Shown in pieces: positions 1 through 64,000 of a stretch of DNA of 64,000 bases (within the stretch, counting starts at the first letter, position 1; every line of letters starts with the position of its first letter). The translations under genes were made by a program, and so were the position numbers. The notes under the pieces were generated by a model. That model did not search any database. It was not told the origin of the DNA and saw nothing but the letters and a program-made list of their open reading frames with translations. The stretch is taken from contig NZ_AP023420.1 of assembly GCF_018408705.1 (NCBI RefSeq), positions 2,604,001 through 2,668,000 of the forward strand. The letters run 5' to 3'. Source of the stretch: Pusillibacter faecalis (GTDB taxonomy: Bacteria > Bacillota > Clostridia > Oscillospirales > Oscillospiraceae).

Positions 1-1
1 T

Positions 2-973
2 AAATGGAGTGTCAATAATAATCTAGCCGTTGAGGTCTTTCAGGTAAAGCAAACTAATGTTACAGAAAAAGTTGGGAGACAAGTCTTGTACAACTGGCTT
101 TTGGCATATAATCAACGGCCTGAAATCACCAAGTTTATTCTGTATATTGCAGACGATTATAAGTTCAGTAGAGCAGCATTTACTAATGATCCGAAGATTG
201 AATACGAAAACATAATTAGTTCCAATCAATCGGAAAATGCTCTTGTAAGTCGTGTGAAAAAAATTTATACTGGCAATTTTGAAAAATTTGAAAAAGATTA
301 TAAATTGATTTGCGGAAAATATGAAATTGAACGTCTGAACAATATAGATGAACTTATTGAAAAACAGTTAATCACAACGTTCCATGCGACCGGTACAGAT
401 ATATATTTTGACAAACGCATCAGTGAGTTATTTACAAGAGTTTGTGCGAGAATAATGGATTATGCAAGTAACCGCAGAGCTTATGTGTGTACCCAAATGG
501 AGTATATGGAACTATGTGAGGAAATCTGCAATAGTATTTCATCTACACAATATTCACCAGACTATGAATCTTTTTGCCAAGTATTTGCCCAAAGAGACTT
601 GACTGACAAAGTCAAATCTTCTAGGGAGTACCGGCAACTATGTTATTGTGATCTTCCAAGTACAGAAATTTTGGAACATTTACGCTGGGAGCAATATTAT
701 CAGAATATTAGACAGCACTTGCTTTCCGATGCTAAAAAAGATACTATTTCAAAAACAGAAAAAATCGCTCATCGAAATCATGCTGATGTGGTTTATGAAC
801 TTAAAGAAGATAAAAAGGATTCACCTCGGCGCAGGTTAACACAAACGCGTCGCTGTCCAATTTCGACCTTGCATGATGAATTTTCGAGATGGGGAGCATA
901 CATTTTTTTGACAGCAGACAGTGTAACTAATCAAATTTCTTGGAAAGATGAAGATGAGGAAGTATATGAATAG
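2..973 (+). CDS. ABC-3C system effector, 5' end outside window
   Basis: The frame is open to the left edge, so the true start lies upstream and the ATG/TTG-like codon near 86 is internal. The first visible residues contain VEVFQVKQ, a strand followed by QxK, which resembles the (D/E/Q)xK core of restriction-endonuclease-fold nucleases. The rest is charged and helical with no membrane segment, consistent with the C-terminal domain that ABC-three-component effectors use to engage their ATPase. The next two genes overlap it by 8 bp each, in the effector / small middle protein / ABC ATPase order known for ABC-3C systems. Codon use is AT-rich, unlike the metabolic genes to the right, suggesting transfer. 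The nuclease assignment is an inference because the missing N-terminus would hold the other catalytic residues. Confidence 0.65.
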   Translation, partial: KWSVNNNLAVEVFQVKQTNVTEKVGRQVLYNWLLAYNQRPEITKFILYIADDYKFSRAAFTNDPKIEYENIISSNQSENALVSRVKKIYTGNFEKFEKDYKLICGKYEIERLNNIDELIEKQLITTFHATGTDIYFDKRISELFTRVCARIMDYASNRRAYVCTQMEYMELCEEICNSISSTQYSPDYESFCQVFAQRDLTDKVKSSREYRQLCYCDLPSTEILEHLRWEQYYQNIRQHLLSDAKKDTISKTEKIAHRNHADVVYELKEDKKDSPRRRLTQTRRCPISTLHDEFSRWGAYIFLTADSVTNQISWKDEDEEVYE

Positions 974-1412
974 CCAAATTGATGATATTTTGGATACACA
1001 AATTGAGATAATACAGATCAGTATTTATTGCGATATAGTTAGAAATCTATTGTTAAATTCAAAGAGTATAAGTGTCGCCAAGATCGTTCCCTTTAGCTTT
1101 GTTATAAAAAAGAGAAATTATTTGCATGGTAGCTTGTATAGAGGAAACAATAAGTCCGATTTGGTTTTAAAGTTCTTATCTCAGGTTAGAGGTTTATTTG
1201 ACGAATTATGTGAACAAATGCCCTATATTTTTGAAGCGATTGATTTACTCGTGCAAGATGGATTCTGCGAAATACACGAGGGAGAGTTGATTTGCTGCGA
1301 TGTTAATCAACAGAGGACAGAGAAATATGGTGCATTTACAGAAGCAGCGCTTCAAGAAAGCAAAGGATATTCCGATAGACAATTTTTGAGAGAGGTGATA
1401 AGCATTGTTTAA
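966..1412 (+). CDS. ABC-3C system middle component
   Basis: A 148-residue soluble protein with no cofactor or catalytic motif that I recognise. Size and position between an effector and an SMC-like ATPase match the middle component of ABC-three-component systems, thought to couple the ATPase to the effector. I chose the ATG at 966 because GAGGAA lies just upstream and the start overlaps the effector stop by 8 bp; an ATG at 948 is also in frame. Its end overlaps the ATPase start by 8 bp, so the three genes are probably translationally coupled. Confidence 0.6.
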   Translation: MNSQIDDILDTQIEIIQISIYCDIVRNLLLNSKSISVAKIVPFSFVIKKRNYLHGSLYRGNNKSDLVLKFLSQVRGLFDELCEQMPYIFEAIDLLVQDGFCEIHEGELICCDVNQQRTEKYGAFTEAALQESKGYSDRQFLREVISIV

Positions 1413-3186
1413 TTTAATAGAATTATCTCTCTATGGAAAAGACGAAAATCAGGTTTTTTCTTATCCTTTTGTAGCTGGTATTAACTATTTCAAGGGAAAG
1501 AACGATACTGGTAAAACAGAATTCTATACTTTCCTAGACTATATGTTTGGCTCTAGCATTAATCTGTCAGAGAAGGATTGGTTTAAAGGGTCGTTGCAAT
1601 CTGCGGAACTTGTGTTTTTATATGATAATCGAAAATTCGCAATTAAACGTTTTATAGATGATCCGAATAAAAATTTTTTCAGATATTTCGATGAGGACGA
1701 ATCCGAACAAATTCGGCTTAGCGAATATAGAGCAAAATTGAACTCTATTTTTTCAAGCGACCAAACGACTTTGAGAGAACTTCGCACTTTCGTAGAAGAA
1801 GATATTGGGTATAGAACCTTTACTTTATTTAATTTCTTTGGCGAAAATAGACAAGGCGTTCTAAATGATTTTTTCGATAAATGCAGTCGCTTGGAATATT
1901 CTATAAAGTTGCCTGCTTTGTTAAATTATATTTTTAATAAAAATATTGCTCGCATAAATGATCTGAAGAAACAAGAGGAAGAATTAAAATCTCAACTTGA
2001 CAGTCTTGAATGGAAAGTATCAAAAAACGATGATATTCGTGGTAGAGTAAATCATCAGCTCAAAGTTCTTGGAATACATAAAGTCTTTACAGGTAAGAAT
2101 TCCAATGACATTCTTGGCGAAATTGCAGCCTTGCAAAATTCTTTGGAAAAGGATGAATCTTCTTCAAGGTCTCAAACGATTACAGAACTTGAAGCGATGT
2201 ATACTAGCCTAGATGAACAAATCAAAAAACAACGAAACCTAGAATCTGACCACAAACAGTTTATCGAAGATGAAGTTAAGCAAAAAGTCCTGCTTGATAA
2301 ATTGCAAGAAATCGTGGGTCAAAAAGCAGAATACATGTATCTGGTCGAACCGTTAATTAGTTTGGTTTCGGATTTGGATAAAAGTATCTCGTTCAATAAA
2401 TACTTAATACAGGAATCGACAACTAGAGAATTGAAAAAGCAGCGGGATAAAGTAAGACAGCAAATACTGGCAAATAAGTCGAGATTTGAAATCTATTCAG
2501 TATCACAAAAAACACAGGCAATCACATTAATTAAAGAATATCTAAGTTATTACGATGATAACCTAAACAATGATAACCTACTATCAATCAGAAAAAAGTT
2601 AAAAAGCATTCGAGAAGAAATTCGTATGCTTCAAAATGAAAATGATACAGAAAAACTAAATAATTTGTCCATGGATATAACTCGATTGTATAAGTCCTCT
2701 GTGGATGTCTCAGAATTAGCTGAATTTGATTTCAATAAAGACGGATTTCATATTTCTTATTTAAAGAACGGAAATATTTTGCAACCACAGATTTCAGACA
2801 CAGAAGAAAATAATGCTACATCACAGATTAAAAACTATTACACGGGCAGTATGGCAAGACATACTTTAATACAGTTGTGCGGCTATTTGGGCTTTCTACG
2901 TATGTTAATCAAAGAAGGAAAATATCCGTTAATTCCGTTTTTAGTTATAGATCATATCTCAAAACCATTCGATAGCAAAAATCAAAAAGCATTAGGTGCG
3001 GTTCTGCATGAGGCATACAGGGATATTCAGAAGTCAGATATGCAAGTCATCCTATTTGATGATGAAGATGCATCAAATCTCGGGATAATACCCGATCTTT
3101 GTACTGATCTGCTGAATGAAGAGAAAAGCGGTTTTAATCCGTTCTATACTCCTGCTAAAGGGACATCAGAAGACACAACCAATTAA
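1405..3186 (+). CDS. ABC-3C system ABC/SMC-like ATPase
   Basis: 593 residues, TTG start with AGAGGTGAT about 7 bases upstream. The P-loop GKNDTGKTEF lies near residue 35 after a short beta-rich start, as in SMC/RecF-type ATPases. A long coiled-coil insertion spans roughly residues 185-430. The C-terminal half has a signature-like region (TGSMARHTLIQLCGY) and a Walker B-like strand LIPFLVIDHISKPF. The usual Glu after the Walker B Asp is replaced by His (DH), as I recall for parts of this family. It would sense a trigger and license the upstream effector. About 36% GC by eye, much lower than the flanking chromosome. Confidence 0.75.
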   Translation: MFNLIELSLYGKDENQVFSYPFVAGINYFKGKNDTGKTEFYTFLDYMFGSSINLSEKDWFKGSLQSAELVFLYDNRKFAIKRFIDDPNKNFFRYFDEDESEQIRLSEYRAKLNSIFSSDQTTLRELRTFVEEDIGYRTFTLFNFFGENRQGVLNDFFDKCSRLEYSIKLPALLNYIFNKNIARINDLKKQEEELKSQLDSLEWKVSKNDDIRGRVNHQLKVLGIHKVFTGKNSNDILGEIAALQNSLEKDESSSRSQTITELEAMYTSLDEQIKKQRNLESDHKQFIEDEVKQKVLLDKLQEIVGQKAEYMYLVEPLISLVSDLDKSISFNKYLIQESTTRELKKQRDKVRQQILANKSRFEIYSVSQKTQAITLIKEYLSYYDDNLNNDNLLSIRKKLKSIREEIRMLQNENDTEKLNNLSMDITRLYKSSVDVSELAEFDFNKDGFHISYLKNGNILQPQISDTEENNATSQIKNYYTGSMARHTLIQLCGYLGFLRMLIKEGKYPLIPFLVIDHISKPFDSKNQKALGAVLHEAYRDIQKSDMQVILFDDEDASNLGIIPDLCTDLLNEEKSGFNPFYTPAKGTSEDTTN

Positions 3187-3251
3187 TGCCTTTTTGATAA
3201 CTGTGTGCTGCACTATTTGCGTATTGAAGCGCATATTCAAGGCCCGTTTGC

Positions 3252-3333
3252 GGGGGTATGTAACCGATGGGTTCAGGAGAGCGCTTGACTGGCAGTCAAG
3301 AGGTCAGCGGTTCGATCCCGCTTATCTCCACCA
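3252..3333 (+). tRNA. tRNA-Ala(GGC)-like sequence with abnormal D arm
   Basis: Acceptor strands 3252-3258 and 3323-3329 pair (two G-U), the anticodon stem CTTGA/TCAAG carries loop CTGGCAG with anticodon GGC at 3291-3293, the T arm AGCGG/CCGCT has a normal TTCGATC loop, and CCA is encoded. The part between acceptor and anticodon stem is 25 nt and lacks the usual GCTC-loop-GAGC hairpin; only GTTC...GAGC or an alternative AACC/GGTT pairing is possible. It may be a variant gene or a 3' tRNA fragment joined to foreign DNA by integration at a tRNA 3' end. Confidence 0.6.
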
Positions 3334-3338
3334 TTGGG

Positions 3339-3376
3339 AAAGCTCGTTTTGATGAAAGTCAAAGCGAGCTTTTTCC
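3339..3376 (+). terminator. Intrinsic terminator after tRNA-Ala-like sequence
   Basis: AAGCTCGTTTTGA pairs with TCAAAGCGAGCTT (one G-U) around a 6-nt loop, followed by a T run. It would end a transcript carrying the tRNA-like sequence. Confidence 0.75.
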
Positions 3377-3582
3377 TTTTCTCTCCATCCGGCAGATTGA
3401 CATGTCGCAGACTGCCAGTTTTGCATTCTCACCCAAACAAGCGTTCCAGGAGAAACGCCCGTTTTTTATGCTCGAATATCAGAAGATTGACTATGAAATT
3501 ATGCTATAATCCATAACCATAATGTCACTACGTAGAGGGGGGCAGGAACACCCTCTTTTTTACTTTCCAGGACAGGAGAACC

Positions 3583-4219
3583 GTGAATGAGCGACAACAG
3601 GTTTTCGGTTACTGCTACGATGACGAGAGAGCCAGTTCGTTTTTTAACGCATCTCGCCCCTTGATCCGTGACAAGCGGTTTCAAAGGTTTGTTGCACGAC
3701 CTTATGCTGAACCGTATGAGCCTGTCCATAAAAAACAGCTGGTATGACGAACAGGGGCGGGTCTATATCTACTGCACTGCAGAGGAAACCCGTGAGGACC
3801 TGCGTTGCGGCAATGATAAGGCGCTGAAACTGCTGGCAGAGCTGGATGTGAAGAAAGGCTTTGGGCTGATCGAGCGTATCAAGCAGAGGCAAGGGAGGCC
3901 GACCAAGAGATACGCATTAAACATTTCACCACCAGGACGGTCCCGGAACCGTCTGCCCAGCCGGAGCTCAGAGGTGCAGACCTCGACCTTTCCGGCTTCC
4001 AGACCTCGGAAAAACCGATATCTGAGCCTCGACAAATCAGAGGTCTTGACCTCGAAAAACCAGATCCATCTCCTGTCAGTGATTGGTTCGGAAATCGTGT
4101 TACTTACAGTATACAATAGATTAGATGTGGCGATAATCGCGGCATTGGCAGGTACTAATTTTGAATACAATTTTGATAACCTGTTTGAAAATCTCATTTC
4201 TCCGGCCACAGGAACATAG
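3583..4219 (+). pseudogene. RepA_N replication initiator, decayed
   Basis: A GTG start at 3583 behind AGGAG opens a frame reading VFGYCYDDERASSFF and RDKRFQRF, similar to the start of RepA_N proteins of Firmicutes plasmids and ICEs. After about 3680 the family resemblance jumps to another frame (LMLNRMSLSIKNSWYDEQGRV, then ALKLLAELDVKKGFGLIERIK and GRPTK). The stretch normally reading like STDAKLLYG is missing, so an internal deletion plus frameshift broke the gene. The end keeps the SEVQTS / SEVLTS style tail and then degenerates. It marks a former mobile element next to the tRNA-like site. Family recognised by sequence feel, not by search. Confidence 0.65.
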
Positions 4220-4456
4220 ATGATTTCGCAGTCACCCCGCAGCAGACTTCACCATCTAGTACTATACCCCCGCCCGCTTAAAATGCCAAACTCTGTGGTT
4301 GGCAGCATCACCTAGCTCAAACCCGTAAAGATATCTGCCGCCTCTCTGTATGGTGAGGCGGCAGATTTTTATCGTTTTGTCGGGTCTTAGCAGAACTGCG
4401 GGAACAGGCAGAATCTGCCGATCACCCTTCTACCTCTTTAAATCTGAGAGCGTTCG

Positions 4457-5260
4457 TCATGATTGGCCCCGATACCCCAGACGAATTGAGAGTTTTCTGC
4501 AGGCAGGTGCAAGTTCTTCCACGATCTTTTGGATGCGGTCCAACGGCATCCGGCTTGCCGGGGCGCTCACGCTGATGGATGCCACAATTTTTTCTGTGTA
4601 GTCCCGCACAGGCATGGCGACGCACCGAATCCCATCAAGATTTTCTTCATCATCAATTGCATAACCGCGGCGACGCGTTTCCAGGCACTCAGAAATCATC
4701 TGCTCTGCATTGTCGATGGACTTCTGCGTAACCTTTTTTGTGCGGATGGTGTCAAAATAATCAACGATCTGCTTTGTCGGCCATTCACTCATAAAAACCT
4801 TCCCCAGTGCAGCTACATGGAGGGGCTCCACAGACCCCACTTGGGTGCTGATCAATGTAGATCGGTTCGGGTTTACTTTGCAGAGAATAATGCATTCATT
4901 GTTTCCGCTGCAAATTCCCATGTTCACTGATTCTGACACACGTGAGCACAGGTCTCCCATAACGCTTATGTAGTCTGATGTATTGATATTATGGTAGGTT
5001 GGAACTGTTTTTGAGAGCTCATACAGCCCCCATCCGAGCATATAACTCTGCTTGCCGGGAAGTCTGTCCACAAGTTCGCTTGCCAGGAGCGTATCTAGAA
5101 TCCGGTGGACATTATTTTTGCTCAGGCCTAAATTGTCACTCAATTCCGTGATTGTGATTCCCTCCGGTGAGGCATTCGCAGACATATATTTCATGACATC
5201 GATTGCCTTTTCCAGGGTCAAGACCGGATATTTCGCTTTATAATCGGAATGTAATTCCAT
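4457..5260 (-). CDS. IclR-family transcriptional regulator
   Basis: 267 residues. An N-terminal winged helix (TLEKAIDVMKYM, ITITELSDNLGLSKNNVHRIL) is followed by the IclR effector-binding domain, including the HVAALGKVFM region and the closing RRRGYAIDDEEN...GIRCVAMPVRD segment typical of the family. I prefer ATG 5260 to the GTG three bases earlier, given GGGGGAG just upstream. It is divergent from the transporter operon across about 480 bp of AT-rich DNA with repeated TTTAGAA boxes, so it very likely controls that operon in response to the imported compound or a breakdown product. Confidence 0.9.
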   Translation of the reverse strand: MELHSDYKAKYPVLTLEKAIDVMKYMSANASPEGITITELSDNLGLSKNNVHRILDTLLASELVDRLPGKQSYMLGWGLYELSKTVPTYHNINTSDYISVMGDLCSRVSESVNMGICSGNNECIILCKVNPNRSTLISTQVGSVEPLHVAALGKVFMSEWPTKQIVDYFDTIRTKKVTQKSIDNAEQMISECLETRRRGYAIDDEENLDGIRCVAMPVRDYTEKIVASISVSAPASRMPLDRIQKIVEELAPACRKLSIRLGYRGQS

Positions 5261-5504
5261 CACGACTCCCCCATCTTATATTTACTTTTCCCTCTATAAC
5301 GAGGCGCGAAAATGTTGCCGCTAACATGGATAGTTGCTTCCAAACGCAAAATGGACCTGTTAAAAAGCATGCAGTAAGCAGGACTTCTTTCTAAATCTTT
5401 GTGAAACCCGTTCTAAATAATCTGTTCAAATTGAGTATATAGAAAATTGTTTAGAATGTCAATTTCTAAATAAAAAAATCTATATATCAAATTTTAGAAA
5501 CTTG

Positions 5505-5534
5505 TTGACATCGTGCTGTAATTTATCATATATT
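5505..5534 (+). promoter_or_regulatory. Promoter of transporter/hydrolase operon
   Basis: TTGACA at 5505-5510 and TATATT at 5529-5534 with an 18-base spacer. It is about 215 bp before the transporter start, giving a long leader. A TTTAGAA box lies just upstream of the -35. Confidence 0.55.
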
Positions 5535-5542
5535 TTAATTAT

Positions 5543-5585
5543 AAAATTCTATTTAATGACTCAAAAATTTATTAAATAGAATTTT
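5543..5585. repeat. Perfect 15-bp inverted repeat
   Basis: AAAATTCTATTTAAT at 5543-5557 is repeated inverted at 5571-5585 with a 13-base spacer. It sits just downstream of the proposed start of transcription, where a bound regulator or an RNA hairpin could block expression. There is no T tract after it, so I favour an operator. Confidence 0.6.
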
Positions 5586-5746
5586 TAGAAATTACGCCAC
5601 CAATTACTCGTATTCATGCATGATTACAGAAAAGAGGCGCATAAAACAGGAAAAGGATTCTAAGAAGGGGGGAATACGTCGAAAGCAGGGACTCTCAGCA
5701 TATACATGGAGATCATCGGAGTTTATTAATATTGGGAGGAACGTTT

Positions 5747-7363
5747 ATGTCAGAGAAAGAGATGACGATTAAGAAAAAACTTTTAGCAGATATTGACTGG
5801 AACTGCGCAATCCCTTCCCTGGTCATTGTAGCGCTCATAGCACTCCCGGCAATTCTTTTTGAAGAGCAGACCAGCACCTTTGTCAACAATTTTTTCAATA
5901 CGTTTGTAGAAGCCACCAGTGCCTTCTACATTGTGATCCCTGTATTTCTGATCGGCATTGGTCTCTGGATGGCCTTTTCCAAATATGGGAAGGTTGTTCT
6001 TGGCGATCCGAAGGAGCGACCCGCCATCAGCAACTTCACTTATATCGCAACGCTGATGGCCATGTGTTATGGTGCGACCATCATGCGCACTGGCACCATT
6101 CAATGGGCATACATCGCGGAGGACCCTCCATTTGGCATTGAGCCCTATACTAATGCGGCCATTTTGGCAGGCTCCGCCTATTCTATTTTTCTCTGGGGAC
6201 TTCAGCTGGCCGCTATCTATGTGATTACCGCTCCGGCCGTTGCCTATTTTGTTCATGTCCGCGGCCAAAATAATGTGAAAATTTCCCAGCTCTGCCGCAG
6301 CCTGTTGGGGGACAAGTTTGCTGACGGTATTCTCGGCAAAATGGTGGATATTATTTTCGTCATCGCACTGGTTCTGGGCGCCGCTACCACCATCGGACTG
6401 GCATCTCCCGTTCTGAGCGCGGTATTTGGGGAACTGTTTCACCTGGAACCCGGCTTTGGCCTGGACTTTATCATGACCGTCTCCATGATTGTTATTTTTA
6501 CCACCAGCGCTTTCCTGGGGATTGAAAAGGGAATTGAGCGGCTGAGTGATTTGAACATCTATCTGATGATTGGCCTGGTCGTTCTGATTATGATCTTTGG
6601 CCCTGGCCTGTTCATTCTGAATTTTTCTGTGGAGTCTCTCGGCCAGTATTTGGACAACCTGCTGCTGTTCTCTTTTTACAGCGACTCTTTAAATTTTGGC
6701 GGTACAGGCTATACAGAGAGCTATACCGTATTCTGGTGGGCGTATTGCTTTACCTGGGGCATTATTCAGGGTATTTTCTGTGCCTTGATTTCCAAGGGCA
6801 GAACCGTGAAGGAAGTCATCCTGTATTACTTTGGAACCATTTTCCTGATAGTAGTTCCGCTCTCCTGCATTCTGGGCGGTATGGCGGTCTACTCCCAGCT
6901 GACAGGTGCAGTGGATGTATTTGCCGCGCTGGAAGCTGGAGCTGGTCCTGCAATCGCAAAAGTTCTCTCCGTCCAGAAGCTGGCGCCGGTGATCATGGTA
7001 GTCTTCTTCCTTTTGGCGCTGACGTTCTGTGCTACGACCATGGACTCCACCACGTATACCCTAGCCGCATTTGCCAGCAAGGCAGATATTGCCAAGTCTG
7101 CGCCATCAAAGAGTTCCCGGCTGTTCTGGGCGATTCTGATGTCCGTTTCCGCATTGGCTATGATGAAAGTCGGCGGGCTCGGTCCACTGGAGGTAGTCAG
7201 CGGCATCGCGGGGGTTCCCATCATTGTTATCACATTCCTGGTTATCTTTGCCGGAATCAAAATGATGAAGCAGGATAAAGCGTGGGTGACTCACGTTCGC
7301 CCCGACGATTGGGATGCTGAAAAGGCACCGCGGGCTGAACACGTGGAAGACCGCCTGATTTAA
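5747..7363 (+). CDS. BCCT-family transporter
   Basis: 538 residues with about 12 hydrophobic segments. The first segments, the central Gly-rich region (GIEKGIERLSDLNIYLMIGL) and the Trp-rich FWWAYCFTWGIIQG stretch, where the family has its Trp box, identify a betaine/carnitine/choline-type secondary transporter. The start is ATG 5747 behind GGAGG; the codons upstream in frame overlap that ribosome site. It is first in an operon with an M20 enzyme, a dehydratase and a DoeA-like hydrolase, so the cargo is likely a quaternary amine or cyclic compatible solute (ectoine type) used as nutrient. Cargo is inferred from context only. Confidence 0.88.
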   Translation: MSEKEMTIKKKLLADIDWNCAIPSLVIVALIALPAILFEEQTSTFVNNFFNTFVEATSAFYIVIPVFLIGIGLWMAFSKYGKVVLGDPKERPAISNFTYIATLMAMCYGATIMRTGTIQWAYIAEDPPFGIEPYTNAAILAGSAYSIFLWGLQLAAIYVITAPAVAYFVHVRGQNNVKISQLCRSLLGDKFADGILGKMVDIIFVIALVLGAATTIGLASPVLSAVFGELFHLEPGFGLDFIMTVSMIVIFTTSAFLGIEKGIERLSDLNIYLMIGLVVLIMIFGPGLFILNFSVESLGQYLDNLLLFSFYSDSLNFGGTGYTESYTVFWWAYCFTWGIIQGIFCALISKGRTVKEVILYYFGTIFLIVVPLSCILGGMAVYSQLTGAVDVFAALEAGAGPAIAKVLSVQKLAPVIMVVFFLLALTFCATTMDSTTYTLAAFASKADIAKSAPSKSSRLFWAILMSVSALAMMKVGGLGPLEVVSGIAGVPIIVITFLVIFAGIKMMKQDKAWVTHVRPDDWDAEKAPRAEHVEDRLI

Positions 7364-7401
7364 GCGGCAGCAAAAGGCTATATCATGAAGGAAAAGGTAT
7401 C

Positions 7402-8673
7402 ATGAACGGAAAACATATCAAAGAAAAAGTGTATCAACTGCTGGATGAACGAGCTGAAGAATACTTTCGTTACTTAGGCGAGTTTCTTCACCATCCGAGC
7501 ACCTTGGGCCAGGAGGAGAGTGCCCAGCAATATTATGCAGAGCTGCTCCAGAACTTGGGGCTGGAGGTTGATCTGTGGTATCCGCAGCCACAGGATATGG
7601 CGTGCAATCCTTACTTCCTGCCTTGCCGCGACGATTATGCCGGAAGTCCTGACGTTGTCGGTATCTGCAAGGGCTCCGGCGGGGGCCGGTCCCTGCTTCT
7701 GAACGGCCATGTGGATGTTGTTCCAGCGGGAAAAAATGACTGGGAGGACAGCCCGTGGAGTGGCCTTCGCAAAACGGGCCGCGTCTACGGCCGCGGCTCC
7801 AGTGACATGAAAGGCGGGCTGATTGCCAATTTGATGGCCATGGATGCCATCATAAAATCCGGTATCAAGCTGAAAGGCGATGTTCTTCTGGCAAGCGTCA
7901 TTGGTGAAGAAACCGGCGGAGCGGGGACTCTGTCTATGCTAAGCCGTGGTTATCGGGCTGATGGTGCAATTGTACCAGAACCCAGTGATCTGAATATCTG
8001 TCCAGTTTCCTTGGGCGTCATCTGGTTCCGGATTCGCGTGAAGGGCCTGGCTGCTCATGCCGCCAACGCCTATCTTGGGGTCAATGCGATCAGCAAGGCG
8101 ACGCTCATCATACAGGCATTGGACACCTGTAACGAAGAGAAGCGGACGCGGGTCCAGCATCCGCTTTACTGCGGAGATAACCACAATCCATTTAACATCA
8201 ACATGGGACAGATCCACGGAGGTACCATTGCAACCAGCGTTCCGGATGAGGTTGTGATTGAGGGACGAATTGCATTCTCGCCTGACGAAGATGTTGTGGA
8301 TGCCAAAAAGGTCGTAGAAGATGCGGTGGTGAAGGCTGCAGAACAGGACTCCTGGTTGCGGGAGCATTCGCCAGAGGTGGAGTGGCATAGCTTCTGCCTG
8401 AATTCCGGTCAGATTCCCACAGATCATCCCTTGACAACAGCCGTCTGCCATGCATATGAAGAGGTTGCCGGCGAGCCGCCTGTGATTTCCGGAACCCCCT
8501 GGGGCACGGACGCCGGCGCCATGATCCGGGTCGGCGGAATTCCCACTGTGGTCTTTGGCCCGGGGCCAAACGCCAAGGCCCACCAGGCAAACGAATACGT
8601 GGAGGAGAAAAAACTCCTGCAAGTGGCCAAAGTTATCGCGTCCACCATTTTGGACTGGTGCGAAGTACAATGA
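7402..8673 (+). CDS. M20-family zinc amidohydrolase/deacylase
   Basis: 423 residues. It has the M20 metal-site signatures: GHVDVVP near His103, GRGSSDMKGG with Asp135, GEETGG near residue 170, and a late AHQANEY His. The dimerisation domain sits in the middle (about 200-310). ArgE/DapE-like enzymes remove acyl groups from amino acids. In this operon the logical substrate is the N-acetyl-diaminobutyrate released by a DoeA-type hydrolase, a job done by M20 proteins (DoeB2-type) in some organisms. That role is inferred; it could equally be a peptidase or other N-acyl-amino-acid deacylase. Start ATG after AAGGAAAAGG. Confidence 0.85.
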   Translation: MNGKHIKEKVYQLLDERAEEYFRYLGEFLHHPSTLGQEESAQQYYAELLQNLGLEVDLWYPQPQDMACNPYFLPCRDDYAGSPDVVGICKGSGGGRSLLLNGHVDVVPAGKNDWEDSPWSGLRKTGRVYGRGSSDMKGGLIANLMAMDAIIKSGIKLKGDVLLASVIGEETGGAGTLSMLSRGYRADGAIVPEPSDLNICPVSLGVIWFRIRVKGLAAHAANAYLGVNAISKATLIIQALDTCNEEKRTRVQHPLYCGDNHNPFNINMGQIHGGTIATSVPDEVVIEGRIAFSPDEDVVDAKKVVEDAVVKAAEQDSWLREHSPEVEWHSFCLNSGQIPTDHPLTTAVCHAYEEVAGEPPVISGTPWGTDAGAMIRVGGIPTVVFGPGPNAKAHQANEYVEEKKLLQVAKVIASTILDWCEVQ

Positions 8674-8694
8674 TCCGCGTAGGAGGTAACAGCC

Positions 8695-10278
8695 ATGAAC
8701 GCCAGTATTTTCAATGAAGTTCTCGGCCCCATTATGATTGGTCCCTCCAGCTCCCATACCGCCGGCCCAGCACGCATTGGGAAGATGGGATGGCAGCTTT
8801 TGGGTGAACCGGTCAAAAAAATAGTTATCCGGTTCGACCCGGCGGGGTCCTTTGCCGCCTGCTATAATTCCCAAGGTTCAGATTTTGGCTTTGTAGGCGG
8901 CTTGCTCGGAATTGATCCCTCGGATGACCGCATGCGCAGTGCCCTGGAGATTGCCACCCAGCAGGGCGTGCAGGTCTCTTTTCTGAAAGAACCACTAAAA
9001 GAGGTGGTCCACCCCAATCAGGCGGAAATCACCTTGACCGGTGAGCACGGCCGTGTAGTGGAGTTTACAGCCATATCCACTGGCGGAGGTATGTTTGAGG
9101 TGGTCTCCTATCAAGGGTTTTCCGTTAGTCTCAAGGGCGACAGCTATGACTTGCTTCTGATCGGTGGCGCAGGTCTTCACGGGGAAGTCCAGGCATGCGT
9201 ACAGGCGCTGCAGACGTGTGAGCTGACGGAAGGCTCCTCTAAAAGTGGCAAACAAGTTCTGGTACAGCTGAAACTTGATCGAGAGCCACTGCCTGAACTG
9301 ATCCGGCGTCTACAGGCGTTGCCCACATTGGGGGAACTAGTGGAGCTGGGGCCTGTTCTGCCGGTGGTCAAGCGGCGGGATGCGCAGGTGCCCTTTTGCA
9401 CAGCGGAAGAAGCTGCTGCCTATGCCGGCGAACATCATCTGCGGCCCTGGGAACTTGCCTGTATTTATGAAGAGGCGATCAGCGGCAAATCTCGTGAGGA
9501 GGTTTTTGCCCTAATGGATCATATTTTGGAAATTATGCGTGACTCTGCTGTGCGGGGTGTCGCAGGCGGCTATCCGCAGCGCGGCTTTTTGCCTCCACAG
9601 ACCTGTAAGGTTGCCCAAAATATGAAGCAGCCCGGAGCCAAGGTGTTTGACATGGGACTTTTGACAAAGGCATCCCTCTGGGCTGCAGCCACTATGGAGT
9701 ATGATATCTGTATGGGACGCTGTGTGGCCGCGCCGACGGGCGGCTCCTGTGGAGTTCTGCCGGCGGCAATCATTTCCATCGGCGAGGATCTAGGGCTATC
9801 CAAAGAGAAAGTCCGCGAGGGAATGCTGGTTGCCGGCTTGGTTGGTGTATTTATTGATCATGGTGCGACCTTTGCTGCTGAGATATGCGGTTGTCAGGCA
9901 GAAAATGGGTCTGCCAGTGCTATGGCTGCAGCAGGCCTTGTACAACTCCTGGATGGTAGCGCGGATGAAGCGTTTGCTGCCGGTTCTCTGGCGTTGGAAA
10001 ATATTCTGGGTCTGATCTGCGACCCTGTCGCGGGTGTTGGCAATATCCCCTGTGTCAGCCGCAACTCCATGGCAACCGTCAATGCTGTGCTGTCAGCGAA
10101 TCTGGTGCTAAGTGGGTTCGATCCCTATATCCCTTTGGATCAAGCAATCAGCGCTATGGCCAGCGTCGGCAGGCTGATGGCGGAGGAACACCGCTGCACG
10201 GGTCGCGGAGGACTATGTACCACAACTGCAGGACAGTGCGCGGAGCAATATTGGCAGCAGTGCTGCGCAAAAACCTGA
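8695..10278 (+). CDS. Fused iron-sulfur L-serine ammonia-lyase (beta-alpha)
   Basis: 527 residues fusing the beta domain (GPIMIGPSSSHTAGP, residues 11-25, and an ACT-like part) to the alpha catalytic domain (AAPTGGSCGVLPAA, CGCQAENGSASAMAA). Cys400, Cys442 and Cys453 are spaced 42 and 11, the same spacing I recall for the [4Fe-4S] ligands of the Legionella enzyme, and a CC pair lies four residues from the C-terminus like its tail Cys. The reaction on serine gives pyruvate and ammonia. Inside this operon it may instead act on a beta-hydroxy amino acid intermediate, for example from hydroxyectoine; that is speculative. Start ATG behind AGGAGG. Confidence 0.88.
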   Translation: MNASIFNEVLGPIMIGPSSSHTAGPARIGKMGWQLLGEPVKKIVIRFDPAGSFAACYNSQGSDFGFVGGLLGIDPSDDRMRSALEIATQQGVQVSFLKEPLKEVVHPNQAEITLTGEHGRVVEFTAISTGGGMFEVVSYQGFSVSLKGDSYDLLLIGGAGLHGEVQACVQALQTCELTEGSSKSGKQVLVQLKLDREPLPELIRRLQALPTLGELVELGPVLPVVKRRDAQVPFCTAEEAAAYAGEHHLRPWELACIYEEAISGKSREEVFALMDHILEIMRDSAVRGVAGGYPQRGFLPPQTCKVAQNMKQPGAKVFDMGLLTKASLWAAATMEYDICMGRCVAAPTGGSCGVLPAAIISIGEDLGLSKEKVREGMLVAGLVGVFIDHGATFAAEICGCQAENGSASAMAAAGLVQLLDGSADEAFAAGSLALENILGLICDPVAGVGNIPCVSRNSMATVNAVLSANLVLSGFDPYIPLDQAISAMASVGRLMAEEHRCTGRGGLCTTTAGQCAEQYWQQCCAKT

Positions 10279-10305
10279 AATTAATCAGATGAGGAGGAAC
10301 TAACG

Positions 10306-11484
10306 ATGTTGCCGTTTACCAAAGAAGAGTATCAGGAGAGAGTTCAAAAAGTCAAATCCACTATGGCGGAGAAAGGAATGGATGTGCTGTTCCTGGTCGA
10401 GCCTGCCAATATGAACTGGGTGAGTGGTTATGACGCCATGTCCTTTTATGTTCCCCAGGGTGTTGTGGTAAGCCTGGATGAAGAAATGCCGTACTGGATT
10501 GGCCGCTTTCAGGATCAATACAGCGCCCATGTCACCACCTGGCTGGATGACGAGCACATTCGTCCCTACGCGGACAAGTATCTGTGGGAACCCAAGGTCG
10601 TACATGTGATGGACTTCGTCGCCGACTTTATCAAAGAAAAGCGTTGGCAAGCCAAGACCATCGGCGTGGAAAAAGACGCCCATTACTTTACGGCGCACTG
10701 GTTTGAGCGGTTGACGGCGGCGCTCCCGGACGCCAAGTTCACCGATGCGACCAACATGGTGAACTTCCTGCGCGCTGTAAAATCCAAGCAGGAACTGGAC
10801 TATATGGGAATTGCCGCCCGGATTGTGGAAAAAGCCATGGGGAATGCCATCCATATGATGGAGCCGGGGGTCCGTGAGAACGCGGTGGGCGCACAAATTC
10901 TCTACGACCAGGCTATGGGGACCGGGGCATTTGGCGGTGAGTACATCGCGCTGAATCCCATTATTCCCTCCGGAGACCGCACTGCTGCTGCCCATTTGAC
11001 CTGGAAAACCGAAGGATGCTACGAAAATAATCAGCTCGTATATATTGAAATCGCGGGGTGTTACCGGCGGTACCATGCCCCGCTGGCCAGAACCATTTTC
11101 ATCGGAGACCCGCCCAAGATTGTCAGCGATACCGCTAAGGTCTGCGTGGAGGGCATCAATGCCGCGATGGAAGCGGCAAAGCCCGGCGTTACCTGTGAGG
11201 AGGTAGAGCGGGTTTGGCAGACTACCATCAATAAGTATGGATTGGAAAAGGAATCCAGAATGGGTTATGCGGTTGGAATTGGATATCCCCCTGTCTGGAT
11301 GGAGAACACCTCCTTGTGTTTCAAGCCCGGAGAAAAAACGGTGCTGCAGCCCAATATGACGTTCCATATGATGCCTGGACTCTGGCTGGAGGGCTATGGT
11401 GTGGCAATTACGGAGTGCATTCGGATTACAGATCGCGGTGCGGAGACTATTACGAAGTTCCCCCGGCAGCTATTTGTAAAATAA
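10306..11484 (+). CDS. DoeA-like ectoine hydrolase (M24/creatinase fold)
   Basis: 392 residues, about the length of DoeA. It shares with DoeA the segments EIAGCYRRYHAPLART (from about residue 248), GYAVGIGYPPVWMEN, MTFHMMPGLW and the C-terminal FPRQLFVK. As in creatinase and DoeA, the two Asp metal ligands of true M24 aminopeptidases are absent: the first is Glu in EIAG and the second is replaced in the HAPLART segment, so it should be metal-independent. DoeA opens ectoine to N-acetyl-diaminobutyrate in the cytoplasm. The upstream BCCT importer and M20 deacylase fit the following and preceding steps. A related cyclic or guanidino substrate cannot be excluded. Start ATG after GGAGGAAC. Confidence 0.75.
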   Translation: MLPFTKEEYQERVQKVKSTMAEKGMDVLFLVEPANMNWVSGYDAMSFYVPQGVVVSLDEEMPYWIGRFQDQYSAHVTTWLDDEHIRPYADKYLWEPKVVHVMDFVADFIKEKRWQAKTIGVEKDAHYFTAHWFERLTAALPDAKFTDATNMVNFLRAVKSKQELDYMGIAARIVEKAMGNAIHMMEPGVRENAVGAQILYDQAMGTGAFGGEYIALNPIIPSGDRTAAAHLTWKTEGCYENNQLVYIEIAGCYRRYHAPLARTIFIGDPPKIVSDTAKVCVEGINAAMEAAKPGVTCEEVERVWQTTINKYGLEKESRMGYAVGIGYPPVWMENTSLCFKPGEKTVLQPNMTFHMMPGLWLEGYGVAITECIRITDRGAETITKFPRQLFVK

Positions 11485-11550
11485 GGTGTCCGCTTCCGGA
11501 AGTTACAGGTATAGCCACTATGACGTAACGCTGCGGACACGGCAGAATCC

Positions 11551-11608
11551 ATAAGCTGATAAAAAGGACTTGCTCAACGCAGAGGGCAAGTCCTTTTTAT
11601 CAGCTTAT
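11551..11608. terminator. Perfect 23-bp hairpin terminator
   Basis: A 23-base arm at 11551-11573 is exactly complementary to 11586-11608 around a 12-nt loop. A-rich and T-rich stretches on both flanks of the stem allow use in either direction. It closes the catabolic operon. From here to 12240 I see only short, weak reading frames and no recognisable gene. Confidence 0.8.
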
Positions 11609-12240
11609 GCCAAGCACCTGATATGGACTTACATATTTGATAACTGGAGAAATTTCTTTACAAATAGTTCTACCATCACTTAATCACCAGAATCACATGC
11701 CTCCGGATAAGATCTTGGAGGCATTTTTCTGTTTGTGGGGAGGGGAAACGGGGACTTATGAGGAGTCTAAGTTCTATTGTGGTGGATTATAATAAGAATC
11801 CGCTATGTCCGTCAGACAAATTCCCGCAAACATCATAAGACCACCATGCAACGAACAAACGGGGTACACGCCTACCATCCTGAACGGAATGATAAACGAT
11901 ATCATCCTCCTCCAGGTTTTACGGTATGTGAAGAGTGTATCTAAAGCGGAAATTTTTGAGGCGGGATACCAAGCACAAATGAGCGAAAAAGCTATCGTCA
12001 ACAAGGCGCAGAGGACAAACAGAAAGAGAAAAAACAATTTGCAACATATACCCGTTCCCGTTATGGCTGGCAGGACTGCGGATTTATCTGCCTCAGATGA
12101 GTCCTCTGGGGATTTACGACTTGTCCTCAGCTGAAGAAGCGGCTACAACACAAGATTTATGAGAATTTTACATGGATCAGATAGCGGAAAAGGCCTATTT
12201 GAATTATCCTGTGAATAAGAAAATGATTAGGAGAGGTCGC

Positions 12241-12360
12241 ATGAATTTTCTTGCAGCAGATTTATCGGGCCATCCTCAGATATGCAGACTGCTTAAAGCC
12301 GACAGGTGTACGGATGCAGATGTCGGCGTTGCTGTGCCGCCCAACGATAAGTATAAGTAA
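12241..12360 (+). CDS. Small hypothetical protein (39 aa)
   Basis: A 39-codon frame with ATG 12241 behind AGGAGAGG and followed 14 bp later by another small gene with a strong ribosome site. The product has no domain that I recognise. The good spacing and the tandem arrangement are the only support. The preceding 700 bp look like decayed mobile-element DNA. Confidence 0.35.
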   Translation: MNFLAADLSGHPQICRLLKADRCTDADVGVAVPPNDKYK

Positions 12361-12374
12361 GGAGGGATGTCACC

Positions 12375-12569
12375 ATGCTTCCCTGTCAACGTTCCTGTAG
12401 TGCCTACTGGACCGGCTGCCATAAGACCTGTTCCCGGTGGAAAGATTTCCAGGCAGAGCAGCAGCTTCAACGGGCTGCAAAAAAGCGGTATCTGCAATAC
12501 CACAGTCTGCGCTGCGCACAGGAGACCAGACAGCTTTTGAGTCTTCAGGCCAGGCGGCCTGCAAGGTAA
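12375..12569 (+). CDS. Small Cys-rich ICE-type protein (64 aa)
   Basis: 64 residues beginning MLPCQRSCSAYWTGCHKTC and continuing as a basic helix with KKRYLQYHSLRCAQETRQLL. I recognise this pattern as a small conserved protein found in Firmicutes conjugative elements; its function is unknown. GGAGGG precedes the ATG by 9 bases. Together with the RepA_N relic near 3.6 kb it suggests scattered ICE debris. From 12570 to 12884 I see no convincing gene. Confidence 0.5.
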   Translation: MLPCQRSCSAYWTGCHKTCSRWKDFQAEQQLQRAAKKRYLQYHSLRCAQETRQLLSLQARRPAR

Positions 12570-12884
12570 AATGTACTCTGAGTGTTGGATGCAATATTCT
12601 TACTCAGGGCTCCATTGGAACTCAGGAGATTTCCAGCTTCTCTCTGAGTTTGCAACCGCCAAACCTTTTGTAGCCGAGGCAGTGAGGGAAGTGCGGGAGA
12701 TGGGCTGAGCCAGACGAAATTTGAAGCGTTCCCCCCCAAGGACCGCACGGCTGTCCATCTTTGCTGGAGAGCCCCTCTTCGGCTCACGTTTTCATTTGTT
12801 TTGGGACAACGAATCTTCATAGAGAAAGCTGAAAGGAAAAGAAGCATCCGCGGGTTTATCGCGGACAAGTTGACAACAGGCGCG

Positions 12885-12926
12885 ATAGATCCCCCTGGGA
12901 AATCTGGATTTCCCAGGGGGATCTAT
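12885..12926. terminator. Perfect 20-bp hairpin at end of histidine kinase operon
   Basis: Arms 12885-12904 and 12907-12926 are exactly complementary with a 2-nt centre. The kinase stop codon (12923-12925) lies inside the stem. It ends the leftward four-gene signalling operon. Confidence 0.75.
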
Positions 12927-14182
12927 GTGTTGGGGACAAATTCTTCCTTTTTCCGGGCGTAGAGAGGAAGCGTGACGGAAAAGGTGATGATTCCGCCTGC
13001 ATAGCGGTTTGCAATGTGGCCGTGGTGACGGGTGACGATGGCTCTGGCGGTGGAGAGGCCAATCCCGTAGCCTCCGGTGGCTCGGGTTCGGGAGGAGTCC
13101 GCCCGGTAGAACCGGTCAAAATACCGAGGTAACTGAGAGGGGTCCAAGCCGGCGCAGGGGTTGGAGACTATGATGCTGGCCAGCCGTCCCCGGCGGGTTA
13201 TCGTGAAATCAATTTCTCCACCGGGATCACAGTATTTCACGGCGTTGTCCAGCAGAATGGAGAACAGACGGAATAAGTTGTCCTGTATCCCGCGCATATG
13301 CAGGTTTGGCGCGATGGCTGTCCGCAGGGATTTTCCAGCCGCCTCCGCCAAGGGCTGGAAGGAATCTCCGCAGGCCAGAGCAATGTCACTGAGAGAGAAA
13401 ACTGTGCGGGATGCATCTTGAATGGTCTCCTCCGTGCGGGCCAGCTCCACCAGATTTTTGATGAGGTTATCCAATCGGGAGATCTGGGCCTGAGCGCTGC
13501 TCAGCCACTTGCGCTCTCCCGGTGAGGACTCTAGCAGCCCGATGTCCGCTGACAAAATGGCCAATGGTGTTTTCAGTTCATGAGAGGCGTCAGTAACGAA
13601 CTGCCGCTGACGCTCCAAATTTTCCACAAAGGGGCGGATTGCCTTTTCCGAGAAAATGAGCAAGAGAATGAATACGATCAGTGCGCAGGCCGCGGAGGCC
13701 AGAATCGTCATACGGAGCATGTTATAGGCGGATTGAACCTGTAGAAAACAGTCCAGTCCGATAATGGTGGTTCCCTCCTCGTGGTGAAAGATTCCGAAAC
13801 GGTAGTGCTCTACATAACCCTGGTCGGCGCCGGTTGCCAGAATTTCACTGACACTCTCCACCACCGTCTGCCGGTCCAGAGCGGCAATGTGTTCAATGTC
13901 CACAGAGGAGACCTCCTGCTGGCTGGTGAGAGTAACAACAAAGTACCTGGTTTCAAAGGGCGTCTCCATAGTCACCTGGAAGTCCAGGCCCATGGACGGG
14001 TCGGTGGCCTCTGGTGAGGGAAATTCTCCACCGTTTTCATAGAGAAGGCTGATGGCCCGGTCTGCCCGCTGAATTACGATATGGCGGATGCCAAAGCCAA
14101 CGGCGGTACACAGAATCGCCAGCGTCCCCAGCAGAGAGAGCATGGCGATGAATAAAAATTTTCGGCGGAGTGAACGGATCAT
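12923..14182 (-). CDS. Two-component sensor histidine kinase
   Basis: 419 residues. An N-terminal membrane helix (about 10-32), an extracytoplasmic sensor of about 135 residues and a second helix (about 160-182) are followed by the H-box DASHELKTPLAIL, an N-box LLDNAVKY and the glycine box GGYGIGLSTARAIV. It would phosphorylate the response regulator encoded just before it. I chose ATG 14182, which overlaps the regulator stop as ATGA and follows GGAGGTGG. The adjacent divergent ABC exporter suggests that the pair controls that exporter, as in many envelope-stress or peptide-sensing systems. Confidence 0.88.
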   Translation of the reverse strand: MIRSLRRKFLFIAMLSLLGTLAILCTAVGFGIRHIVIQRADRAISLLYENGGEFPSPEATDPSMGLDFQVTMETPFETRYFVVTLTSQQEVSSVDIEHIAALDRQTVVESVSEILATGADQGYVEHYRFGIFHHEEGTTIIGLDCFLQVQSAYNMLRMTILASAACALIVFILLLIFSEKAIRPFVENLERQRQFVTDASHELKTPLAILSADIGLLESSPGERKWLSSAQAQISRLDNLIKNLVELARTEETIQDASRTVFSLSDIALACGDSFQPLAEAAGKSLRTAIAPNLHMRGIQDNLFRLFSILLDNAVKYCDPGGEIDFTITRRGRLASIIVSNPCAGLDPSQLPRYFDRFYRADSSRTRATGGYGIGLSTARAIVTRHHGHIANRYAGGIITFSVTLPLYARKKEEFVPNT

Positions 14183-14853
14183 GCGCCCACCTCCAACAAA
14201 TAGCCTCGGCCCCGGCAGATGGTGATGGACACATTTGCACCAATGGACTCCAGCTTCCGACGCAGGTAGGAAATATAGGCCCATACCACGTTAATCGCTG
14301 ACTCGCTATCATAGCCCCAGATGCGCTCCATGAACTGCTCTGTGGAAATGGGGCGTCCTTGCTGACGTAGAAGCAGTTCCAGCATTTGAAACTCCTTGTT
14401 GGCCAGCCGGATGGCGGCGCCTCCGCATCTGAGCTCAAAGGTGGTGCAGTCCAGCTCCACATTGCCGGCAGAGAGAATGCTGGGTGAGAATTCTCGTCCG
14501 CGCCGGGTCAGAGCCCGTACCCGGGCAATAAACTCCCCGTTGTGGAAGGGTTTTGGCAAATAGTCATCAGCGCCGCTGTTGAGACCAGCGATCCGGTCCT
14601 CTACCTGACTTTTGGCCGTCAGCAGAAGAACGGGTGTGGAAATGTTTTTTCTGCGCAGAGCTTCCAGAACTTGGATGCCGTCCAATCCGGGCATCATGAT
14701 GTCCAGCACTAGGCAGTCATAATTTTCTGCCAGTCCATAGGCCAGCGCATCCGGACCGCTGTACACCGTGTCTACAGAGAAGTGTTCCCGCTCCAAAAGC
14801 GCTTGTAAGACCACGGCCATCTCCAGTTCGTCATCAGCCACTAAAACTCTCAT
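14179..14853 (-). CDS. OmpR-family response regulator
   Basis: 224 residues: a receiver domain with acidic pocket DDE at 7-9, phospho-acceptor Asp51 (LVLDIMMPG), a switch Thr in LLLTAK and Lys in YLPKPF, then a winged-helix DNA-binding domain (about 125-222) ending with the SITICRGRGYLLEV hairpin. Start overlaps the alarmone synthetase stop and its own stop overlaps the kinase start, so the operon is translationally coupled. Candidate targets are the TTTTAA direct repeats in front of the divergent ABC operon at about 16130-16151. Confidence 0.92.
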   Translation of the reverse strand: MRVLVADDELEMAVVLQALLEREHFSVDTVYSGPDALAYGLAENYDCLVLDIMMPGLDGIQVLEALRRKNISTPVLLLTAKSQVEDRIAGLNSGADDYLPKPFHNGEFIARVRALTRRGREFSPSILSAGNVELDCTTFELRCGGAAIRLANKEFQMLELLLRQQGRPISTEQFMERIWGYDSESAINVVWAYISYLRRKLESIGANVSITICRGRGYLLEVGA

Positions 14854-15542
14854 TCCAATTCCTCCTCTGGCGATTCAATCAGCTCCCGGATGGCTTGCAG
14901 GGATAGGTCTGTGGAGGTGATTTCATCAGCGCATCGCTTCAATTCCTGTACGATCAGCTTTTGACTGGGAACACTGCGCTTGTATTTCAGTTGGTGTTCC
15001 ATACAGGTCCAACAGTCCATGGCAATGGTACGAAGCTGAACCTCCAGCCAGATGGTAGAGCTGAGCTGCCGCCCCAGGAACCGCAGTGGAAGGGAGAGAA
15101 TCATATGGTAGCTGCGGTAGCCGTTGGGCTTTGGCTCATGGTTGGAGTCCTTCTGAATCCGGACGCCGGGAATGGCCCGAATCAGGTCTGTAGTTTGATA
15201 AATGTTCTGCACGAAAGGGCAGACTAGACGGCTGCCGGCCGCGGCCCACACTGCTTTCAGGGCGCTGTCTGTTGTAATTGGAAGTCCATGCCGCTCCAGC
15301 TTTTCCCGTATACTGTCAGCCCGTTTGATCCTGGATTGGAAGGGGGCCATTGGATCTCCCCGCCCAAGGCTGACCTGGCAGCGCTGGATCATATCCGTGC
15401 AGGAGAGAAGCTCCTCAATCTCCAAAAGGATCGTACCTTCGCAGAAAAACTTCCGTTCCGCAGCGGAAATCTCCAGAATAGACTGCTCATAAACAAGCTC
15501 CCCCTTGCCATTTATTCCTGAGATGTGAGCAGCAATGAGCAC
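14850..15542 (-). CDS. RelA/SpoT-domain small alarmone synthetase
   Basis: 230 residues with the (p)ppGpp synthetase core only: helical N-terminus, then NGYRSYHMILSLP and WLEVQLRTIAMDCWTCMEHQ, the substrate-binding and catalytic strand motifs of the family. No HD hydrolase or ACT domain is present. It should transfer pyrophosphate from ATP to GTP/GDP. GTG start at 15542 with AAGGAGG upstream. It overlaps the 3' end of the secreted-protein gene by 31 bp and the regulator start by 4 bp. Encoding an alarmone synthetase within a two-component operon links stress signalling to an envelope sensor; that link is my inference. Confidence 0.85.
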   Translation of the reverse strand: MLIAAHISGINGKGELVYEQSILEISAAERKFFCEGTILLEIEELLSCTDMIQRCQVSLGRGDPMAPFQSRIKRADSIREKLERHGLPITTDSALKAVWAAAGSRLVCPFVQNIYQTTDLIRAIPGVRIQKDSNHEPKPNGYRSYHMILSLPLRFLGRQLSSTIWLEVQLRTIAMDCWTCMEHQLKYKRSVPSQKLIVQELKRCADEITSTDLSLQAIRELIESPEEELE

Positions 15543-16027
15543 TGCAAAAAACCTCCTTCTCTCAGGGTAAAAATCAGATTCACCTCTTTCGTATCAGAGC
15601 GCAGGATCACGTATCCAACGCCTTCCTGATCCGTGGAGGCGTCAATCACAGCCCCGGTGGATACATGAACCTCGGTGCGCCCCAATTCCCGTGACTCTGG
15701 GTCCATAAGGCACAGCTGTAGCCCTTCCTGCCTGGAAAGGCCTGACAGGTGGATTTGTCCGCCATCAGCAAGGGGATATTCAGCGCTGGCCCCACCAACG
15801 GAGATCCGGACGCCCCCCTCAGAGAGAGGAACCCCATTTCCAGAGCAGAAAGCGGCAGTCAGGTCGAAGAAGTTGCTGTTCACCCCAGCGGATGCCTGAA
15901 ACGACTCTGTGTCAGTATGCCCTGCGGGGGAGGAAGCGGACCACGCTGCCTCACCGGAGAGCCCATATAACAATAAGCAAAAGGAGGCCAGCAGAACGGG
16001 TCCTATGATATTCAGGTGAAATTTCAT
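15512..16027 (-). CDS. Secreted or membrane-anchored protein of unknown function
   Basis: 171 residues with a clear signal sequence (hydrophobic 6-22, then SGEAAWSASS as likely cleavage region) followed by a small, Gly/Ser-rich, beta-type domain. No family recognised. GGAGGC before the ATG supports the start. It is first in the operon with the alarmone synthetase, response regulator and kinase, so it may be the extracytoplasmic partner or ligand binder of the kinase. Only position supports this. Confidence 0.7.
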   Translation of the reverse strand: MKFHLNIIGPVLLASFCLLLYGLSGEAAWSASSPAGHTDTESFQASAGVNSNFFDLTAAFCSGNGVPLSEGGVRISVGGASAEYPLADGGQIHLSGLSRQEGLQLCLMDPESRELGRTEVHVSTGAVIDASTDQEGVGYVILRSDTKEVNLIFTLREGGFLQCSLLLTSQE

Positions 16028-16044
16028 AAAGGTTTGCCTCCAAT

Positions 16045-16078
16045 CCTCTATAATGCTTTCATGGAAGCATTATAGAGG
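16045..16078. promoter_or_regulatory. Palindrome with TATAAT on both strands
   Basis: CCTCTATAATGCTT at 16045-16058 is exactly repeated inverted at 16065-16078, leaving a 6-base centre. Each strand reads TATAAT (16049-16054 and its mirror 16069-16074). The minus-strand copy is 42 bp before the secreted-protein start, well placed as its -10. No good -35 is visible, which would suit an activator-dependent promoter. Confidence 0.55.
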
Positions 16079-16129
16079 GAGAACCCAAAAACAACCTTAA
16101 ATTCAGAAAGAGAAAGATGTGAGGGCTGG

Positions 16130-16163
16130 TTTTAAACTTGCTTTTAAGTCCTGGCGGTACAAT
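16130..16163 (+). promoter_or_regulatory. Candidate regulated promoter of ABC exporter operon
   Basis: TTTTAAACTTG and CTTTTAAGTCC are adjacent 11-base direct repeats, the spacing used by OmpR-family regulators, followed by TACAAT at 16158-16163, about 33 bp before the first gene. The -35 is poor, so activation by the neighbouring response regulator is plausible. Confidence 0.45.
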
Positions 16164-16195
16164 GGGGAACACCTGAGAAAAAGGAGGAGTCCCCC

Positions 16196-17191
16196 TTGAT
16201 TGAAGTTGAACACCTTACAAAAGTATATGGAACCCACACGGCCGTGTCTGATCTGAACTTCCAGGTGGATAGCGGACGAATTTACGGCTTTCTGGGTCCC
16301 AATGGAGCGGGAAAGTCCACCACGATGAACATCATGGCTGGCTGCCTTTCAGCCACAGAAGGCCGTGTACGCATTGATGGCTACGACATTTTTGAGCAGC
16401 CGGGCGAGGCAAAGCGGCGCATCGGGTATCTGCCGGAGCAGCCGCCCCTCTACCTCAGTGAGAGTCCCGTGGAGTATCTGCGGTTTGTGGGGGAGGCGAA
16501 AGGCGTGCGAGGCGCAAGGCTGGAACGGCAGCTGGAGGCGGTGGTGGATCAGACTGGTCTGGGACCGGTGGCGCACCGCCGGATCTTCGCACTCTCCAAA
16601 GGCTACCGGCAGCGGGTGGGAATCGCCCAGGCTCTGCTGGGCGGCCCGGAGGTCATCATCCTAGATGAGCCTACTGTGGGTTTGGACCCCATTCAGATCA
16701 TCGAAATCCGGGGCCTGATCCGGGAGCTTGGACAGACTCATACCGTGATTTTCAGCTCCCATATCCTCTCTGAGGTGCAAAATCTCTGCGACCAGATTCT
16801 GATCATCTCCAAGGGCCGGCTGGTGGCTTTTGACGATCCGGCCAGTCTGGAGCGTCGGCTGCGCAATTCCAAGGAAATTCTGCTGACAACAGAGGGAGCA
16901 CCGGAATCTGTGGAGGCAATCCTAACCGGCATGGATGAGATTACAGAATGCCAGGTGGAGACGGGGGAAGACGGTCTGCTCTCTGTCCGTATTCAAACGG
17001 AGTGCCAAGACCTTTATCAGGTCTCCCGGGAGCTGTTCTTTGCCTTTGCAGAGCGGGGCCGGCCTCTGCTGGAACTGACGCTCAGGAAGGCCACCCTGGA
17101 AGACGTTTTTCTGGAGCTGACGGAGCATGAATCTTCGACTATGCCGGTGGAACCAGCCGTCTCAGAGAAAAGCGAGGCGATAGACCCATGA
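16196..17191 (+). CDS. ABC transporter ATP-binding protein (GldA-like)
   Basis: 331 residues. Walker A GPNGAGKST near residue 40, signature LSKGYRQRVGIAQALLGGP, Walker B VIILDEPTVGLDP and switch His in FSSHIL. A C-terminal regulatory tail of about 100 residues follows, as in ABC-2 type exporters. TTG start with AAGGAGGAG upstream. The next three genes encode its permease, a GldG-like protein and a DUF4340 protein, overlapping by 4, 1 and 14 bp. Probable role is envelope-linked export or remodelling; the substrate is unknown. Confidence 0.9.
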   Translation: MIEVEHLTKVYGTHTAVSDLNFQVDSGRIYGFLGPNGAGKSTTMNIMAGCLSATEGRVRIDGYDIFEQPGEAKRRIGYLPEQPPLYLSESPVEYLRFVGEAKGVRGARLERQLEAVVDQTGLGPVAHRRIFALSKGYRQRVGIAQALLGGPEVIILDEPTVGLDPIQIIEIRGLIRELGQTHTVIFSSHILSEVQNLCDQILIISKGRLVAFDDPASLERRLRNSKEILLTTEGAPESVEAILTGMDEITECQVETGEDGLLSVRIQTECQDLYQVSRELFFAFAERGRPLLELTLRKATLEDVFLELTEHESSTMPVEPAVSEKSEAIDP

Positions 17192-18051
17192 TTGCCATTT
17201 GGAAACATGAGCTGAGGGGCTATTTCCACTCCCTTACCGCCTACGTGTTCGGCGCCTTTTTGCTGCTGGTGGTGGGCCTTGGAGCCATGCTCTACAACCT
17301 GCAGGCGGCGGTAAGCAACTTTGAGTTCGTTCTTAGTTTCAGCAGCCTGGTCTTTGTAGTCATCGTTCCCATCCTGACTATGCGGGTGATTGCCGAGGAG
17401 CGGCGGCAGAAGACAGATCAGCTCCTCTACGCCCTGCCTATCACCACAGCCCAGGTGATCCTGGGCAAGTACCTGGCCCTTCTAGCGGTATATCTTGCCC
17501 CTTTGGGAATCATCAGCTTCTATCCTCTGATCTTCGCTCAATTTGGTGAGGTGTATCTTCCCACCGCATACGGCTCCATTCTGGCCTTCTTCCTGCTGGG
17601 GGCGGCGCTGATGGCACTGGGGGTCTTTCTCTCCTCCCTCACCGACAACCAGGGGTTCGCGGCAGGCATCAGCGTGGCGGTGATTCTCTTCAACTATTAC
17701 AGCGTCAGCTTGGCGGAGTATACCTCCTCCACCGCCTTTGGCTCCCTGGCGGCACTGGTGGTGCTGGCGGTGCTGCTGGGGCTTCTGGTCCGCTGCCTGA
17801 CCAGGAACGAGACGGCGGCCTACGGCACCGCGTTGGTCCTGATTGCCGCGCTGACAGTGGCTTACTTTGTGAACCAGTCCTGGTTTGAAGGGCTGCTGCC
17901 CGCCATCATGAAAAAGCTCTCCCTGTTCGAACAGTTCCAATCCTTTGTCAATGGCGTGTTTGATCTGACGGCCGTGGTGTACTATCTCAGCGTGACAGTC
18001 TTTTTCCTGCTGCTCGCAGTGCAGTCCTTGGAGAAACGGAGGTACAACTGA
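17188..18051 (+). CDS. ABC-2 type permease (GldF-like)
   Basis: 287 residues with six hydrophobic segments and the ABC-2 permease layout: first helix near residue 20, a cytoplasmic loop containing MRVIAEERRQKTDQLLYALP (coupling segment), and helices to the C-terminus. It pairs with the preceding ATPase (4-bp overlap) and with the GldG-like protein starting on its last base. Confidence 0.88.
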   Translation: MIAIWKHELRGYFHSLTAYVFGAFLLLVVGLGAMLYNLQAAVSNFEFVLSFSSLVFVVIVPILTMRVIAEERRQKTDQLLYALPITTAQVILGKYLALLAVYLAPLGIISFYPLIFAQFGEVYLPTAYGSILAFFLLGAALMALGVFLSSLTDNQGFAAGISVAVILFNYYSVSLAEYTSSTAFGSLAALVVLAVLLGLLVRCLTRNETAAYGTALVLIAALTVAYFVNQSWFEGLLPAIMKKLSLFEQFQSFVNGVFDLTAVVYYLSVTVFFLLLAVQSLEKRRYN

Positions 18052-19481
18052 TGAAACATGCGCATATCCCGGGTGCCTCCGGCGCTGCCGGAAAAAATGC
18101 CTTTCGGGGAGGCACCTATTCCCTGGCCGTCGCCGCAGTAGTACTGGCCATTCTCATCGCGGTTAATGTCTTTGTCAGCGCTCTGCCCGCCGCCAGGACC
18201 CAATATGACATGAGTGCCACCAAGCTTTACTCCGTCACCAGCAATACGAAAGTAGTGGTCAATGCCCTGGAGGAGAATGTGACCCTCTACTGGGTGGTAC
18301 AGTCCGGTGAGGAGGACGCTGTGGTGGAAAATCTCCTGAGCAAGTACGAGAGCCTCTCCGGTCACATCCAGGTGGTAAAGAAAAACCCCGACGTCTACCC
18401 CACCTTTGCCCAGCAGTACACAGATGAGGAGGTGCCCAACAACAGCATCATCGTGGAGTGCGGGGACCGCAGCCGCTTTATCAGCTATCATGATATCTAT
18501 ATCCAGGACATGTATGCCTCCTCCTTTGACGGAGAGGGAGCCATCACCTCAGCCATTGACTATGTGGTTCGAGAGGAACTGCCTCAGGTGTACCTGCTGG
18601 AGGGTCACGGTGAGGCAGCGTTTCCCGATACTTTCCGGGACCAGATCGAAAAGGACAATCTGGAGACACAAACGCTGTCCCTGCTGACTGCAGATGCAGT
18701 GCCGGAGGATGCGGCCTGCCTGATGGTTTACGCACCGTCCAGCGATCTTTCGGAGACAGAGGCGGAGATGCTCTCCGACTATGTTGCCGGCGGCGGGAAG
18801 CTGCTGGTTATTGCTGGCCCCACGGAGAGCGGAACATTGGAGAACCTGTATGGACTTCTCAACGATTATGGTGTGGAGAGCGTTGACGGCATCGTGGTGG
18901 AGGAGGACCGGGAGCACTACGCCTTCCAGATGCCGTATGTTCTTCTGCCGGATATGGCAGCTAGTCCTGTCACCGATCCCTTGATGGAGGGCAGCTACTA
19001 TCCCATCCTCCCGATCTCTCAGGGCCTGACGGTCTCAGGTGGGAACAGCCGGGGAACGGTGAGTGCGCTTCTTACCACCTCGGAATCCTCTTTCAGCAAG
19101 GCGGCGGGCTATGAGCTGGCCACCTATGAAAAGGAGGAGGGGGACACGGACGGCCCCTTTGCCGTGGCGCTCTCCATAGAGGACAGCGGAGGCGGCGAGA
19201 TCATCTGGTTTGCCTCCTCCGTGTTTCTGGAGGACCTGTACAACGCCTATTCCTCCGGGGCCAATGTGAATCTGGCCATGAATGCCCTTTCCTCTCTGGT
19301 GGGCGAAAGTGAGGCGATGGCCATCCGCAGCAAGTCCCTGGACTACAACTACCTCACCATCAGCGAGTCTACCTCCTCGCTGCTGAAAACCGTGATGATC
19401 GGCGTCTGCCCCCTGGCCTATCTGGGAATGGGGGTTGCTGTGATCCTGGTAAGAAGGAGGAATCAAAATGTACCGTGTTAA
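18051..19481 (+). CDS. GldG-family ABC exporter accessory protein
   Basis: 476 residues: a membrane helix at about 28-50, a large extracytoplasmic domain with the GldG/IFT52-like segments (SATKLYSVTSNTKVVVNAL, YLLEGHGEAAFPD, LVIAGPTESG), and a C-terminal helix (about 445-468) followed by basic residues. Such proteins accompany GldA/GldF-type ABC systems. Its end overlaps the next start by 14 bp. Confidence 0.85.
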   Translation: MKHAHIPGASGAAGKNAFRGGTYSLAVAAVVLAILIAVNVFVSALPAARTQYDMSATKLYSVTSNTKVVVNALEENVTLYWVVQSGEEDAVVENLLSKYESLSGHIQVVKKNPDVYPTFAQQYTDEEVPNNSIIVECGDRSRFISYHDIYIQDMYASSFDGEGAITSAIDYVVREELPQVYLLEGHGEAAFPDTFRDQIEKDNLETQTLSLLTADAVPEDAACLMVYAPSSDLSETEAEMLSDYVAGGGKLLVIAGPTESGTLENLYGLLNDYGVESVDGIVVEEDREHYAFQMPYVLLPDMAASPVTDPLMEGSYYPILPISQGLTVSGGNSRGTVSALLTTSESSFSKAAGYELATYEKEEGDTDGPFAVALSIEDSGGGEIIWFASSVFLEDLYNAYSSGANVNLAMNALSSLVGESEAMAIRSKSLDYNYLTISESTSSLLKTVMIGVCPLAYLGMGVAVILVRRRNQNVPC

Positions 19482-20886
19482 ACGGCTCTACATCCTGGCA
19501 GGAGTCCTGGCGCTGACCTGTGCCGCAGCCGTGTGGGCTCTCCACCAGGAGGAGCGCCAGGAACAGATTGCATCCAGCGGGGAGACCGTCTTGGAAATTG
19601 ATCCGGACACGGTCCGCTCCCTCTCCTGGGAATACGACGGAGAAACCCTGTCTTTCCATCGGGATGGACCTTGGATTTACGACAGCGACGAGGCATTCCC
19701 AGTCAGTGGGGACAGCATGCAGGAACTGCTGGAGACATTCCGCTCGTTCCGTGCAGCCTTTGTCATCACGCAGCCGGAGGATTTGAGCCAATACGGGCTG
19801 GACAACCCGGTATGCACCATTGAGATGACCACGGAGGACCAGACCTATGTGATCCAGCTGGGGGATTACAGCACCATGGACCAACAGCGGTATGTCTCCA
19901 CCGGGGACGGAAAGGTTTATCTGGCGGTTGCAGACCCACTGGACACTTTTGCCGCAGAGCTCAGCGATTTCATTGAGCATGATGAGACTCCCAACTGGAA
20001 CCAGGTGACCCGGTTGACCGTTTCTGGCAGCGTGGAGGAGAGCCTCTTCTATCAAAAAGACAACTCCTCCTCATATAGCGCCATAGATGTCTATTTCACC
20101 CAGCGGGGAGGAGAGATTCTTCCCCTGGACACAGACCGTGTGGAAAGCTATCTGGACGCGCTTAAGTATCTGGGGCTCACCGATTATGTGACCTACCACG
20201 CCACCGATCAGGAACTCTCGGCCTATGGCCTGGACAATCCGGAATTAACCATCACGGCGGAGTATACCTGCGAAAATGAAACGGGTGAGGCCGCATCGGG
20301 TACCTTTGTCCTCCACATCAGCCGGGACCCGCAGGAACGGGAGGCAGCCAAGACCGCGGAGAAACCGGAGGATGATTTGTCGGAGATCACTGCCTATGCC
20401 AGGGTAGGGGATTCTCAGATTGTATATCAGATCAGCGGAGAGGAATACGAGACCCTAATGGCTGCCTCCTATAATGATCTCCGGCACACCCAGGTATTCT
20501 GGGCGGACTTTGATGGGGTCTCTCAGCTGGATATCGCTCTGGATGGCTTGGACTACACCATCACCTCAAAGGGCGACGGTGAGGACCGGCTTTGGTTCTA
20601 TGGAGATGAAGAGCTAGATATCACAAATCTACAGCGTGCGCTGGAAGGGGTGACAGCGGTGGAATTCACCGACGAAGCCGCCAAATCGCGGCAGGAGATC
20701 GAACTTACAGTCCATTTGGACAGCAAAGCCTTCCCGCAAGTTCAGATGCAATTCTACCGGTATGACGGCGCCAGCTGTCTGGCCGTGGTGGATGGAGAGC
20801 CGGTGTCCCTAGTGGCTCGCTCTGCAGTGGTGGATCTGATGGAGGCTGTCCGCGCGATTGTTCTGAATGAAACAGAGGTCACTTAA
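19468..20886 (+). CDS. DUF4340 domain protein
   Basis: 472 residues. One N-terminal anchor (about 7-25), then repeated beta-rich modules with the DUF4340 pattern: ETLSFHRDGPWIYDSDEAFPV, LSQYGLDNPVCTIEMTT, and a second copy AYGLDNPELTITAEY. It is probably a periplasm-side partner of the GldG-like protein, as this order (ATPase, permease, GldG, DUF4340) is common in Clostridia. Function not known. Confidence 0.85.
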   Translation: MYRVKRLYILAGVLALTCAAAVWALHQEERQEQIASSGETVLEIDPDTVRSLSWEYDGETLSFHRDGPWIYDSDEAFPVSGDSMQELLETFRSFRAAFVITQPEDLSQYGLDNPVCTIEMTTEDQTYVIQLGDYSTMDQQRYVSTGDGKVYLAVADPLDTFAAELSDFIEHDETPNWNQVTRLTVSGSVEESLFYQKDNSSSYSAIDVYFTQRGGEILPLDTDRVESYLDALKYLGLTDYVTYHATDQELSAYGLDNPELTITAEYTCENETGEAASGTFVLHISRDPQEREAAKTAEKPEDDLSEITAYARVGDSQIVYQISGEEYETLMAASYNDLRHTQVFWADFDGVSQLDIALDGLDYTITSKGDGEDRLWFYGDEELDITNLQRALEGVTAVEFTDEAAKSRQEIELTVHLDSKAFPQVQMQFYRYDGASCLAVVDGEPVSLVARSAVVDLMEAVRAIVLNETEVT

Positions 20887-21243
20887 GAGGAATGCATCCG
20901 GAATTGCGTTTCCAAAGCGAGGTCTTATGTGGAGAATGCTGATCGCGGGAATGTAGATATGCCAGTGTGCGGGCGCTCTGGGCAACAGATCGTCTGCGCG
21001 GCGGAAAAAATGCGATTGTTAGAGTGGCCGCTGGTCCTATCATGGATGGAAAGTGGAATAGAGATGTCCCCAAGAACGACATGGTAAAACAGAACTGAGG
21101 TTCACTTTGCTTGTGGGTTTCACCCATTCCAAACATGGCTTGTGGATGGAGAAAACGACCGCGGAGCGGCAACTTCATCCCGGTGAGCAGCGCTATCCCC
21201 AATATACAAATCTGCGGCCTTATGCAGTAGATTGGACGATGAA

Positions 21244-21277
21244 AAGCGCCCTATGTTGATTGCAACATAGGGCGCTT
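21244..21277. terminator. Perfect 15-bp hairpin terminator
   Basis: AAGCGCCCTATGTTG and its exact inverse around a 4-nt loop. The 360 bp before it (20887-21243) show no recognisable gene on either strand; this hairpin is the only feature that I can support between the exporter operon and the XRE gene. Confidence 0.6.
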
Positions 21278-21479
21278 GATTATTGGGAGACGGCAAAGGG
21301 GCAGAGAGCAAACAAGCGGGAAAGCTGGTCAAAGAGAGGACGACCACGCCTAAATCTATATTCTATTTCCAACAAGAGAAATCGACAAGATTCGACAGCT
21401 TTCACAAAGCGAACGCGAGAGACGTCGACATTTGGTACGTTTTTGGAATATTCTTCCTTTTAAAAGGAGGAAAGAAACG

Positions 21480-21728
21480 ATGAAAAGAAAAATCAACCAT
21501 TGCTTTGCCAGCGCCCTATATCAAGGACGGATCAAGTCTGACATGAAGCAGCAGGCAGTTGCCGATTTTCTCGGCCGTACCAAACGTTGGTATCAGAAAA
21601 TTGAGAGTGGAGAATCAGAGCCAGATCTCAATGATACACTCCGTTTGATGGCAAAGTTCCAGATCAATGCGGCGGAAATTGTGAAGGAGGCGGATGGCGA
21701 TGTTCCAGTATCTTCCGATACAAAGTGA
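21480..21728 (+). CDS. XRE-family helix-turn-helix protein (82 aa)
   Basis: 82 residues with an HTH pattern: MKQQAVADFLGRTKRWYQKIESGESEPDLNDTLRLM aligns in order with the five helices of XRE proteins. The start is ATG 21480 behind AAAAGGAGGAAAG; earlier in-frame codons lack a ribosome site. It overlaps the DUF6514 gene by 35 bp. Probably a small regulator from a mobile element. Confidence 0.75.
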   Translation: MKRKINHCFASALYQGRIKSDMKQQAVADFLGRTKRWYQKIESGESEPDLNDTLRLMAKFQINAAEIVKEADGDVPVSSDTK

Positions 21729-21927
21729 AGTGACCTCTCCGGAACTGGGGACGTATCGGGCGTTTGGACTGCGGGTTTTCCAGGTCCAAAACGGAGTGGA
21801 TGAGGAAGTGATGATTTTGCCGGATATCTCTACCAGCTTTCTCTTTACGCTGCGGCTGGCTGCACTCTTTACCAGAAAACAGCTAGACCCCGCCCACCTG
21901 CTGGATGTCATTGCTGATTTCCTGTAG
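21694..21927 (+). CDS. DUF6514 family protein (77 aa)
   Basis: 77 residues: SELGTYRAFGLRVF, VMILPDISTSF and the C-terminal RKQLDPAHLLDVIADFL match the DUF6514 pattern that I recall from Clostridia. GAAGGAGG is placed upstream inside the XRE gene. Its role is unknown; these small proteins often sit beside regulators. Confidence 0.65.
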   Translation: MAMFQYLPIQSEVTSPELGTYRAFGLRVFQVQNGVDEEVMILPDISTSFLFTLRLAALFTRKQLDPAHLLDVIADFL

Positions 21928-22001
21928 AAACTGCGGCATCAAGATAGCCAGTTATCAAGAGCGCACCGTGGCTGTGGCGGAGCGTTCAGGGACTGTGCAT
22001 C

Positions 22002-22033
22002 AAGAAAGCGGACAGCTTGCTGCCCGCTTTCTT
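22002..22033. terminator. Bidirectional terminator between DUF6514 and transketolase
   Basis: AAGAAAGCGG pairs exactly with CCGCTTTCTT, with A/T-rich sides on both strands. It separates two convergent transcripts. Confidence 0.7.
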
Positions 22034-22049
22034 GCAGTTTGATTCGCCG

Positions 22050-23024
22050 TTATTTCCGCGCAATGGCCTTTTTGACAGCCGACACAATATTGGCGGCGCG
22101 GAGGCCGTATTCGTCCATGAGAAAGCTCTGAGGGCCTACCTGACCAAAGGTGTCCTGCACACCCACAAATTCCTGCACCGTAGGATGGTTCCGGGCGAGA
22201 CAGCCCGCGACAGCGCTGCCAAGGCCGCAGGTTACATTGTGGTTTTCCGCGGTGACAATGGCGCCGGTCTCGGCGGCGGCCTTCACCACCAGGGCCTCGT
22301 CCAGGGGCTTCCAGGTGAACATATCAATGACCCGCACCGCGATTCCCTCGGACGCCAGGAGCTCCTGGGCCTTGAGAGCCTCGTCCACCAGGATTCCGGA
22401 GGCGATGACCGTGGCAGCGTCCTCGCCGCTCTGACGCAGCGTCACACCTTTGCCAATCTCAAATTGAGTGCCGTCCCCATAAACCTGAATCACGTCCTTG
22501 CGGGGAAACCGGGTATAGGTGACGCCCTTCCGGATACCCGGCAGCTGGCTGACAATGCTTTTGAGCTGAACATAGTCCGCTGCATCCAGCACGGTGGCCT
22601 CCGGAATGGAGCAGTACATGGCGCCGTCTTCCAAAGGCATATGGGTGCCGCCGTTATAGGCAGCGGTCACACCGGGGTCGGACCCTAAAACGTGTACGGT
22701 CAGTCCAGCGTAGGCGGCAGACATATAGATCTGATCGTAGCAGCGGCGGGAGGAAAAAGTGCCGAAGGAATGGAAAAACACGGTCTTTCCGGCGGCGGCA
22801 AGGCCCGCGGACACACCGGCGCCGTTGGCCTCGGCGATTCCGGCTTCGAAGGCACGGTCAGGATAGTTGGCCCGCAGCTGCTTGGTGTTGATGCAGCCCA
22901 TCAGGTCGCAGTCCACATAGCAGATGGACTTGTCCTGTGCCATCATGTCATTGAGGGTCAAAGCGAGGGCATCCCGGCAGGCGCGGGAATCCTTTTCGTG
23001 TTTGCCAATGATTTTGATCTCCAT
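22050..23024 (-). CDS. Transketolase C-terminal subunit
   Basis: 324 residues holding the pyrimidine-binding and C-terminal domains of transketolase: DCDLMGCINTKQ, FEAGIAEANGAGVSAGLA (with the catalytic Glu of the family), YDQIYMSAAYAGLTVHVLGSDPGVT, and the late DMFTWKPLD / ENHNVTCGLGSAV. It works with the N-terminal half encoded 12 bp upstream to form a two-chain thiamine-diphosphate enzyme of the pentose phosphate pathway. Start ATG after GGGGGC. Confidence 0.9.
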   Translation of the reverse strand: MEIKIIGKHEKDSRACRDALALTLNDMMAQDKSICYVDCDLMGCINTKQLRANYPDRAFEAGIAEANGAGVSAGLAAAGKTVFFHSFGTFSSRRCYDQIYMSAAYAGLTVHVLGSDPGVTAAYNGGTHMPLEDGAMYCSIPEATVLDAADYVQLKSIVSQLPGIRKGVTYTRFPRKDVIQVYGDGTQFEIGKGVTLRQSGEDAATVIASGILVDEALKAQELLASEGIAVRVIDMFTWKPLDEALVVKAAAETGAIVTAENHNVTCGLGSAVAGCLARNHPTVQEFVGVQDTFGQVGPQSFLMDEYGLRAANIVSAVKKAIARK

Positions 23025-23036
23025 GGTTATGCCCCC

Positions 23037-23870
23037 TTAAGCGTTTTTGATATCAGCCAGAGCCTGCTCCGCAGCAGCCAGAGCTTCGGCCCAAACATCT
23101 TCCTTGGGCTGAGAGGAGTGCTCGCACTTGGGCTCGGCAAAGATGGCGCCCTTGCCCTTGACGGTGTTTAGCACGATGCAGCTGGGCACGCCCTTCCTGG
23201 CATAGGCGTTCTGAATGGCGTCATAGATGGCCTTCACATCATGGCCGTTGATCTGCTGCGTGTACAGCCCAAAGGACTCCGCCTTTTTCGCGATATCGCC
23301 GTGATCCAGGATATCCCGGGTAGAGCCGTCCAGCTGATAGCCGTTGTTGTCGATGATATAAACGATATTGTCCAGCTTGTGGGCAAAGGCGAAATGGAAT
23401 GCCTCCCAGACCTGTCCCTCGTCAGCTTCACCGTCACCAATGACGCAAAACACGTGGTTATCCCGGCCGTCAATCCGGTTTGCAAGAGCCGCGCCGGTAG
23501 CGGTGGAGACGCCCTGGCCCAGGGAACCGGTGGTCAGGTCCACGCCGGGGGTGAGCTTGCGGTCCGTGTGACTGGGGAACCGGGTGTGCGGCTGATTCAG
23601 GGTATAGGCATCCTCCATGGGATAGTAGCCCATCAGACCAAACGTGGCATAGGCCACCGGGCCGGCGTGCCCCTTGGAGAGCACCAGCCAGTCCCGATCC
23701 TCCCACCGGGGATTCTTGGGATCAAACCGCATGACCTCTCCGTATAAAACGGCCATCAGGTCTGCTAGGTCCATGGAGCCGCCCACGTGGCCAAAGCCCA
23801 AGGAGTGAATAACCCGCAGGGTTTCCAGCCGGATTTCCGCCGCCAGAACCTTGCATTTTTTTTCATTCAT
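23037..23870 (-). CDS. Transketolase N-terminal subunit
   Basis: 277 residues with the diphosphate-binding domain of transketolase: SLGFGHVGGSMDLADLMAVLY, LSKGHAGPVAYATFGLMGY, and the thiamine-binding GDGEADEGQVWEAF...NNGYQLDG. Forms the active site with the C-terminal subunit encoded next. Transcription probably starts in the AT-rich 23890-23935 region. Between this start and the rightward gene at 24113 there are about 240 bp with no gene. Confidence 0.9.
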   Translation of the reverse strand: MNEKKCKVLAAEIRLETLRVIHSLGFGHVGGSMDLADLMAVLYGEVMRFDPKNPRWEDRDWLVLSKGHAGPVAYATFGLMGYYPMEDAYTLNQPHTRFPSHTDRKLTPGVDLTTGSLGQGVSTATGAALANRIDGRDNHVFCVIGDGEADEGQVWEAFHFAFAHKLDNIVYIIDNNGYQLDGSTRDILDHGDIAKKAESFGLYTQQINGHDVKAIYDAIQNAYARKGVPSCIVLNTVKGKGAIFAEPKCEHSSQPKEDVWAEALAAAEQALADIKNA

Positions 23871-24112
23871 GGGGTGTCGCTTCCTTTCCGTTTATAATCA
23901 AACGCCAAACCTTATGATTATTTTATCATACCCCAAATCGCGATGCTTCGTCAATGGGCATTCGTCATTTCAAGGAGAAAAATGACGTACTTGGCTGGAC
24001 ATGAAACCTTCGGTATGGATGAAGTGGGATTTTATAGGGAAGCCTTGATTTATTCACAAATTTCAGATATGATATGTCTAACTTTGTGCAAAAGGAGAAA
24101 GGAGCACACAAT

Positions 24113-25972
24113 ATGCCGTTTTCGTTTAATTTCGGCGGCTTTAATCCGGGCGATTTCAGCGGGTTTGGAGGATTTCAGGACGAGGGGGCCGCACCCCCGC
24201 CAAAAAAGCCCCGCAAACCCCGCAAGGCCATCGGCAACGCCTTCACCAGGACCCTGATCAACCTGGGAGTAACCCTGGTTTTCGCTCTGGTCTATTTTTA
24301 TGTGGAACTGCCGGCGCTGAACTTCCATGCGGAGGAGTTCTACGTATTCGCATTTTTAATCTGCGCGGTATACTGTATCTGCGCGGTTGTGACCTCCGGC
24401 TTTCAGGGGGAGGGAATCAAGGGCTATGTCGGCTTTGTGAAAAAACAGTGCGTCATTCCTTTCCTGGCCTTCATTGCCCTGATCGCCGCTATTGCCATTG
24501 GAGCGGTCACATCCTGGGTGGTGCTGCGGGCGGGCAGCTACAGCGAGCTGCTGAGCATTGAGACCGGGGACTTCGCCTCCGAGGTGGATGAGATCAGCTA
24601 CGATCAGATTCCCATGCTGGACGAGGACTCCGCCGCGCGGCTGGGCAACCGGAAGCTGGGTGAGCTGGCGGACATGGTCTCCCAGTTTGAGATATTGCCC
24701 TCCTACACGCAGATCAACTACCAGGGCCGCCCGGTGCGGGTGACATCCTTGGCATACGGAGATATTGTTAAGTGGTTTACAAACCGCTCCGAGGGCCTGC
24801 CGGCCTATCTGGTCATCGACATGGTGACTCAGGAGGCGGAGGTGGTCCGCCTGAAGGAGGGAATGAAGTACACAACGGCAGAGCATTTCGGCCGGAATCT
24901 GTACCGCCACCTGCGGTTCCACTACCCCACCTATATGTTTGATGAGCCGGTCTTTGAGATCGACGAAGAGGGCACTCCCTACTGGATCTGCTCGCGGATG
25001 GTCAAGACCATCGGACTTTTCGGCGGTACAGACATCCGGGGCGCTGTGCTGGTGAATGCTGTCACCGGCGAGAGCGAGTATTATGAGGAGGTTCCCAATT
25101 GGGTGGACCACGTGTATGACGCGCAGCTCATTATGGAGCAGTACGATTACTACGGCATGTACCACAACGGTTTCCTCAACTCCTTGTTCGGCCAGCGGGG
25201 CGTGACACTGACGACGCCTCTGCACAACTATATTGCCATCGGTGACGATGTCTATATGTACACGGGTGTGACCTCCGTCACCTCGGATCAGTCCAACATC
25301 GGCTTCATCCTCTCCAACCAGCGGACGAAGGAGACTCGCTTCTATTCCGTGGCCGGCGCCACGGAGACCTCCGCCCAGGCCAGCGCCCAGAGCCAGGTCC
25401 AGCAGATGCGCTATACCGCCACGGAGCCCCTGCTGCTGAATATCGCCGATCAGCCCACCTACTTTATGGCCCTGAAGGGCGAGGACGGCCTGGTGAAGAT
25501 GTATGCCATGGTCAATGTCCAGCAGTATAACATTGTGGAGACAGGCAGTACCGTGGCGGAGTGCGAGGCCAACTACCGCAAGACCCTGGCAGACAACGGG
25601 CTTGTGGACGAGGACGATGCGGATGTGGCTCCCTCTGATCAGGCGGAGGTATCCGGCGTCATTGCGGAGATTCGTTCCGCCGTGCTGGAGGGCAACTCCT
25701 ACTACTTCCTGCGTTTAGAGGACGGGGAGACGTTCTATGCTGTGAACGCTGCGGAGAATCCCTTGGCTGTAATTTTGAATGTAGGAGATGAGGTGAGCAT
25801 TCAGTACCATACCGGGGAGGGGAGCAGCATCCTCAGCGGCACCACGGTGAAGAAGGCCGACGGGAGCGGAGAGAGTGCCCCCTTGGTTGTCGCTCCGCCG
25901 GATGCGGCAGAGCCTGGGAACCAGGCGGAGCAGCCGGTGGAGGACTACACCGCCGAAGTGCCGGCAGAATAA
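24113..25972 (+). CDS. Membrane protein with large external domain, unknown
   Basis: 619 residues from ATG 24113, which follows AAAGGAGAAAGGAG; an earlier in-frame codon at 24074 has no ribosome site. The N-terminus is Phe/Gly-rich (FNFGGFNPGDFSGFGGF) then Pro/Lys-rich (PPPKKPRKPRK), followed by about three helices (residues 55-140) and an external region of about 450 residues with many Tyr. A C-terminal OB-like part (VSGVIAEIRSAVLEGNSYYFLRLEDG) precedes a Pro/Glu-rich tail. I do not recognise the family. Confidence 0.8.
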   Translation: MPFSFNFGGFNPGDFSGFGGFQDEGAAPPPKKPRKPRKAIGNAFTRTLINLGVTLVFALVYFYVELPALNFHAEEFYVFAFLICAVYCICAVVTSGFQGEGIKGYVGFVKKQCVIPFLAFIALIAAIAIGAVTSWVVLRAGSYSELLSIETGDFASEVDEISYDQIPMLDEDSAARLGNRKLGELADMVSQFEILPSYTQINYQGRPVRVTSLAYGDIVKWFTNRSEGLPAYLVIDMVTQEAEVVRLKEGMKYTTAEHFGRNLYRHLRFHYPTYMFDEPVFEIDEEGTPYWICSRMVKTIGLFGGTDIRGAVLVNAVTGESEYYEEVPNWVDHVYDAQLIMEQYDYYGMYHNGFLNSLFGQRGVTLTTPLHNYIAIGDDVYMYTGVTSVTSDQSNIGFILSNQRTKETRFYSVAGATETSAQASAQSQVQQMRYTATEPLLLNIADQPTYFMALKGEDGLVKMYAMVNVQQYNIVETGSTVAECEANYRKTLADNGLVDEDDADVAPSDQAEVSGVIAEIRSAVLEGNSYYFLRLEDGETFYAVNAAENPLAVILNVGDEVSIQYHTGEGSSILSGTTVKKADGSGESAPLVVAPPDAAEPGNQAEQPVEDYTAEVPAE

Positions 25973-25976
25973 TCTG

Positions 25977-26012
25977 AAAAGGGGAATCTCCCACTTGGGA
26001 GGTTCCCCTTTT
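25977..26012. terminator. Bidirectional intrinsic terminator
   Basis: AAAAGGGGAA-TCTCCCA pairs with TGGGAGG-TTCCCCTTTT around a 2-nt loop, with A and T runs on either side. It follows the stop codon of the membrane protein by 4 bp. Confidence 0.8.
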
Positions 26013-26013
26013 G

Positions 26014-26052
26014 CTGAAAAAAGTTGACAACTTTTTTCAGGTGTCCTATACT
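26014..26052 (+). promoter_or_regulatory. Aminotransferase promoter with palindromic operator
   Basis: TTGACA (26024-26029), 17 bases, TATACT (26047-26052). The -35 lies at the centre of a perfect palindrome: CTGAAAAAAGTT (26014-26025), 3-base spacer, AACTTTTTTCAG (26029-26040). A dimeric repressor bound there would cover the -35. Confidence 0.75.
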
Positions 26053-26081
26053 GTGCATATTCAAAAAGGAGGGTGAAGCCC

Positions 26082-27323
26082 ATGGAACTGACCTTGAACA
26101 GCGCTGTACTAGGCGTGGAAATCACCGGCATCCGCCGCTTTACATATCTGGTGCGAGATACCCCCGGCGCCTGTGCCCTGACTATCGGAGAGCCGGATCA
26201 GAACACTCCCGACGCCATCAAGGAGGCCGCCAAGGCCGCCCTGGACGCTAACGACACCCACTATCCCCCCGGCAATGGCTACCCTTACATGCTCCAGGCC
26301 ATCTCTGATTACGAGGCCAGAGCCCACGGCCTGCGCTACGACCCGGAGGAAATCATTCTGACCATTGGCGCCACCGAGGGCCTCTTTATTGGACTCTCCA
26401 CGATTTTGAACCCCGGAGATGAGGTCATCATCCCCACGCCGGCCTTTGGCCTGTATGAGTCCATTACCCGGTTGCTGCGGGGAGTGCCAGTGAGCCTGCC
26501 CACGGAGAAAAACCACTTTCAGATTGATCCGGAGGCCTTGCGCGCGGTGATCACGCCCAAGACAAAGGCCATCGTGCTGACTTCTCCCAACAATCCCACA
26601 GGCTGCATCTATACGGAGGAGACGCTCAATGCCGTCCACGAAGTGCTCAAGGACCAGCCGATTTTCGTGTTCTGCGACGATGTGTACCGGGAGCTGGTAT
26701 ATACGGACGGCTACCACAGCTTTGCCGAGTTTCAGGACATGCGGGACCGAATCATCGTGATCCAAAGCTTCTCCAAGCCCTATGCCATGACTGGCTGGCG
26801 GCTTGGCTACTGCATGGCGGACACCCCGATCCGGGACCGGATGCAGATTTTCCACCAGCACGCTGTGGTCTCCGCACCCTCTTACGTTCAGCCCGCCTGC
26901 GTGCAGGCACTGAAGACGGACGTGAGCGGTGTCCGGGAGTTGTTCCGCAGGCGCCGGGATGATGTATACCGGCGGCTTACGGACATGGGGCTGGAGGTGC
27001 AGAAGCCGGAGGGTGCCTTCTATATGTTCATCAACATTGAGAAGTATGGCATGGCATCGGAGGCGTTCTGTACCAAAATGCTCCAGGAGGGGCTTGTTGG
27101 ACTGATTCCGGGCGTGTACTTTGGGACGGAAGGTTACATGCGTTTGAGCTACTGCTACTCCGATGAAGACCTAAAGGAGGGACTGGATCGGATCGAAAAA
27201 TTTTTACAACGGTTTAAGATTTTTTCTTTATGTTTCAAGTGGTCTATTACTATACTGTGTATTGTATGTGAATTAAGAAAACCGCCCTGCTGGGCGGTTT
27301 TCTTTTACTTCTCCCAAGACTGA
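26082..27323 (+). CDS. PLP-dependent aminotransferase (class I/II), 3' end altered
   Basis: 413 residues in the present frame. The fold-type I signatures are clear: LTIGEPDQNTPDAIKEAA, YPPGNGYPYMLQAI, SPNNPTGCIY, FCDDVYRELVY and the PLP-lysine motif SFSKPYAMTGWRLGY (Lys232). It transfers an amino group between an amino acid and a 2-oxo acid in the cytoplasm; substrate unknown. The family usually ends near EGLDRIEKFLQ (about residue 376), but here reading continues 35 codons with hydrophobic, Cys-rich residues through a terminator hairpin. This tail looks foreign and marks the probable left border of the prophage. ATG 26082 is preferred over GTG 26073, which touches the GGAGG. Confidence 0.88.
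   Translation: MELTLNSAVLGVEITGIRRFTYLVRDTPGACALTIGEPDQNTPDAIKEAAKAALDANDTHYPPGNGYPYMLQAISDYEARAHGLRYDPEEIILTIGATEGLFIGLSTILNPGDEVIIPTPAFGLYESITRLLRGVPVSLPTEKNHFQIDPEALRAVITPKTKAIVLTSPNNPTGCIYTEETLNAVHEVLKDQPIFVFCDDVYRELVYTDGYHSFAEFQDMRDRIIVIQSFSKPYAMTGWRLGYCMADTPIRDRMQIFHQHAVVSAPSYVQPACVQALKTDVSGVRELFRRRRDDVYRRLTDMGLEVQKPEGAFYMFINIEKYGMASEAFCTKMLQEGLVGLIPGVYFGTEGYMRLSYCYSDEDLKEGLDRIEKFLQRFKIFSLCFKWSITILCIVCELRKPPCWAVFFYFSQD
27278..27301. terminator. Bidirectional terminator at prophage left edge
   Basis: AAAACCGCCC and GGGCGGTTTT pair around TGCT. It lies inside the extended aminotransferase frame and directly before the leftward phage gene, so it can stop transcription from both sides. Confidence 0.8.
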
Positions 27324-27760
27324 GGAGAAATGTCCTCCAGCACTTCAATGCCGGGGCGCTGGCGTTTTAGTTCTTCAAACCTGGATATGGCTTTCCTGCG
27401 CTCTTTCCCTGGGTATGTTTCTGAAAGCGTTTTTGCTTGAGTCCCATCTTCGTAAGTTCTGACGATACGAACGTAATACGTCACCAGATTTCCACGGTAA
27501 GACCGGTACCGTTCTATCTCAAGCCGCTCCTGATATGGCATCGTGTTCAGAGCGGCGTACCTGGAAGCCAGAGCTTGGCGGTACTCCCGAAGGGTTTCCG
27601 CGGTCCGCTCACACTCCAGTATTAGCCGGGCGGCAGTCTCATCATTCCGTTTGATCTGGTATTCTTTCAGCTTGTCCGGCCGGAGCAGATACCCGGTCAG
27701 CCGAATATCCGCTTCATCGCTGGGGCTGCCGTAACGTTGGAAGAGATGTTCATAGCTCAT
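27305..27760 (-). CDS. Conserved hypothetical protein of prophage left end (151 aa)
   Basis: 151 residues, mostly helical and charged, beginning MSYEHLFQRYGSPSDEADIRLTG in front of a coiled-coil-like region (LILECERTAETLREYRQ). I do not recognise its function. ATG 27760 follows AGAGGAGG; the longer frame upstream would run through that ribosome site. It lies 34 bp after the DnaJ-domain gene and is probably co-transcribed with it. Confidence 0.7.
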   Translation of the reverse strand: MSYEHLFQRYGSPSDEADIRLTGYLLRPDKLKEYQIKRNDETAARLILECERTAETLREYRQALASRYAALNTMPYQERLEIERYRSYRGNLVTYYVRIVRTYEDGTQAKTLSETYPGKERRKAISRFEELKRQRPGIEVLEDISPQSWEK

Positions 27761-27794
27761 GATGGAACCTCCTCTTATCGCAGGCCCTTCCCCG

Positions 27795-28298
27795 TCAGGC
27801 AGGAAGGGCATCGGAGCCAGCGCCGCCACGGGTGAAGCTGGTGGAGCCGTACTTGCTGCGAATCTGTGCCATAGATTTGCTTCCGCGGTGCCAATGGCTG
27901 CCGTCTTCTGCATAGTGCCAGGACCAGAGCTTTTTCTGACTGGACCAGCGGCAGCCGGCAGCCTTCAATGCATCCTTATGCTTCCGGGTCTCTCCTCCAA
28001 TCCACAGCCACCGGCCGCAAAGCTCGATCTCCAGTCCGTCCAATTTCAGCAGCGCGGAGACAATGGCGATGAAGTCGCCTGCGCTCTCCGTCGTGGCCTT
28101 TGTCTGTCCGGTGGCATCCTCTGCAGCTTGCTCGTTTTGGGACCGCTTCAATACCTCGAAACGGGCTTCATACTCTGCATTGATTGCCTGCATGGTGGCC
28201 GTATCGCCGCCCATGTCCGGGTGATATTTCATCGCGGCGGCTTTATATGCCTTTTTTAGCTCATCCAGATTTTTGCAGTTCATAAAATACGTTGTCAT
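27795..28298 (-). CDS. DnaJ-domain protein of mobile elements (167 aa)
   Basis: A short N-terminal J domain (LDELKKAYKAAAMKYHPDMGGD, with the HPD tripeptide that stimulates Hsp70 ATPase) is followed by a region with LCGRWLWIGGETRKHKDALKAAGCRWSSQKKLWSWHYAED. This combination is widespread in Firmicutes ICEs and prophages; what the second part binds is unknown. ATG 28298 follows AGGAGG. The promoter at 28348-28377 contains a palindromic operator between its two boxes. Confidence 0.85.
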   Translation of the reverse strand: MTTYFMNCKNLDELKKAYKAAAMKYHPDMGGDTATMQAINAEYEARFEVLKRSQNEQAAEDATGQTKATTESAGDFIAIVSALLKLDGLEIELCGRWLWIGGETRKHKDALKAAGCRWSSQKKLWSWHYAEDGSHWHRGSKSMAQIRSKYGSTSFTRGGAGSDALPA

Positions 28299-28347
28299 GG
28301 TTATAACCTCCTGTTTGATGGTTGTCGTGGTTGCCTTGGATGATGTA

Positions 28348-28377
28348 ATCATACACTTGTGTAAGTGTACTTGTCAA
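28348..28377 (-). promoter_or_regulatory. DnaJ-gene promoter with operator in spacer
   Basis: On the minus strand TTGACA (28377-28372), 18 bases, TATGAT (28353-28348). The spacer is almost filled by the palindrome TACACTT-GTGT-AAGTGTA (28352-28369). A repressor would sit between the two promoter boxes. Confidence 0.7.
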
Positions 28378-28430
28378 GTGGGATGCAGAAAAAAACTGTA
28401 CCAAGGTTTGTCGTTTGTTTTGTGCAGATT

Positions 28431-28465
28431 GTACACTTGTGCTGGTGTACGCATATGGATATAAT
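28431..28465 (+). promoter_or_regulatory. RHH-gene promoter and operator
   Basis: TTGTGC (28437-28442), 17 bases, TATAAT (28460-28465). The inverted repeat GTACAC-8 nt-GTGTAC (28431-28450) covers the -35 and shares the ACACTTGTG core with the operator of the divergent promoter, so one repressor probably controls both. Confidence 0.65.
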
Positions 28466-28490
28466 AAGTGTATGAGTTGGAGGTGAGCGC

Positions 28491-28688
28491 ATGGCAAAGC
28501 AGCGATATACAGAGGCAAAGAAACAGGCAAACAGGAAATGGGATGAGGCCAACAAGGACCGTTACGCACGGATTTCCCTGGTTGTGCCGGTCGATGTCAA
28601 GCCGCAGATTGAGGACGCGGCCAAAGCTGACGGGAAAAGCGTCAACGGCTGGATTCTTGATCTGATTCGCCGTGAATTTTATGGATGA
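28491..28688 (+). CDS. Arc-type ribbon-helix-helix regulator (65 aa)
   Basis: A basic N-terminus (AKQRYTEAKKQANRKW) precedes the RHH fold: strand YARISLVVPVDVKP, helix QIEDAAKADG, then KSVNGWILDLIRREFYG. ATG 28491 follows GGAGGTG. Its gene diverges from the DnaJ gene and both promoters carry related palindromes, so autoregulation plus control of the DnaJ operon is likely. It could be an accessory lysogeny regulator of the prophage. Confidence 0.8.
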   Translation: MAKQRYTEAKKQANRKWDEANKDRYARISLVVPVDVKPQIEDAAKADGKSVNGWILDLIRREFYG

Positions 28689-28716
28689 TTTCTGGCGGCG
28701 GCGTTGGCGGTGTTAT

Positions 28717-28782
28717 GGGGGATAATAGGGGGGTAATAGATAGGGGGTTTAAGGGGGAAAGAAAGAGGGGGGAATAAGGGGG
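28717..28782 (+). other. Six G-tracts, potential G-quadruplex
   Basis: Runs of five or six G begin at 28717, 28728, 28743, 28753, 28767 and 28778, separated by 5-9 bases in a purine-rich strand. This meets the usual pattern for intramolecular G-quadruplexes with spare tracts. It lies in the 940-bp gap (28689-29625) for which I can support no gene; weak frames there have no ribosome sites or recognisable products. Confidence 0.6.
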
Positions 28783-28918
28783 AGAAAGAGTGATTCATGC
28801 GTATGGTTGTTGGTGATATGGTTTTCTGATAAAATGCGGACTGCCTATGATTAAAAAAATAGCAAGTGCATGAAAAACCGAAAGATTGCGAGAAAACAAG
28901 AGAAATCCGGATATCAGC

Positions 28919-28992
28919 AAAACGGCTCAAGGACGTTGAATTTTAAATGGCATTAAATGCTTTGTTTTATGTTTCAACGCTTTGAGCCGTTT
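28919..28992. repeat. Long imperfect inverted repeat
   Basis: AAAACGGCTCAA...CGTTGAA (28919-28940) pairs with TTCAACG...TTGAGCCGTTT (28973-28992) around a 32-nt AT-rich loop. It could be a terminator-like structure or a protein-binding site in the gap before the late operon. Confidence 0.5.
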
Positions 28993-29625
28993 CTGTGTAT
29001 GTAGTGTGTATTACCGCCCGCTGCGGCGCGCTGATCGTACTCCTCCCGGGGCTGGGTGCGGCGGTGGGTGGTCCTGGGCGAGGATGGAGGTTGGCTGGAT
29101 GACAGAGTGTGAGAGTCCCCTGGGGGTGCCGGAAAAACAGGGGGCGTTTGCGGAAGACGGGATAGGTTATATCACACACATTCCCCACGCTCTTCACAAC
29201 CCCGTCGGAAAAAGGGGAGGATATGCAGCAAAAACGGGAGACAATTTTTGTGAAGAAAAACAAAAACAGGTCTTGACTATTCATGAAATGGCTGTCATGC
29301 TTTTTGTAGGAACAGGGCTAGACTTGTTCCAAATCTCCCATCAATGCCACCCACCTCCTGTGGCTGACACCCCGGAAAGACGGGGGCATGCGGAACATAG
29401 GCACCCCCAAAATGGGGAGGTCACAGCAAGCGAAGGGCACGTTGCCCTAAGTGCTAAAGCGGGGCAGGGCCGCGATGTTCCACCAGAGGCCGGGTCGCTC
29501 CCGGATGATCTGAGCGTAGCGCAAGTCCTCAGAGAGAATGACAATGCCCGCTGAAAACTGCGCCAGAGTTCCGTAATCGGGGCCGATATGCGGCGTGTGA
29601 CAATTTAAGCGAGAAGCGCACATAT

Positions 29626-29699
29626 ACGGGTGTAGCTCAATGGAGAGCGCCGGTCTCCAAAACCGGAGGTTGGGGGAACAGAGCCTTCCACCCGTGCCA
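29626..29699 (+). tRNA. tRNA-Trp(CCA)-like gene with non-canonical T loop
   Basis: Acceptor ACGGGTG/CACCCGT, D stem GCTC/GAGC, anticodon stem CCGGT/ACCGG with loop CTCCAAA (anticodon CCA at 29657-29659), T stem GGGGG/CCTTC, discriminator G and encoded CCA are all present in 74 nt. However, the T loop is AACAGAG in place of a TTCGANN-type loop and the D loop has only six bases. It lies just before the small terminase gene. It may be a degraded or specialised phage tRNA. Confidence 0.65.
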
Positions 29700-29842
29700 G
29701 GGCGCAAGTCCTTACAGAATTTCTTGGCGAAAGGCAAGTGAGAAAAGCCGAAAAACTCACAGCTCCCCCGCAAAGGGGGATATGCCGCCCCGCAGTTGCG
29801 CGAGACGGGGGCGGCTCCAACAAACGAAAGGCGGCGAGTGCG

Positions 29843-30259
29843 ATGGCAAAGAAACCGGAGAACGGAAAGCAGCGGCACAGCACCGCCGCGAAATTTAAGA
29901 CGGCGGAAGAGCTGCAGGAGCGTCTAGAGCGGTATTTTTCCCAGTGCGATGAGGAGGGAAAGCTGTACACAGAGGCTGGAATGGCTGTGTTTCTTGGAAC
30001 TGCCGTCAGCACCTTGGACGATTGGTGGAGAGGGCGCAGAAGCGAGCATTTGCAGGAAACCATCCGGATGGCCTATACCAGAATCGCGGAGCAGATTGCC
30101 TCTGACCCGCGGTACAGCGACAGGCAGATGGTGTCTTACCGCATTTTCCTGCTGAAGCAGGAGAAATTCGGCGGTTACCAGGACAAGATTGAGGCAAAAA
30201 GCGATCTGAACGTAAACGTGAAGATGGGGAAAAACATGGAAGAGAGTGATTTTGCCTGA
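29843..30259 (+). CDS. Phage terminase small subunit
   Basis: 138 residues: basic start, a predicted DNA-binding HTH (LYTEAGMAVFLGTAVSTLDDWW), then YSDRQMVSYRIFLLKQEKFGGYQDK, typical of small terminases that recognise the packaging site. ATG 29843 is chosen because the long upstream in-frame extension runs back over the tRNA-like region and lacks a ribosome site. First gene of the rightward late operon, although the large terminase is 3 kb away. Confidence 0.65.
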   Translation: MAKKPENGKQRHSTAAKFKTAEELQERLERYFSQCDEEGKLYTEAGMAVFLGTAVSTLDDWWRGRRSEHLQETIRMAYTRIAEQIASDPRYSDRQMVSYRIFLLKQEKFGGYQDKIEAKSDLNVNVKMGKNMEESDFA

Positions 30260-30480
30260 TGGAGCTTTTGATCTGTTTTGCAGCCGGCGGACTTTTGACA
30301 ATGGCCGGAGTCATTGTCGGGGCCTGGACCGCAGGGAAGAAAAACGAATCCCAGCAGAGCGGCAATCCCACGCCGGCGGAACCGCAGGGGGAGGAAGAGA
30401 ACCGTCTCTCCAAAGCGATGGAGGAGGGCATTCAGAATTTGCTGTCATTCCAGGTCCCCGGACAGGATGGAGGGCGGTAG
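30259..30480 (+). CDS. Small membrane protein of late operon (73 aa)
   Basis: An N-terminal helix (LLICFAAGGLLTMAGVIVGAW) followed by a polar Glu/Gln-rich tail. The start shares a base with the preceding stop (TGATG), implying coupling. Function unknown. Confidence 0.65.
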   Translation: MELLICFAAGGLLTMAGVIVGAWTAGKKNESQQSGNPTPAEPQGEEENRLSKAMEEGIQNLLSFQVPGQDGGR

Positions 30481-30957
30481 ATGATTGTACAAAACGTCTT
30501 TGATCAGGCGATTCACCTGATGGATGCCCAGAACGAGAGCACTGGTTCCACCACCACGGCGGACACGAAGGAGTACGCTTTGCGGACACCCAATATCATC
30601 AACACGCTGCTGGACCAGGTCTATCCGTACAGCGGGACCTATCCGAGCGTGGAGGACGGCTCTTCGGAGCGCCCATTTCTTCCAAGCGTTTCCAGCTTGG
30701 AGGATGAGCTGGACCTGGACGCCTATATCTGCCGGAACGTCCTCCCATTTGGTCTTGCAGGGCTTTTGCTGACAGAGGAAAATCCCACCCAGGCGAATTT
30801 CTTCTGGCAGACGTATCTGGAAAACCTGAACGCGGCAAAAAGCCGCCTGCCGTCTTCCGGGATTGAGAGCGTGGAGGATGTGTACGGAGGCGGTGAAGGC
30901 GGCGAAAGCGCCCTGGGATGGGGCGGGATTGAATATGGGGGCTTTGGACGATGGTAG
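30481..30957 (+). CDS. Hypothetical phage structural-region protein (158 aa)
   Basis: 158 residues, acidic, with a helical centre (ELDLDAYICRNVLPFGLAGLLLTEENPTQANFFWQTYLENL when read in pieces) and a Gly-rich C-terminus. Position between small terminase and scaffold suggests a virion or head-assembly role. No family recognised. GGAGGG lies just before the start. Confidence 0.6.
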   Translation: MIVQNVFDQAIHLMDAQNESTGSTTTADTKEYALRTPNIINTLLDQVYPYSGTYPSVEDGSSERPFLPSVSSLEDELDLDAYICRNVLPFGLAGLLLTEENPTQANFFWQTYLENLNAAKSRLPSSGIESVEDVYGGGEGGESALGWGGIEYGGFGRW

Positions 30958-31127
30958 TCAATGGATGGTTTACCTGCCCCCGCTGCCGGAAAAATTTGCA
31001 GCAGGTCCGTGGTAACACGGTGATGCTTGGGGCGCCGATTTACTGCCGGAAGTGCAAGATGGAGTGGTTCCCCAAAATCTACATGGGGAGAGAATTGGAA
31101 GATCTCTCCGGGAAAATTGAATCATAA
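30951..31127 (+). CDS. Cysteine-rich KTR-type zinc-ribbon protein (58 aa)
   Basis: 58 residues: WFTCPRCRKNLQQV, then PIYCRKCKMEWFPKI, giving two CxxC pairs that should bind one zinc. This is the pattern of the small cysteine-rich KTR proteins common in Firmicutes prophages and conjugative elements. Start ATG overlaps the previous stop by 7 bp. Function unknown. Confidence 0.75.
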   Translation: MVVNGWFTCPRCRKNLQQVRGNTVMLGAPIYCRKCKMEWFPKIYMGRELEDLSGKIES

Positions 31128-31185
31128 GCGAGAGCGCTTGGCGCCAGAGGTTGGAGGAATCCGACCTTTGGCGCTTTCTCTTTTT
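31119..31185 (+). promoter_or_regulatory. Two-hairpin leader element, copy 1
   Basis: A 27-base sequence (31119-31145) is identical to 44003-44029. It contains the hairpin AAGCG-AGAG-CGCTT, followed by GCGCCAGAGGT pairing with ACCTTTGGCGC and a T-rich tail. It precedes the scaffold gene. It is either a terminator/attenuator or a recognition RNA for antitermination. Confidence 0.6.
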
Positions 31186-31250
31186 GCTCACTTTCCCACA
31201 CCAGGGAGATGAAATACAGCCGCCAGACCAGGCGGAGAAAGCGTGATCAG

Positions 31251-32120
31251 ATGGAAGAGACTTTGAACACCCAGGACCAGACGCCCGAGACCACGGACGG
31301 CTTTTTAGAGGGACTGGACGACATGGAGCCCACGGCAGACCAGCCGGAGATCCCATCAGAAACAACACAGGACAGCGCGCCTCATGAACAGACGAAAGCT
31401 GAGAGCGGGGAAGAGCCGCAACCGGCTCAGGAACCGCCCGCAGAAGCCGAGGAAGGGCCGGCAGAGGAGCCCCCGAAAACCTGGACGCTGCAGCATCTGG
31501 GCGAGAGTCGGACCGTGAATGAGGCGGAGATGACCGCGCTTGCCCAGAAGGGGCTCGACTACGACAGGCTGCGGGAGAAATACGACGAGTTCAAGCCTGT
31601 GATGGACATGTTCAGCCAGTTCGCGAACCGTTCCGGCATGAACACGAGGGACTACATCTCCTACATCCGCCAGGAGGCGAAAAAGTCCGAGGGCATGAGC
31701 TCTGAGGAAGCCAAAAGAGCCGTTGAGCTGGAGGACCGGGAGGCGACGGTTGCGGCAAAGGAAGCCGCAGAGGCCGACCAGAGGAAGGCTGTGGAGGCGG
31801 CAGAGGCAAAAAAGCGGTCCGATGAGGACCGCCGGATGGCGGATATTCAGGAATTTCAAAACACATTTCCAGAAGCGGCAAAGGCGCCGAAGGACATCCC
31901 CGCGGAGGTTTGGGACGGCGTGAGAAACGGGCTCTCCCTGACGGCCAGCTACGCAAGGTGGCAGGTGGAACAGGCAAGAGCCGAAGCCGAACGGTATCAG
32001 CACGCCGCGGAAGCCGCGCAGAAAAACCAAAAGAACGCGGAGCGCTCCACCGGAAGCATGAAATCCGCCGGTGAAGAGGGCAACAGCAAGGATGATTTTC
32101 TGAGGGGATTTGACTCCTGA
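31251..32120 (+). CDS. Phage scaffolding protein
   Basis: 289 residues, acidic N-terminus rich in Glu/Pro/Gln, then long charged helices with heptad character (residues about 120-250) and no membrane segment: the make-up of scaffold proteins. It directly precedes the capsid gene. The start is uncertain; I prefer ATG 31251 (GGAGAAAG upstream) over ATG 31209, which abuts its purine-rich site. Confidence 0.7.
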   Translation: MEETLNTQDQTPETTDGFLEGLDDMEPTADQPEIPSETTQDSAPHEQTKAESGEEPQPAQEPPAEAEEGPAEEPPKTWTLQHLGESRTVNEAEMTALAQKGLDYDRLREKYDEFKPVMDMFSQFANRSGMNTRDYISYIRQEAKKSEGMSSEEAKRAVELEDREATVAAKEAAEADQRKAVEAAEAKKRSDEDRRMADIQEFQNTFPEAAKAPKDIPAEVWDGVRNGLSLTASYARWQVEQARAEAERYQHAAEAAQKNQKNAERSTGSMKSAGEEGNSKDDFLRGFDS

Positions 32121-32161
32121 ACGACGGCGCCCTTTCCGCAGATACGAAAGAGAGGGTCAAT

Positions 32162-33217
32162 ATGGCAGTCAATTATACCATCAAGTATGCTGACAAAATT
32201 GCGGAGCGATTTCACAAGGCGTCCATCACAGACGCCGCGTGCGGCAACGACTATTCCTTTGTGGGCGCAAAGACGATTCGTGTCTACTCTGTGGACACCG
32301 TACCCGAGCAGCCCTATGACCGGAACGCGGCTAATAACCGCTTCGGCACGCCCCAGAACCTGGGAGACACCATCCAGGAGATGACCATGACGCAGGAGCC
32401 CTCGTTCACCTTTGTGATTGAGGCGTTGGACAACTCCGACCAAGCCATTGAGAAATCCGCCGGCCGCGCGCTGCGCCGGCAGCTGGACGAGAGGACAGTC
32501 CCCGGTATGGACAGATACCGGCTGAAAAAGTGGTGCATGGGAGCCAACATCCAGCACAAACTCACCTCCGCCCCCACAAAATCCAATATTGTGGAGGCCA
32601 TCATTGACGCCAATGCCAAGATGACGGATGCGTTTGTTCCGCTGGAAAATCGGACGATGTACATTCCCACGGAGTACTACAAGCTCCTCAAGCAGAATCC
32701 GGATTTCCTGGCACTGGAGAAAACCGGAAACATGGCGCTCTCCCGCGGCGTTGTGGGCGAGGTGGACGGTGTGAAGGTGATCCCGGTCACCAAGAGCTAT
32801 CTCCCCAATGGCGTGTACTTCATGATCAAGTTCAAGGGGAGCACCGTGGACCCGGTGAAGATGCAGCAGTATGACGTGCTGACCAAGGTGCAGGGCTTTT
32901 CCGGGCCTGTGGTGCAGGGGGTTACCTACTATGATGCGTTTGTCCTGGGCACCAAAGGTGACGGAATTGCGGTTTGCGGAAGTGCGGACGCAATTTTGGA
33001 TGCGCCAGCGATCAGCGTTTCCACCCATGTGGCGACGATCACGGGAGCCAGCGGAAAGAATTATCTGTACACGCTGGACGGAACCAATCCCCGCTATAGC
33101 CACACCGCGGCGGCCTATCCCTCCGGCGGCGTCACGCTGTCCGAGGGACAGACGATGCGCTGCATCCAGGTCAAAGATGGCTGTGTCGGCATGGAGGGAA
33201 CGAAGGACTACGAGTAA
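32162..33217 (+). CDS. Major capsid protein with C-terminal Ig-like domain
   Basis: 351 residues. The first 275 follow the layout of a phage capsid protein (ITDAACGNDYSFVGAKTIRVYSV, MDRYRLKKWC, VEAIIDANAKMTD, YDVLTKVQGFSGPVVQGVTYYDAFVL). The last 75 (VATITGASGKNYLYTLDGTNPRYS...GVTLSEGQTMRCIQVKDG) resemble the chitobiase/hexosaminidase C-terminal beta-sandwich often fused to capsids and tails as a surface decoration. It lies between scaffold and large terminase. RBS AGAGGGT. Confidence 0.85.
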   Translation: MAVNYTIKYADKIAERFHKASITDAACGNDYSFVGAKTIRVYSVDTVPEQPYDRNAANNRFGTPQNLGDTIQEMTMTQEPSFTFVIEALDNSDQAIEKSAGRALRRQLDERTVPGMDRYRLKKWCMGANIQHKLTSAPTKSNIVEAIIDANAKMTDAFVPLENRTMYIPTEYYKLLKQNPDFLALEKTGNMALSRGVVGEVDGVKVIPVTKSYLPNGVYFMIKFKGSTVDPVKMQQYDVLTKVQGFSGPVVQGVTYYDAFVLGTKGDGIAVCGSADAILDAPAISVSTHVATITGASGKNYLYTLDGTNPRYSHTAAAYPSGGVTLSEGQTMRCIQVKDGCVGMEGTKDYE

Positions 33218-33224
33218 GCATACG

Positions 33225-33246
33225 GGCCCCCGCAAGGGGGCCTTTC
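33225..33246 (+). terminator. GC-rich hairpin after capsid gene
   Basis: GGCCCCC-GCAA-GGGGGCC then TTTCCCC. A stable stem with a GNRA loop, 7 bp after the capsid stop. It may lower expression of the following large terminase relative to capsid. Confidence 0.7.
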
Positions 33247-33270
33247 CCCTATTTCCGAAGAGGTGAGCGC

Positions 33271-34668
33271 ATGGCTGGAAAATACAGAAACCACAGCGGG
33301 ATGATTTCCGTGGACTTGGGAGAACTGAATCCCAAACAAAAGCTCTTTTGTCAGGCCAGAACCCGGTATGTGGGCTATGGCGGGGCAAGAGGCGGCGGAA
33401 AGAGCCACGTGTTGAGAATCAAAGCCTTTGGCGGTGCGCTGACCTATCCGGGAATCCGGATTTTGATTGTGCGGCGGGAATACCCGGAGCTGGAGCAGAC
33501 CATGATTCTCCCCATGCGAAAGCTGATCCCGCAGGAGGTCGCGGTCTATAACGGCTCCATGCATATGTTTTTCTTCGCCAACGGTTCCACGATCAAGTTT
33601 GGACATTATGGAACGAGCGATGACGACGAGTACCAGGGCCAGGAATATGACTGGATTTTCATGGACGAGGCCACGCAGTTTACGGAGAGCCAGTTCCGCA
33701 CCTTGGGCGCATGTCTGCGCGGCGCGACGAATATCCCCCGCCGGATGTACCTGACCTGCAACCCTGGCGGCATCGGGCACCTTTGGGTAAAACGGCTGTT
33801 CGTCTCCAGGCAGTACCGGGACGGCGAAACGGCGGAGGACTATACCTTCATTCACGCGACGGTGGACGATAACCCCCAGCTGCTGGCGGCGTCTCCGGAG
33901 TATGTACAGATGCTGGACCTGCTGCCGGACAACGTGCGCAATGCCTGGAGGTTTGGCGACTGGGACGCCCTATCCGGGTCCTTCTTCCCGGAGTTTACAA
34001 AGAAAACTCATGTGATGGAACCGTTTTGGCGGATTCCAGCGGAGTGGAGGAAATACCGGGCCTTTGACTATGGCCTTGATATGTTCGCCTGCCTCTGGAT
34101 TGCGGTGGATTTTGACGGGCGCTGCTATGTATACCGGGAATTGCAGCAGTCCGGTGTGATCGTCTCAGAGGCCGCGAAGCTGATGCTGGACGCGACGCCG
34201 CCGTGGGAACACATCGAGTTCACGATTGCGCCGCCGGACATGTGGAACCGGCAAAAGGACAGCGGCCGCAGCATGGCAGAGCTGTTCATGGAGAACGGCG
34301 TGGGCATCATCCGTGGCAGCAACAACCGGGTACAGGGCTGGATGGCTGTGAAGGAGCTGCTCAAGCCCCTGTCAGGGCCGCAGGACCGCCCCGGGCTGCT
34401 GGTGACCAGCAACTGTCAAGCCCTCATCTCCCATATCGCCGCCATCCAGCACGACGAGAAGAACCCGTCAGACTGCGCGGTGCAGCCCCATGAGATCACG
34501 CATATCTGCGACGCCATCCGGTATTTCTGTGTTACCAGGACATTGGGCGCGGAACGGGTGGAGTCCCCTGTGCCGGAGGATTTTGAAGATTCCGGTATGA
34601 CGGATTACGACGACGAGATGACCGGCGGAGAGATGTCGGAGGATTATCTGGAGTACGGAGGTGGTTGA
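33271..34668 (+). CDS. Phage terminase large subunit
   Basis: 465 residues. ATPase Walker A GARGGGKSH (near residue 37), Walker B DWIFMDEATQF (near 128) and coupling motif LTCNPGG are clear. The C-terminal RNase H-like nuclease starts at FDYGLDMFACLWIAVD and includes later acidic residues near HICDAIRYF. It drives DNA packaging through the portal. Located after the capsid gene, an unusual order. ATG follows GAGGTGAG. Confidence 0.92.
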   Translation: MAGKYRNHSGMISVDLGELNPKQKLFCQARTRYVGYGGARGGGKSHVLRIKAFGGALTYPGIRILIVRREYPELEQTMILPMRKLIPQEVAVYNGSMHMFFFANGSTIKFGHYGTSDDDEYQGQEYDWIFMDEATQFTESQFRTLGACLRGATNIPRRMYLTCNPGGIGHLWVKRLFVSRQYRDGETAEDYTFIHATVDDNPQLLAASPEYVQMLDLLPDNVRNAWRFGDWDALSGSFFPEFTKKTHVMEPFWRIPAEWRKYRAFDYGLDMFACLWIAVDFDGRCYVYRELQQSGVIVSEAAKLMLDATPPWEHIEFTIAPPDMWNRQKDSGRSMAELFMENGVGIIRGSNNRVQGWMAVKELLKPLSGPQDRPGLLVTSNCQALISHIAAIQHDEKNPSDCAVQPHEITHICDAIRYFCVTRTLGAERVESPVPEDFEDSGMTDYDDEMTGGEMSEDYLEYGGG

Positions 34669-34670
34669 GC

Positions 34671-36509
34671 TTGGCGCAGATGGCAGCGGGCAGCAATATC
34701 ACGATTATGCGGATAAAGGAGTTCCTAGGTCTCAATGAGAATCAGGACGGCGACACCAAAATCCGTGTTGGAGAGATGTCCGAAATGCGGAACTTCTCCA
34801 TTACCAAGGACAGCCACTTGCAGATTAGGCCGGGTACCCACACACTGCTGCATTTGCGGACCGCCTGGGATGCCTGGGCAGAGGACCAGGAATCTCCTGT
34901 CGAGGCGCCGGTTTTCTGCGGCGCTTGGTATGGGATGGTCAACAAGGCCTATCACCTGCTGTGCGCCTTTGGCGGAGCTATTTTTGACGTGAACATCCTG
35001 ACGGAGGCCGTCACCGCAGTAGGGGCCTGTACCCAGGATGAAACTACCACCTTCTTTGGATTTGACGAGAAAGTATATCTCTTGAACGGGCACGAATACA
35101 TGAGCTGGGGCGCCGGGGAGGACGAGACGTTTTCCGAGGTGGAGGGCTATGTCCCGGTCATCCAGACGGCAACGGAACCGGGCGGGAGCGGGACGCTGCT
35201 GGAGAATGTAAACCGGCTGACGGGCAAGCGGCGGGTCAAGTTTTCCCCGGACGGAACGGCCAAAGATTTTTTCCTGCCGGAAAAGGAGATTGACAGCGTG
35301 ATCTCCGTGACGGGAACGGAGGCCACCTATACGGTGGACACGGCGGCCGGAAAGATGACGTTTGCAACGGCACCGGAAAAGGGCACCAACACCGTGACCG
35401 TGACCTATAAAAAGGGAGATGGAGCGCGGGCGGAAGTTACCTCCATGCATTTCTCCGAGCTCTATAACGGCTCTTTGGACAGCCGGGTATTCCTGTATGG
35501 GGACGGCAGCAACAAAACGATTTACAGCGGCATTGACGGGGACACGGGCCTTGCCACGGCGGAGTACTTCCCGGACCTCTATGAGGCCGCCATCGGAGAC
35601 AGCAACACCCCCATCACAGCGCTGGTTCGACATTATGCAAGATTGATGGCTTTTAAACGGGACAGCGCGTGGTCTTTGCAATACAGCACCACCGTGCTGG
35701 ACAACGGAATTACCACGCCGGCATTTTATGTGCTCCCGGTAAACCGCCAGATCGGAAACGACGCCCCGGGACAGGTCCGCCTTCTGGAAAATAACCCCCT
35801 GACCCTGGACGGCGGCAGCATTTATCAGTGGAGCTCCACCTCCTCCAGCGGGAACATCACCGACAGTGAGCAAAACGCGACCCGTATATCGGACCGGATT
35901 GCCGCTACCATCAGTGGTTTTGATCTGGAGAAGACGAAAACCTTCAACCGGAAATATCATCACGAGTATTGGTTTTTGTGGAAGGAAACCGCATTGATTC
36001 TGAACTACTCCAACAATACCTGGTACACCTACACCAACATGCCATTTGTCTCTATGCTGGAGGTGGACCAGAGGACCTTCGGCTTTACGCAGGAGGGCAA
36101 GATCAAGGAGGTGTCCCGGTCCTATCGCAACGACGACGGCGAAGAAATCAGCGCCTATGCCGCCACCGGCGCGATGGATTTTGACCGGGACTGGCAGCTC
36201 AAGTACTCCCCTGTGATCTTTGTAGCCATCAAGCCGGAGAATAACGCGAGAATCACCGTCACCGCCGAGAGCAACCGCCGGAGCGACTACCCGGACAAGG
36301 TGGTTGCAGCGTCCTTCGCCTCCTTTACCAATGTGGATTTCAATCACTGGTCCTTTCTGACGAACCGGAAGCCCCAGGTAGAACGATTAAAGCTCAAGGT
36401 CAAAAAGGCAACATTCTACCGATTGATTTTCAAGAGCGACAGCGCTTCCGCAACCGCTACGGTGTTGGAGACGGATGTGCAGCTGCGCTATGCCGGAAAC
36501 GTGAAATAA
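34671..36509 (+). CDS. Putative tail-hub / DNA stabilisation protein (P22 gp10-like)
   Basis: 612 residues, almost entirely beta-strand with repeated aromatic/Gly turns (FCGAWYGMVNKAYHLLCAFGG, FFGFDEKVYLLNG, YNGSLDSRVFLYGDGSNKTIYSG), suggesting a propeller. This fits the packaged-DNA stabilisation proteins that close the portal in short-tailed phages. Between the large terminase and portal genes. A TTG at 34671, 8 bases after GGAGGT, is the likely start; TTG 34665 and ATG 34680 are alternatives. Family call is based on composition and position. Confidence 0.6.
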   Translation: MAQMAAGSNITIMRIKEFLGLNENQDGDTKIRVGEMSEMRNFSITKDSHLQIRPGTHTLLHLRTAWDAWAEDQESPVEAPVFCGAWYGMVNKAYHLLCAFGGAIFDVNILTEAVTAVGACTQDETTTFFGFDEKVYLLNGHEYMSWGAGEDETFSEVEGYVPVIQTATEPGGSGTLLENVNRLTGKRRVKFSPDGTAKDFFLPEKEIDSVISVTGTEATYTVDTAAGKMTFATAPEKGTNTVTVTYKKGDGARAEVTSMHFSELYNGSLDSRVFLYGDGSNKTIYSGIDGDTGLATAEYFPDLYEAAIGDSNTPITALVRHYARLMAFKRDSAWSLQYSTTVLDNGITTPAFYVLPVNRQIGNDAPGQVRLLENNPLTLDGGSIYQWSSTSSSGNITDSEQNATRISDRIAATISGFDLEKTKTFNRKYHHEYWFLWKETALILNYSNNTWYTYTNMPFVSMLEVDQRTFGFTQEGKIKEVSRSYRNDDGEEISAYAATGAMDFDRDWQLKYSPVIFVAIKPENNARITVTAESNRRSDYPDKVVAASFASFTNVDFNHWSFLTNRKPQVERLKLKVKKATFYRLIFKSDSASATATVLETDVQLRYAGNVK

Positions 36510-36522
36510 GAGGAAAACACAC

Positions 36523-38211
36523 ATGGAAAAGTATCGTCCCACACCGGAAAAGGTGTCAAATGAATATGAGGCCGGCCTTCAATTCAACAACGGCATTTCG
36601 TTTTATGACTGCGTGAATGTCAACGAAAACTTCTTCATTGGAAAGCAGTGGGAGGGCGTCCGTTCCAACGGCCTGCCGACGCCGGTTTTCAATTTCTTAA
36701 AGCGTGTGGTGCTGTTCTCTGTCGCCAATGTGTCCACGGACAATTTAAAACTCCACGCAAAGCCCCTTCCATCCAGCGGCAAGATTTCCGGACAGAGCGC
36801 CGAAATGCTGACGGACCTCTTGAACGAGCAGTTTTCCGGTATTTTTGAGTTCAACAAAATGGGCTCCTGCATTCGGGAGTTCTGCCGGAATGCCGCGGTG
36901 GACGGAGACGGCTGCCTTTATACCTATTGGGACCCCGATGTGGAGACCGGACAGCCCAGCAGAGGCGCAATCAAGACGGAAGTCCTGCCAAACACACAGG
37001 TTCTGTTTGGAAATCCCAACAGCCGGGAGGTGCAATCTCAGCCGTACATCCTCATCGAGCGGCGGATGCTGGTGCGGGAGGCCAGGAGACGGGCAGAGGC
37101 TAGCGGCGTCAGCCGGGAGGAACGAGAGGGAATCGCAGCGGACACCAAGCAGAGCGGCGATCCCCGCATGGATAACCTGGGCGGCAGCAAGGTTACGGTT
37201 CTGCTGAGACTTTGGAGAGATGAGAAGAGTGGGACCATCCACGGTTATGAATGCACACGGGACCGGGAAATCAAGCCGGAGTGGGACCTTGGCATCAAGC
37301 TGTACCCAATCACCTGGATGAATTGGGACTATGTACAGGATTGCTACCATGGTCAGGCCATGATTACCGGGCTGATTCCCAACCAGATTTTTGTCAACAA
37401 GCTCTTTGCCATGTCCATGATCTCCCTCATGATGCTGGCCTATCCCAAAATCATGTACGACAAGACAAAGGTCCCCAAGTGGAATAACCGAGTCGGCGCG
37501 GCAATCGGAGTGAACGGAAGCGTAGAAAACGTGGCGAAGATCATCGACCCGGCCACCATCTCCCCGCAGATTTCCCAGTTCATTGACATCGCCATCTCCT
37601 ACACGCAGAAATTCCTTGGAGCTTCCGACGTCGCCCTGGGCGATACCAGGCCGGACAACACCTCCGCCATTATCGCGCTGCAGCGGGCGGCCTCCACACC
37701 AATGGAGCTGACCAAACAGACCCTGTTGCAGTGTATCGAGGACCTAGGCAGGATTTACATGGAGTTCATGGGTGAATATTACGGGGAGCGATATATAGAG
37801 ATCAACATCAATCCCACGATGAAGATGCCGGCTCTGTTTGATTTTGAGGCTTTGAAGGACCTTTACTTCACGGTGGAATTGGATGTAGGCGCGTCCTCCT
37901 ACTGGAGCGAAATCGCCTCCATGCAGACGCTGGACAACCTGCTGATGCAGGACAAGATTGATACGATTGAGTATTTGAAGCGCCTGCCCGCCGGTCAGAT
38001 TACGGACCGGGAAACCCTGATTGCCGTATTGGAGGCCAGCCGGCAGCAGCAAATGGCCGCGCAGATGGGCGCTATGGGCGTCCCGGTCTCCGGCCAGGCC
38101 CCAGGACCGACAGATGAGGCGCAGCCGCCTTTGCGGGGCGGCCCCGGATATGGGGCCTTGCAGAGGGCCATCAACCAAACTGGAGAAATTCCCACGGAGA
38201 GAGGAGCGTAA
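36523..38211 (+). CDS. Phage portal protein (P22-like)
   Basis: 562 residues. It shows the portal pattern: N-terminal helices (FYDCVNVNENFFIGKQWEGV), wing region with VDGDGCLYTYWDPD, long stem helices (GLIPNQIFVNKLFAMSMISLMMLAYPKIMYD), then SDVALGDTRPDNTSAIIALQRAASTPMELTKQTLLQCIEDLGRIYMEF when read in pieces. A Gln/Pro-rich tail follows. It forms the dodecameric DNA channel. Length and style match P22-type portals of podoviruses. ATG after AGAGGAAAA. Confidence 0.85.
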   Translation: MEKYRPTPEKVSNEYEAGLQFNNGISFYDCVNVNENFFIGKQWEGVRSNGLPTPVFNFLKRVVLFSVANVSTDNLKLHAKPLPSSGKISGQSAEMLTDLLNEQFSGIFEFNKMGSCIREFCRNAAVDGDGCLYTYWDPDVETGQPSRGAIKTEVLPNTQVLFGNPNSREVQSQPYILIERRMLVREARRRAEASGVSREEREGIAADTKQSGDPRMDNLGGSKVTVLLRLWRDEKSGTIHGYECTRDREIKPEWDLGIKLYPITWMNWDYVQDCYHGQAMITGLIPNQIFVNKLFAMSMISLMMLAYPKIMYDKTKVPKWNNRVGAAIGVNGSVENVAKIIDPATISPQISQFIDIAISYTQKFLGASDVALGDTRPDNTSAIIALQRAASTPMELTKQTLLQCIEDLGRIYMEFMGEYYGERYIEININPTMKMPALFDFEALKDLYFTVELDVGASSYWSEIASMQTLDNLLMQDKIDTIEYLKRLPAGQITDRETLIAVLEASRQQQMAAQMGAMGVPVSGQAPGPTDEAQPPLRGGPGYGALQRAINQTGEIPTERGA

Positions 38212-38214
38212 CAC

Positions 38215-39567
38215 ATGGATTTTACACCGCTGGAAAAGGACATGAATATTATCTCCGCATTGGATGACGAGCCCAATGATGTGGGAGGGCTGACCGCCAC
38301 GGAGCTGAAAGCCAAATTTGACGAGGGCGGAAACGCCATCAAGGACTATCTGAACAACACCGTGATTCCGGAAGTGAAAGTTGCTCTTGGAGACAAGGCG
38401 GGTAAAGATGAGCTTCAGGGCCTTGTTCTGGGCCAGATTCCGGACGGGACCATTACGGAGGATAAGCTGAGCGAAGAGCTGAAAGAACAAATTGGCTCTA
38501 TGGCTCCCGCTTCCGATGTGTTCACGAAAGAAGAGACGCTCAGCCCTGAGACGGCGGCATTATATGAGCTGGATGATACGGCGGCTCCGGATGATGTGTT
38601 TATCATTTTGGCATTGGGAGCCGGGAAATACGGCTATGGCATCACGGTCAAATACCCAGATGGGACACCGGCGGCGGGGCTGTCAGTAACCGGAGTAACA
38701 GGCCGGCTTGGTGAGGCCATCATCACAGATGAAAACGGTTATTTCCTGGCGGTTAGCGAAAACAACAAAATTTCTTTTTCCATCAAATCCCCCTATTTTG
38801 ACATTGCAAACATCTCTAATCAGGCAGTAAACGCCGCTGGAGTCCTGACCAGGCAGACAGTGGAGTTTGCCTATAAGACCTATGAGGACTATATACTGCT
38901 TACTACTTCCCAGGTTATGAAGTTCTCCAGGGCTTACAAATTAGACTTGACCGCTGTGGGAGGGGGAGGTGGTAGCACTGGAGTTAACACAAAATCAGCT
39001 TTTGGAGCTGGAGGCGGTGGAGGTTATGTTGAAACACAATTAGATATAGATGTAGATACTTCAGATAAATTAACGGTAACTATTGGAGCGGGAGGTTCGA
39101 TACATTATATAACAAATGCAACTACTGCTGGAAATCCTGGAGGGCACACTGCTGTAGACAAAGGTAGTATACGATTAGTTTCAGCATATGGAGGCACAGG
39201 GTCTGGTGTTAATAATGGTGTTCCTTTTCAAGGAACTGGAAATGGTAATGGGGGAGTGAGATCAAATTCAGTAGTAAATCCGACTAATGGAACTGGGTTC
39301 ATTTTTAATGATGCTAGTTTAGGATTGGCTGGTGGAGGTGGAGGCGGAGGTTTTCTTGCAGGTGCTGGACAAACTGAAATGAGAGGTGGAACTCCTAACG
39401 GAGCAAATGGCGGCTATGTAGATACTAATAATAACACTGCGTACCGTGCTGGAAGTGCTGGTGTAGGTGGAGGTGGTGGTGCTGGAGGTTCGCAACAAAT
39501 TTCAACAAAAGCTGACGCTTCTCCTGGTGGAACCGGTGGTGTATACATTCGTTTTAAGTCTGCTTAA
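38215..39567 (+). CDS. Tail fibre / receptor-binding protein with invertible glycine-rich tip
   Basis: 450 residues. Residues 1-240 are a shaft: helical start, then a beta domain (GYGITVKYPDGTPAAGLSVTG...). From about 247 the protein becomes Gly/Asn/Thr-rich with GGGGG runs, a glycine-rich tip domain. The DNA for residue 241 onward is clearly more AT-rich than the first part, suggesting separate origin. The codons for YKLDLTAVGGG lie in a 34-bp inverted repeat, and an alternative 36-codon end sits on the opposite strand after the stop. Inversion would replace 210 residues by 36, giving a 276-residue protein. It probably determines host adsorption. Confidence 0.85.
   Translation: MDFTPLEKDMNIISALDDEPNDVGGLTATELKAKFDEGGNAIKDYLNNTVIPEVKVALGDKAGKDELQGLVLGQIPDGTITEDKLSEELKEQIGSMAPASDVFTKEETLSPETAALYELDDTAAPDDVFIILALGAGKYGYGITVKYPDGTPAAGLSVTGVTGRLGEAIITDENGYFLAVSENNKISFSIKSPYFDIANISNQAVNAAGVLTRQTVEFAYKTYEDYILLTTSQVMKFSRAYKLDLTAVGGGGGSTGVNTKSAFGAGGGGGYVETQLDIDVDTSDKLTVTIGAGGSIHYITNATTAGNPGGHTAVDKGSIRLVSAYGGTGSGVNNGVPFQGTGNGNGGVRSNSVVNPTNGTGFIFNDASLGLAGGGGGGGFLAGAGQTEMRGGTPNGANGGYVDTNNNTAYRAGSAGVGGGGGAGGSQQISTKADASPGGTGGVYIRFKSA
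38934..38967 (+). repeat. Tail-fibre inversion site, left inverted repeat
   Basis: 34 bp inside the fibre gene, matching the inverse of 39642-39675 at 32 of 34 positions (18 identical bases, one mismatch, 11 identical, one mismatch, 3 identical). Reading frame through the repeat is the same from both copies. Confidence 0.85.
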
Positions 39568-39675
39568 GCACTTTTCAACCTTAAATATGTACTTCCATTA
39601 CCATCAGCTGGACCTCTTGCTATTCCATTTGAATTGGAAAATCCTCCTCCCACAGCAGTCAAGTCTAATTTGTAA
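39564..39675 (-). other. Silent alternative C-terminal cassette of tail fibre
   Basis: The minus strand reads, in the frame set by the inverted repeat, YKLDLTAVGGGFSNSNG then IARGPADGNGSTYLRLKSA and stop. It has no start of its own. Its end GSTYLRLKSA parallels the expressed end GGVYIRFKSA, and both stops share the palindrome GCTTAAGC (39562-39569). It would be expressed only after the segment inverts. Confidence 0.85.
39642..39675 (-). repeat. Tail-fibre inversion site, right inverted repeat
   Basis: Inverted partner of 38934-38967, 32 of 34 bases. The two enclose 674 bp. It ends 36 bp before the next gene start, so inversion leaves that gene and its GAGGAG site untouched. Confidence 0.85.
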
Positions 39676-39711
39676 AGAAAGACCAGCTATAAAAAGTCAA
39701 GAGGAGAAAAC

Positions 39712-39942
39712 ATGAATTATTGCATTGTTGAAGATGAAACTATAGTAAACATGATTGTCTGCGAAGATGACACCACGGCGGAGCTGTTTGGCGCGGTTCC
39801 TGCCTATGAGGGGGCAAGGATTGGAGACCCATACGCTCCGCCTTCCCCTGCGCCTCCGGAACCGACAGCGGAGGACATTACCCTGGATATGCTGGCAGAC
39901 CACGAGGAACGCCTGTGTATGCTGGAACTCACCACCCTATGA
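39712..39942 (+). CDS. Small post-fibre protein (76 aa)
   Basis: 76 residues: an N-terminal beta part (MNYCIVEDETIVNMIVCEDD, read with AELFGAVPAYEGARIGDPY) and a Pro-rich linker before a helix. Proteins like this often follow tail-fibre genes in Firmicutes phages, perhaps as assembly partners. GAGGAG precedes the ATG by 6 bases. Confidence 0.7.
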   Translation: MNYCIVEDETIVNMIVCEDDTTAELFGAVPAYEGARIGDPYAPPSPAPPEPTAEDITLDMLADHEERLCMLELTTL

Positions 39943-39960
39943 CGTGAAAGGAGAACCCCT

Positions 39961-40116
39961 ATGTCTACTGTGTACAATCTCTGCAAGCTGTTGATTGACC
40001 GAGGCCGGACGGAAGGCCTGCAGGAGAAGATGGATGTGTATCTGGCGGCGGACAGGCTGACCCCGGAGGAGTACAGCGCCCTCAGTGAAATGCTAACTGC
40101 GGAGGCGGCTGAGTGA
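39961..40116 (+). CDS. Very small phage protein (51 aa, XkdX-like)
   Basis: 51 residues: STVYNLCKLLIDRGRTEGLQ, then a helix with LTPEEYSALSEML. Small helical proteins of this style (XkdX type) occur between fibre and holin genes. ATG 39961 follows AAAGGAGAA. Role unknown. Confidence 0.65.
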   Translation: MSTVYNLCKLLIDRGRTEGLQEKMDVYLAADRLTPEEYSALSEMLTAEAAE

Positions 40117-40129
40117 GGAGGTCCGCGTA

Positions 40130-40438
40130 TTGAACACGGAGATCATTTGCGCCCTGATTGCGGGCGGGGCTTCGGTACTGGCGGCACTGGCGGAGCGGCG
40201 CAGCCGACAGAGCGCCAGGCGGACAGAGGCGCGGGCCCAGCGCCGGGAGAAGGAGAGCCGCCTTGCCATGGAGCTGATGTACGCGAATTGCGCGCTCTCT
40301 CTCACCACTGCCAAGAAGCTGGCGGGGATGCATACCAACGGCGATGTGGAAGAGGCCATGGAGGCAGCGCGCAGCGCGCAGGAGGCTTATGTGGATTTTG
40401 TCAGAGATGAGGCGGCCCGCAATTTGAGCAAAGTTTAG
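40130..40438 (+). CDS. Small membrane-anchored phage protein (102 aa)
   Basis: An N-terminal hydrophobic segment (IICALIAGGASVLAALA) followed by a strongly basic Arg/Gln-rich helix and a helical tail. TTG start at 40130 with AGGAGG 8 bases upstream. Just before the holin and amidase genes, so it may assist lysis; that is inferred from place only. Confidence 0.65.
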   Translation: MNTEIICALIAGGASVLAALAERRSRQSARRTEARAQRREKESRLAMELMYANCALSLTTAKKLAGMHTNGDVEEAMEAARSAQEAYVDFVRDEAARNLSKV

Positions 40439-40477
40439 AACCGGCACAGCCGGAAATTTAGAAAGGAAGTACATATT

Positions 40478-40879
40478 ATGAACAAGACTATCAACGACAT
40501 CATGGAGCAGTACAAGGCCGGTAAGATCACGGTGGAGGAAGCCAACGCGAAGCTGAAAGAGGCTGGCGCGAACTTTTCTCTGGACCCGAACAAGAATCCT
40601 GGCGGCGGCTGGACGAAGGAAGAGATGGAGGAGGGCTTTATTCCCGCTCCCGTTGAAACTCCCTGGTGGGCCTCCATGCACACCTTCACCGGCGCTGTCG
40701 CGTGGCAGGAGGAGATCGACAAGTACATCCCCGAAAAGGATATGGTGTACAACCGGCCCAAGTATCATGGCGTGGACGTGGTGAAGGGCGCTCTGCGGTA
40801 CATCTATGCCGAGGACGGGTCCTGCAAGTATCAGCCCAAGTCTATGGCGGACTACGACAAGGACCATGGGAGGGCATGA
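40478..40879 (+). CDS. Phage protein with WTKEEME motif (133 aa)
   Basis: A short helical N-terminus (IMEQYKAGKITVEEANAKL, SHOCT-like) leads to GGGWTKEEMEEGFIP, almost the same as WTKEEMEQGF at the start of the ejection protein at 44089. The C-terminal half is Trp/Tyr-rich. Function unknown; the shared motif suggests a common partner. AAAGGAAG precedes the ATG. Confidence 0.7.
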   Translation: MNKTINDIMEQYKAGKITVEEANAKLKEAGANFSLDPNKNPGGGWTKEEMEEGFIPAPVETPWWASMHTFTGAVAWQEEIDKYIPEKDMVYNRPKYHGVDVVKGALRYIYAEDGSCKYQPKSMADYDKDHGRA

Positions 40880-40880
40880 C

Positions 40881-41084
40881 ATGGATGACCTGAAAAAGCG
40901 CCTTTCTAATCTGCTGACCGTAAAGAGCATCGTGACAGTGATTCTCACGGCGGTGTTCGCGTATCTCTCCGTCAGCGGTCATGTGACTACAGATCAGTTT
41001 TTGACGGTGTTCACAGTGGTGATCGCGTTCTATTTTGGTACCCAGGCGGAGCGGAAGGTCCGGACAGGCGGCGAGAGCTCGTGA
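40881..41084 (+). CDS. Holin
   Basis: 67 residues: short charged start, two helices (SIVTVILTAVFAYLSVSG and FLTVFTVVIAFYFGTQ) and a basic tail. Size, topology and position directly before the endolysin gene (4-bp overlap) identify a phage holin that opens the membrane for lysis. GGGAGGG precedes ATG 40881. Confidence 0.85.
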   Translation: MDDLKKRLSNLLTVKSIVTVILTAVFAYLSVSGHVTTDQFLTVFTVVIAFYFGTQAERKVRTGGESS

Positions 41085-41776
41085 GCTATATTCTTCAGGA
41101 GCGGTTAGCCAACCCCGGGAACTATGGCGGTTCCCGGGCTGTCAATCAGATCAAATACCTGGTGTTCCACTACACCGGCAACGACGGGGACCAAGCAGCC
41201 AACAACGCCGCCTATTTTCAAAACAATATCGTGCAGGCCAGCGCCCACTACTTTGTGGACGATACCACGGTCTGGCGTTCTGTGCCTGATCTGAAGGTGG
41301 CCTGGGCGGTGGGCGGTAAGAAGTACGCCAACGCCGACAAGACCGGCGGTGGGACGATGTATGGGATGATCACCAACACCAACAGCATCAGCATTGAGAT
41401 GTGCGATACCATCAAAAACGGCGTCTACCAGGCCAGCGAAGCAACCCTGGCAAATGCCGCCGTCCTGGGCCGGGAGCTGATGGAAAAGTACGGCATCCCG
41501 CTGAGAAATGTGTACCGCCACTTCGACGTGACAGGAAAACACTGTCCGTCGTATCTGGTGAATGCCCAGAAGTGGGCGGAGTTTAAGAAGAGATTGGAGG
41601 AAAAGACCATGGACAATACACCATCTCCTGCCCACAAGGAGGGCGTGGAGTGGGCCGTGGAGAACGGCATCCTGCGGGGAAATGCGGAGGGAGATTTGAT
41701 GCTCTCCCAAAGCGTGACCAGGGAGCAGATGTGTACCATGCTGTACAGGCTGGAAAAGAAACAGAGAAGAACATAA
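41081..41776 (+). CDS. N-acetylmuramoyl-L-alanine amidase endolysin
   Basis: 231 residues. Residues 1-175 form an Amidase_2 zinc domain: His in YLVFHYTGND, ASAHYFVDD, SISIEMCD and RHFDVTGKHCPSYL carry the ligand and catalytic positions. The last 45 residues (HKEGVEWAVENGILRGNAEG...TREQMCTMLYRL) form one SLH-type repeat, probably for cell-wall binding. GTG start overlapping the holin stop. It cuts the peptide from the glycan at lysis. Confidence 0.92.
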   Translation: MSYILQERLANPGNYGGSRAVNQIKYLVFHYTGNDGDQAANNAAYFQNNIVQASAHYFVDDTTVWRSVPDLKVAWAVGGKKYANADKTGGGTMYGMITNTNSISIEMCDTIKNGVYQASEATLANAAVLGRELMEKYGIPLRNVYRHFDVTGKHCPSYLVNAQKWAEFKKRLEEKTMDNTPSPAHKEGVEWAVENGILRGNAEGDLMLSQSVTREQMCTMLYRLEKKQRRT

Positions 41777-41850
41777 AGAATCCCCCGGAGAGTCAATAAG
41801 GCTCTTCGGGGGAAGATATGTTCCGAAAATAGTGTGCCAGCAGAATTTAA

Positions 41851-41884
41851 GGGGCCCCGCCGGGGAAAGTCCGGCGGGGGCTTT
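41851..41884. terminator. GC-rich bidirectional terminator
   Basis: CCCCGCCGG pairs with CCGGCGGGG around a 7-nt loop, followed by CTTT on the plus strand and an A/T flank on the minus strand. Together with a weaker hairpin at 41782-41812 it separates the lysis genes from the convergent antirepressor operon. Confidence 0.75.
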
Positions 41885-41887
41885 GAG

Positions 41888-42598
41888 TCAGGAGCCTGGG
41901 TAGAGGAGGCGGAAGGTCTCCCTGCCCTTTGGGGTAATCAAGGTTTGAATGCCGCTCCACTGGGTCTTGTCGTTGAAGCACTCCTTGGTCTCAAACAGGC
42001 CGTTGTTCTTGTCCTCGTAGGGCATGAGCTTGCCTTTCTTATCCCGGTAGATGTACTTCCTATCCAGCAGGAAGCGGACGAACTTCTTAGGCGGGACACC
42101 CAGCTCCTTTGCAGTCTCCCGGAAGCTGGTGAGGGTGTTGCGCTCCACCAGCTCGTCGAAGTAGTCCGCCTTGGGCTTCATGATCTGGTTGTCCACGGTG
42201 AGGGCGGAGTTGAGAGCGCGGACCTGTTTCAGCTCCTGTTCGGCGTACCGCAGGGCACGGGACATGACCTTCTCCGGGCTGTTCCAGTCCCGCTCCAGGG
42301 CCAGAAAATACTGCCGGGCCAGCTTGCCCTTCTCATTGCGCTGAAGCATGCAGATTTCTTTCGCCATGTCGAGGGAGAGGATGGCGTCATCAACCATACG
42401 GGAGACCATGCGGCCGCCCTCCATTTGAACCCGATCATTTTTGTACGGGTTGAAATCTTCCCCATCTTTGAAGCCATATTCGCACATACGGGGGAACCAA
42501 ATCCTATACGGGGTTTCTACTTCGAGGAACTCGTGAAGTTCCCGGGCGGAGACTGCGGGCTGGTCGTTGTGATAGGTGATCTTGATCAGTTCATTCAT
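41888..42598 (-). CDS. Phage antirepressor, AntA domain plus KilAC-like domain
   Basis: 236 residues. N-terminal AntA/AntB pattern (QPAVSARELHEFLEVETPYRIWFPRMCEYGF, then MAKEICMLQRNEKGKLARQYF) and a C-terminal DNA-binding part (LTSFRETAKELGVPPKKFVRFLLDRKYIYRD). Such proteins inactivate prophage repressors or tune lysogeny. Start overlaps the preceding 81-aa gene as ATGA. A second module at 50-51 kb has a different antirepressor in the same place. Confidence 0.85.
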   Translation of the reverse strand: MNELIKITYHNDQPAVSARELHEFLEVETPYRIWFPRMCEYGFKDGEDFNPYKNDRVQMEGGRMVSRMVDDAILSLDMAKEICMLQRNEKGKLARQYFLALERDWNSPEKVMSRALRYAEQELKQVRALNSALTVDNQIMKPKADYFDELVERNTLTSFRETAKELGVPPKKFVRFLLDRKYIYRDKKGKLMPYEDKNNGLFETKECFNDKTQWSGIQTLITPKGRETFRLLYPGS

Positions 42599-42919
42599 TG
42601 TGATACCTCCATGATCTGGCTGCGCAGGTCCCCGATTGCTGAGAAAATGGCATCATAAGCCGGGATGTAGATGCTCTGCAATCGACCGGAAATGGAGGCG
42701 AGGATGCAAGCGGCATCGTTGCTTTTCGCATTCACAGCGGTATGGATATCGCTCTCCATGCCCTCCTGGGTCAACTGCATCAGCGCAAGAATCGAATGCA
42801 GCGAAACTTCGACCTCTGTCATGGTAATTGTGTTGTTCATACTGGCTCCTCCATAAATTTTTCTTGATTGGAGGTCCCTCTGGTGGTATCATAGATTTAC
42901 CGGCAGGGAGACCTCCGGG
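42587..42919 (-). repeat. Duplicated 333-bp block, copy 1
   Basis: Matches 51070-51402 without gaps and with about ten substitutions by eye. It covers the end of the antirepressor start region, the whole 81-aa gene and its promoter region, and stops right after the GGAGGTC inverted repeat. Confidence 0.9.
42595..42840 (-). CDS. 81-aa regulatory-module protein, copy 1
   Basis: 81 residues, helical, acidic: EVEVSLHSILALMQLTQE and ILASISGRLQSIYIPAYDAIF. No family recognised. ATG follows GGAGGAGCC. Copy 2 (51078-51323) differs at only a few residues (for example EGMESDI versus EAMESDV), so the protein is under selection. It is translationally coupled to an antirepressor in both places, suggesting that it works with it or adjusts its dosage. 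Confidence 0.75.
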   Translation of the reverse strand: MNNTITMTEVEVSLHSILALMQLTQEGMESDIHTAVNAKSNDAACILASISGRLQSIYIPAYDAIFSAIGDLRSQIMEVSQ

Positions 42920-42969
42920 CGGAGAAAACAGCTCGTAACTTTCCACGGTGCCGGGCTGTTTTCACTTTT
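42864..42969 (+). ncRNA. Candidate small/antisense RNA unit, copy 1
   Basis: Plus-strand promoter TTGATT (42864-42869), 17 bases, TATCAT (42887-42892), then about 70 nt ending in hairpin GAAAACAGC...GCTGTTTTC (42924-42963). It runs against the leader of the 81-aa gene and overlaps the stop codon of the RHH gene. The -10 overlaps a TATGAT on the other strand inside a GGAGGTC inverted repeat. Confidence 0.4.
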
Positions 42970-43135
42970 CTGCGGCTAAAAGTAGATGGATTCCTTGTCG
43001 TATGGCTTCACCACGAGAAATATTGTGTTTCTTGCAATATTCTCTGAGGGCCTTTTCGGTTTCCGTGTCTAACCTGATTGTCAGGTTTACGCCCTTCGGA
43101 TTATCTACTTTCGGCCTTCCTGTTCTAGGCGACAT
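42962..43135 (-). CDS. CopG-type ribbon-helix-helix protein (57 aa)
   Basis: SPRTGRPKVDNPKGVNLTIRLDTETEKALREYCKKHNISRGEAIRQGIHLLL is the RHH pattern with an N-terminal RGRPK-like arm (shown here in outline: PRTGRPK, NLTIRLD, ISRGEAIRQGI). ATG 43135 follows GGGGTGAT; an ATG at 43162 has no ribosome site. Likely repressor of its own module. Confidence 0.8.
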   Translation of the reverse strand: MSPRTGRPKVDNPKGVNLTIRLDTETEKALREYCKKHNISRGEAIRQGIHLLLAAEK

Positions 43136-43261
43136 TTTATCACCCCACTTTTCGCCTTGCATTTAATATAATTTATGAAAGGCAAAAAGTCAAGAAGAAA
43201 ATTTATAATAGAAGATCATGGACGCATTGAGGCTCTAATAGAAAAAATATTCCATTCAGTC

Positions 43262-43290
43262 TTGTTAAATTACGGCGGATAATGTATGCT
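43262..43290 (+). promoter_or_regulatory. Promoter of module membrane-protein gene
   Basis: TTGTTA (43262-43267), 17 bases, TATGCT (43285-43290), 20 bp before the start codon. The equivalent place in the second module has TTGCAA-17-TATGTT (51717-51745), and the flanks also share short identical stretches such as GTCAAGAAGAAAATT. Confidence 0.55.
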
Positions 43291-43310
43291 GTCTGGCGGA
43301 GGGATGAATC

Positions 43311-43919
43311 ATGCACATTTCTATCGGGAAAAAGGTTCTTGCGACGGTCGCTTTCTGGCTTCTGGTGACGTTCGGCGGCAGTCTGGTGATGCTCTTGAAC
43401 GCGCTGTCTCCATATTTTGCCCAATACCGGCCCGGGGACTTGGGGTATCTGGTCCTGCAAACGGTGTCAACTGCGGCGGGCGCGGGAATTGCGGTCTGGG
43501 CGGAAGAAAGCATTACGCAGGGGAAATGTAAACTTCTGTATTTTGTGAACTGCGTGATTGCGGCAACACTTTGCTCGTCTCTCACACTTCTGAACCTTCT
43601 TATCGGCGGAGCGGGTTTGCAGAGCCTGATCGCCGTGGGGATTGCCAGTGTACTTCTGATCGTTTTCGCCTATCAATACGGAAAGAGCATTGCCGGATCG
43701 CTTGAATACCATAAGCAGATCACCTCTAAATATGAAGTATTTCTGCCGGGGATGGAACTTATAGAACGATTCGCCAGACAAGAGAACCGCTCCGTCCCGG
43801 ACTATATTCGGTATCTCCGAATTGAGTCCAAAAGAGCGGAAGAAGGAATTAGCGAAGCGGAAGCGGCACAAAAGGTGGACGAAGAAGACCGCAAGCGGGC
43901 AGCGAGGGCCGGGTTATGA
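43311..43919 (+). CDS. Membrane protein of regulatory module 1 (202 aa)
   Basis: Four hydrophobic segments (about residues 8-30, 45-62, 75-95, 100-122) followed by a soluble C-terminal region with a helical, charged end (DYIRYLRIESKRAEEGISEAEAAQ). Divergent from the RHH gene. No family recognised. As a late-acquired gene expressed from its own promoter in a prophage it might alter the host surface or exclude other phages; this is inference only. ATG follows GGAGGG. Confidence 0.7.
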   Translation: MHISIGKKVLATVAFWLLVTFGGSLVMLLNALSPYFAQYRPGDLGYLVLQTVSTAAGAGIAVWAEESITQGKCKLLYFVNCVIAATLCSSLTLLNLLIGGAGLQSLIAVGIASVLLIVFAYQYGKSIAGSLEYHKQITSKYEVFLPGMELIERFARQENRSVPDYIRYLRIESKRAEEGISEAEAAQKVDEEDRKRAARAGL

Positions 43920-43956
43920 AGTTTGCTTTCTGAAAAATGTGAATCGGATTTACAAG

Positions 43957-43992
43957 AGCCGCCTTGCGAGGCGGCTTTTTTTCGTATATAAT
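43957..43992 (+). promoter_or_regulatory. Terminator with embedded promoter
   Basis: AGCCGCCT-TGCG-AGGCGGCT and seven T (43957-43982) end the membrane-protein transcript. TTGCGA (43964-43969), in and beside the loop, lies 17 bases before TATAAT (43987-43992), forming a promoter for the ejection genes downstream. Confidence 0.65.
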
Positions 43993-44002
43993 GAGGATAA
44001 AT

Positions 44003-44070
44003 GAATCATAAGCGAGAGCGCTTGGCGCCGAAGGACTGGAGAAATCCAGCCTTTCGGCGCTTTTATTTTT
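44003..44070 (+). promoter_or_regulatory. Two-hairpin leader element, copy 2
   Basis: 27 bases identical to 31119-31145, again AAGCG-AGAG-CGCTT, then GGCGCCGAAGG pairing with CCTTTCGGCGC and TTTTATTTTT. It begins about 10 nt after the -10 box, so it would be at the very start of the transcript for the two ejection genes. Confidence 0.65.
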
Positions 44071-44088
44071 GCAAAGGAGTGATCAGAC

Positions 44089-45375
44089 ATGGCAAGCACC
44101 TGGACAAAAGAGGAGATGGAGCAGGGCTTCACGGAGTCCTCCAAGCCCCATAAGGTATACCCAAACACACCGGACATGTCCAAGCGGCCGGACCTCGCCG
44201 GCCAGACGGTGGAACAGACCACGACCAGCGGAAAGTACAAGGTTACATACGATGAATCGGGCTATGCGGTCAAGGGGACCAACACCTCCCACGAGCTGTT
44301 TAACGACTCCGGAAGCAGCGGAGGAGGCGGGGGTGGTTCTTCGGGTGGAAGCCACAGCCGCGGCGGCAGCGTTTCGGACTTGTCTGAATATCTTAACGCG
44401 ATGTACGCCGCGAACACACAGGCCCAGCTTGCAGCGCTGCAGTCCGCCTATGAACAAAACCTCGCGGGCCTGCAGGCCAATGCGGAGAAGATTCCTGTCA
44501 CCTATCAGGCCGCCAGAAACGAAGCAGCCAGTCAAAATGAAATCGCGCGGCAGGCGTTTAACGAGTATGCCAACGCCCGGGGGCTGAATACCGGCACCTC
44601 TGGGCAGGCAGCGCTCGCAAACTCCGCGACGCTGCAAGGCAATCTCTCCGACATTTCCACACAGGAGTCCAATGCGCTGGCGGAGAACGCCTTACAGCAG
44701 CAGCTTCTTGCCGTGGAGTACCGGAATGCGGCGGCCCAGGCTCAGGCCCAGGGTAACGCGCAGTTAGCCCAGGCGCTGTACAGCGAGTATGTCCGGCAGG
44801 ACGACGCCTCCATGCAGCTTGCCCAGCTCGCCCAGGAACAGGCAAATTGGGAGGCGCAATTCAACACCGCAAACAATCAGTGGAATCAGCAGTTTCAGGC
44901 CTCGCAGCAGCAGTATCAGGATAGCCTTGCCGCGCAAAACCGGGAGTACGCGTATAACCTGGCGATGACCATGCTAGGCGCCGGAATTATGCCTGATAAC
45001 GCTACACTCACCCAGGCTGGGATTTCCTCCTCGGACGCCCTCTCCATGCGGATGGCCGCGCTGCAGGGAGGTTCTTCCGGCAGTAGGTCTTCCTCTTCTG
45101 GTAGAACATCGCCCAGCAGAAGCCAGACGAAGAACAACACCGTGACTGTTGACTACGCAAACCTTCCGGATTATGATACGATTTTGAAAAATTCCAGTGC
45201 CGGACTTTATGGATCGCAGTATGGACACACGCTTCAAATGGTACAGAATATGATTCGAAACGGTAACAGCGATGCTGAGATTAAAAATTATCTCACACAG
45301 CAACTTGATGGCGGAAAAATCAATGAGGATGGACTTGCTACTATTTTGCAGGCGCTTGGAAACGAAAGGGAATAA
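44089..45375 (+). CDS. Putative ejection/internal virion protein, Gln/Ala-rich (428 aa)
   Basis: Starts with WTKEEMEQGF, a motif shared with the product at 40478. A Gly/Ser linker (SSGGGGGGSSGGSHS) leads to a long Ala/Gln-rich helical region (about 100-300: AQLAALQSAYEQNLAGLQ, QWNQQFQASQQQYQDSLAAQ) and a C-terminal helical domain. Composition and place upstream of the giant protein fit internal head proteins that short-tailed phages inject with their DNA. ATG after AAAGGAG. Two bases separate it from the next gene. Confidence 0.65.
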   Translation: MASTWTKEEMEQGFTESSKPHKVYPNTPDMSKRPDLAGQTVEQTTTSGKYKVTYDESGYAVKGTNTSHELFNDSGSSGGGGGGSSGGSHSRGGSVSDLSEYLNAMYAANTQAQLAALQSAYEQNLAGLQANAEKIPVTYQAARNEAASQNEIARQAFNEYANARGLNTGTSGQAALANSATLQGNLSDISTQESNALAENALQQQLLAVEYRNAAAQAQAQGNAQLAQALYSEYVRQDDASMQLAQLAQEQANWEAQFNTANNQWNQQFQASQQQYQDSLAAQNREYAYNLAMTMLGAGIMPDNATLTQAGISSSDALSMRMAALQGGSSGSRSSSSGRTSPSRSQTKNNTVTVDYANLPDYDTILKNSSAGLYGSQYGHTLQMVQNMIRNGNSDAEIKNYLTQQLDGGKINEDGLATILQALGNERE

Positions 45376-45377
45376 CC

Positions 45378-48300
45378 ATGTCAAAAGAATTTGATGATCT
45401 GAGAAGACGGGTATACGGTTCCGCAAACCCAACCGAAGAACAGGTCCAGGCGGTTCGGAAACGCGCACAGGCCCCCGTTCGAAAGCCGACAGGACGCAAT
45501 CCAGAAATCAAAAAGGATGCACTTGTCAATGCGATAACTTCTAGTATGAAAAAGAATACTGCTCAGGCAGAAGATTCTTTGCCAGGTCGCGCCTTAAGCA
45601 TGAGGAACCAGCTCAAGCAGGAGGCGCAGCGTGGCGTTGACGAGATTTTATCGTCGCGGACCGGCGCTGTCATTCGAGGCGCCGCAAAGAGTACGGCGTC
45701 CGGATTTGCCAATACTGCGGGGACCGCGCTGGACGCCCTGCGGCAGGCGGACATCAACGCCTCTCAGGAAAACCAGAGGGCTCGTCAGGAGCTGGAAAAT
45801 GCCAGACGCTACCGGGAGATGGTTTCGGCCGGAAGGTTCGCGGACGGCAGGACGATGGAGGACGGGGACCGTGAACGCCTCCTCCGTCTTGCGGAATTGG
45901 CGGAACAGCGCGCTGGCGTCTACACGGAGAGCGCAGCTGCGCAGCATGAGCCGCTATCTCAGGCCGTTCAGCGCATCCAAGGCGGTGCGGACCGGTTGAG
46001 CGCATCTTCTCAGGAGGACATTGCCACCGCCAAAGAAGGTCTTGGCCGGGCGGGACAGTTTGCGGTAGATGTGGGCGTGGCTGGGACACAACTTCTAGGG
46101 GATATTTTGGCCGGCTCCGTGACAGGCGGCGGCGCTCTTTTGCCGATGGCGGTCCGAAGCTTTGGTTCCTCCGCGCAGACGGCCAGACAGTCCGGTGCGG
46201 ACCTGGGGCAGCAGCTTCTATACGGCACGGGCAGCGCCGCGCTGTCCGTTGCCACAGAGAAAATCTCAAACGTAGCCGCGCCGTTTAAGGCCGCATTCGG
46301 CGCAGGCGTTTTGGATGACGCACTCTCCCGGCTTCCCGCAAAGCTGTCACAGTCCGCGGCAGGTCGAACCGTGCTCTCTGCTATCGGTGAGGGCGGGGAG
46401 GAAGTGGTGGAAGACCTGGTGCAGCCGCTTCTTCAACGAATCACCTATGACAGCGGAGCTCTCTCCCAGTACCAAAACCCGGAATTTCTTTCAGACACGT
46501 TATATGATGGGCTGATAGGTGCGGCGCTGGGTGGCGTCGGCGGCGCCGCAGACGTGGCCGTGAACAGAATAGGCCCAACGGCGGCACAGGAGGGCGCAGG
46601 AGCGTTTGGCAGGGACAGCGGGGGCGCGGGTGCCCCTGGGGTGCAAGATGGCGCACATGGCATCCTGGGGCAAAACAAGACCGCCCCCGAAGTGGGGACG
46701 GCGGTGAAAGCGGACCGCGATACATACACCGTAGTCCAAAAATTGAAGGAGAGTATACCGGCGCTGAAAGAAGTGGAGCCGGTGGCAAGGACAGGCATAC
46801 AGGCAATAGAGCGTGTGAGCGGCAGTACAATGGCCGAAAAAGCACGGAACTTGTTTGAGACTGTCAAGGGTATTGTAACAAGACCAGACTTTGGAGATGT
46901 GGAAATCAATGGACGCTCTTTGAAAGATGACCTGAGTCACGGAGTGGGCCCTGCAAAAGCTGCTACAATTGCTACTGTTCCGGAGGTAATACGGCGCGGG
47001 CAACAAATCTATTTCGCGGAAAACTGGAAAAATAGAGGCTATGACGGGTATGTGTTTGCCGCTCCGGTGATTATGGACGGGCAGACCGCTTATGTGGCAG
47101 CAGTGGTGAAACGTACCAGTAAGAACCGATTCTATCTGCATGAAGTAGTTGATTCCACTGGAAACATCATAAAAATAGACGCGGGAGAAAGTGCCACTCC
47201 AACCAGCCTTGCCGCCAATGGCGACGCTGGGACACAATCTCCGGCGTCTGGGGACCTGACGCCTGCGGAGGCCAGCTTGGTAGGTCCATCACCTACGGCT
47301 TCCACCGAGACGTCAAGCCCGATTGAGGGTACGCGTACCCCCAATCCTGATTCTATCATAGCACCGGGGGCGGAAAATGTCAATCCGCCGGATGGATTAG
47401 GGGCGGCGGATGCCGGAACTCTTGGTGACTTCACGACCATGCAGAACGAGAGCGACGTTTTCCATCCAATCAACCAGCAAACCCAGGAACGGGAAATAGA
47501 GATGGGGAGAGCGCCGGAGGAAGTTCCTGTTATCAACCCGCGAACCGGTCAGAATATCACAAAGACTGTCTCCACGATTTTGAATAGTCCCTTGACCTCC
47601 AATGAGATGGCTAGAACGATTGAAGCATCCGTATCGGAAGGACAGTTTGACTATGCACCCGTTACAGATCGAGCTGCCAATCTTCGCGCGCAGCAGGACA
47701 TTTCAAAGCAGGGACTGGATGATGTTGCTCAATACTTCATTGCTAAGGTGGATTTTGGTCAGAAAATCACTAAGCAGGATATGGCCTCCGGAATCGCCGC
47801 GTATAATCAGGCTGTCGCGGATGGTAATCATATGCTGGCGCTTAATTTGGCAACTGCCATTTCCGAAAGCGCGCATAACAGCGCGCAAGTGGTTCAGGCA
47901 ATGAACTTAATGAACCGCCTGACACCGGAAGGAAAGCTTCTGGCTCTGCGGAAATTCCTGACCAGAATGAATCGCAAGAGACAGGGAACTCAGCAGCCCA
48001 GGAATGTTAATACGCACTCACAGGAGGATGTGGATGCCGCGCGGCTTGACTATGTGGAAAACAGCACAGGCTTTTCAATCAATGATGAACTTGCCGCCAA
48101 CTACCTGATGGCGGAGACTGACGCGGAGCGGGCGGCTGCCTGGGATGTGCTCTTGACGAATGTCGCTCAGCAGGTGCCGTCTACCTTCCGGGAAAAGGTC
48201 AATTTCTGGCGTTATACCATGATGCTGCTGAATCCGACAACACACGCAAGAAACCTTGCGGGCAACGCTATCCAGTGGGGAGCCAGAAAGATCAAAAATG

Positions 48301-50348
48301 GCGTGGGCGCTGCCATTGAGAGAGCTGTAATCCGGGACCAGAGTCAGAGGACAAAATCCTTTACCACCAGCAAAGACCTGCGGTCATTTGCCAAAGAGCA
48401 ATATAAAATTGACCAGGAAGCAGCTATGGGAAGCGGGAAATACTCTGACACGTCTGCTGCCGGCATTAACCGGGAGATTCAGGAGCGGCGCAAAGTCTTT
48501 TCTGCCGGGACGAATAGCATCCTAGCAAAAGGCGTTCAAGCTGTTGGAGACTTCAATGCCTGGCTGATGGATGCGGGAGATGTTCTTTTTAATCGGCCGG
48601 CCTATATAGATTCCTTCGCCCAAGCACTTAAGGCCAAAGGAATCACGGCGGAACAGGCGAGAAACGGGGGACCGGAAGTGGATGCCGCGAGAGCCTATGC
48701 CATCCAAGAGGCGCAAAAGGCTACTTACCGGAATACAACCGCGCTTTCCGAGGCAGTTTCCAGAATGGGACGCTATGAAGGGGACAATCCTGTTTTGAAG
48801 GCCGCGTCCTTTTTAGCGGATGCTGAATTGCCGTTCAGAAGAACGCCCGCAAACGTGTTGACTACTGGTCTTGACTACAGTCCTGTTGGTCTGGCCAGAG
48901 GCATAAAGAACGCTTTGTGGGATGTCCGCAAGGGGAATATGGATGCCGCCGCCGCTATTGACCGGATTTCTGAGGGATTGACCGGGAGCGCAATTATGGC
49001 GCTGGGTGCTTATCTGGCTGCGGAGGGATTTCTTCATGTGCGCGCGGGAGGAGATGACGACGAAAAAGAATTCAACCAAGATCGGGGAATGCAGGATTAC
49101 TCTTTACAGATCGGGGATATGTCGTATTCTCTGGATTGGGCGCTTCCCGCCGCAATGCCGCTGTTTGCGGGCGCGGCTGTCATGGAATCCGTGCAGGAGG
49201 CCGACGGGACATTTTCAGCGTTAGCGGACGCGATGACCGGTATTTCAGAGGTTGTGCTTGAATCATCCATGATGTCCTCTCTGGACGACCTGATTGCCAA
49301 CTGGAGCTATGCGGACAACAAGGCGACATATCTCATCGACGATGTGGTGACAAGCTACTTGGGGCAATATGTTCCGACCATCGGCGGAAAAATTGCCTCC
49401 ACTATGGATGAAACTGTCCGAAGGAGCTATACGGAACCTGGCACGGGGCAAGTTTCATCTGATGCGCAATACTTTTTGCAAAGCATCATGAAAAAAGTGC
49501 CTGGAGTCAGGAATCAGCTTCAACCTTCCGTTGACTTGTGGGGGAATGAGAAATCGAACGGCAGCTTTGAAGAGCGGCTTTTCCAGAGCTTTGTTTCCCC
49601 GGGTATTCTGCGAACGACTGACACCGGTCCGATTGACCGTGAAATCCGTCATTTGGCAGAGGCTACGGGAGATTCTTCTGTATACCCAAAAGAGGCTGAG
49701 AAATCATTTGCTGTAAACGGAGAACGAAAAGATCTCACGGCAGAGGAATATACGCAATATGCTAAAGTTCTTGGGCAGACCAGGTATAAAACCATTCAAT
49801 CCTTGATGGAAGACCCGGCCTATAACCGGCTTAGCTACGATGATAAAGCAAAAGCCATCAGCTACGCATATCAATACGCGACGGCTATTGGCAAGCAAGC
49901 TGTCAGTGCGTACAAACCGGCAGACAGCAGCTTTGCGAAAGGCGCTATAAACAGCTCGCTTCCCATCGAAAGCTATATTCTGTATCAAATTAACTCCGAC
50001 AGGAATCACAATGGCAGTACGGACAGCGTTGAATCTGCGACCACGCTGCAAGAACTTACTGGCATCACAAACCGGCAGAGAGGCGCCGCTTGGGCGCAGA
50101 AGAACAGCCAGACCAGTGAAGCGAAAAATCCCTTTACCGGCGCATTGCCGAGCGCCGGGGTCTCCGTCAACACCTCGATTGCCATACTAGAGAAGTATCG
50201 CGCCCTATACAACGACGACAGCATGAAAACCAGAGAGAAGGCACAGGCATTCAAGGACTATGTCTATGGCCTGGGCCTCTCCGGTGGCCAGCTGGCCGCT
50301 GTCAAAGAGACCTATACTTGGTGGGGCAGCTACCCCGTTGAGTGGTGA
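45378..50348 (+). CDS. Giant polyvalent ejection protein (1656 aa)
   Basis: The largest gene in the window. Parts: charged coil (1-190); two hydrophobic stretches (about 220-310: VDVGVAGTQLLGDILAGSV, LLPMAVRSF); a compact alpha/beta domain at about 500-600 (VEINGRSLKDDLSHGVG, then YFAENWKNRGYDGYVFAAPV and NRFYLHEVVD) that resembles the large-polyvalent-protein / BECR-nuclease-like modules of phage injected proteins; a Pro/Ser-rich linker (about 610-690); helical regions; a domain with YTMMLLNPTTHARNLAGNAI (about 950); and membrane-like helices near 1200-1290. Such proteins are thought to be packaged and delivered into the host. Nuclease activity is not proven. Confidence 0.75.
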   Translation: MSKEFDDLRRRVYGSANPTEEQVQAVRKRAQAPVRKPTGRNPEIKKDALVNAITSSMKKNTAQAEDSLPGRALSMRNQLKQEAQRGVDEILSSRTGAVIRGAAKSTASGFANTAGTALDALRQADINASQENQRARQELENARRYREMVSAGRFADGRTMEDGDRERLLRLAELAEQRAGVYTESAAAQHEPLSQAVQRIQGGADRLSASSQEDIATAKEGLGRAGQFAVDVGVAGTQLLGDILAGSVTGGGALLPMAVRSFGSSAQTARQSGADLGQQLLYGTGSAALSVATEKISNVAAPFKAAFGAGVLDDALSRLPAKLSQSAAGRTVLSAIGEGGEEVVEDLVQPLLQRITYDSGALSQYQNPEFLSDTLYDGLIGAALGGVGGAADVAVNRIGPTAAQEGAGAFGRDSGGAGAPGVQDGAHGILGQNKTAPEVGTAVKADRDTYTVVQKLKESIPALKEVEPVARTGIQAIERVSGSTMAEKARNLFETVKGIVTRPDFGDVEINGRSLKDDLSHGVGPAKAATIATVPEVIRRGQQIYFAENWKNRGYDGYVFAAPVIMDGQTAYVAAVVKRTSKNRFYLHEVVDSTGNIIKIDAGESATPTSLAANGDAGTQSPASGDLTPAEASLVGPSPTASTETSSPIEGTRTPNPDSIIAPGAENVNPPDGLGAADAGTLGDFTTMQNESDVFHPINQQTQEREIEMGRAPEEVPVINPRTGQNITKTVSTILNSPLTSNEMARTIEASVSEGQFDYAPVTDRAANLRAQQDISKQGLDDVAQYFIAKVDFGQKITKQDMASGIAAYNQAVADGNHMLALNLATAISESAHNSAQVVQAMNLMNRLTPEGKLLALRKFLTRMNRKRQGTQQPRNVNTHSQEDVDAARLDYVENSTGFSINDELAANYLMAETDAERAAAWDVLLTNVAQQVPSTFREKVNFWRYTMMLLNPTTHARNLAGNAIQWGARKIKNGVGAAIERAVIRDQSQRTKSFTTSKDLRSFAKEQYKIDQEAAMGSGKYSDTSAAGINREIQERRKVFSAGTNSILAKGVQAVGDFNAWLMDAGDVLFNRPAYIDSFAQALKAKGITAEQARNGGPEVDAARAYAIQEAQKATYRNTTALSEAVSRMGRYEGDNPVLKAASFLADAELPFRRTPANVLTTGLDYSPVGLARGIKNALWDVRKGNMDAAAAIDRISEGLTGSAIMALGAYLAAEGFLHVRAGGDDDEKEFNQDRGMQDYSLQIGDMSYSLDWALPAAMPLFAGAAVMESVQEADGTFSALADAMTGISEVVLESSMMSSLDDLIANWSYADNKATYLIDDVVTSYLGQYVPTIGGKIASTMDETVRRSYTEPGTGQVSSDAQYFLQSIMKKVPGVRNQLQPSVDLWGNEKSNGSFEERLFQSFVSPGILRTTDTGPIDREIRHLAEATGDSSVYPKEAEKSFAVNGERKDLTAEEYTQYAKVLGQTRYKTIQSLMEDPAYNRLSYDDKAKAISYAYQYATAIGKQAVSAYKPADSSFAKGAINSSLPIESYILYQINSDRNHNGSTDSVESATTLQELTGITNRQRGAAWAQKNSQTSEAKNPFTGALPSAGVSVNTSIAILEKYRALYNDDSMKTREKAQAFKDYVYGLGLSGGQLAAVKETYTWWGSYPVEW

Positions 50349-50379
50349 GAAAAGCCCCGCCGTCTGGCGGGGCCTTTTC
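50349..50379. terminator. Bidirectional terminator between ejection gene and antirepressor 2
   Basis: GAAAAGCCCCGCC and GGCGGGGC(C)TTTTC around GTCT. Lies in the 31-bp gap between convergent stop codons. Confidence 0.8.
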
Positions 50380-51081
50380 TCACTGTTTAGAGATGATTGT
50401 TTCCAGAACGGGCAAGACGCTAGCGTAGTAGCGGAAGGAGGAGACTTCCTTTCCAGGGCAGTTCTTGGCGACATCATTGAACCATGCCCCGTACTGCTTT
50501 GTTTTCAGGTGGTTGCGGTTGGCGAGCATCCCAACCTTGTTTGCGGAGATTCCCAGTTTTTCGCCGATCTCCTGTGCTGAGTAGGTCTTTTCCCCGGTAT
50601 AGGGCAGGGGGAGCAGGTATTCCCCGGTCAGCTCCTTTGTGGCGTGGGCCTGGAGAACTTGTCTGTAAGTACCGTCGTACTCCTTCGCCAGACGCTCCAG
50701 AAGCTGGGCCTTGCGGATGCGGATGCTCTCCAGCTGGTAGTCGGTCATGGGCTTGGCTGTGTACTGTCCCGTCTTGCGGATAGTTGGGAGGACCTCGTCA
50801 AAAATCCAGCTTTCGAATTTCTCTGCGCCAGGGAGCTGGGAGGAAGTAGCAAGGCGGTAGATATCACCCTCAGGGATGAAGTTTGTGAGCTGGTTTCTTC
50901 CCAAGTCATCGGTGAGGTGGCGTTTCACCACCCCACGGCAATGTTGCTTGATGGCGTTGGTAGTGTCCTTGTAGCCAAGAGCTTGGGCCACGTCTTTTGC
51001 ACAGAACAGAGTCTTGCCCTTCTCTGTGATAGTGCGAATCTGCCCGAATTCGGGATTGTTGAAAACTTTCAGTTCATTCAT
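50380..51081 (-). CDS. Phage antirepressor, Bro-N plus KilAC domains
   Basis: 233 residues. Bro-N pattern (FGQIRTITEKGKTLFCAKDVAQALGY, AIKQHCRGVVKRHL, GDIYRLATSSQLPGAEKFESWIFDEVLPTIRKTGQY in sequence) followed by a KilAC-like winged helix (YSAQEIGEKLGISANKVGMLANRNHL). ATG 51081 overlaps the 81-aa stop as ATGA; the frame upstream of it is the out-of-frame shadow of that gene. Same position as the AntA protein in module 1 but unrelated in its N-terminal domain. Confidence 0.9.
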   Translation of the reverse strand: MNELKVFNNPEFGQIRTITEKGKTLFCAKDVAQALGYKDTTNAIKQHCRGVVKRHLTDDLGRNQLTNFIPEGDIYRLATSSQLPGAEKFESWIFDEVLPTIRKTGQYTAKPMTDYQLESIRIRKAQLLERLAKEYDGTYRQVLQAHATKELTGEYLLPLPYTGEKTYSAQEIGEKLGISANKVGMLANRNHLKTKQYGAWFNDVAKNCPGKEVSSFRYYASVLPVLETIISKQ

Positions 51082-51402
51082 TGTGATACCTCCATGATCT
51101 GGCTGCGCAGGTCCCCGATTGCTGAGAAAATGGCATCGTAAGCCGGGATGTAGATGCTCTGCAATCGACCGGAAATGGAGGCGAGGATGCAAGCGGCATC
51201 GTTGCTTCCCGCATTCACAGCGGTATGGACATCGCTCTCCATGGCCTCCTGGGTCAACTGCATCAGCGCAAGAATCGAATGCAGCGAGACTTCGACCTCT
51301 GTCATAGTAATTGTGTTGTTCATACTGGCTCCTCCATAAATTTTTCTTGATTGGAGGTCCCTCTGGTGGTATCATAGATTTACCGGCAGGGAGACCTCCG
51401 GG
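51070..51402 (-). repeat. Duplicated 333-bp block, copy 2
   Basis: Gap-free match to 42587-42919, same orientation, 8.5 kb away. Recombination between the copies would delete or duplicate the ejection genes between them. Confidence 0.9.
51078..51323 (-). CDS. 81-aa regulatory-module protein, copy 2
   Basis: Nearly identical to the product of 42595-42840, including ILASISGRLQSIYIPAYDAI. Same GGAGGAGCC ribosome site and same promoter region. Followed by the Bro-N antirepressor. Confidence 0.75.
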   Translation of the reverse strand: MNNTITMTEVEVSLHSILALMQLTQEAMESDVHTAVNAGSNDAACILASISGRLQSIYIPAYDAIFSAIGDLRSQIMEVSQ

Positions 51403-51452
51403 GTGATAAAGGGCGGACCGCTTGTAGAAGGGTGGGTCTGCTCTTTATTTTT
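51347..51452 (+). ncRNA. Candidate small/antisense RNA unit, copy 2
   Basis: Same promoter as copy 1 (TTGATT 51347-51352, 17 bases, TATCAT 51370-51375) but a different 3' part: AAAGGGCGGACC pairs with GGTCTGCTCTTT (51408-51419 with 51435-51446, G-U allowed), then TTTATTTTT. The tail overlaps the 3' end of the opposing RHH gene. Confidence 0.4.
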
Positions 51453-51597
51453 GGGCCAGATATTCCAGAACGATCATGCGGACAAGCCCGCTGACAGTTG
51501 TGCCTTTTGCCTCCGCAAGTGCTTTCAGCTTTTGAAGTACATCTGGAGGAAAAAAGACATTGATCCGTTCTGAATTGGCCTTTGGCCGTGGGGACAC
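51445..51597 (-). CDS. CopG-type ribbon-helix-helix protein (50 aa)
   Basis: 50 residues: SPRPKANSERINVFFPPDVLQKLKALAEAKGTTVSGLVRMIVLEYL follows the RHH plan (strand INVFFPP, helix DVLQKLKALAEAKG, helix VSGLVRMIVLEYL). GTG 51597 has AAGGAGGTG upstream. It is the counterpart of the RHH gene at 42962-43135 but diverged. Confidence 0.8.
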   Translation of the reverse strand: MSPRPKANSERINVFFPPDVLQKLKALAEAKGTTVSGLVRMIVLEYLAQK

Positions 51598-51764
51598 TAT
51601 TTCCACCTCCTTTGTGTGGATAATATCACCCTTTTATCACCACGTCAAGAAGAAAATTCACAGTAAGACATTAAACGCTTGCGGCTCTAAGAAGAAAAAT
51701 AATTTTCTGTTAAGTATTGCAATTTCGTGTGGCATCGTGTATGTTGAGCTTGGAGGCGATGGGA

Positions 51765-52223
51765 GTGTTTGGGCTTTCCACACGAGAAACGTTGGTTCGG
51801 GCGATTGAAAATGCGTGTAGGAATGAGATTTGCGTTTACAAAAACTGCGTAAAAGACGGCCTTGCTCATTACTCTGAATGGAGTGAAGAAGAAATTTCAC
51901 GACACGCATTATTAGCAAGAAGAGAGTATGCAAACGCTGTATTTGATGCTATGCTGGAGTCCTTTCGGGTTAGTAGTCCGATTATCGATGCAAGAATAAA
52001 ACTGGTAATATGGAACCCTCGGGTGACTGGGGTTCCTGATGAAATCGATACTGATTATTTAGCGGACAATGGTTTTTCAGCAGGGGTTACATACGCAATC
52101 TGCTATTTTGCCGTTACGAATAAAAAGATAAATCCATCAAAAGATTTCAAGATAATATCTGCATTGAACCACTACCAGACTAAACTAATGAATGATGCTC
52201 TGGATGAGCTGGACAAGAATTGA
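51765..52223 (+). CDS. Soluble protein of regulatory module 2 (152 aa)
   Basis: 152 residues, AT-rich codons, no membrane segment: RAIENACRNEICVYKNCVKDGL, REYANAVFDAMLESFRV, ADNGFSAGVTYAICYFAV. No family recognised. I favour GTG 51765, 8 bases after GGAGG; ATG 51759 and 51741 are in frame. Divergent from the RHH gene, like the unrelated membrane protein in module 1, so the modules carry swappable cargo. A terminator GGCGGGGC-GGTT-GCCCCGCC follows at 52230-52249. Confidence 0.65.
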   Translation: MFGLSTRETLVRAIENACRNEICVYKNCVKDGLAHYSEWSEEEISRHALLARREYANAVFDAMLESFRVSSPIIDARIKLVIWNPRVTGVPDEIDTDYLADNGFSAGVTYAICYFAVTNKKINPSKDFKIISALNHYQTKLMNDALDELDKN

Positions 52224-52253
52224 TACTTCGGCGGGGCGGTTGCCCCGCCTTTC

Positions 52254-52366
52254 TCATTCCTCCCGGTATTCGATGTACTTCTTGAATGGAGCTGACTTGT
52301 TGGTGCCGGAGCGGTCCATGACAGCGCGGACGCCGGTTGTCTGCGGGGATTGACTTTTTTACTTAT
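52254..52366 (-). pseudogene. Remnant of small SKKVNPRRQPAS-type gene
   Basis: The minus strand opens with SKKVNPRRQPAS, identical to the start of the gene at 53095-53376, but its start codon is ATA and the frame is broken; another frame ends with MDRSGTNKSAPFKKYIEYREE. Looks like a deletion fusing the 5' end of one copy to the 3' end of another gene. Confidence 0.5.
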
Positions 52367-52562
52367 GCTGTCCGCCCTCCCCATTCTTATTGTCCTCCTT
52401 TTTCCTTGACGAAAACAAATCATCATCCATCGCAAAAACACTTCGTCTGTGATACATCGTTGCGCTGTTTGAGTTGATGACAAAATATGTGTCGTGTGGA
52501 TAGTTTTCCTGAAGCCACTTAATCGTATTTTTTAGCAAAGGATAGATTTCATTGTACTGCAT
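52359..52562 (-). CDS. Hypothetical early phage protein (67 aa)
   Basis: 67 residues, N-terminal helix (YPLLKNTIKWLQENYPHDTYFVINS) and basic, Gly/Asn-rich end. GAGGTG precedes the ATG. Last intact gene of the leftward early operon. Function unknown. Confidence 0.6.
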   Translation of the reverse strand: MQYNEIYPLLKNTIKWLQENYPHDTYFVINSNSATMYHRRSVFAMDDDLFSSRKKEDNKNGEGGQHK

Positions 52563-52594
52563 AATTCACCTCCTCAGCCTATCCGGGAACTCAT

Positions 52595-52957
52595 TCAAGG
52601 GCTATCCCTCCTCACCTTTGGCGTATAAATTCGATTCTCGGTGTTCTTCTCAGCTTTCCGCACATCTCCCAGCAACCGCTCAAGGCTTTTGATCGTTGAG
52701 CGATTTGCGTCTATCCAGTCAAGAACCGGAGCCGTCTCACTCATAGTGTCCTTTGCAGCCCGTCTTTTCTGACGGACTCCTCTCAGCTCCTTTGATAGAC
52801 GAGCAAAGTCGTGATAGTCATGATCTTGAAGCTCCAAGCTATGTAGGATGTCCTGTGTCTCGTCATTTGCTTCCTGCTCGTCCAATTCTGCCATGTGGTA
52901 ACGTTTCTCGGTTTCTCGTAGATAGGAGAGGAAGGCTTCTATTCCTTGACTGGTCAA
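52595..52957 (-). CDS. Hypothetical coiled-coil early protein (120 aa)
   Basis: 120 residues, charged and helical (ETEKRYHMAELDEQEANDETQDIL, RLSKELRGVRQKRRAAKD). TTG start at 52957 with GGAGGGAT upstream. No family recognised. Confidence 0.6.
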   Translation of the reverse strand: MTSQGIEAFLSYLRETEKRYHMAELDEQEANDETQDILHSLELQDHDYHDFARLSKELRGVRQKRRAAKDTMSETAPVLDWIDANRSTIKSLERLLGDVRKAEKNTENRIYTPKVRRDSP

Positions 52958-52960
52958 TCG

Positions 52961-53098
52961 CTATCCCTCCTCATGCTTGTCTCTGTTCTTGCTTGCAAGG
53001 GCATTCGCAATTGCGCATACTATTTCGTCGATGACGAGCAGAGCAAAAGTCAGCAAGAAAAAGGTCATCCACGGATGGGCAAGACACCATTCGGTCAT
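52961..53098 (-). CDS. Small membrane protein (45 aa)
   Basis: 45 residues with one helix (WMTFFLLTFALLVIDEIVCAIA) and a polar C-terminus. ATG overlaps the preceding gene's stop (ATGA), and GGAGGG lies upstream. One of at least three tiny membrane proteins in the early region. Confidence 0.65.
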   Translation of the reverse strand: MTEWCLAHPWMTFFLLTFALLVIDEIVCAIANALASKNRDKHEEG

Positions 53099-53376
53099 GT
53101 GGCTATCCCTCCCACAATTCTAGCGCCCGCTTCAGACTCCAGGACGGTATGTAAATCCTCGATGTTGCAATAGCCTTCCGCAATGCTATCCGCCAAGTCT
53201 CCAACCTCTTTCCAGACCTTTTGCAGAGCTTCCAGATCAAAGCCCTCCTTATCGCGCAGGGCCATCAAAAATAGAGCGCTTGCGAATTTGATGCCATCAT
53301 CCCGCCCACGAAGCTCAGCCCGTTTTACATCTGCCTTTGACGCCGGCTGTCTGCGGGGGTTGACTTTTTTACTCAT
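53095..53376 (-). CDS. Hypothetical early protein (93 aa)
   Basis: Begins SKKVNPRRQPASKADVKRAE, basic, then helical (GIKFASALFLMALRDKEGFD, LQKVWKEVGDLADSIAEGY). A broken relative lies at 52254-52366. ATG 53376 is preceded by GGAGAAT. Function unknown. Confidence 0.65.
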   Translation of the reverse strand: MSKKVNPRRQPASKADVKRAELRGRDDGIKFASALFLMALRDKEGFDLEALQKVWKEVGDLADSIAEGYCNIEDLHTVLESEAGARIVGGIAT

Positions 53377-53587
53377 GCTGCTGATTCTCCTTTGGTGGTT
53401 CGGGGAGGGGCATCCATGCAACAACCTCAATCCAAGGTCGGCCTGTATTGTCAAGTAAATACCAATGGTCCCCTGTGTAATGTGTCAATTCAAAATGTTC
53501 CGCTTTTTGAGATGTATTCCGCCAGTATACCAACACTTCTTGCCTCACTTCCGGCAACCGCTCCCTGACGCTAATCCAATCGCTCAT
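53369..53587 (-). CDS. DUF551 domain protein (72 aa)
   Basis: SDWISVRERLPEVRQEVLVYW and the closing EVVAWMPLPEPPK are the DUF551 hallmarks (WIxVxxRLPE and HWMPLPxPP). A small, phage-associated domain with no known activity. ATG 53587 overlaps the upstream stop. Confidence 0.85.
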   Translation of the reverse strand: MSDWISVRERLPEVRQEVLVYWRNTSQKAEHFELTHYTGDHWYLLDNTGRPWIEVVAWMPLPEPPKENQQHE

Positions 53588-53991
53588 GCTGTCCGCCACC
53601 TCTCTAACACATTGATTATCTCAACTGCCGTGTCATAGTCGATACGGAATCTATTATAATATAGTTCGGAAATCAGGTTCCGCGCCTTGTAGATGGTGTC
53701 TCGCCGCTTCTTCTCAGCAGCATCTTCCGCTTCTTGAAGCTCTGCCTCGATAAGCAATTCTGCCGTTGGCGGGCTAATCTCTCCAGGTGTTTTCCCATAG
53801 CCGCCTACTCTTCCAGACCAGCTCCATGGAGATTCTTTAAAACTGCCCCGATTGGTCCTGACAATACCAGATGGAGTGACTTTTTCTACTTTGGCAGTTT
53901 GAATCCTTCCCGCAACCCCAAACCCGCTGTATATCACGATATCTCCCGGCTTTAACGATTTCACCCATGCCAGTGATTCTTCTTTTGTCAT
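53584..53991 (-). CDS. Hypothetical early protein (135 aa)
   Basis: An SH3-like beta start (KPGDIVIYSGFGVAGRIQTAKVEKV) and a helical C-terminus (AELLIEAELQEAEDAAEKKRRD). No family recognised. ATGA coupling with both neighbours supports it as a real gene. Confidence 0.65.
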   Translation of the reverse strand: MTKEESLAWVKSLKPGDIVIYSGFGVAGRIQTAKVEKVTPSGIVRTNRGSFKESPWSWSGRVGGYGKTPGEISPPTAELLIEAELQEAEDAAEKKRRDTIYKARNLISELYYNRFRIDYDTAVEIINVLERWRTA

Positions 53992-54368
53992 TGCCCGCCC
54001 TCCCCGTCGTGGATGTTGCTGATGATCTCAATTCCGCTCGTTGAAAGGTGCTTGTTTGCGCCCATACTTTCAGCGCCATTCAGCCAAACGCAAAATCTAT
54101 TCCATTCTGGGTCATAGCATACAGGAGCTTCTTTTTGTTCACCTTTCCAGTTCGTCCAGCGGATAATATCCCCCTCAAAAATCTTCTTCCTGTTCCTGTT
54201 GGTCAGGCCGGTGTACTCGCAGACCGTTGAGGGGTCAACCTCGTAAGCTTCACCATGTCGATTTCTGAGCATAATAAAGGGATTTAAGCTATCATGGAGT
54301 CGGTATAGATAACCTTCCACCCATGCACCATCACTCAGCCGTTTGGCTTTGAAAAGGATATCTCTCAT
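53988..54368 (-). CDS. YopX family protein (126 aa)
   Basis: MRDILFKAKRLSDGAWVEGYL, then STVCEYTGLTNRNRKKIFEGDII and VCYDPEWNRF match the YopX family (FRAK...G.W..G.., YTGL.D.NGK.I.EGD). Widespread in Firmicutes phages; function unknown. Coupled by ATGA to the next gene. Confidence 0.9.
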   Translation of the reverse strand: MRDILFKAKRLSDGAWVEGYLYRLHDSLNPFIMLRNRHGEAYEVDPSTVCEYTGLTNRNRKKIFEGDIIRWTNWKGEQKEAPVCYDPEWNRFCVWLNGAESMGANKHLSTSGIEIISNIHDGEGGQ

Positions 54369-54685
54369 TCTTTGCCCTCCATCTCAATCAAAAACGCCGC
54401 ATTGCAGGCCAGATGCCATAGATGAGGCAGGCCGCTTTCCGGATCGCACTTCTCACCCTTAAGATAGGACAGCCAGTGCCGGTATAAAGCATCCTGATAG
54501 CGCTGCGGCTCCACCTGCCGCCAATTCTCCGGGTCGTGGTACTTTTCATTTCCGTACATGCGGACCGCCGTCACAGCCTCGATCAGAGACACAGGAACCA
54601 GAGTAGGGCGAGGCTTCCCTGCGTCGGCTTTGGCCTTCTGGTCATCTTCATGGACCCATTTGTTGGTAATCATAACTTCGTTCAT
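54365..54685 (-). CDS. dATP/dGTP diphosphohydrolase N-terminal-type domain protein
   Basis: 106 residues: DAGKPRPTLVPVSLIEAVTAV, MYGNEKYHDPENWR, RYQDALYRHWLSYLKGEKCDPESGLPHLWHLACNAAFLIE (read as consecutive segments). This is the DUF5664-type domain linked to phage dATP/dGTP pyrophosphohydrolases, with conserved His/Asp/Glu for metal binding. It may shape the dNTP pool during replication. Full activity may need a partner. Confidence 0.8.
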   Translation of the reverse strand: MNEVMITNKWVHEDDQKAKADAGKPRPTLVPVSLIEAVTAVRMYGNEKYHDPENWRQVEPQRYQDALYRHWLSYLKGEKCDPESGLPHLWHLACNAAFLIEMEGKE

Positions 54686-54990
54686 TCCGCACCTCCGCTG
54701 TTCTCATCCGAAAACGGGTCAGGAGTCAGAATCTTATCTTCCCATCCAAGCTTCTCATAATTCGCCCTGCAAGTTGGGCAATTATGACCTACACGAACTT
54801 CCAGCGGATCATAGAAACAGCCGCCCAGAACATCCCCAATTTGTTCTCCACACCGTGCACAGTAGACATACCCGAAGCAACCTGTGGTAATATGGCTATG
54901 TCCAAGGAGCGCACACGTCACGCTTTTTCGCCTCTCCTCATCGAGCGGTTCCAATGCCGCAATTTTCTTTTCATATTCTTTTCTTGTCAT
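54682..54990 (-). CDS. Zinc-ribbon early protein (102 aa)
   Basis: 102 residues with paired Cys: CALLGHSH, YVYCARCGEQIG, NCPTCRANYEKLGWED, suggesting one or two zinc sites. ATG 54990 after GGAGGTG; the longer frame upstream is the shadow of the next gene. Function unknown. Confidence 0.65.
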   Translation of the reverse strand: MTRKEYEKKIAALEPLDEERRKSVTCALLGHSHITTGCFGYVYCARCGEQIGDVLGGCFYDPLEVRVGHNCPTCRANYEKLGWEDKILTPDPFSDENSGGAE

Positions 54991-55154
54991 TGGGCACCTC
55001 CGATTGTTGGAATATAATCCATGCTGAAAGAAACTTCCTCCATCATAGAGCCGCATGGGCAAGTGCATATTTCCTTCCGCTCCTCCTCGGAAATATCGTC
55101 AGGAAAATCTATGCTGAAAAAGAACCCGCAATCAGGGCATTTCAAGGAAATCAT
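54987..55154 (-). CDS. Small zinc-ribbon protein (55 aa)
   Basis: LKCPDCGFFFSIDFPDDIS and EICTCPCGSMMEE give two Cys pairs. Starts and ends with ATGA overlaps; GGAGGTG precedes the ATG. Function unknown. Confidence 0.7.
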   Translation of the reverse strand: MISLKCPDCGFFFSIDFPDDISEEERKEICTCPCGSMMEEVSFSMDYIPTIGGAQ

Positions 55155-55519
55155 TGGGCACCTCCGATGATCTCGTCAAGGGTGGAAATTTGTCCATTTT
55201 TCATGCTTGGAAATAGGTCAGCATGCAGATAGGCTATTGCCCCAATATCCGTGTAAACACGAATAACACATGGTATTAATTCCAGTTTTTCAGCATTTGG
55301 ATAAATAAGTTTGATCGCCTTCGCCCTCTCCACCTCCTGCTCCGTCCAGCGGGGCTTTTCCTCCAAATCCCACTCATGTACCCATTCACGACAGCAAATC
55401 CCTCTCTGATAGATAGGGCAGGTCTGTTCGCACGGCTTATTTGTGTGGGACTTTCTGTATTGATAACACCACCTTGGTATCACAAAGACGGATTTCAAAC
55501 TTATAGTATTCCGGCTCAT
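55151..55519 (-). CDS. Cys-rich early protein (122 aa)
   Basis: Cysteines cluster near the start (NKPCEQTCPIYQRGICCREW), then a helix (RWTEQEVERAKAIKLIYPN) and a beta end (IPCVIRVYTDIGAIAYLHADLF). The start is unclear: ATG 55519 sits against a GGAGG and overlaps the upstream gene by 83 bp. Confidence 0.6.
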   Translation of the reverse strand: MSRNTISLKSVFVIPRWCYQYRKSHTNKPCEQTCPIYQRGICCREWVHEWDLEEKPRWTEQEVERAKAIKLIYPNAEKLELIPCVIRVYTDIGAIAYLHADLFPSMKNGQISTLDEIIGGAQ

Positions 55520-55685
55520 CCTCCACCACCTCATAGCCCATCAGGCGGGCGGCTTCGTGGGGATTTTCTTTTAGTCGTCCGCATGAGACATTTTTCCAAA
55601 CCAGCTTACAGCCAGAGCTTCCTGCCCCACACGTGTCACAATGAGTTTCAAATACTTCCCCTGTCTCAGGGTTCCGAAACTTCAT
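55437..55685 (-). CDS. Cys-containing early protein (82 aa)
   Basis: KFRNPETGEVFETHCDTCGAG, then WKNVSCGRLKENPHEAARLMGYEVVEDE: a small zinc-type site followed by a short conserved helix-strand. ATG 55685 after GGAGGC. Overlaps the neighbours on both sides. Function unknown. Confidence 0.65.
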   Translation of the reverse strand: MKFRNPETGEVFETHCDTCGAGSSGCKLVWKNVSCGRLKENPHEAARLMGYEVVEDEPEYYKFEIRLCDTKVVLSIQKVPHK

Positions 55686-56091
55686 GGTCGGCCTCCTTTC
55701 GCTCCCACTCCCTGCACCGTTGCTCCGGCTCCGTGAAGTCGGCGCAGTTTGGGGAATTCCCGTTAAAGCACACGCCCTGATAGTCCTCGTACCAGGCGCA
55801 GGTGGCGCAGTTGTGGCAATGTTTTGGTTGCCAATCAGCCCAAATATCAGCATCAAGCCCATTAAACTTGCTTTTCCCACACACTGGACAAATTGGGTCG
55901 CTAGGTTCCCACTTCGCCCTCACCACAGGCGCAACGTCGGCGGCGGAGATATTCTCTACTCCATAACTAATTTCACGTAAGCATTCCTGCACAGCGCTGT
56001 GTGCTTCATAGTCAAACATAGAGCCGAAATCAACTGGATTGATTTTTCCCAGCAGATTCAGGATAGTCGTCCTCTCGATGTACTCCTTCAT
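55666..56091 (-). CDS. Cys-rich early protein with zinc ribbon (141 aa)
   Basis: N-terminal helix (YIERTTILNLLGKINPVD), then PICPVCGKSKFNG and CHNCATCAWYEDYQGVCFNG...CREWE, at least two zinc-type clusters. The first third resembles phage proteins of the DUF type containing KWEPSDPICPVCG. ATGA coupling upstream. Function unknown. Confidence 0.7.
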   Translation of the reverse strand: MKEYIERTTILNLLGKINPVDFGSMFDYEAHSAVQECLREISYGVENISAADVAPVVRAKWEPSDPICPVCGKSKFNGLDADIWADWQPKHCHNCATCAWYEDYQGVCFNGNSPNCADFTEPEQRCREWERKEADHEVSEP

Positions 56092-56393
56092 TCCTTAGCC
56101 TCCCGATTCCCCATAGCATAGTGACACCCCATACACATAGGAACTAAACTGTCAGGGTTTTCTCTTTGATATTTTGAAAAGTCCTTTGCTTCGTCTTTTG
56201 ATTTGAAAACATAAGAATAATGCACAGTAGGATAAGGATTGAGCCTAAAGGACGGGCTATAAATATGACAATATAGTGCGCCTTGATAATCACAACAGGT
56301 TATTCCCTCTATAACGCCCTGATACACCTTCCCAGAGCAATGAACCCACCAAACAACATCACCAATGTTCAGTTTTGTTTGGATTTCACTCAT
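56088..56393 (-). CDS. Hypothetical early protein (101 aa)
   Basis: A beta-barrel-like start (LNIGDVVWWVHCSGKVYQGVIEGI) resembling KOW/SH3 folds, then VFKSKDEAKDFSKYQREN and a final CMGCHY pair. No family recognised. Confidence 0.65.
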   Translation of the reverse strand: MSEIQTKLNIGDVVWWVHCSGKVYQGVIEGITCCDYQGALYCHIYSPSFRLNPYPTVHYSYVFKSKDEAKDFSKYQRENPDSLVPMCMGCHYAMGNREAKE

Positions 56394-56417
56394 TCCTGCT
56401 CCCTCCGTAGTGCGGCC

Positions 56418-56846
56418 TCAATATCCATAACAATAGTTAGCTTCTTTCTCCCGCTTCATCTGATCCAACTCGGTCTCTTGTTCTTTCAGCAGTTTGTCCC
56501 GCCGTTCCAATTCTGCGGCCTGCTGAGCAATCAGTTTTGATTTCTGCTCCAGTTCGGCTTGTACCGCTTCCAACCCCTCGTGCGCCTTGATGATTTCTGT
56601 CTTGGCGCAGACGATTGGGCAGTCGTGGCATTTGTCCTCATATTTTTTCAGGCGGGCGTTTTCGGCCAGCAGGGCGGTGATGGCGTTGGCGGATTGTTCA
56701 ATGTAGTACGGCTCAGGGTCAGTCCACACTAAGTCACCCGCTCTACCGTAACCACCTTCCGCACAGACCAATTCACCATATGGGATTTTTTCCCCATACT
56801 GGCCCAAAAGGCTTCTCAAGTCATCAATTAGTTTTTCGTAGTCCAT
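56418..56846 (-). CDS. Coiled-coil early protein (142 aa)
   Basis: The first 70 residues are mixed (LIDDLRSLLGQYGEKIPYGELVC), then CHDCPIVC and a long heptad coil (AVQAELEQKSKLIAQQAAEL, ERRDKLLKEQETELDQMKRE). Start abuts the next upstream gene's stop. Function unknown. Confidence 0.65.
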   Translation of the reverse strand: MDYEKLIDDLRSLLGQYGEKIPYGELVCAEGGYGRAGDLVWTDPEPYYIEQSANAITALLAENARLKKYEDKCHDCPIVCAKTEIIKAHEGLEAVQAELEQKSKLIAQQAAELERRDKLLKEQETELDQMKREKEANYCYGY

Positions 56847-57229
56847 CAGGGTTCCTCCTCTCCCTCCGGCGGGCGGCGGTAGTAATTATCTTTTTTGTCT
56901 CTCATACAAGACGAGCATTTTTCAAGTGCCCCCATTTCCGCCCATAGACACCCATCGCATATTAGCGCCTCGTTCGGCGGGGTGAGGGTGGGTTGACGCA
57001 AGGTCAAATTTGCAGCAACTTGTGGAGAAACGGCTTTTGTGAGCGCCAATGTACCGCATTTCTCGCAGGCAATCAAATGCAGCCTATCTTCGCAGTAATA
57101 TGTCATAAGAGGGCCACCGCAACGGCGGCATTTTCCATCTACCTGAAAGCCTCGCCCTTTTGGTTCATCATAGAGCTTGTGGCACAGCTTATCGAGGTAC
57201 GTTGCGCCCTTCTCAATCGCCCTTGCCAT
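56846..57229 (-). CDS. Zinc-ribbon early protein (127 aa)
   Basis: Two ribbons: KCRRCGGPLMTYYCEDRLHLIACEKCG in pieces, and ICDGCLWAEMGALEKCSSCMRD. Probably two zinc ions. GGAGGTG precedes the ATG. Function unknown. Confidence 0.65.
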   Translation of the reverse strand: MARAIEKGATYLDKLCHKLYDEPKGRGFQVDGKCRRCGGPLMTYYCEDRLHLIACEKCGTLALTKAVSPQVAANLTLRQPTLTPPNEALICDGCLWAEMGALEKCSSCMRDKKDNYYRRPPEGEEEP

Positions 57230-57392
57230 CTTTCACCTCCTCCAATCTCCATGTACTATACGGAGCATGATACAATCGCCCATCATCTGTACACACCATA
57301 ATCTGCATTGCTGAGGCGGTCGGGGTGTAAATTTTTGTTATCACGCCCCGGACACCGCTCACCATGCAAACGACCCTGTCACCTATCTCCAT
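57213..57392 (-). CDS. Small SH3-like protein (59 aa)
   Basis: MEIGDRVVCMVSGVRGVITK followed by QIMVCTDDGRLYHAPYSTWRLEEVKDG: an SH3/KOW-like beta barrel of the type often seen in small phage proteins. It overlaps both neighbouring genes (17 bp and 14 bp). Function unknown. Confidence 0.6.
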   Translation of the reverse strand: MEIGDRVVCMVSGVRGVITKIYTPTASAMQIMVCTDDGRLYHAPYSTWRLEEVKDGKGD

Positions 57393-57726
57393 ACAGCGCC
57401 TCCAATCTCTCCATCACCATCTCCGCGGCCTCGTCCGTCATGGGAGCACCGCACCATGCGCAGAAAGGTGTTTCTACATCAGGGGTTCTCCCGCATTTTG
57501 TACAGCGGCACTGTATATTTCCAGCTCCCAAAGGCGGCAAATAGTGTTTCCACACACCCCTCCAGACCTTCTCCACCTGCTCCCGGCTGACGGGGCGGAG
57601 GGCGGAAATAATCTCTAACGGGTCTAAGGCCGATATGACCGCTTCTGCGGCCTCTCTGCTGGGAGTATAATGGCAAAGGTTCCAATCCTCTAAAATTTCG
57701 TTCGCTTCTTCCCGCGTCATTTTCAT
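57379..57726 (-). CDS. Zinc-ribbon early protein (115 aa)
   Basis: A helical start (TREEANEILEDWNLCHYTPS), a central helix and CRCTKCGRTPDVETPFCAWCGAPM, a double-CxxC ribbon, then a closing helix. GAGGC precedes the ATG. Function unknown. Confidence 0.65.
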   Translation of the reverse strand: MKMTREEANEILEDWNLCHYTPSREAAEAVISALDPLEIISALRPVSREQVEKVWRGVWKHYLPPLGAGNIQCRCTKCGRTPDVETPFCAWCGAPMTDEAAEMVMERLEALYGDR

Positions 57727-57764
57727 GGCTGGGCCTCTTTTTTCGCCTTTTTCCTATCGGCCAG

Positions 57765-57905
57765 TCAACGGGGATAACCGTTTTTTAAGATGCAACCATC
57801 ATCTCCATCAAATCTGCAACCACTACATGAAAACTGTTTGGCGCAATATCCTTTCAGCCTTTTATAGGCCCTGTCTACTGGGTCAATACGCTTGAATAAG
57901 TTCAT
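57765..57905 (-). CDS. Small Cys-rich protein (46 aa)
   Basis: 46 residues: basic helix (FKRIDPVDRAYKRLKGYC) followed by FSCSGCRFDGDDGC, four cysteines in 20 residues. ATG 57905 follows GGAGGGG. Likely a zinc-bound mini-domain. Confidence 0.65.
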   Translation of the reverse strand: MNLFKRIDPVDRAYKRLKGYCAKQFSCSGCRFDGDDGCILKNGYPR

Positions 57906-57919
57906 TCCATCCCCTCCAC

Positions 57920-58483
57920 TCAATCTTCTTTGATACGAACAGGAAGAACCATCTTAATGTCCTCCTTGTTGGTGCGGAGAAGAATAGGCTCTACATTGCT
58001 GCGGAATTCCAAAATTACCGGCTGCCTAAAGCTTTCTCCAGCAGATACCTTTGCTGCCTGTAAAGCTGCCAGGAGGTAATTTCCGTTGAAGCCAATCCGG
58101 TATTTTACCTCACTTGTTGGAATTGCTTTTTCCCATTCAAATCCGCTGTCCTGCGGCTGGGTATATCCGAACGAGAACCCACCGCACCGGATTACAGCCT
58201 CTTTCCCTTCTTCTGTCAGAGAGATGGTTGCATACTGCTTGTTTGGGAGTTTGGTATTGCTCTTGATGAATGCCACAAAGTCTTCGTCGCAATCACTGAT
58301 AATTGAGTGCTCCACAGACATCCGATAGCCATCAACGGCCATAGCCGCGACTTGATTTTCTGCTGCATGGAACTCCAGCTTAATGTATTGATTGCAAGGA
58401 CAGGTGGCGCTATCGCTCACAAAAGACTTGGTGGCCGCAATCAAGCGGTTCAAGTCGTTAGTGTAAATCTTTGCCGACTTCAT
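57920..58483 (-). CDS. Half-length sliding-clamp-like protein (187 aa)
   Basis: The C-terminal part reads like the last domain of DNA polymerase III beta: RIGFNGNYLLAALQAAK, PVILEFRSNVEPILLRTNKED and IKMVLPVRI correspond to the clamp pattern (NxxYLLDAL, SPVIIK, YLIMPVRL). The first 90 residues could form a second domain of the same fold (NDLNRLIAATKSFV, MAVDGYRMSVEHS). A full beta clamp has three domains in about 370 residues, so this would be a two-domain subunit needing to assemble as a trimer, like PCNA. ATGA coupling with the upstream gene. Confidence 0.65.
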   Translation of the reverse strand: MKSAKIYTNDLNRLIAATKSFVSDSATCPCNQYIKLEFHAAENQVAAMAVDGYRMSVEHSIISDCDEDFVAFIKSNTKLPNKQYATISLTEEGKEAVIRCGGFSFGYTQPQDSGFEWEKAIPTSEVKYRIGFNGNYLLAALQAAKVSAGESFRQPVILEFRSNVEPILLRTNKEDIKMVLPVRIKED

Positions 58484-58776
58484 GTGTTTTCCTCCAATCT
58501 TTGTAATTCCTCCGCGCTCAGAATTGGTGTACGAGTATTCCAGGCGAGGCGGGTTTTATAATAGTCATAGCTCCAAATGGAAAAGTTAATTCCGCACTCG
58601 CACTCAATGCTAACCGGATCGCCGCCACTATCAGGGTCATAGAAGGTCGGCTTCCAGTCCTCCGGGCCGTGTTCCTTTGGTGTTCTGCCACACATACACG
58701 GCACCAGCACCCCCGCATCCGTCAGCCGTTTCGCCGCCTCGTGGTCGCCCAGCAGGGCGCGCCTTTCGGCTGTCAT
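58480..58776 (-). CDS. Lar-like restriction alleviation family protein (98 aa)
   Basis: VPCMCGRTP, then VSIECECGINFSIWSYDYYKTRLAWNTRTP: a zinc ribbon with the closing A..WN.R signature of Lar-type proteins. The classic Lar protein eases type I restriction. Here the spacing between the Cys pairs is longer than usual. Activity is inferred from family resemblance. Confidence 0.7.
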   Translation of the reverse strand: MTAERRALLGDHEAAKRLTDAGVLVPCMCGRTPKEHGPEDWKPTFYDPDSGGDPVSIECECGINFSIWSYDYYKTRLAWNTRTPILSAEELQRLEENT

Positions 58777-58821
58777 GTCATCCTCCTGACTGGCTCTGCG
58801 TAAATCTCAAGCAGAAGCGTT

Positions 58822-59154
58822 TTACTTTTCATGCCGTCCAGCCTCCCACTCCCGGTAAATGGTCATGAAATCCTCTGCCCGGAGCGTTACAAGCCACTCC
58901 TCCCGGCTGTGCCTGTGAAATACCACGGGAATCAAAGAGGCAACCGCGTCCCTGACAGCTTGCTTCAATGCCTCCCGAACATTCAGCCGTTCAACGGCCT
59001 TGCACTCGATATGGAGGCCCGGAAGCCCGATCACGTCCGCTGCCTCTCCGGTTTTTCCGCAGTACTGCGCTGTTCTGCGGCACTCATAGCCCTGCTCCCG
59101 CAGGAAGTGGACCAGCCGCAGCTCTCCCTCTTTTCCCTTGCGCTTGCTGTTCAT
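58822..59154 (-). CDS. Holliday-junction-resolvase-type nuclease (110 aa)
   Basis: NSKRKGKEGELRLVHFLREQGY, then GEAADVIGLPGLHIECKAVERLN: the E...D...ExK layout of Hjc/VRR-like nucleases (Glu near 10, Asp near 36, ExK near 46). The rest is helix and strand of the same fold. It probably resolves branched DNA before packaging. ATG 59154 overlaps the upstream stop; the longer frame lies inside the replication gene. Confidence 0.8.
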   Translation of the reverse strand: MNSKRKGKEGELRLVHFLREQGYECRRTAQYCGKTGEAADVIGLPGLHIECKAVERLNVREALKQAVRDAVASLIPVVFHRHSREEWLVTLRAEDFMTIYREWEAGRHEK

Positions 59155-59861
59155 TTCACATACCCCCAGGCGCTTTTGTTCGAGCTCTCCGCTGAGGACT
59201 TCTTGCCGAATTCCCGCTTTTTCTCCAGCGCGTCCCAATCCGCAAGGCACCGGACGCCGCGCGATTGCTTGTCCTGCAGGATTTTGCGGATATACGGCCA
59301 TGTGGCCGCTTTGCTGTCCAGGGCGATGTCAAAGGCCCTCCGGCATACTTCTGCGCCCATGACTTCTGCAAACCCGCGCAGTTCGTCAAGGGAGGACGGG
59401 GACGCGGATGGGTTTACCCGGTTCAGATAGTCAGACACTACCTCCGCTTCCGCTCCTGTTGGCAGTGGGGGGGTAGGGGGGGGACAACCCTGACCCTGAC
59501 CCTGACCTTGTCCTTGTCCTTGACCTTGTCCATGGCTTTTTTCGCTTTCTTCAAAACCCATTGGGTTTTTTGGGTTTTCAGTAAACCAATTCGGTTTTTC
59601 TCCCTTAGGTGGTCTTCCGCCTTTTTTACCATTTTCCCGGTTGGTTGTAGCGGTTGCCTCTTGCGCCTGCAAAGATTCGTCGATGTCCCTTTTGATGGCT
59701 GGCCAAACGTACCGTTCATTCCCGTTGAATTCTGGCTCCACTCCCGACGCACGATATTTCATCATGGCCAGCACCAGACGCCCCACTTCACCGTCACTGT
59801 ACGGCTCGAAATAGCTTTCGTAGCTCATCCAAAGCTTGACATATTCCTTTTTTTCCGCCAT
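59151..59861 (-). CDS. Phage replication protein, DUF6291 plus DnaD-like C-terminus
   Basis: 236 residues. N-terminal YVKLWMSYESYFEPYSDGEVGRLVLAMMKY is the DUF6291 pattern; then ENGKKGGRPPKGEKP, a linker with seven consecutive Gly-Gln pairs (about residues 113-126), and a DnaD-type helical end (LRGFAEVMGAEVCRRAFDIALD, ATWPYIRKIL). It probably binds origin DNA and recruits host replication proteins. The Gly-Gln array is coded by hexamer repeats at 59491-59535 that may slip. Confidence 0.75.
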   Translation of the reverse strand: MAEKKEYVKLWMSYESYFEPYSDGEVGRLVLAMMKYRASGVEPEFNGNERYVWPAIKRDIDESLQAQEATATTNRENGKKGGRPPKGEKPNWFTENPKNPMGFEESEKSHGQGQGQGQGQGQGQGCPPPTPPLPTGAEAEVVSDYLNRVNPSASPSSLDELRGFAEVMGAEVCRRAFDIALDSKAATWPYIRKILQDKQSRGVRCLADWDALEKKREFGKKSSAESSNKSAWGYVK

Positions 59862-59865
59862 TGCC

Positions 59866-60030
59866 TTACTCCTCTTCGGAGCGTCGAACTACAACGTCAA
59901 AGTTGTTCTTTCCTGCGGTAAACAACCGGAGCAAAGCGGGAAGTTCGCATTCACGCACCCCTTGAATAGTTACCGTATCGTTTGCATCGTCCAGATAACC
60001 ACCGTCAATAACAAACAGTGTATATTTCAT
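59866..60030 (-). CDS. Small early protein (54 aa)
   Basis: 54 residues: MKYTLFVIDGGYLDDANDTV, then VRECELPALLRLFTAG. ATG 60030 follows GGAGGGCT. Lies between SSB and the replication protein. Function unknown. Confidence 0.65.
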   Translation of the reverse strand: MKYTLFVIDGGYLDDANDTVTIQGVRECELPALLRLFTAGKNNFDVVVRRSEEE

Positions 60031-60044
60031 TGATAGCCCTCCAA

Positions 60045-60461
60045 TCAAAACGGTAGCTCGCCGTCTTCCTCGCTGATCTCTGCAAAGTCGGAGGCGGAAA
60101 CGTCCACACCGCGGGAGACAGGACGGGAGCCCTGGTCATCTTTCTTGGAATCCCCAAAGTAGACGTTATCCGCGATCACCTCGGCGCTGCGGCGCTTGCC
60201 GCCGTCCTTGTCCGTCCAGTCCCGGATTTGCAGGCGGCCCTCCACCACAGCCATGCGGCCTTTGGAGAAGTACTTGCTGACAAATTCAGCGGTAGAGCGC
60301 CAGGCCACAATATCAATGAAGTCCGTCTCCTTCTCGCCGGACTGAGACTTGAAGTCCCGGTCCACGGCCAGGGTGAAGGATGTAACAGCGGTGCCGCTCT
60401 GGGTGCGGCGCAGCTCCGGGTCACGGGTCAGGCGGCCCATGAGTGTAATGTGGTTAAGCAT
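60045..60461 (-). CDS. ssb: Single-stranded DNA-binding protein
   Basis: 138 residues: OB fold opening LNHITLMGRLTRDPELRRTQ, TSFTLAVDRDF, DFIDIVAWRSTAEFVSKYFSKG and VVEGRLQIRDW, ending with the acidic tip EEDGELPF used to bind partner proteins. ATG 60461 after GGAGGG. It overlaps the annealing-protein gene by 8 bp and protects single strands during phage replication and recombination. Confidence 0.95.
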   Translation of the reverse strand: MLNHITLMGRLTRDPELRRTQSGTAVTSFTLAVDRDFKSQSGEKETDFIDIVAWRSTAEFVSKYFSKGRMAVVEGRLQIRDWTDKDGGKRRSAEVIADNVYFGDSKKDDQGSRPVSRGVDVSASDFAEISEEDGELPF

Positions 60462-61173
60462 CGGCACCCTCCAATTCCTCCAAGATAGTATCAAAATCCT
60501 TTGTCAGGATGTCTTTGGCACTGGAATAACCGTATTTCTTCAGCAGCGCTTTGGCGTCTTGCTTGGTCAGTCCGTGCCGCCCAGCGGCGGCATAGAAGAA
60601 CTTCACCTGGGCGGGGGAGATGGGAAATTCCGGATTTTTGGCGTTGAAGTAGGCGCTGGCGTCCTCCGTGTCGCTCTCCACGTCCTGGGTGAAGCTGTCG
60701 GACATACAGCCAAGAGACAGCGCCGCAGAGACCAGGGCCCGCTTCTGGGCCATCTTTAGGGCGCTGTTTGCGCCATCAAAGGGGGACTGCCGTCCGTTGC
60801 GGCCTTCCCGGGTGTTAGCAGAGCCGTAGGAGCTGGTGATGGTATACTCCCGCCCGTCCACGATCTTGACCAGGTCGCAGCGGACGGCGTAGAAAAAGAA
60901 CCCGCTCTCCGCGTCTTCCAGCTTGCTCTCTATGTGGTATCTCTGGCACAGGCCATAGGCCACGGCTACCTTTTCCGCGCCGGCCTTAAAGAGCGTTGGG
61001 TGCTTGGTCTGGGCACTGCCGTCCTTCCGGCGAATCATGCCGAAGTCCACGCCCCGCCGCAAGGTGGCCGGAGCGCCGCCGAAGACAGATATCTCATAAT
61101 CCCCGGTGTGGGGCTTTTTCTGGACAGCCAGCGGAGATGCGCTGTAACTATAAAGCATCAATTCCTCACTCAT
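60454..61173 (-). CDS. Putative single-strand annealing/recombination protein
   Basis: 239 residues with AQTKHPTLFKAGAEKVAVAYGL, YEITVTSSYGSANTRE-like text (here REYTITSSYGSANTREG) and NSALKMAQKRALVSAALSLGCMSDSFTQDVE, a layout that I associate with phage annealing-type proteins, followed by a C-terminal helical domain (ISPAQVKFFYAAAGRHGLTKQDAKALLKKYG). Between SSB and a RecB-like exonuclease, as in phage recombination operons. Assignment leans on context. Confidence 0.6.
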   Translation of the reverse strand: MSEELMLYSYSASPLAVQKKPHTGDYEISVFGGAPATLRRGVDFGMIRRKDGSAQTKHPTLFKAGAEKVAVAYGLCQRYHIESKLEDAESGFFFYAVRCDLVKIVDGREYTITSSYGSANTREGRNGRQSPFDGANSALKMAQKRALVSAALSLGCMSDSFTQDVESDTEDASAYFNAKNPEFPISPAQVKFFYAAAGRHGLTKQDAKALLKKYGYSSAKDILTKDFDTILEELEGADA

Positions 61174-61742
61174 GTGCGTTTCTTCCTTTCGGTGGCGTTG
61201 TTCAGAAACAAACAGGCATCCAGCAGGGCCCGGTCCGCCGGGACTTCCCGCAGCTGATAGGTGCCGTCTGCGCTGAGTTTTAAGGCGTAGAGGTGTGTAC
61301 AGTGATATCGTGGCGGAAGGAGCGCTTGATAGGCCGTCAGCTGAGCCCGGAGTGCGGCGCTGTAAAGCTGCCCGGTCTTGATATCCAGGATGCAGGTGCG
61401 CCCGTCATAGAGGGTTCCATACCGGTCCAGAGTCCCGGCGTAGCCAAGCTCCAGGGTTCCCATAGGGTGCTCGATCAGCTCCCAGTCCGGCCGGTAGTCC
61501 TTCAAAAACCGCCGATAGGCGTTGAGATACCCGGCGATCTGCGCGGATTCCTCCGGCTCTTCGCCATAGTCAATCAGGGCGCAGGCCTCGTGGACCGCAG
61601 TCCCACGCCGGGCCGCTGCCTCCGCGAGCCATGGCTCATCCGATTTGTAGTCATAGGCCAGGAAGCGGCAGATATGGGTGACGCTGGGGAGGTCCACGCC
61701 ATCCAGCGTATAGGTATGGGATGCCTCATGAAATTGAATCAT
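61170..61742 (-). CDS. RecB-like PD-(D/E)xK exonuclease
   Basis: 190 residues: ARRGTAVHEACALIDYGEE (motif with His/Glu), ELGYAGTLDRYGTLYDGRTCILDIKTG (the GxxDxxG...DxK active site, Asp and Lys of the motif clear), then LRAQLTAYQALL (QxxxY). This is the Cas4/RecB nuclease fold in a minimal form. It would resect ends for the annealing protein encoded next; the two genes overlap as ATGA. Confidence 0.88.
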   Translation of the reverse strand: MIQFHEASHTYTLDGVDLPSVTHICRFLAYDYKSDEPWLAEAAARRGTAVHEACALIDYGEEPEESAQIAGYLNAYRRFLKDYRPDWELIEHPMGTLELGYAGTLDRYGTLYDGRTCILDIKTGQLYSAALRAQLTAYQALLPPRYHCTHLYALKLSADGTYQLREVPADRALLDACLFLNNATERKKRT

Positions 61743-62056
61743 GGGAACGCCCTCCTCTCCGTGATGCTGGAGCCCTCCATCCAGGCGTCAAACTGCTGCT
61801 CTTCCTCAGCCGTGAGGGTATCAAAAAATTCTGTCACCCGCCGCTTCAAAGACATGCGGCAGCTCTCACAGAGCACAGGCCCCACCGGCATAGGCTGGTC
61901 GCAGGCGGGACAGAAGGCCGCCTCTTCGATGTGGGGTTCCAGGCAGACCGGGCAGACAACCTCCTGGAATTCTGCCCTGGGGTCCACCGTGGGGTCTTGA
62001 TATGTTCGGATGTGCGGCTTATCGAAAAACGTGCCGCAGAGTTCGCAATAGTACAC
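61739..62056 (-). CDS. Zinc-ribbon protein (105 aa)
   Basis: Three CxxC pairs in the first 75 residues (YYCELCGTFF, VCPVCLEPH, FCPACDQPM) and LCESCRMSLKRR, then an acidic helix. GGAGGC precedes the ATG. ATGA overlap with the exonuclease gene, so they are probably made together. Function unknown. Confidence 0.7.
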   Translation of the reverse strand: MYYCELCGTFFDKPHIRTYQDPTVDPRAEFQEVVCPVCLEPHIEEAAFCPACDQPMPVGPVLCESCRMSLKRRVTEFFDTLTAEEEQQFDAWMEGSSITERRAFP

Positions 62057-62071
62057 GCATTTGGCCTCCTT

Positions 62072-62578
62072 TCATTCCTCGCACCACCAGATATCAGCCG
62101 TTTTCACGCCCAGGGATAAGGCCTCTTGGTGCCCCTGGACTGCCAAATCTATACGGTTTCCCCGGATAGCAGGGCCGGTATCGTCCGCCCGCAGGCGCAG
62201 CATTTCGCCGTTGCGCTCGATCATGATGGTGCTGCCCAGCGGAATCACGGCAGGGTCCACAGCGCAGCTTACATAGGGCGTCACGCGCCGTCCGCTGGCA
62301 GTGATGCCGGAGCCTGTCCCGCAGATGTGGGGCCGTTCCTCGCAGCAGTAGAAGGTGATGGTCACGTCCTCCAGCTTGGTTGAGCGGGCCAGCAGTGCGG
62401 CCTCAATCAGCTCATTTTCAGCCGCCTCCAGCTCGTCCAACGGGATCTCCGGCATGATGGCTTTTGTGTGTTCCGGGCGCGGAGGCTCCGCATCCACATT
62501 CAGCGCCAGGAATCCAATTAACCAGATTGCCAGAAGCCCGATGAAGCAAAGATATGTAAGAATCTGCCGTCGCTTCAT
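62072..62578 (-). CDS. Membrane-anchored 3D-domain (RlpA-like) protein
   Basis: 168 residues. Start ATG 62578 gives an N-terminal anchor (ILTYLCFIGLLAIWLIGFLAL), a linker helix, then the double-psi barrel: DVTITFYCCEERPHICGTGSG, SCAVDPAVIPLGSTIMIE and DDTGPAIRGNRIDL with the Asp residues that name the 3D fold. Related domains cut or bind cell wall. In a prophage early region it might remodel the wall or act in superinfection control. Confidence 0.85.
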   Translation of the reverse strand: MKRRQILTYLCFIGLLAIWLIGFLALNVDAEPPRPEHTKAIMPEIPLDELEAAENELIEAALLARSTKLEDVTITFYCCEERPHICGTGSGITASGRRVTPYVSCAVDPAVIPLGSTIMIERNGEMLRLRADDTGPAIRGNRIDLAVQGHQEALSLGVKTADIWWCEE

Positions 62579-62670
62579 ACCCGCCCCTCCAGCTTGTCCA
62601 CCACCCAGAAAAGGCCTCTGGTAAATGTGCATACTCCCAGCAGCACAAAGAAAAATGTTAAATTGCTCAT
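62575..62670 (-). CDS. 31-aa membrane microprotein A
   Basis: 31 residues: one helix (LTFFFVLLGVCTFTRGLFWVV) and the end DKLEGRV. AAGGAG precedes ATG 62670 and the stop overlaps the 3D-gene start (ATGA). Its length, single helix and (D/N)-(K/Q)-L-(E/D)-G-R end match the microprotein at 63656-63751. Confidence 0.65.
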   Translation of the reverse strand: MSNLTFFFVLLGVCTFTRGLFWVVDKLEGRV

Positions 62671-62722
62671 TGGCTTCTCCTTCAGTTCCATCAAATGAAT
62701 ACCGGGGTCATGCGCCGCCCGA

Positions 62723-62824
62723 TCAAGAATCAGTTCCTTCAACGCGGCAGAGATTGTCAAACTCGCGGTTCACGTATCGGGCCATACCTCTTAATTCTTG
62801 AATTGTTGTCGGTTCATTTTTCAT
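62723..62824 (-). CDS. Small early protein (33 aa)
   Basis: 33 residues: KNEPTTIQELRGMARYVNRE then FDNLCRVEGTDS. GGAGG lies 11 bases upstream. Its leader is opposite the candidate RNA at 62846-62957. Low certainty because of size. Confidence 0.45.
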   Translation of the reverse strand: MKNEPTTIQELRGMARYVNREFDNLCRVEGTDS

Positions 62825-62845
62825 GTTAAAAATATCCTCCTATTC

Positions 62846-62957
62846 TTGCCAGAGGCCGGAGGATGTGTTATACTGTCTCCGATACCTCGTGGTCCTTTCA
62901 CGTGGTGTCATGGGCTGTCCTCTGTTACCGACAGAGGCAGCCCGCTTTTTATTTTTC
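62846..62957 (+). ncRNA. Candidate plus-strand small RNA
   Basis: Promoter TTGCCA (62846-62851), 17 bases, TATACT (62869-62874). About 77 nt later a 13-bp hairpin (GGGCTG[T]CCTCTGT with ACAGAGGCAGCCC, loop TACCG) is followed by a T-rich tail ending near 62957. No frame fits inside. All neighbouring genes are on the other strand, so the RNA is antisense to their leaders. Confidence 0.55.
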
Positions 62958-63371
62958 GTCCACAATGATTGTCCCTGTGGTGTAATAAATCATGTGACGA
63001 TTTCCGTCTTCATCATCGAATAAAATGTAACTCTCCCGGTCTGTTTCAACGTCAAACTTTCCCGAATACTCCTTGATAAGCTGACCGTTTATGTCGTAGA
63101 CAGATACTGTTCTCTCAATCCCACCAGACAAATTGCTCTGCTGGTCTTTCAAAGCCCTATGTCCGCTCTCAGAATTAAGCCGATACCAGATATAGGCGCC
63201 ACAAATCAGCGCAGTAATTAAAACTGTTGCCGCTGTTGCGATTGAGAGTCCAATTTTCAAGCCCTTTTCGTATTGTTTATCAGTCGCTATTGCTCCCCGT
63301 AACAAAAATCCTGCGATAGATAGGCCGAAAACGCCTGTGATAATAACGAATACCCATGCTCCGATTGTCAT
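62949..63371 (-). CDS. Two-helix membrane protein (140 aa)
   Basis: Helices at about 5-25 and 42-64 (IGLSIATAATVLITALICGAYIWY), then a beta domain outside or inside the membrane (ERTVSVYDINGQLIKEYSGKFD, SYILFDDEDGNRHMIYY). No family recognised. Its stop overlaps the end of the candidate plus-strand RNA. Confidence 0.7.
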   Translation of the reverse strand: MTIGAWVFVIITGVFGLSIAGFLLRGAIATDKQYEKGLKIGLSIATAATVLITALICGAYIWYRLNSESGHRALKDQQSNLSGGIERTVSVYDINGQLIKEYSGKFDVETDRESYILFDDEDGNRHMIYYTTGTIIVDEK

Positions 63372-63472
63372 AGTTTATAAACCTCGCTTTTTTATTTTCC
63401 TAAAAATAGGTGCGCTGTTGTGCTCACTTACTTGCCATGGTAGAATGTGGGCGAAATAGGTAAACAATGTTT

Positions 63473-63655
63473 TCAATCAAATCCCGCCTGGAAACTCTGA
63501 CGGATTTTTGTCCCGTGGAAGTCAAATTCCACGGTGTAATAGCGGCCTTTTGGGTGGATGTAGACCACCTCGCAGGGGTACAGGCGGCCATCCGTGGAGC
63601 CCCAATAGGTCGTGTCCAGCTCCAACGGGCGGCGGAGCTTGTCCCCAATGTTCAT
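63473..63655 (-). CDS. SH3-like early protein (60 aa)
   Basis: NIGDKLRRPLELDTTYWGS then YPCEVVYIHPKGRYYTVEFDF: a small beta barrel. Its ATG directly follows the stop of microprotein B (TAAATG). Function unknown. Confidence 0.65.
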   Translation of the reverse strand: MNIGDKLRRPLELDTTYWGSTDGRLYPCEVVYIHPKGRYYTVEFDFHGTKIRQSFQAGFD

Positions 63656-63751
63656 TTACCGGCCATCCAGTTGATTGACCAGGCGGAATATCCATTCGGT
63701 GGCCTTCCAGGCACCGATGGCTGCGAGCGCAGCGGTTAAAAACCAGTTCAT
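63656..63751 (-). CDS. 31-aa membrane microprotein B
   Basis: 31 residues: NWFLTAALAAIGAWKATEWI, then FRLVNQLDGR. ATG 63751 overlaps the upstream stop (ATGA) and its stop abuts the next start. Same length and C-terminal pattern as microprotein A. Confidence 0.6.
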   Translation of the reverse strand: MNWFLTAALAAIGAWKATEWIFRLVNQLDGR

Positions 63752-63951
63752 GATCTGGCCCCCTCGCACAGACGGCGGGCCAGGGTTTCCGCGGTGATGG
63801 TGCCGTCCTTGTTGAGCGGGTAGCGCTTGCGGATAGCCCGGTGGTCTTTGAGGCCGGTGTATCTATAGATATCTCCATAGCCCAGCAGGTGCCGGCCTCC
63901 GGTAAATTCCAGAATCGCGGCCAGATTGTCACGGTAGTATTTGTTTTCCAT
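63748..63951 (-). CDS. Small DNA-binding-like early protein (67 aa)
   Basis: 67 residues: ENKYYRDNLAAILEFTGGRH, GYGDIYRYTGLKDHRAIRKRYP, ITAETLARRLCEG. The middle reads like a helix-turn-helix (IYRYTGLKDHRAIRKRY). GGAGG precedes the ATG by 5 bases. It is the first complete gene of the early operon in this window; more lies to the right. Confidence 0.65.
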   Translation of the reverse strand: MENKYYRDNLAAILEFTGGRHLLGYGDIYRYTGLKDHRAIRKRYPLNKDGTITAETLARRLCEGARS

Positions 63952-64000
63952 GGGGTCCTCCTTCTATAACAGTATGGGGGCGAGCAGCAGGGTCAGAAAC

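Follow-up and report, generated by a model that had tools for sequence, protein, structure and literature searches.

A tail-fibre locus in a Pusillibacter faecalis prophage that may be the decayed remnant of a two-tip inversion module

The window analysed here, a 64-kb stretch of the Pusillibacter faecalis genome, holds a tail-fibre gene together with genes for a P22-type portal, terminase, capsid, amidase, antirepressor and DNA packaging, and, on the opposite strand, exonuclease and RusA-like genes. Just beyond the right edge of the window come a repressor-like gene and a tyrosine recombinase of the integrase type, and we infer that this integrase and the genes above belong to one prophage; a shared attachment-site repeat was not found in the two stretches compared. 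The prophage has two antirepressor-type genes, AntA/KilAC and Bro-N (41888-42598 and 50380-51375, both on the minus strand), and between them, on the plus strand, a 1656-aa ORF with a large polyvalent protein-associated domain (LPD3; 45378-50348) preceded by a 428-aa ORF without a Pfam match (44089-45375).

The fibre ORF (38215-39567) encodes 450 residues, and the layout of its 3′ end is given in Table 1. The two arms of the inverted repeat are 34 nt each, identical at 32 of 34 positions and 674 nt apart, and their two mismatches (ACC/ACT and GGG/GGA) are both synonymous. Translation of the minus strand through the right arm gives YKLDLTAVGGG, then FSNSNGIARGPADGNGSTYLRLKSA, then a stop, so that 25 in-frame codons lie past the arm. 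The plus-strand stop occupies 39565-39567 and the minus-strand stop 39564-39566, and therefore the two head-on ends overlap at their stops within GCTTAAGC, which begins at 39562. Inverted repeats thus bracket alternative in-frame 3′ ends joined to a constant stem, as in an invertible tail-fibre segment, with one of the ends only a remnant; read in the opposite orientation, the segment would give a fibre of 276 residues. No other inverted repeat was present in the 64-kb window (criteria: at least 24 nt, at least 90% identity, 200-4000 nt apart). A preliminary description of this DNA had reported the repeat with its in-frame minus-strand end, had placed both stops in one palindrome, and had proposed that inversion would switch the fibre from 450 to 276 residues without touching the next gene. 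Recomputation confirmed the repeat and frames, the overlapping stops agree with the second statement, and the third holds as a reading of the layout.

Table 1. Features of the fibre locus, in window positions.
Feature	Position	Strand	Basis
Constant stem of the fibre gene, residues 1-240	38215..38933	+	ORF; database proteins bear tips A-D on this stem
Left arm: coding hinge YKLDLTAVGGG, first strand of the tip domain	38934..38967	+	Repeat alignment, model
Expressed tip A, glycine-rich, ending YIRFKSA + stop	38968..39567	+	PF21722 match at residues 238-447, model
Palindrome GCTTAAGC with the overlapping stop codons of both ends	39562..39569	.	Sequence
Silent end: last 25 codons + stop, type-B tip without its middle	39564..39641	-	P0077 match, alignments
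Right arm: second hinge copy, in frame with the silent end	39642..39675	-	Repeat alignment
Next gene, 76 aa, outside the repeat, unchanged by inversion	39712..39942	+	ORF; PHROG family of unknown function

What is the silent end? It is homologous to a tip that other fibres express: it aligns with residues 440-467 of the database protein P0077 at 75% identity (E 4.5e-6), and P0077 combines a stem 98.4% identical to that of the window with an intact tip of 231 residues, tip B, which also occurs intact on a different stem (P0098). In the silent end the GGG of the hinge is followed directly by FSNSNG, and approximately 190 residues of P0077 (252-442, with the hinge aligned) have no counterpart. 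Judged by these alignments, the silent end consists of the beginning and the end of the glycine-rich tip B, with the middle missing between glycine runs, as though the first and last of these runs had recombined. We found no long reading frame specific to the silent end, where the open frame is 40 codons. That the arms differ only synonymously would also suit a silent end that is still used. GC content falls from 57% upstream and 50.5% in the stem to 44% in tip A and 36.5% in the silent end. Comparable in-frame losses ending in glycine runs are found in two expressed fibres, P0080 and P0068; these are the same kind of change as the one we propose below for the silent tip.

The expressed tip A matches the PF21722 profile in a direct scan with 48 bits against a cut-off of 24.3. 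A structure model of the whole fibre is only moderate (mean pLDDT 65.9, with residues 1-129 below 50), and the confident part includes both the hinge motif YKLDLTAV, which is placed in the first strand (241-248), and YIRFKSA, which is placed in the last (442-449). Foldseek matched the fold of the expressed tip to the Bxb1 tail tip (9d93) and the fibre of cyanophage Pam3 (7ypx) with E-values of 2.5e-7 to 7.5e-6, although the overall superposition is low (TM-score 0.40-0.47 by target length, rmsd 6-11) and the model outside the tip is largely of low confidence; tip A would accordingly share a fold with the glycine-rich phage tip domains. Because the repeat encodes the first strand of the complete tip-A domain, the inverted form would be a fibre without a tip domain.

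The hinge has a second role that emerges from comparison with database proteins. We sorted by simple motifs the tips of the 120 listed proteins among 271 matches to the fibre. The window's stem type, with 88 of the 120, carries tip A in 70, B in 3, C in 3, D in 2 and other glycine tips in 2, and 8 have no hinge motif; a second stem type (16 of the 120) carries A in 7, B in 6, C in 1 and others in 2, and 16 further proteins have other starts. One protein sorted as other, P0096, has an end that resembles a B tip. Across stems, the same tip is 98.1% identical for A (202/206), 99.6% for B (230/231), 100% for C (209/209) and 99.5% for D (203/204), while the stems that bear these near-identical tips are 46.3-61.9% identical to each other; the A-type tips of some other relatives are more divergent, at 75% and 62%. 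Since tips that are 98-100% identical sit on stems that are 46-62% identical, we conclude from these protein alignments that entire tip domains, joined at the hinge, have passed between stems that are unrelated, with the hinge as the junction for this whole-tip exchange between unrelated phages. P0012 (450 residues, tip A) and P0098 (tip B, the other stem type) both have a longest contig of 61036 bases, perhaps one and the same contig. A further set, P0109-P0116, has the first ~130 stem residues in common and quite different ends (BNR-type or collar-domain families), which points to exchange at a second point as well.

Does any relative retain both tips? The strongest support for the two-tip idea is found in the Agathobaculum phage AB434P2, a related phage that, from its record, seems to keep both. 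Its fibre gene (L067 5001-6518) shares, in its first part, 44% identity with P0102 residues 1-164, and, like the window, AB434P2 and its sister AB434P3 (OP172633, OP172634) have a related stem domain, a coding inverted repeat (33 bp) with one arm inside the fibre gene, and a silent tip that is head-on and in frame. Unlike in the window, the repeat is perfect, the hinge reads HYITPKLLKEG, the silent tip continues for 104 further residues to its stop, and the tips belong to a type other than the glycine-rich one, with no significant match to each other outside the hinge. Neither a serine recombinase (resolvase) nor a tyrosine recombinase was detected in the AB434P2 record, which does carry a UvsX-like recombinase gene and a Cas4-like exonuclease. 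The two sister records are in one orientation, with 99.9% identity over 3101 bp.

The hinge layout was otherwise scarce in our searches. A protein search of a phage collection gave no match with the window's fibre and the two Agathobaculum records with P0102. Among eight viral-contig scans, five gave no confirmed relative, one gave a pattern match without a stem match (L013) and two gave stem matches only; a genome-contig scan gave four stem matches and a plasmid scan no relative. The locus did not turn up a second time when 99, 400 and 394 genomes around the host were searched by protein. The preliminary description had suggested looking in related prophages for the same repeat with other cassettes: the layout does recur in AB434P2, with a different hinge and unrelated tips, and this was the sole case among 39 stem-matching loci, four of which hold fewer than 700 bases past the stem start. 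At another of the 39, L083, a perfect 19-bp inverted repeat with copies ~2 kb apart lies downstream of the stem match. All seven further genome loci that carry the tip family lacked a hinge repeat, a sample that is incomplete, and a count (7 in 400 genomes) that is too low, because the PF21722 profile search behind it missed the window's own tip. Two further records, Flavonifractor phage Chenonceau and MT835625, were rejected as relatives, as they match solely downstream of the fibre and have no hinge repeat. Across all these searches, no DNA relative was found in which the YKLDLTAVGGG hinge carries two tips that are intact and head-on, and for this reason the two-tip ancestor proposed next is inferred.

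Our preferred reading, to which we give somewhat better than an even chance (roughly 0.55), is that this locus once was a two-tip fibre module of the inversion type, built around an exchangeable hinge, and that what remains of it is probably fixed on tip A today. The shared stem ends in the coding hinge, with tip A next on the plus strand; in the ancestor, tip B would have lain head-on on the minus strand, preceded by a hinge copy of its own, so that the stop codons of the two tips met. An in-frame deletion between the first and last glycine runs would then have removed the middle of tip B, leaving the hinge and the last 25 codons, so that in practice the fibre would be fixed on tip A. Inversion at the hinge repeat would still be conceivable, yielding a 276-residue fibre with no more of a tip than its first and last strands; the hinge doubles as the junction at which unrelated phages trade whole tips. 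We count as points against this reading that no DNA relative with both tips intact was found, that the hinge of AB434P2 is different, that its tips are unrelated and that the sister records are in one orientation, that both arm differences are synonymous, and that AB434P2 alone among the 39 stem-matching loci has a hinge repeat.

Could the silent end instead be left over from a tip replacement, with no history of inversion at all? A phage with tip B would have used homologous recombination at the hinge to swap its tip, and the rearranged old end would have stayed, inverted, behind the new tip. The movement of whole tips between unrelated stems at the hinge would fit such an origin, as would the cassette being AT-richer than its surroundings, the presence of exonuclease and RusA-like genes, and the relaxed homologous recombination among phages that is reported in excerpts of PMC3945230. 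Taken alone, however, replacement leaves unexplained why the piece is inverted, why it has an in-frame copy of the hinge and why it meets tip A exactly at the stop, and AB434P2 displays the same head-on layout with a perfect repeat. We therefore regard a replacement without inversion as rather unlikely.

Less credible still, and in our view improbable, is a working phase switch, operated by a distant recombinase, between the 450-residue fibre and a 276-residue short form. Frames and stops are intact, the arms differ only synonymously, and the excerpted text of PMC6109161 records a bifidophage locus that is inverted and has no recombinase next to it. The preliminary description had stated that no invertase is nearby, and the genome search that it proposed agrees: 32 serine recombinase (PF00239) and 22 tyrosine recombinase matches were obtained in the host genome, all outside the window. 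The nearest PF00239 matches are ~46 kb to the left (a large, 625-aa recombinase) and ~148 kb to the right, and the nearest tyrosine recombinase is the integrase type (phrog_1) ~27 kb away (~66743-67816 on the window's scale). The host does have a Gin-like 191-aa serine recombinase (L066 5149-5727), ~152 kb from the locus, from which the action of an invertase in trans may be possible. At ~3.4 kb from the Gin-like gene there is a nearly palindromic 25-bp repeat in two copies (L066 1154-1178 and 1724-1748).

Against a working switch, the short form would, according to the model, be without a tip domain, and the arms lack the symmetry of recombination sites, the best dyad being no better than in shuffles (smallest fraction ~0.16). 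The arm sequence has just two copies in the host genome, the two described here (DNA search). We found neither a serine invertase of the Gin/Cin/Min type adjoining the segment nor, as would be expected of a Rin-type shufflon, a dedicated tyrosine invertase beside the locus, and there is one silent end only. The short form is also missing among the relatives listed: no 276-residue product occurs among the 120 listed of 271 matches to the fibre, nor among the 120 listed of 1262 matches (2530 candidates) to the constant part, a query with which a 276-residue form with the full constant part is expected to score among the best; the seven best proteins there have 431, 340, 385, 404, 430, 216 and 165 residues. 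The 450-residue form, by comparison, is represented by at least 64 database proteins, the window's own included. This absence is not proof against a switch, because assemblies show majority orientations. The claim of an invertible fibre tip with an alternative end is thus upheld in part: the two-tip inversion layout, the homology of the silent end to a real tip and the parallel in AB434P2 speak for it, whereas the loss of ~190 of the 231 tip-B residues, the arms without site symmetry, the lack of a nearby invertase and the lack of a listed 276-residue product speak against a working switch in this copy. Chance or an assembly artefact, for which we found no point in favour, is extremely improbable, as the best 34-nt inverted match in 37800-41000 is 32 and six triplet shuffles reach only 21-24, the silent end has a homologue among known tips, and the locus is interior to a 2.9 Mb contig.

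How does a decayed two-tip module compare with known systems? In phages Mu and P1, fibre ends are inverted at repeats, or crossover sites, that lie inside the fibre gene, and so the preliminary description's contrast between the coding repeat of the window and these phages does not stand. The Mu G segment (Gin) and P1 C segment (Cin) resemble the window in having a constant stem, alternative 3′ ends on opposite strands and inverted repeats in coding sequence; unlike them, the window has a silent end that is a 25-codon remnant, arms without recombinase-site symmetry beyond that of shuffles, and no adjoining invertase gene. The excerpts of PMC6109161 name Mu and P1 inversion and describe a bifidophage tyrosine-recombinase shufflon (Rin) together with a second inverted locus that has no recombinase beside it, for which the authors propose an invertase in trans. 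As far as those excerpts go, the bifidobacterial loci are similar to the window in belonging to gut prophages of Gram-positive hosts, in varying the ends of a receptor-binding or structural gene and, for the second locus, in having no adjacent recombinase. They differ, in the same excerpts, in having repeats of 11 and 8 bp and an inversion that was detected by genome comparison or in virion reads, whereas the window has a 34-bp coding hinge at which any inversion is putative. Our literature searches found no papers on the present fibre loci. Neither a coding repeat nor a distant invertase is novel; the window contributes a longer coding hinge common to many tips and stems, and a locus that apparently has lost one of its tips.

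A broader question is whether, in the gut phages of Oscillospirales, a coding hinge of ~33 bp serves both as inversion repeat and as shared junction for trading tips, with inversion performed by ordinary phage or host recombination and no dedicated invertase. AB434P2 would then be a working case and the window a decayed one, a scenario that we offer as speculative and on present evidence unlikely. Variation in receptor-binding tips decides the range of bacteria open to a gut phage. AB434P2 and AB434P3, being isolated phages, provide a direct test case for fibre inversion in a phage without a detected invertase. Our comparison places near-identical tips, joined at one and the same short coding hinge, on phage stems that are unrelated, and the window itself probably shows how a tip switch dies, by deletion between glycine runs.
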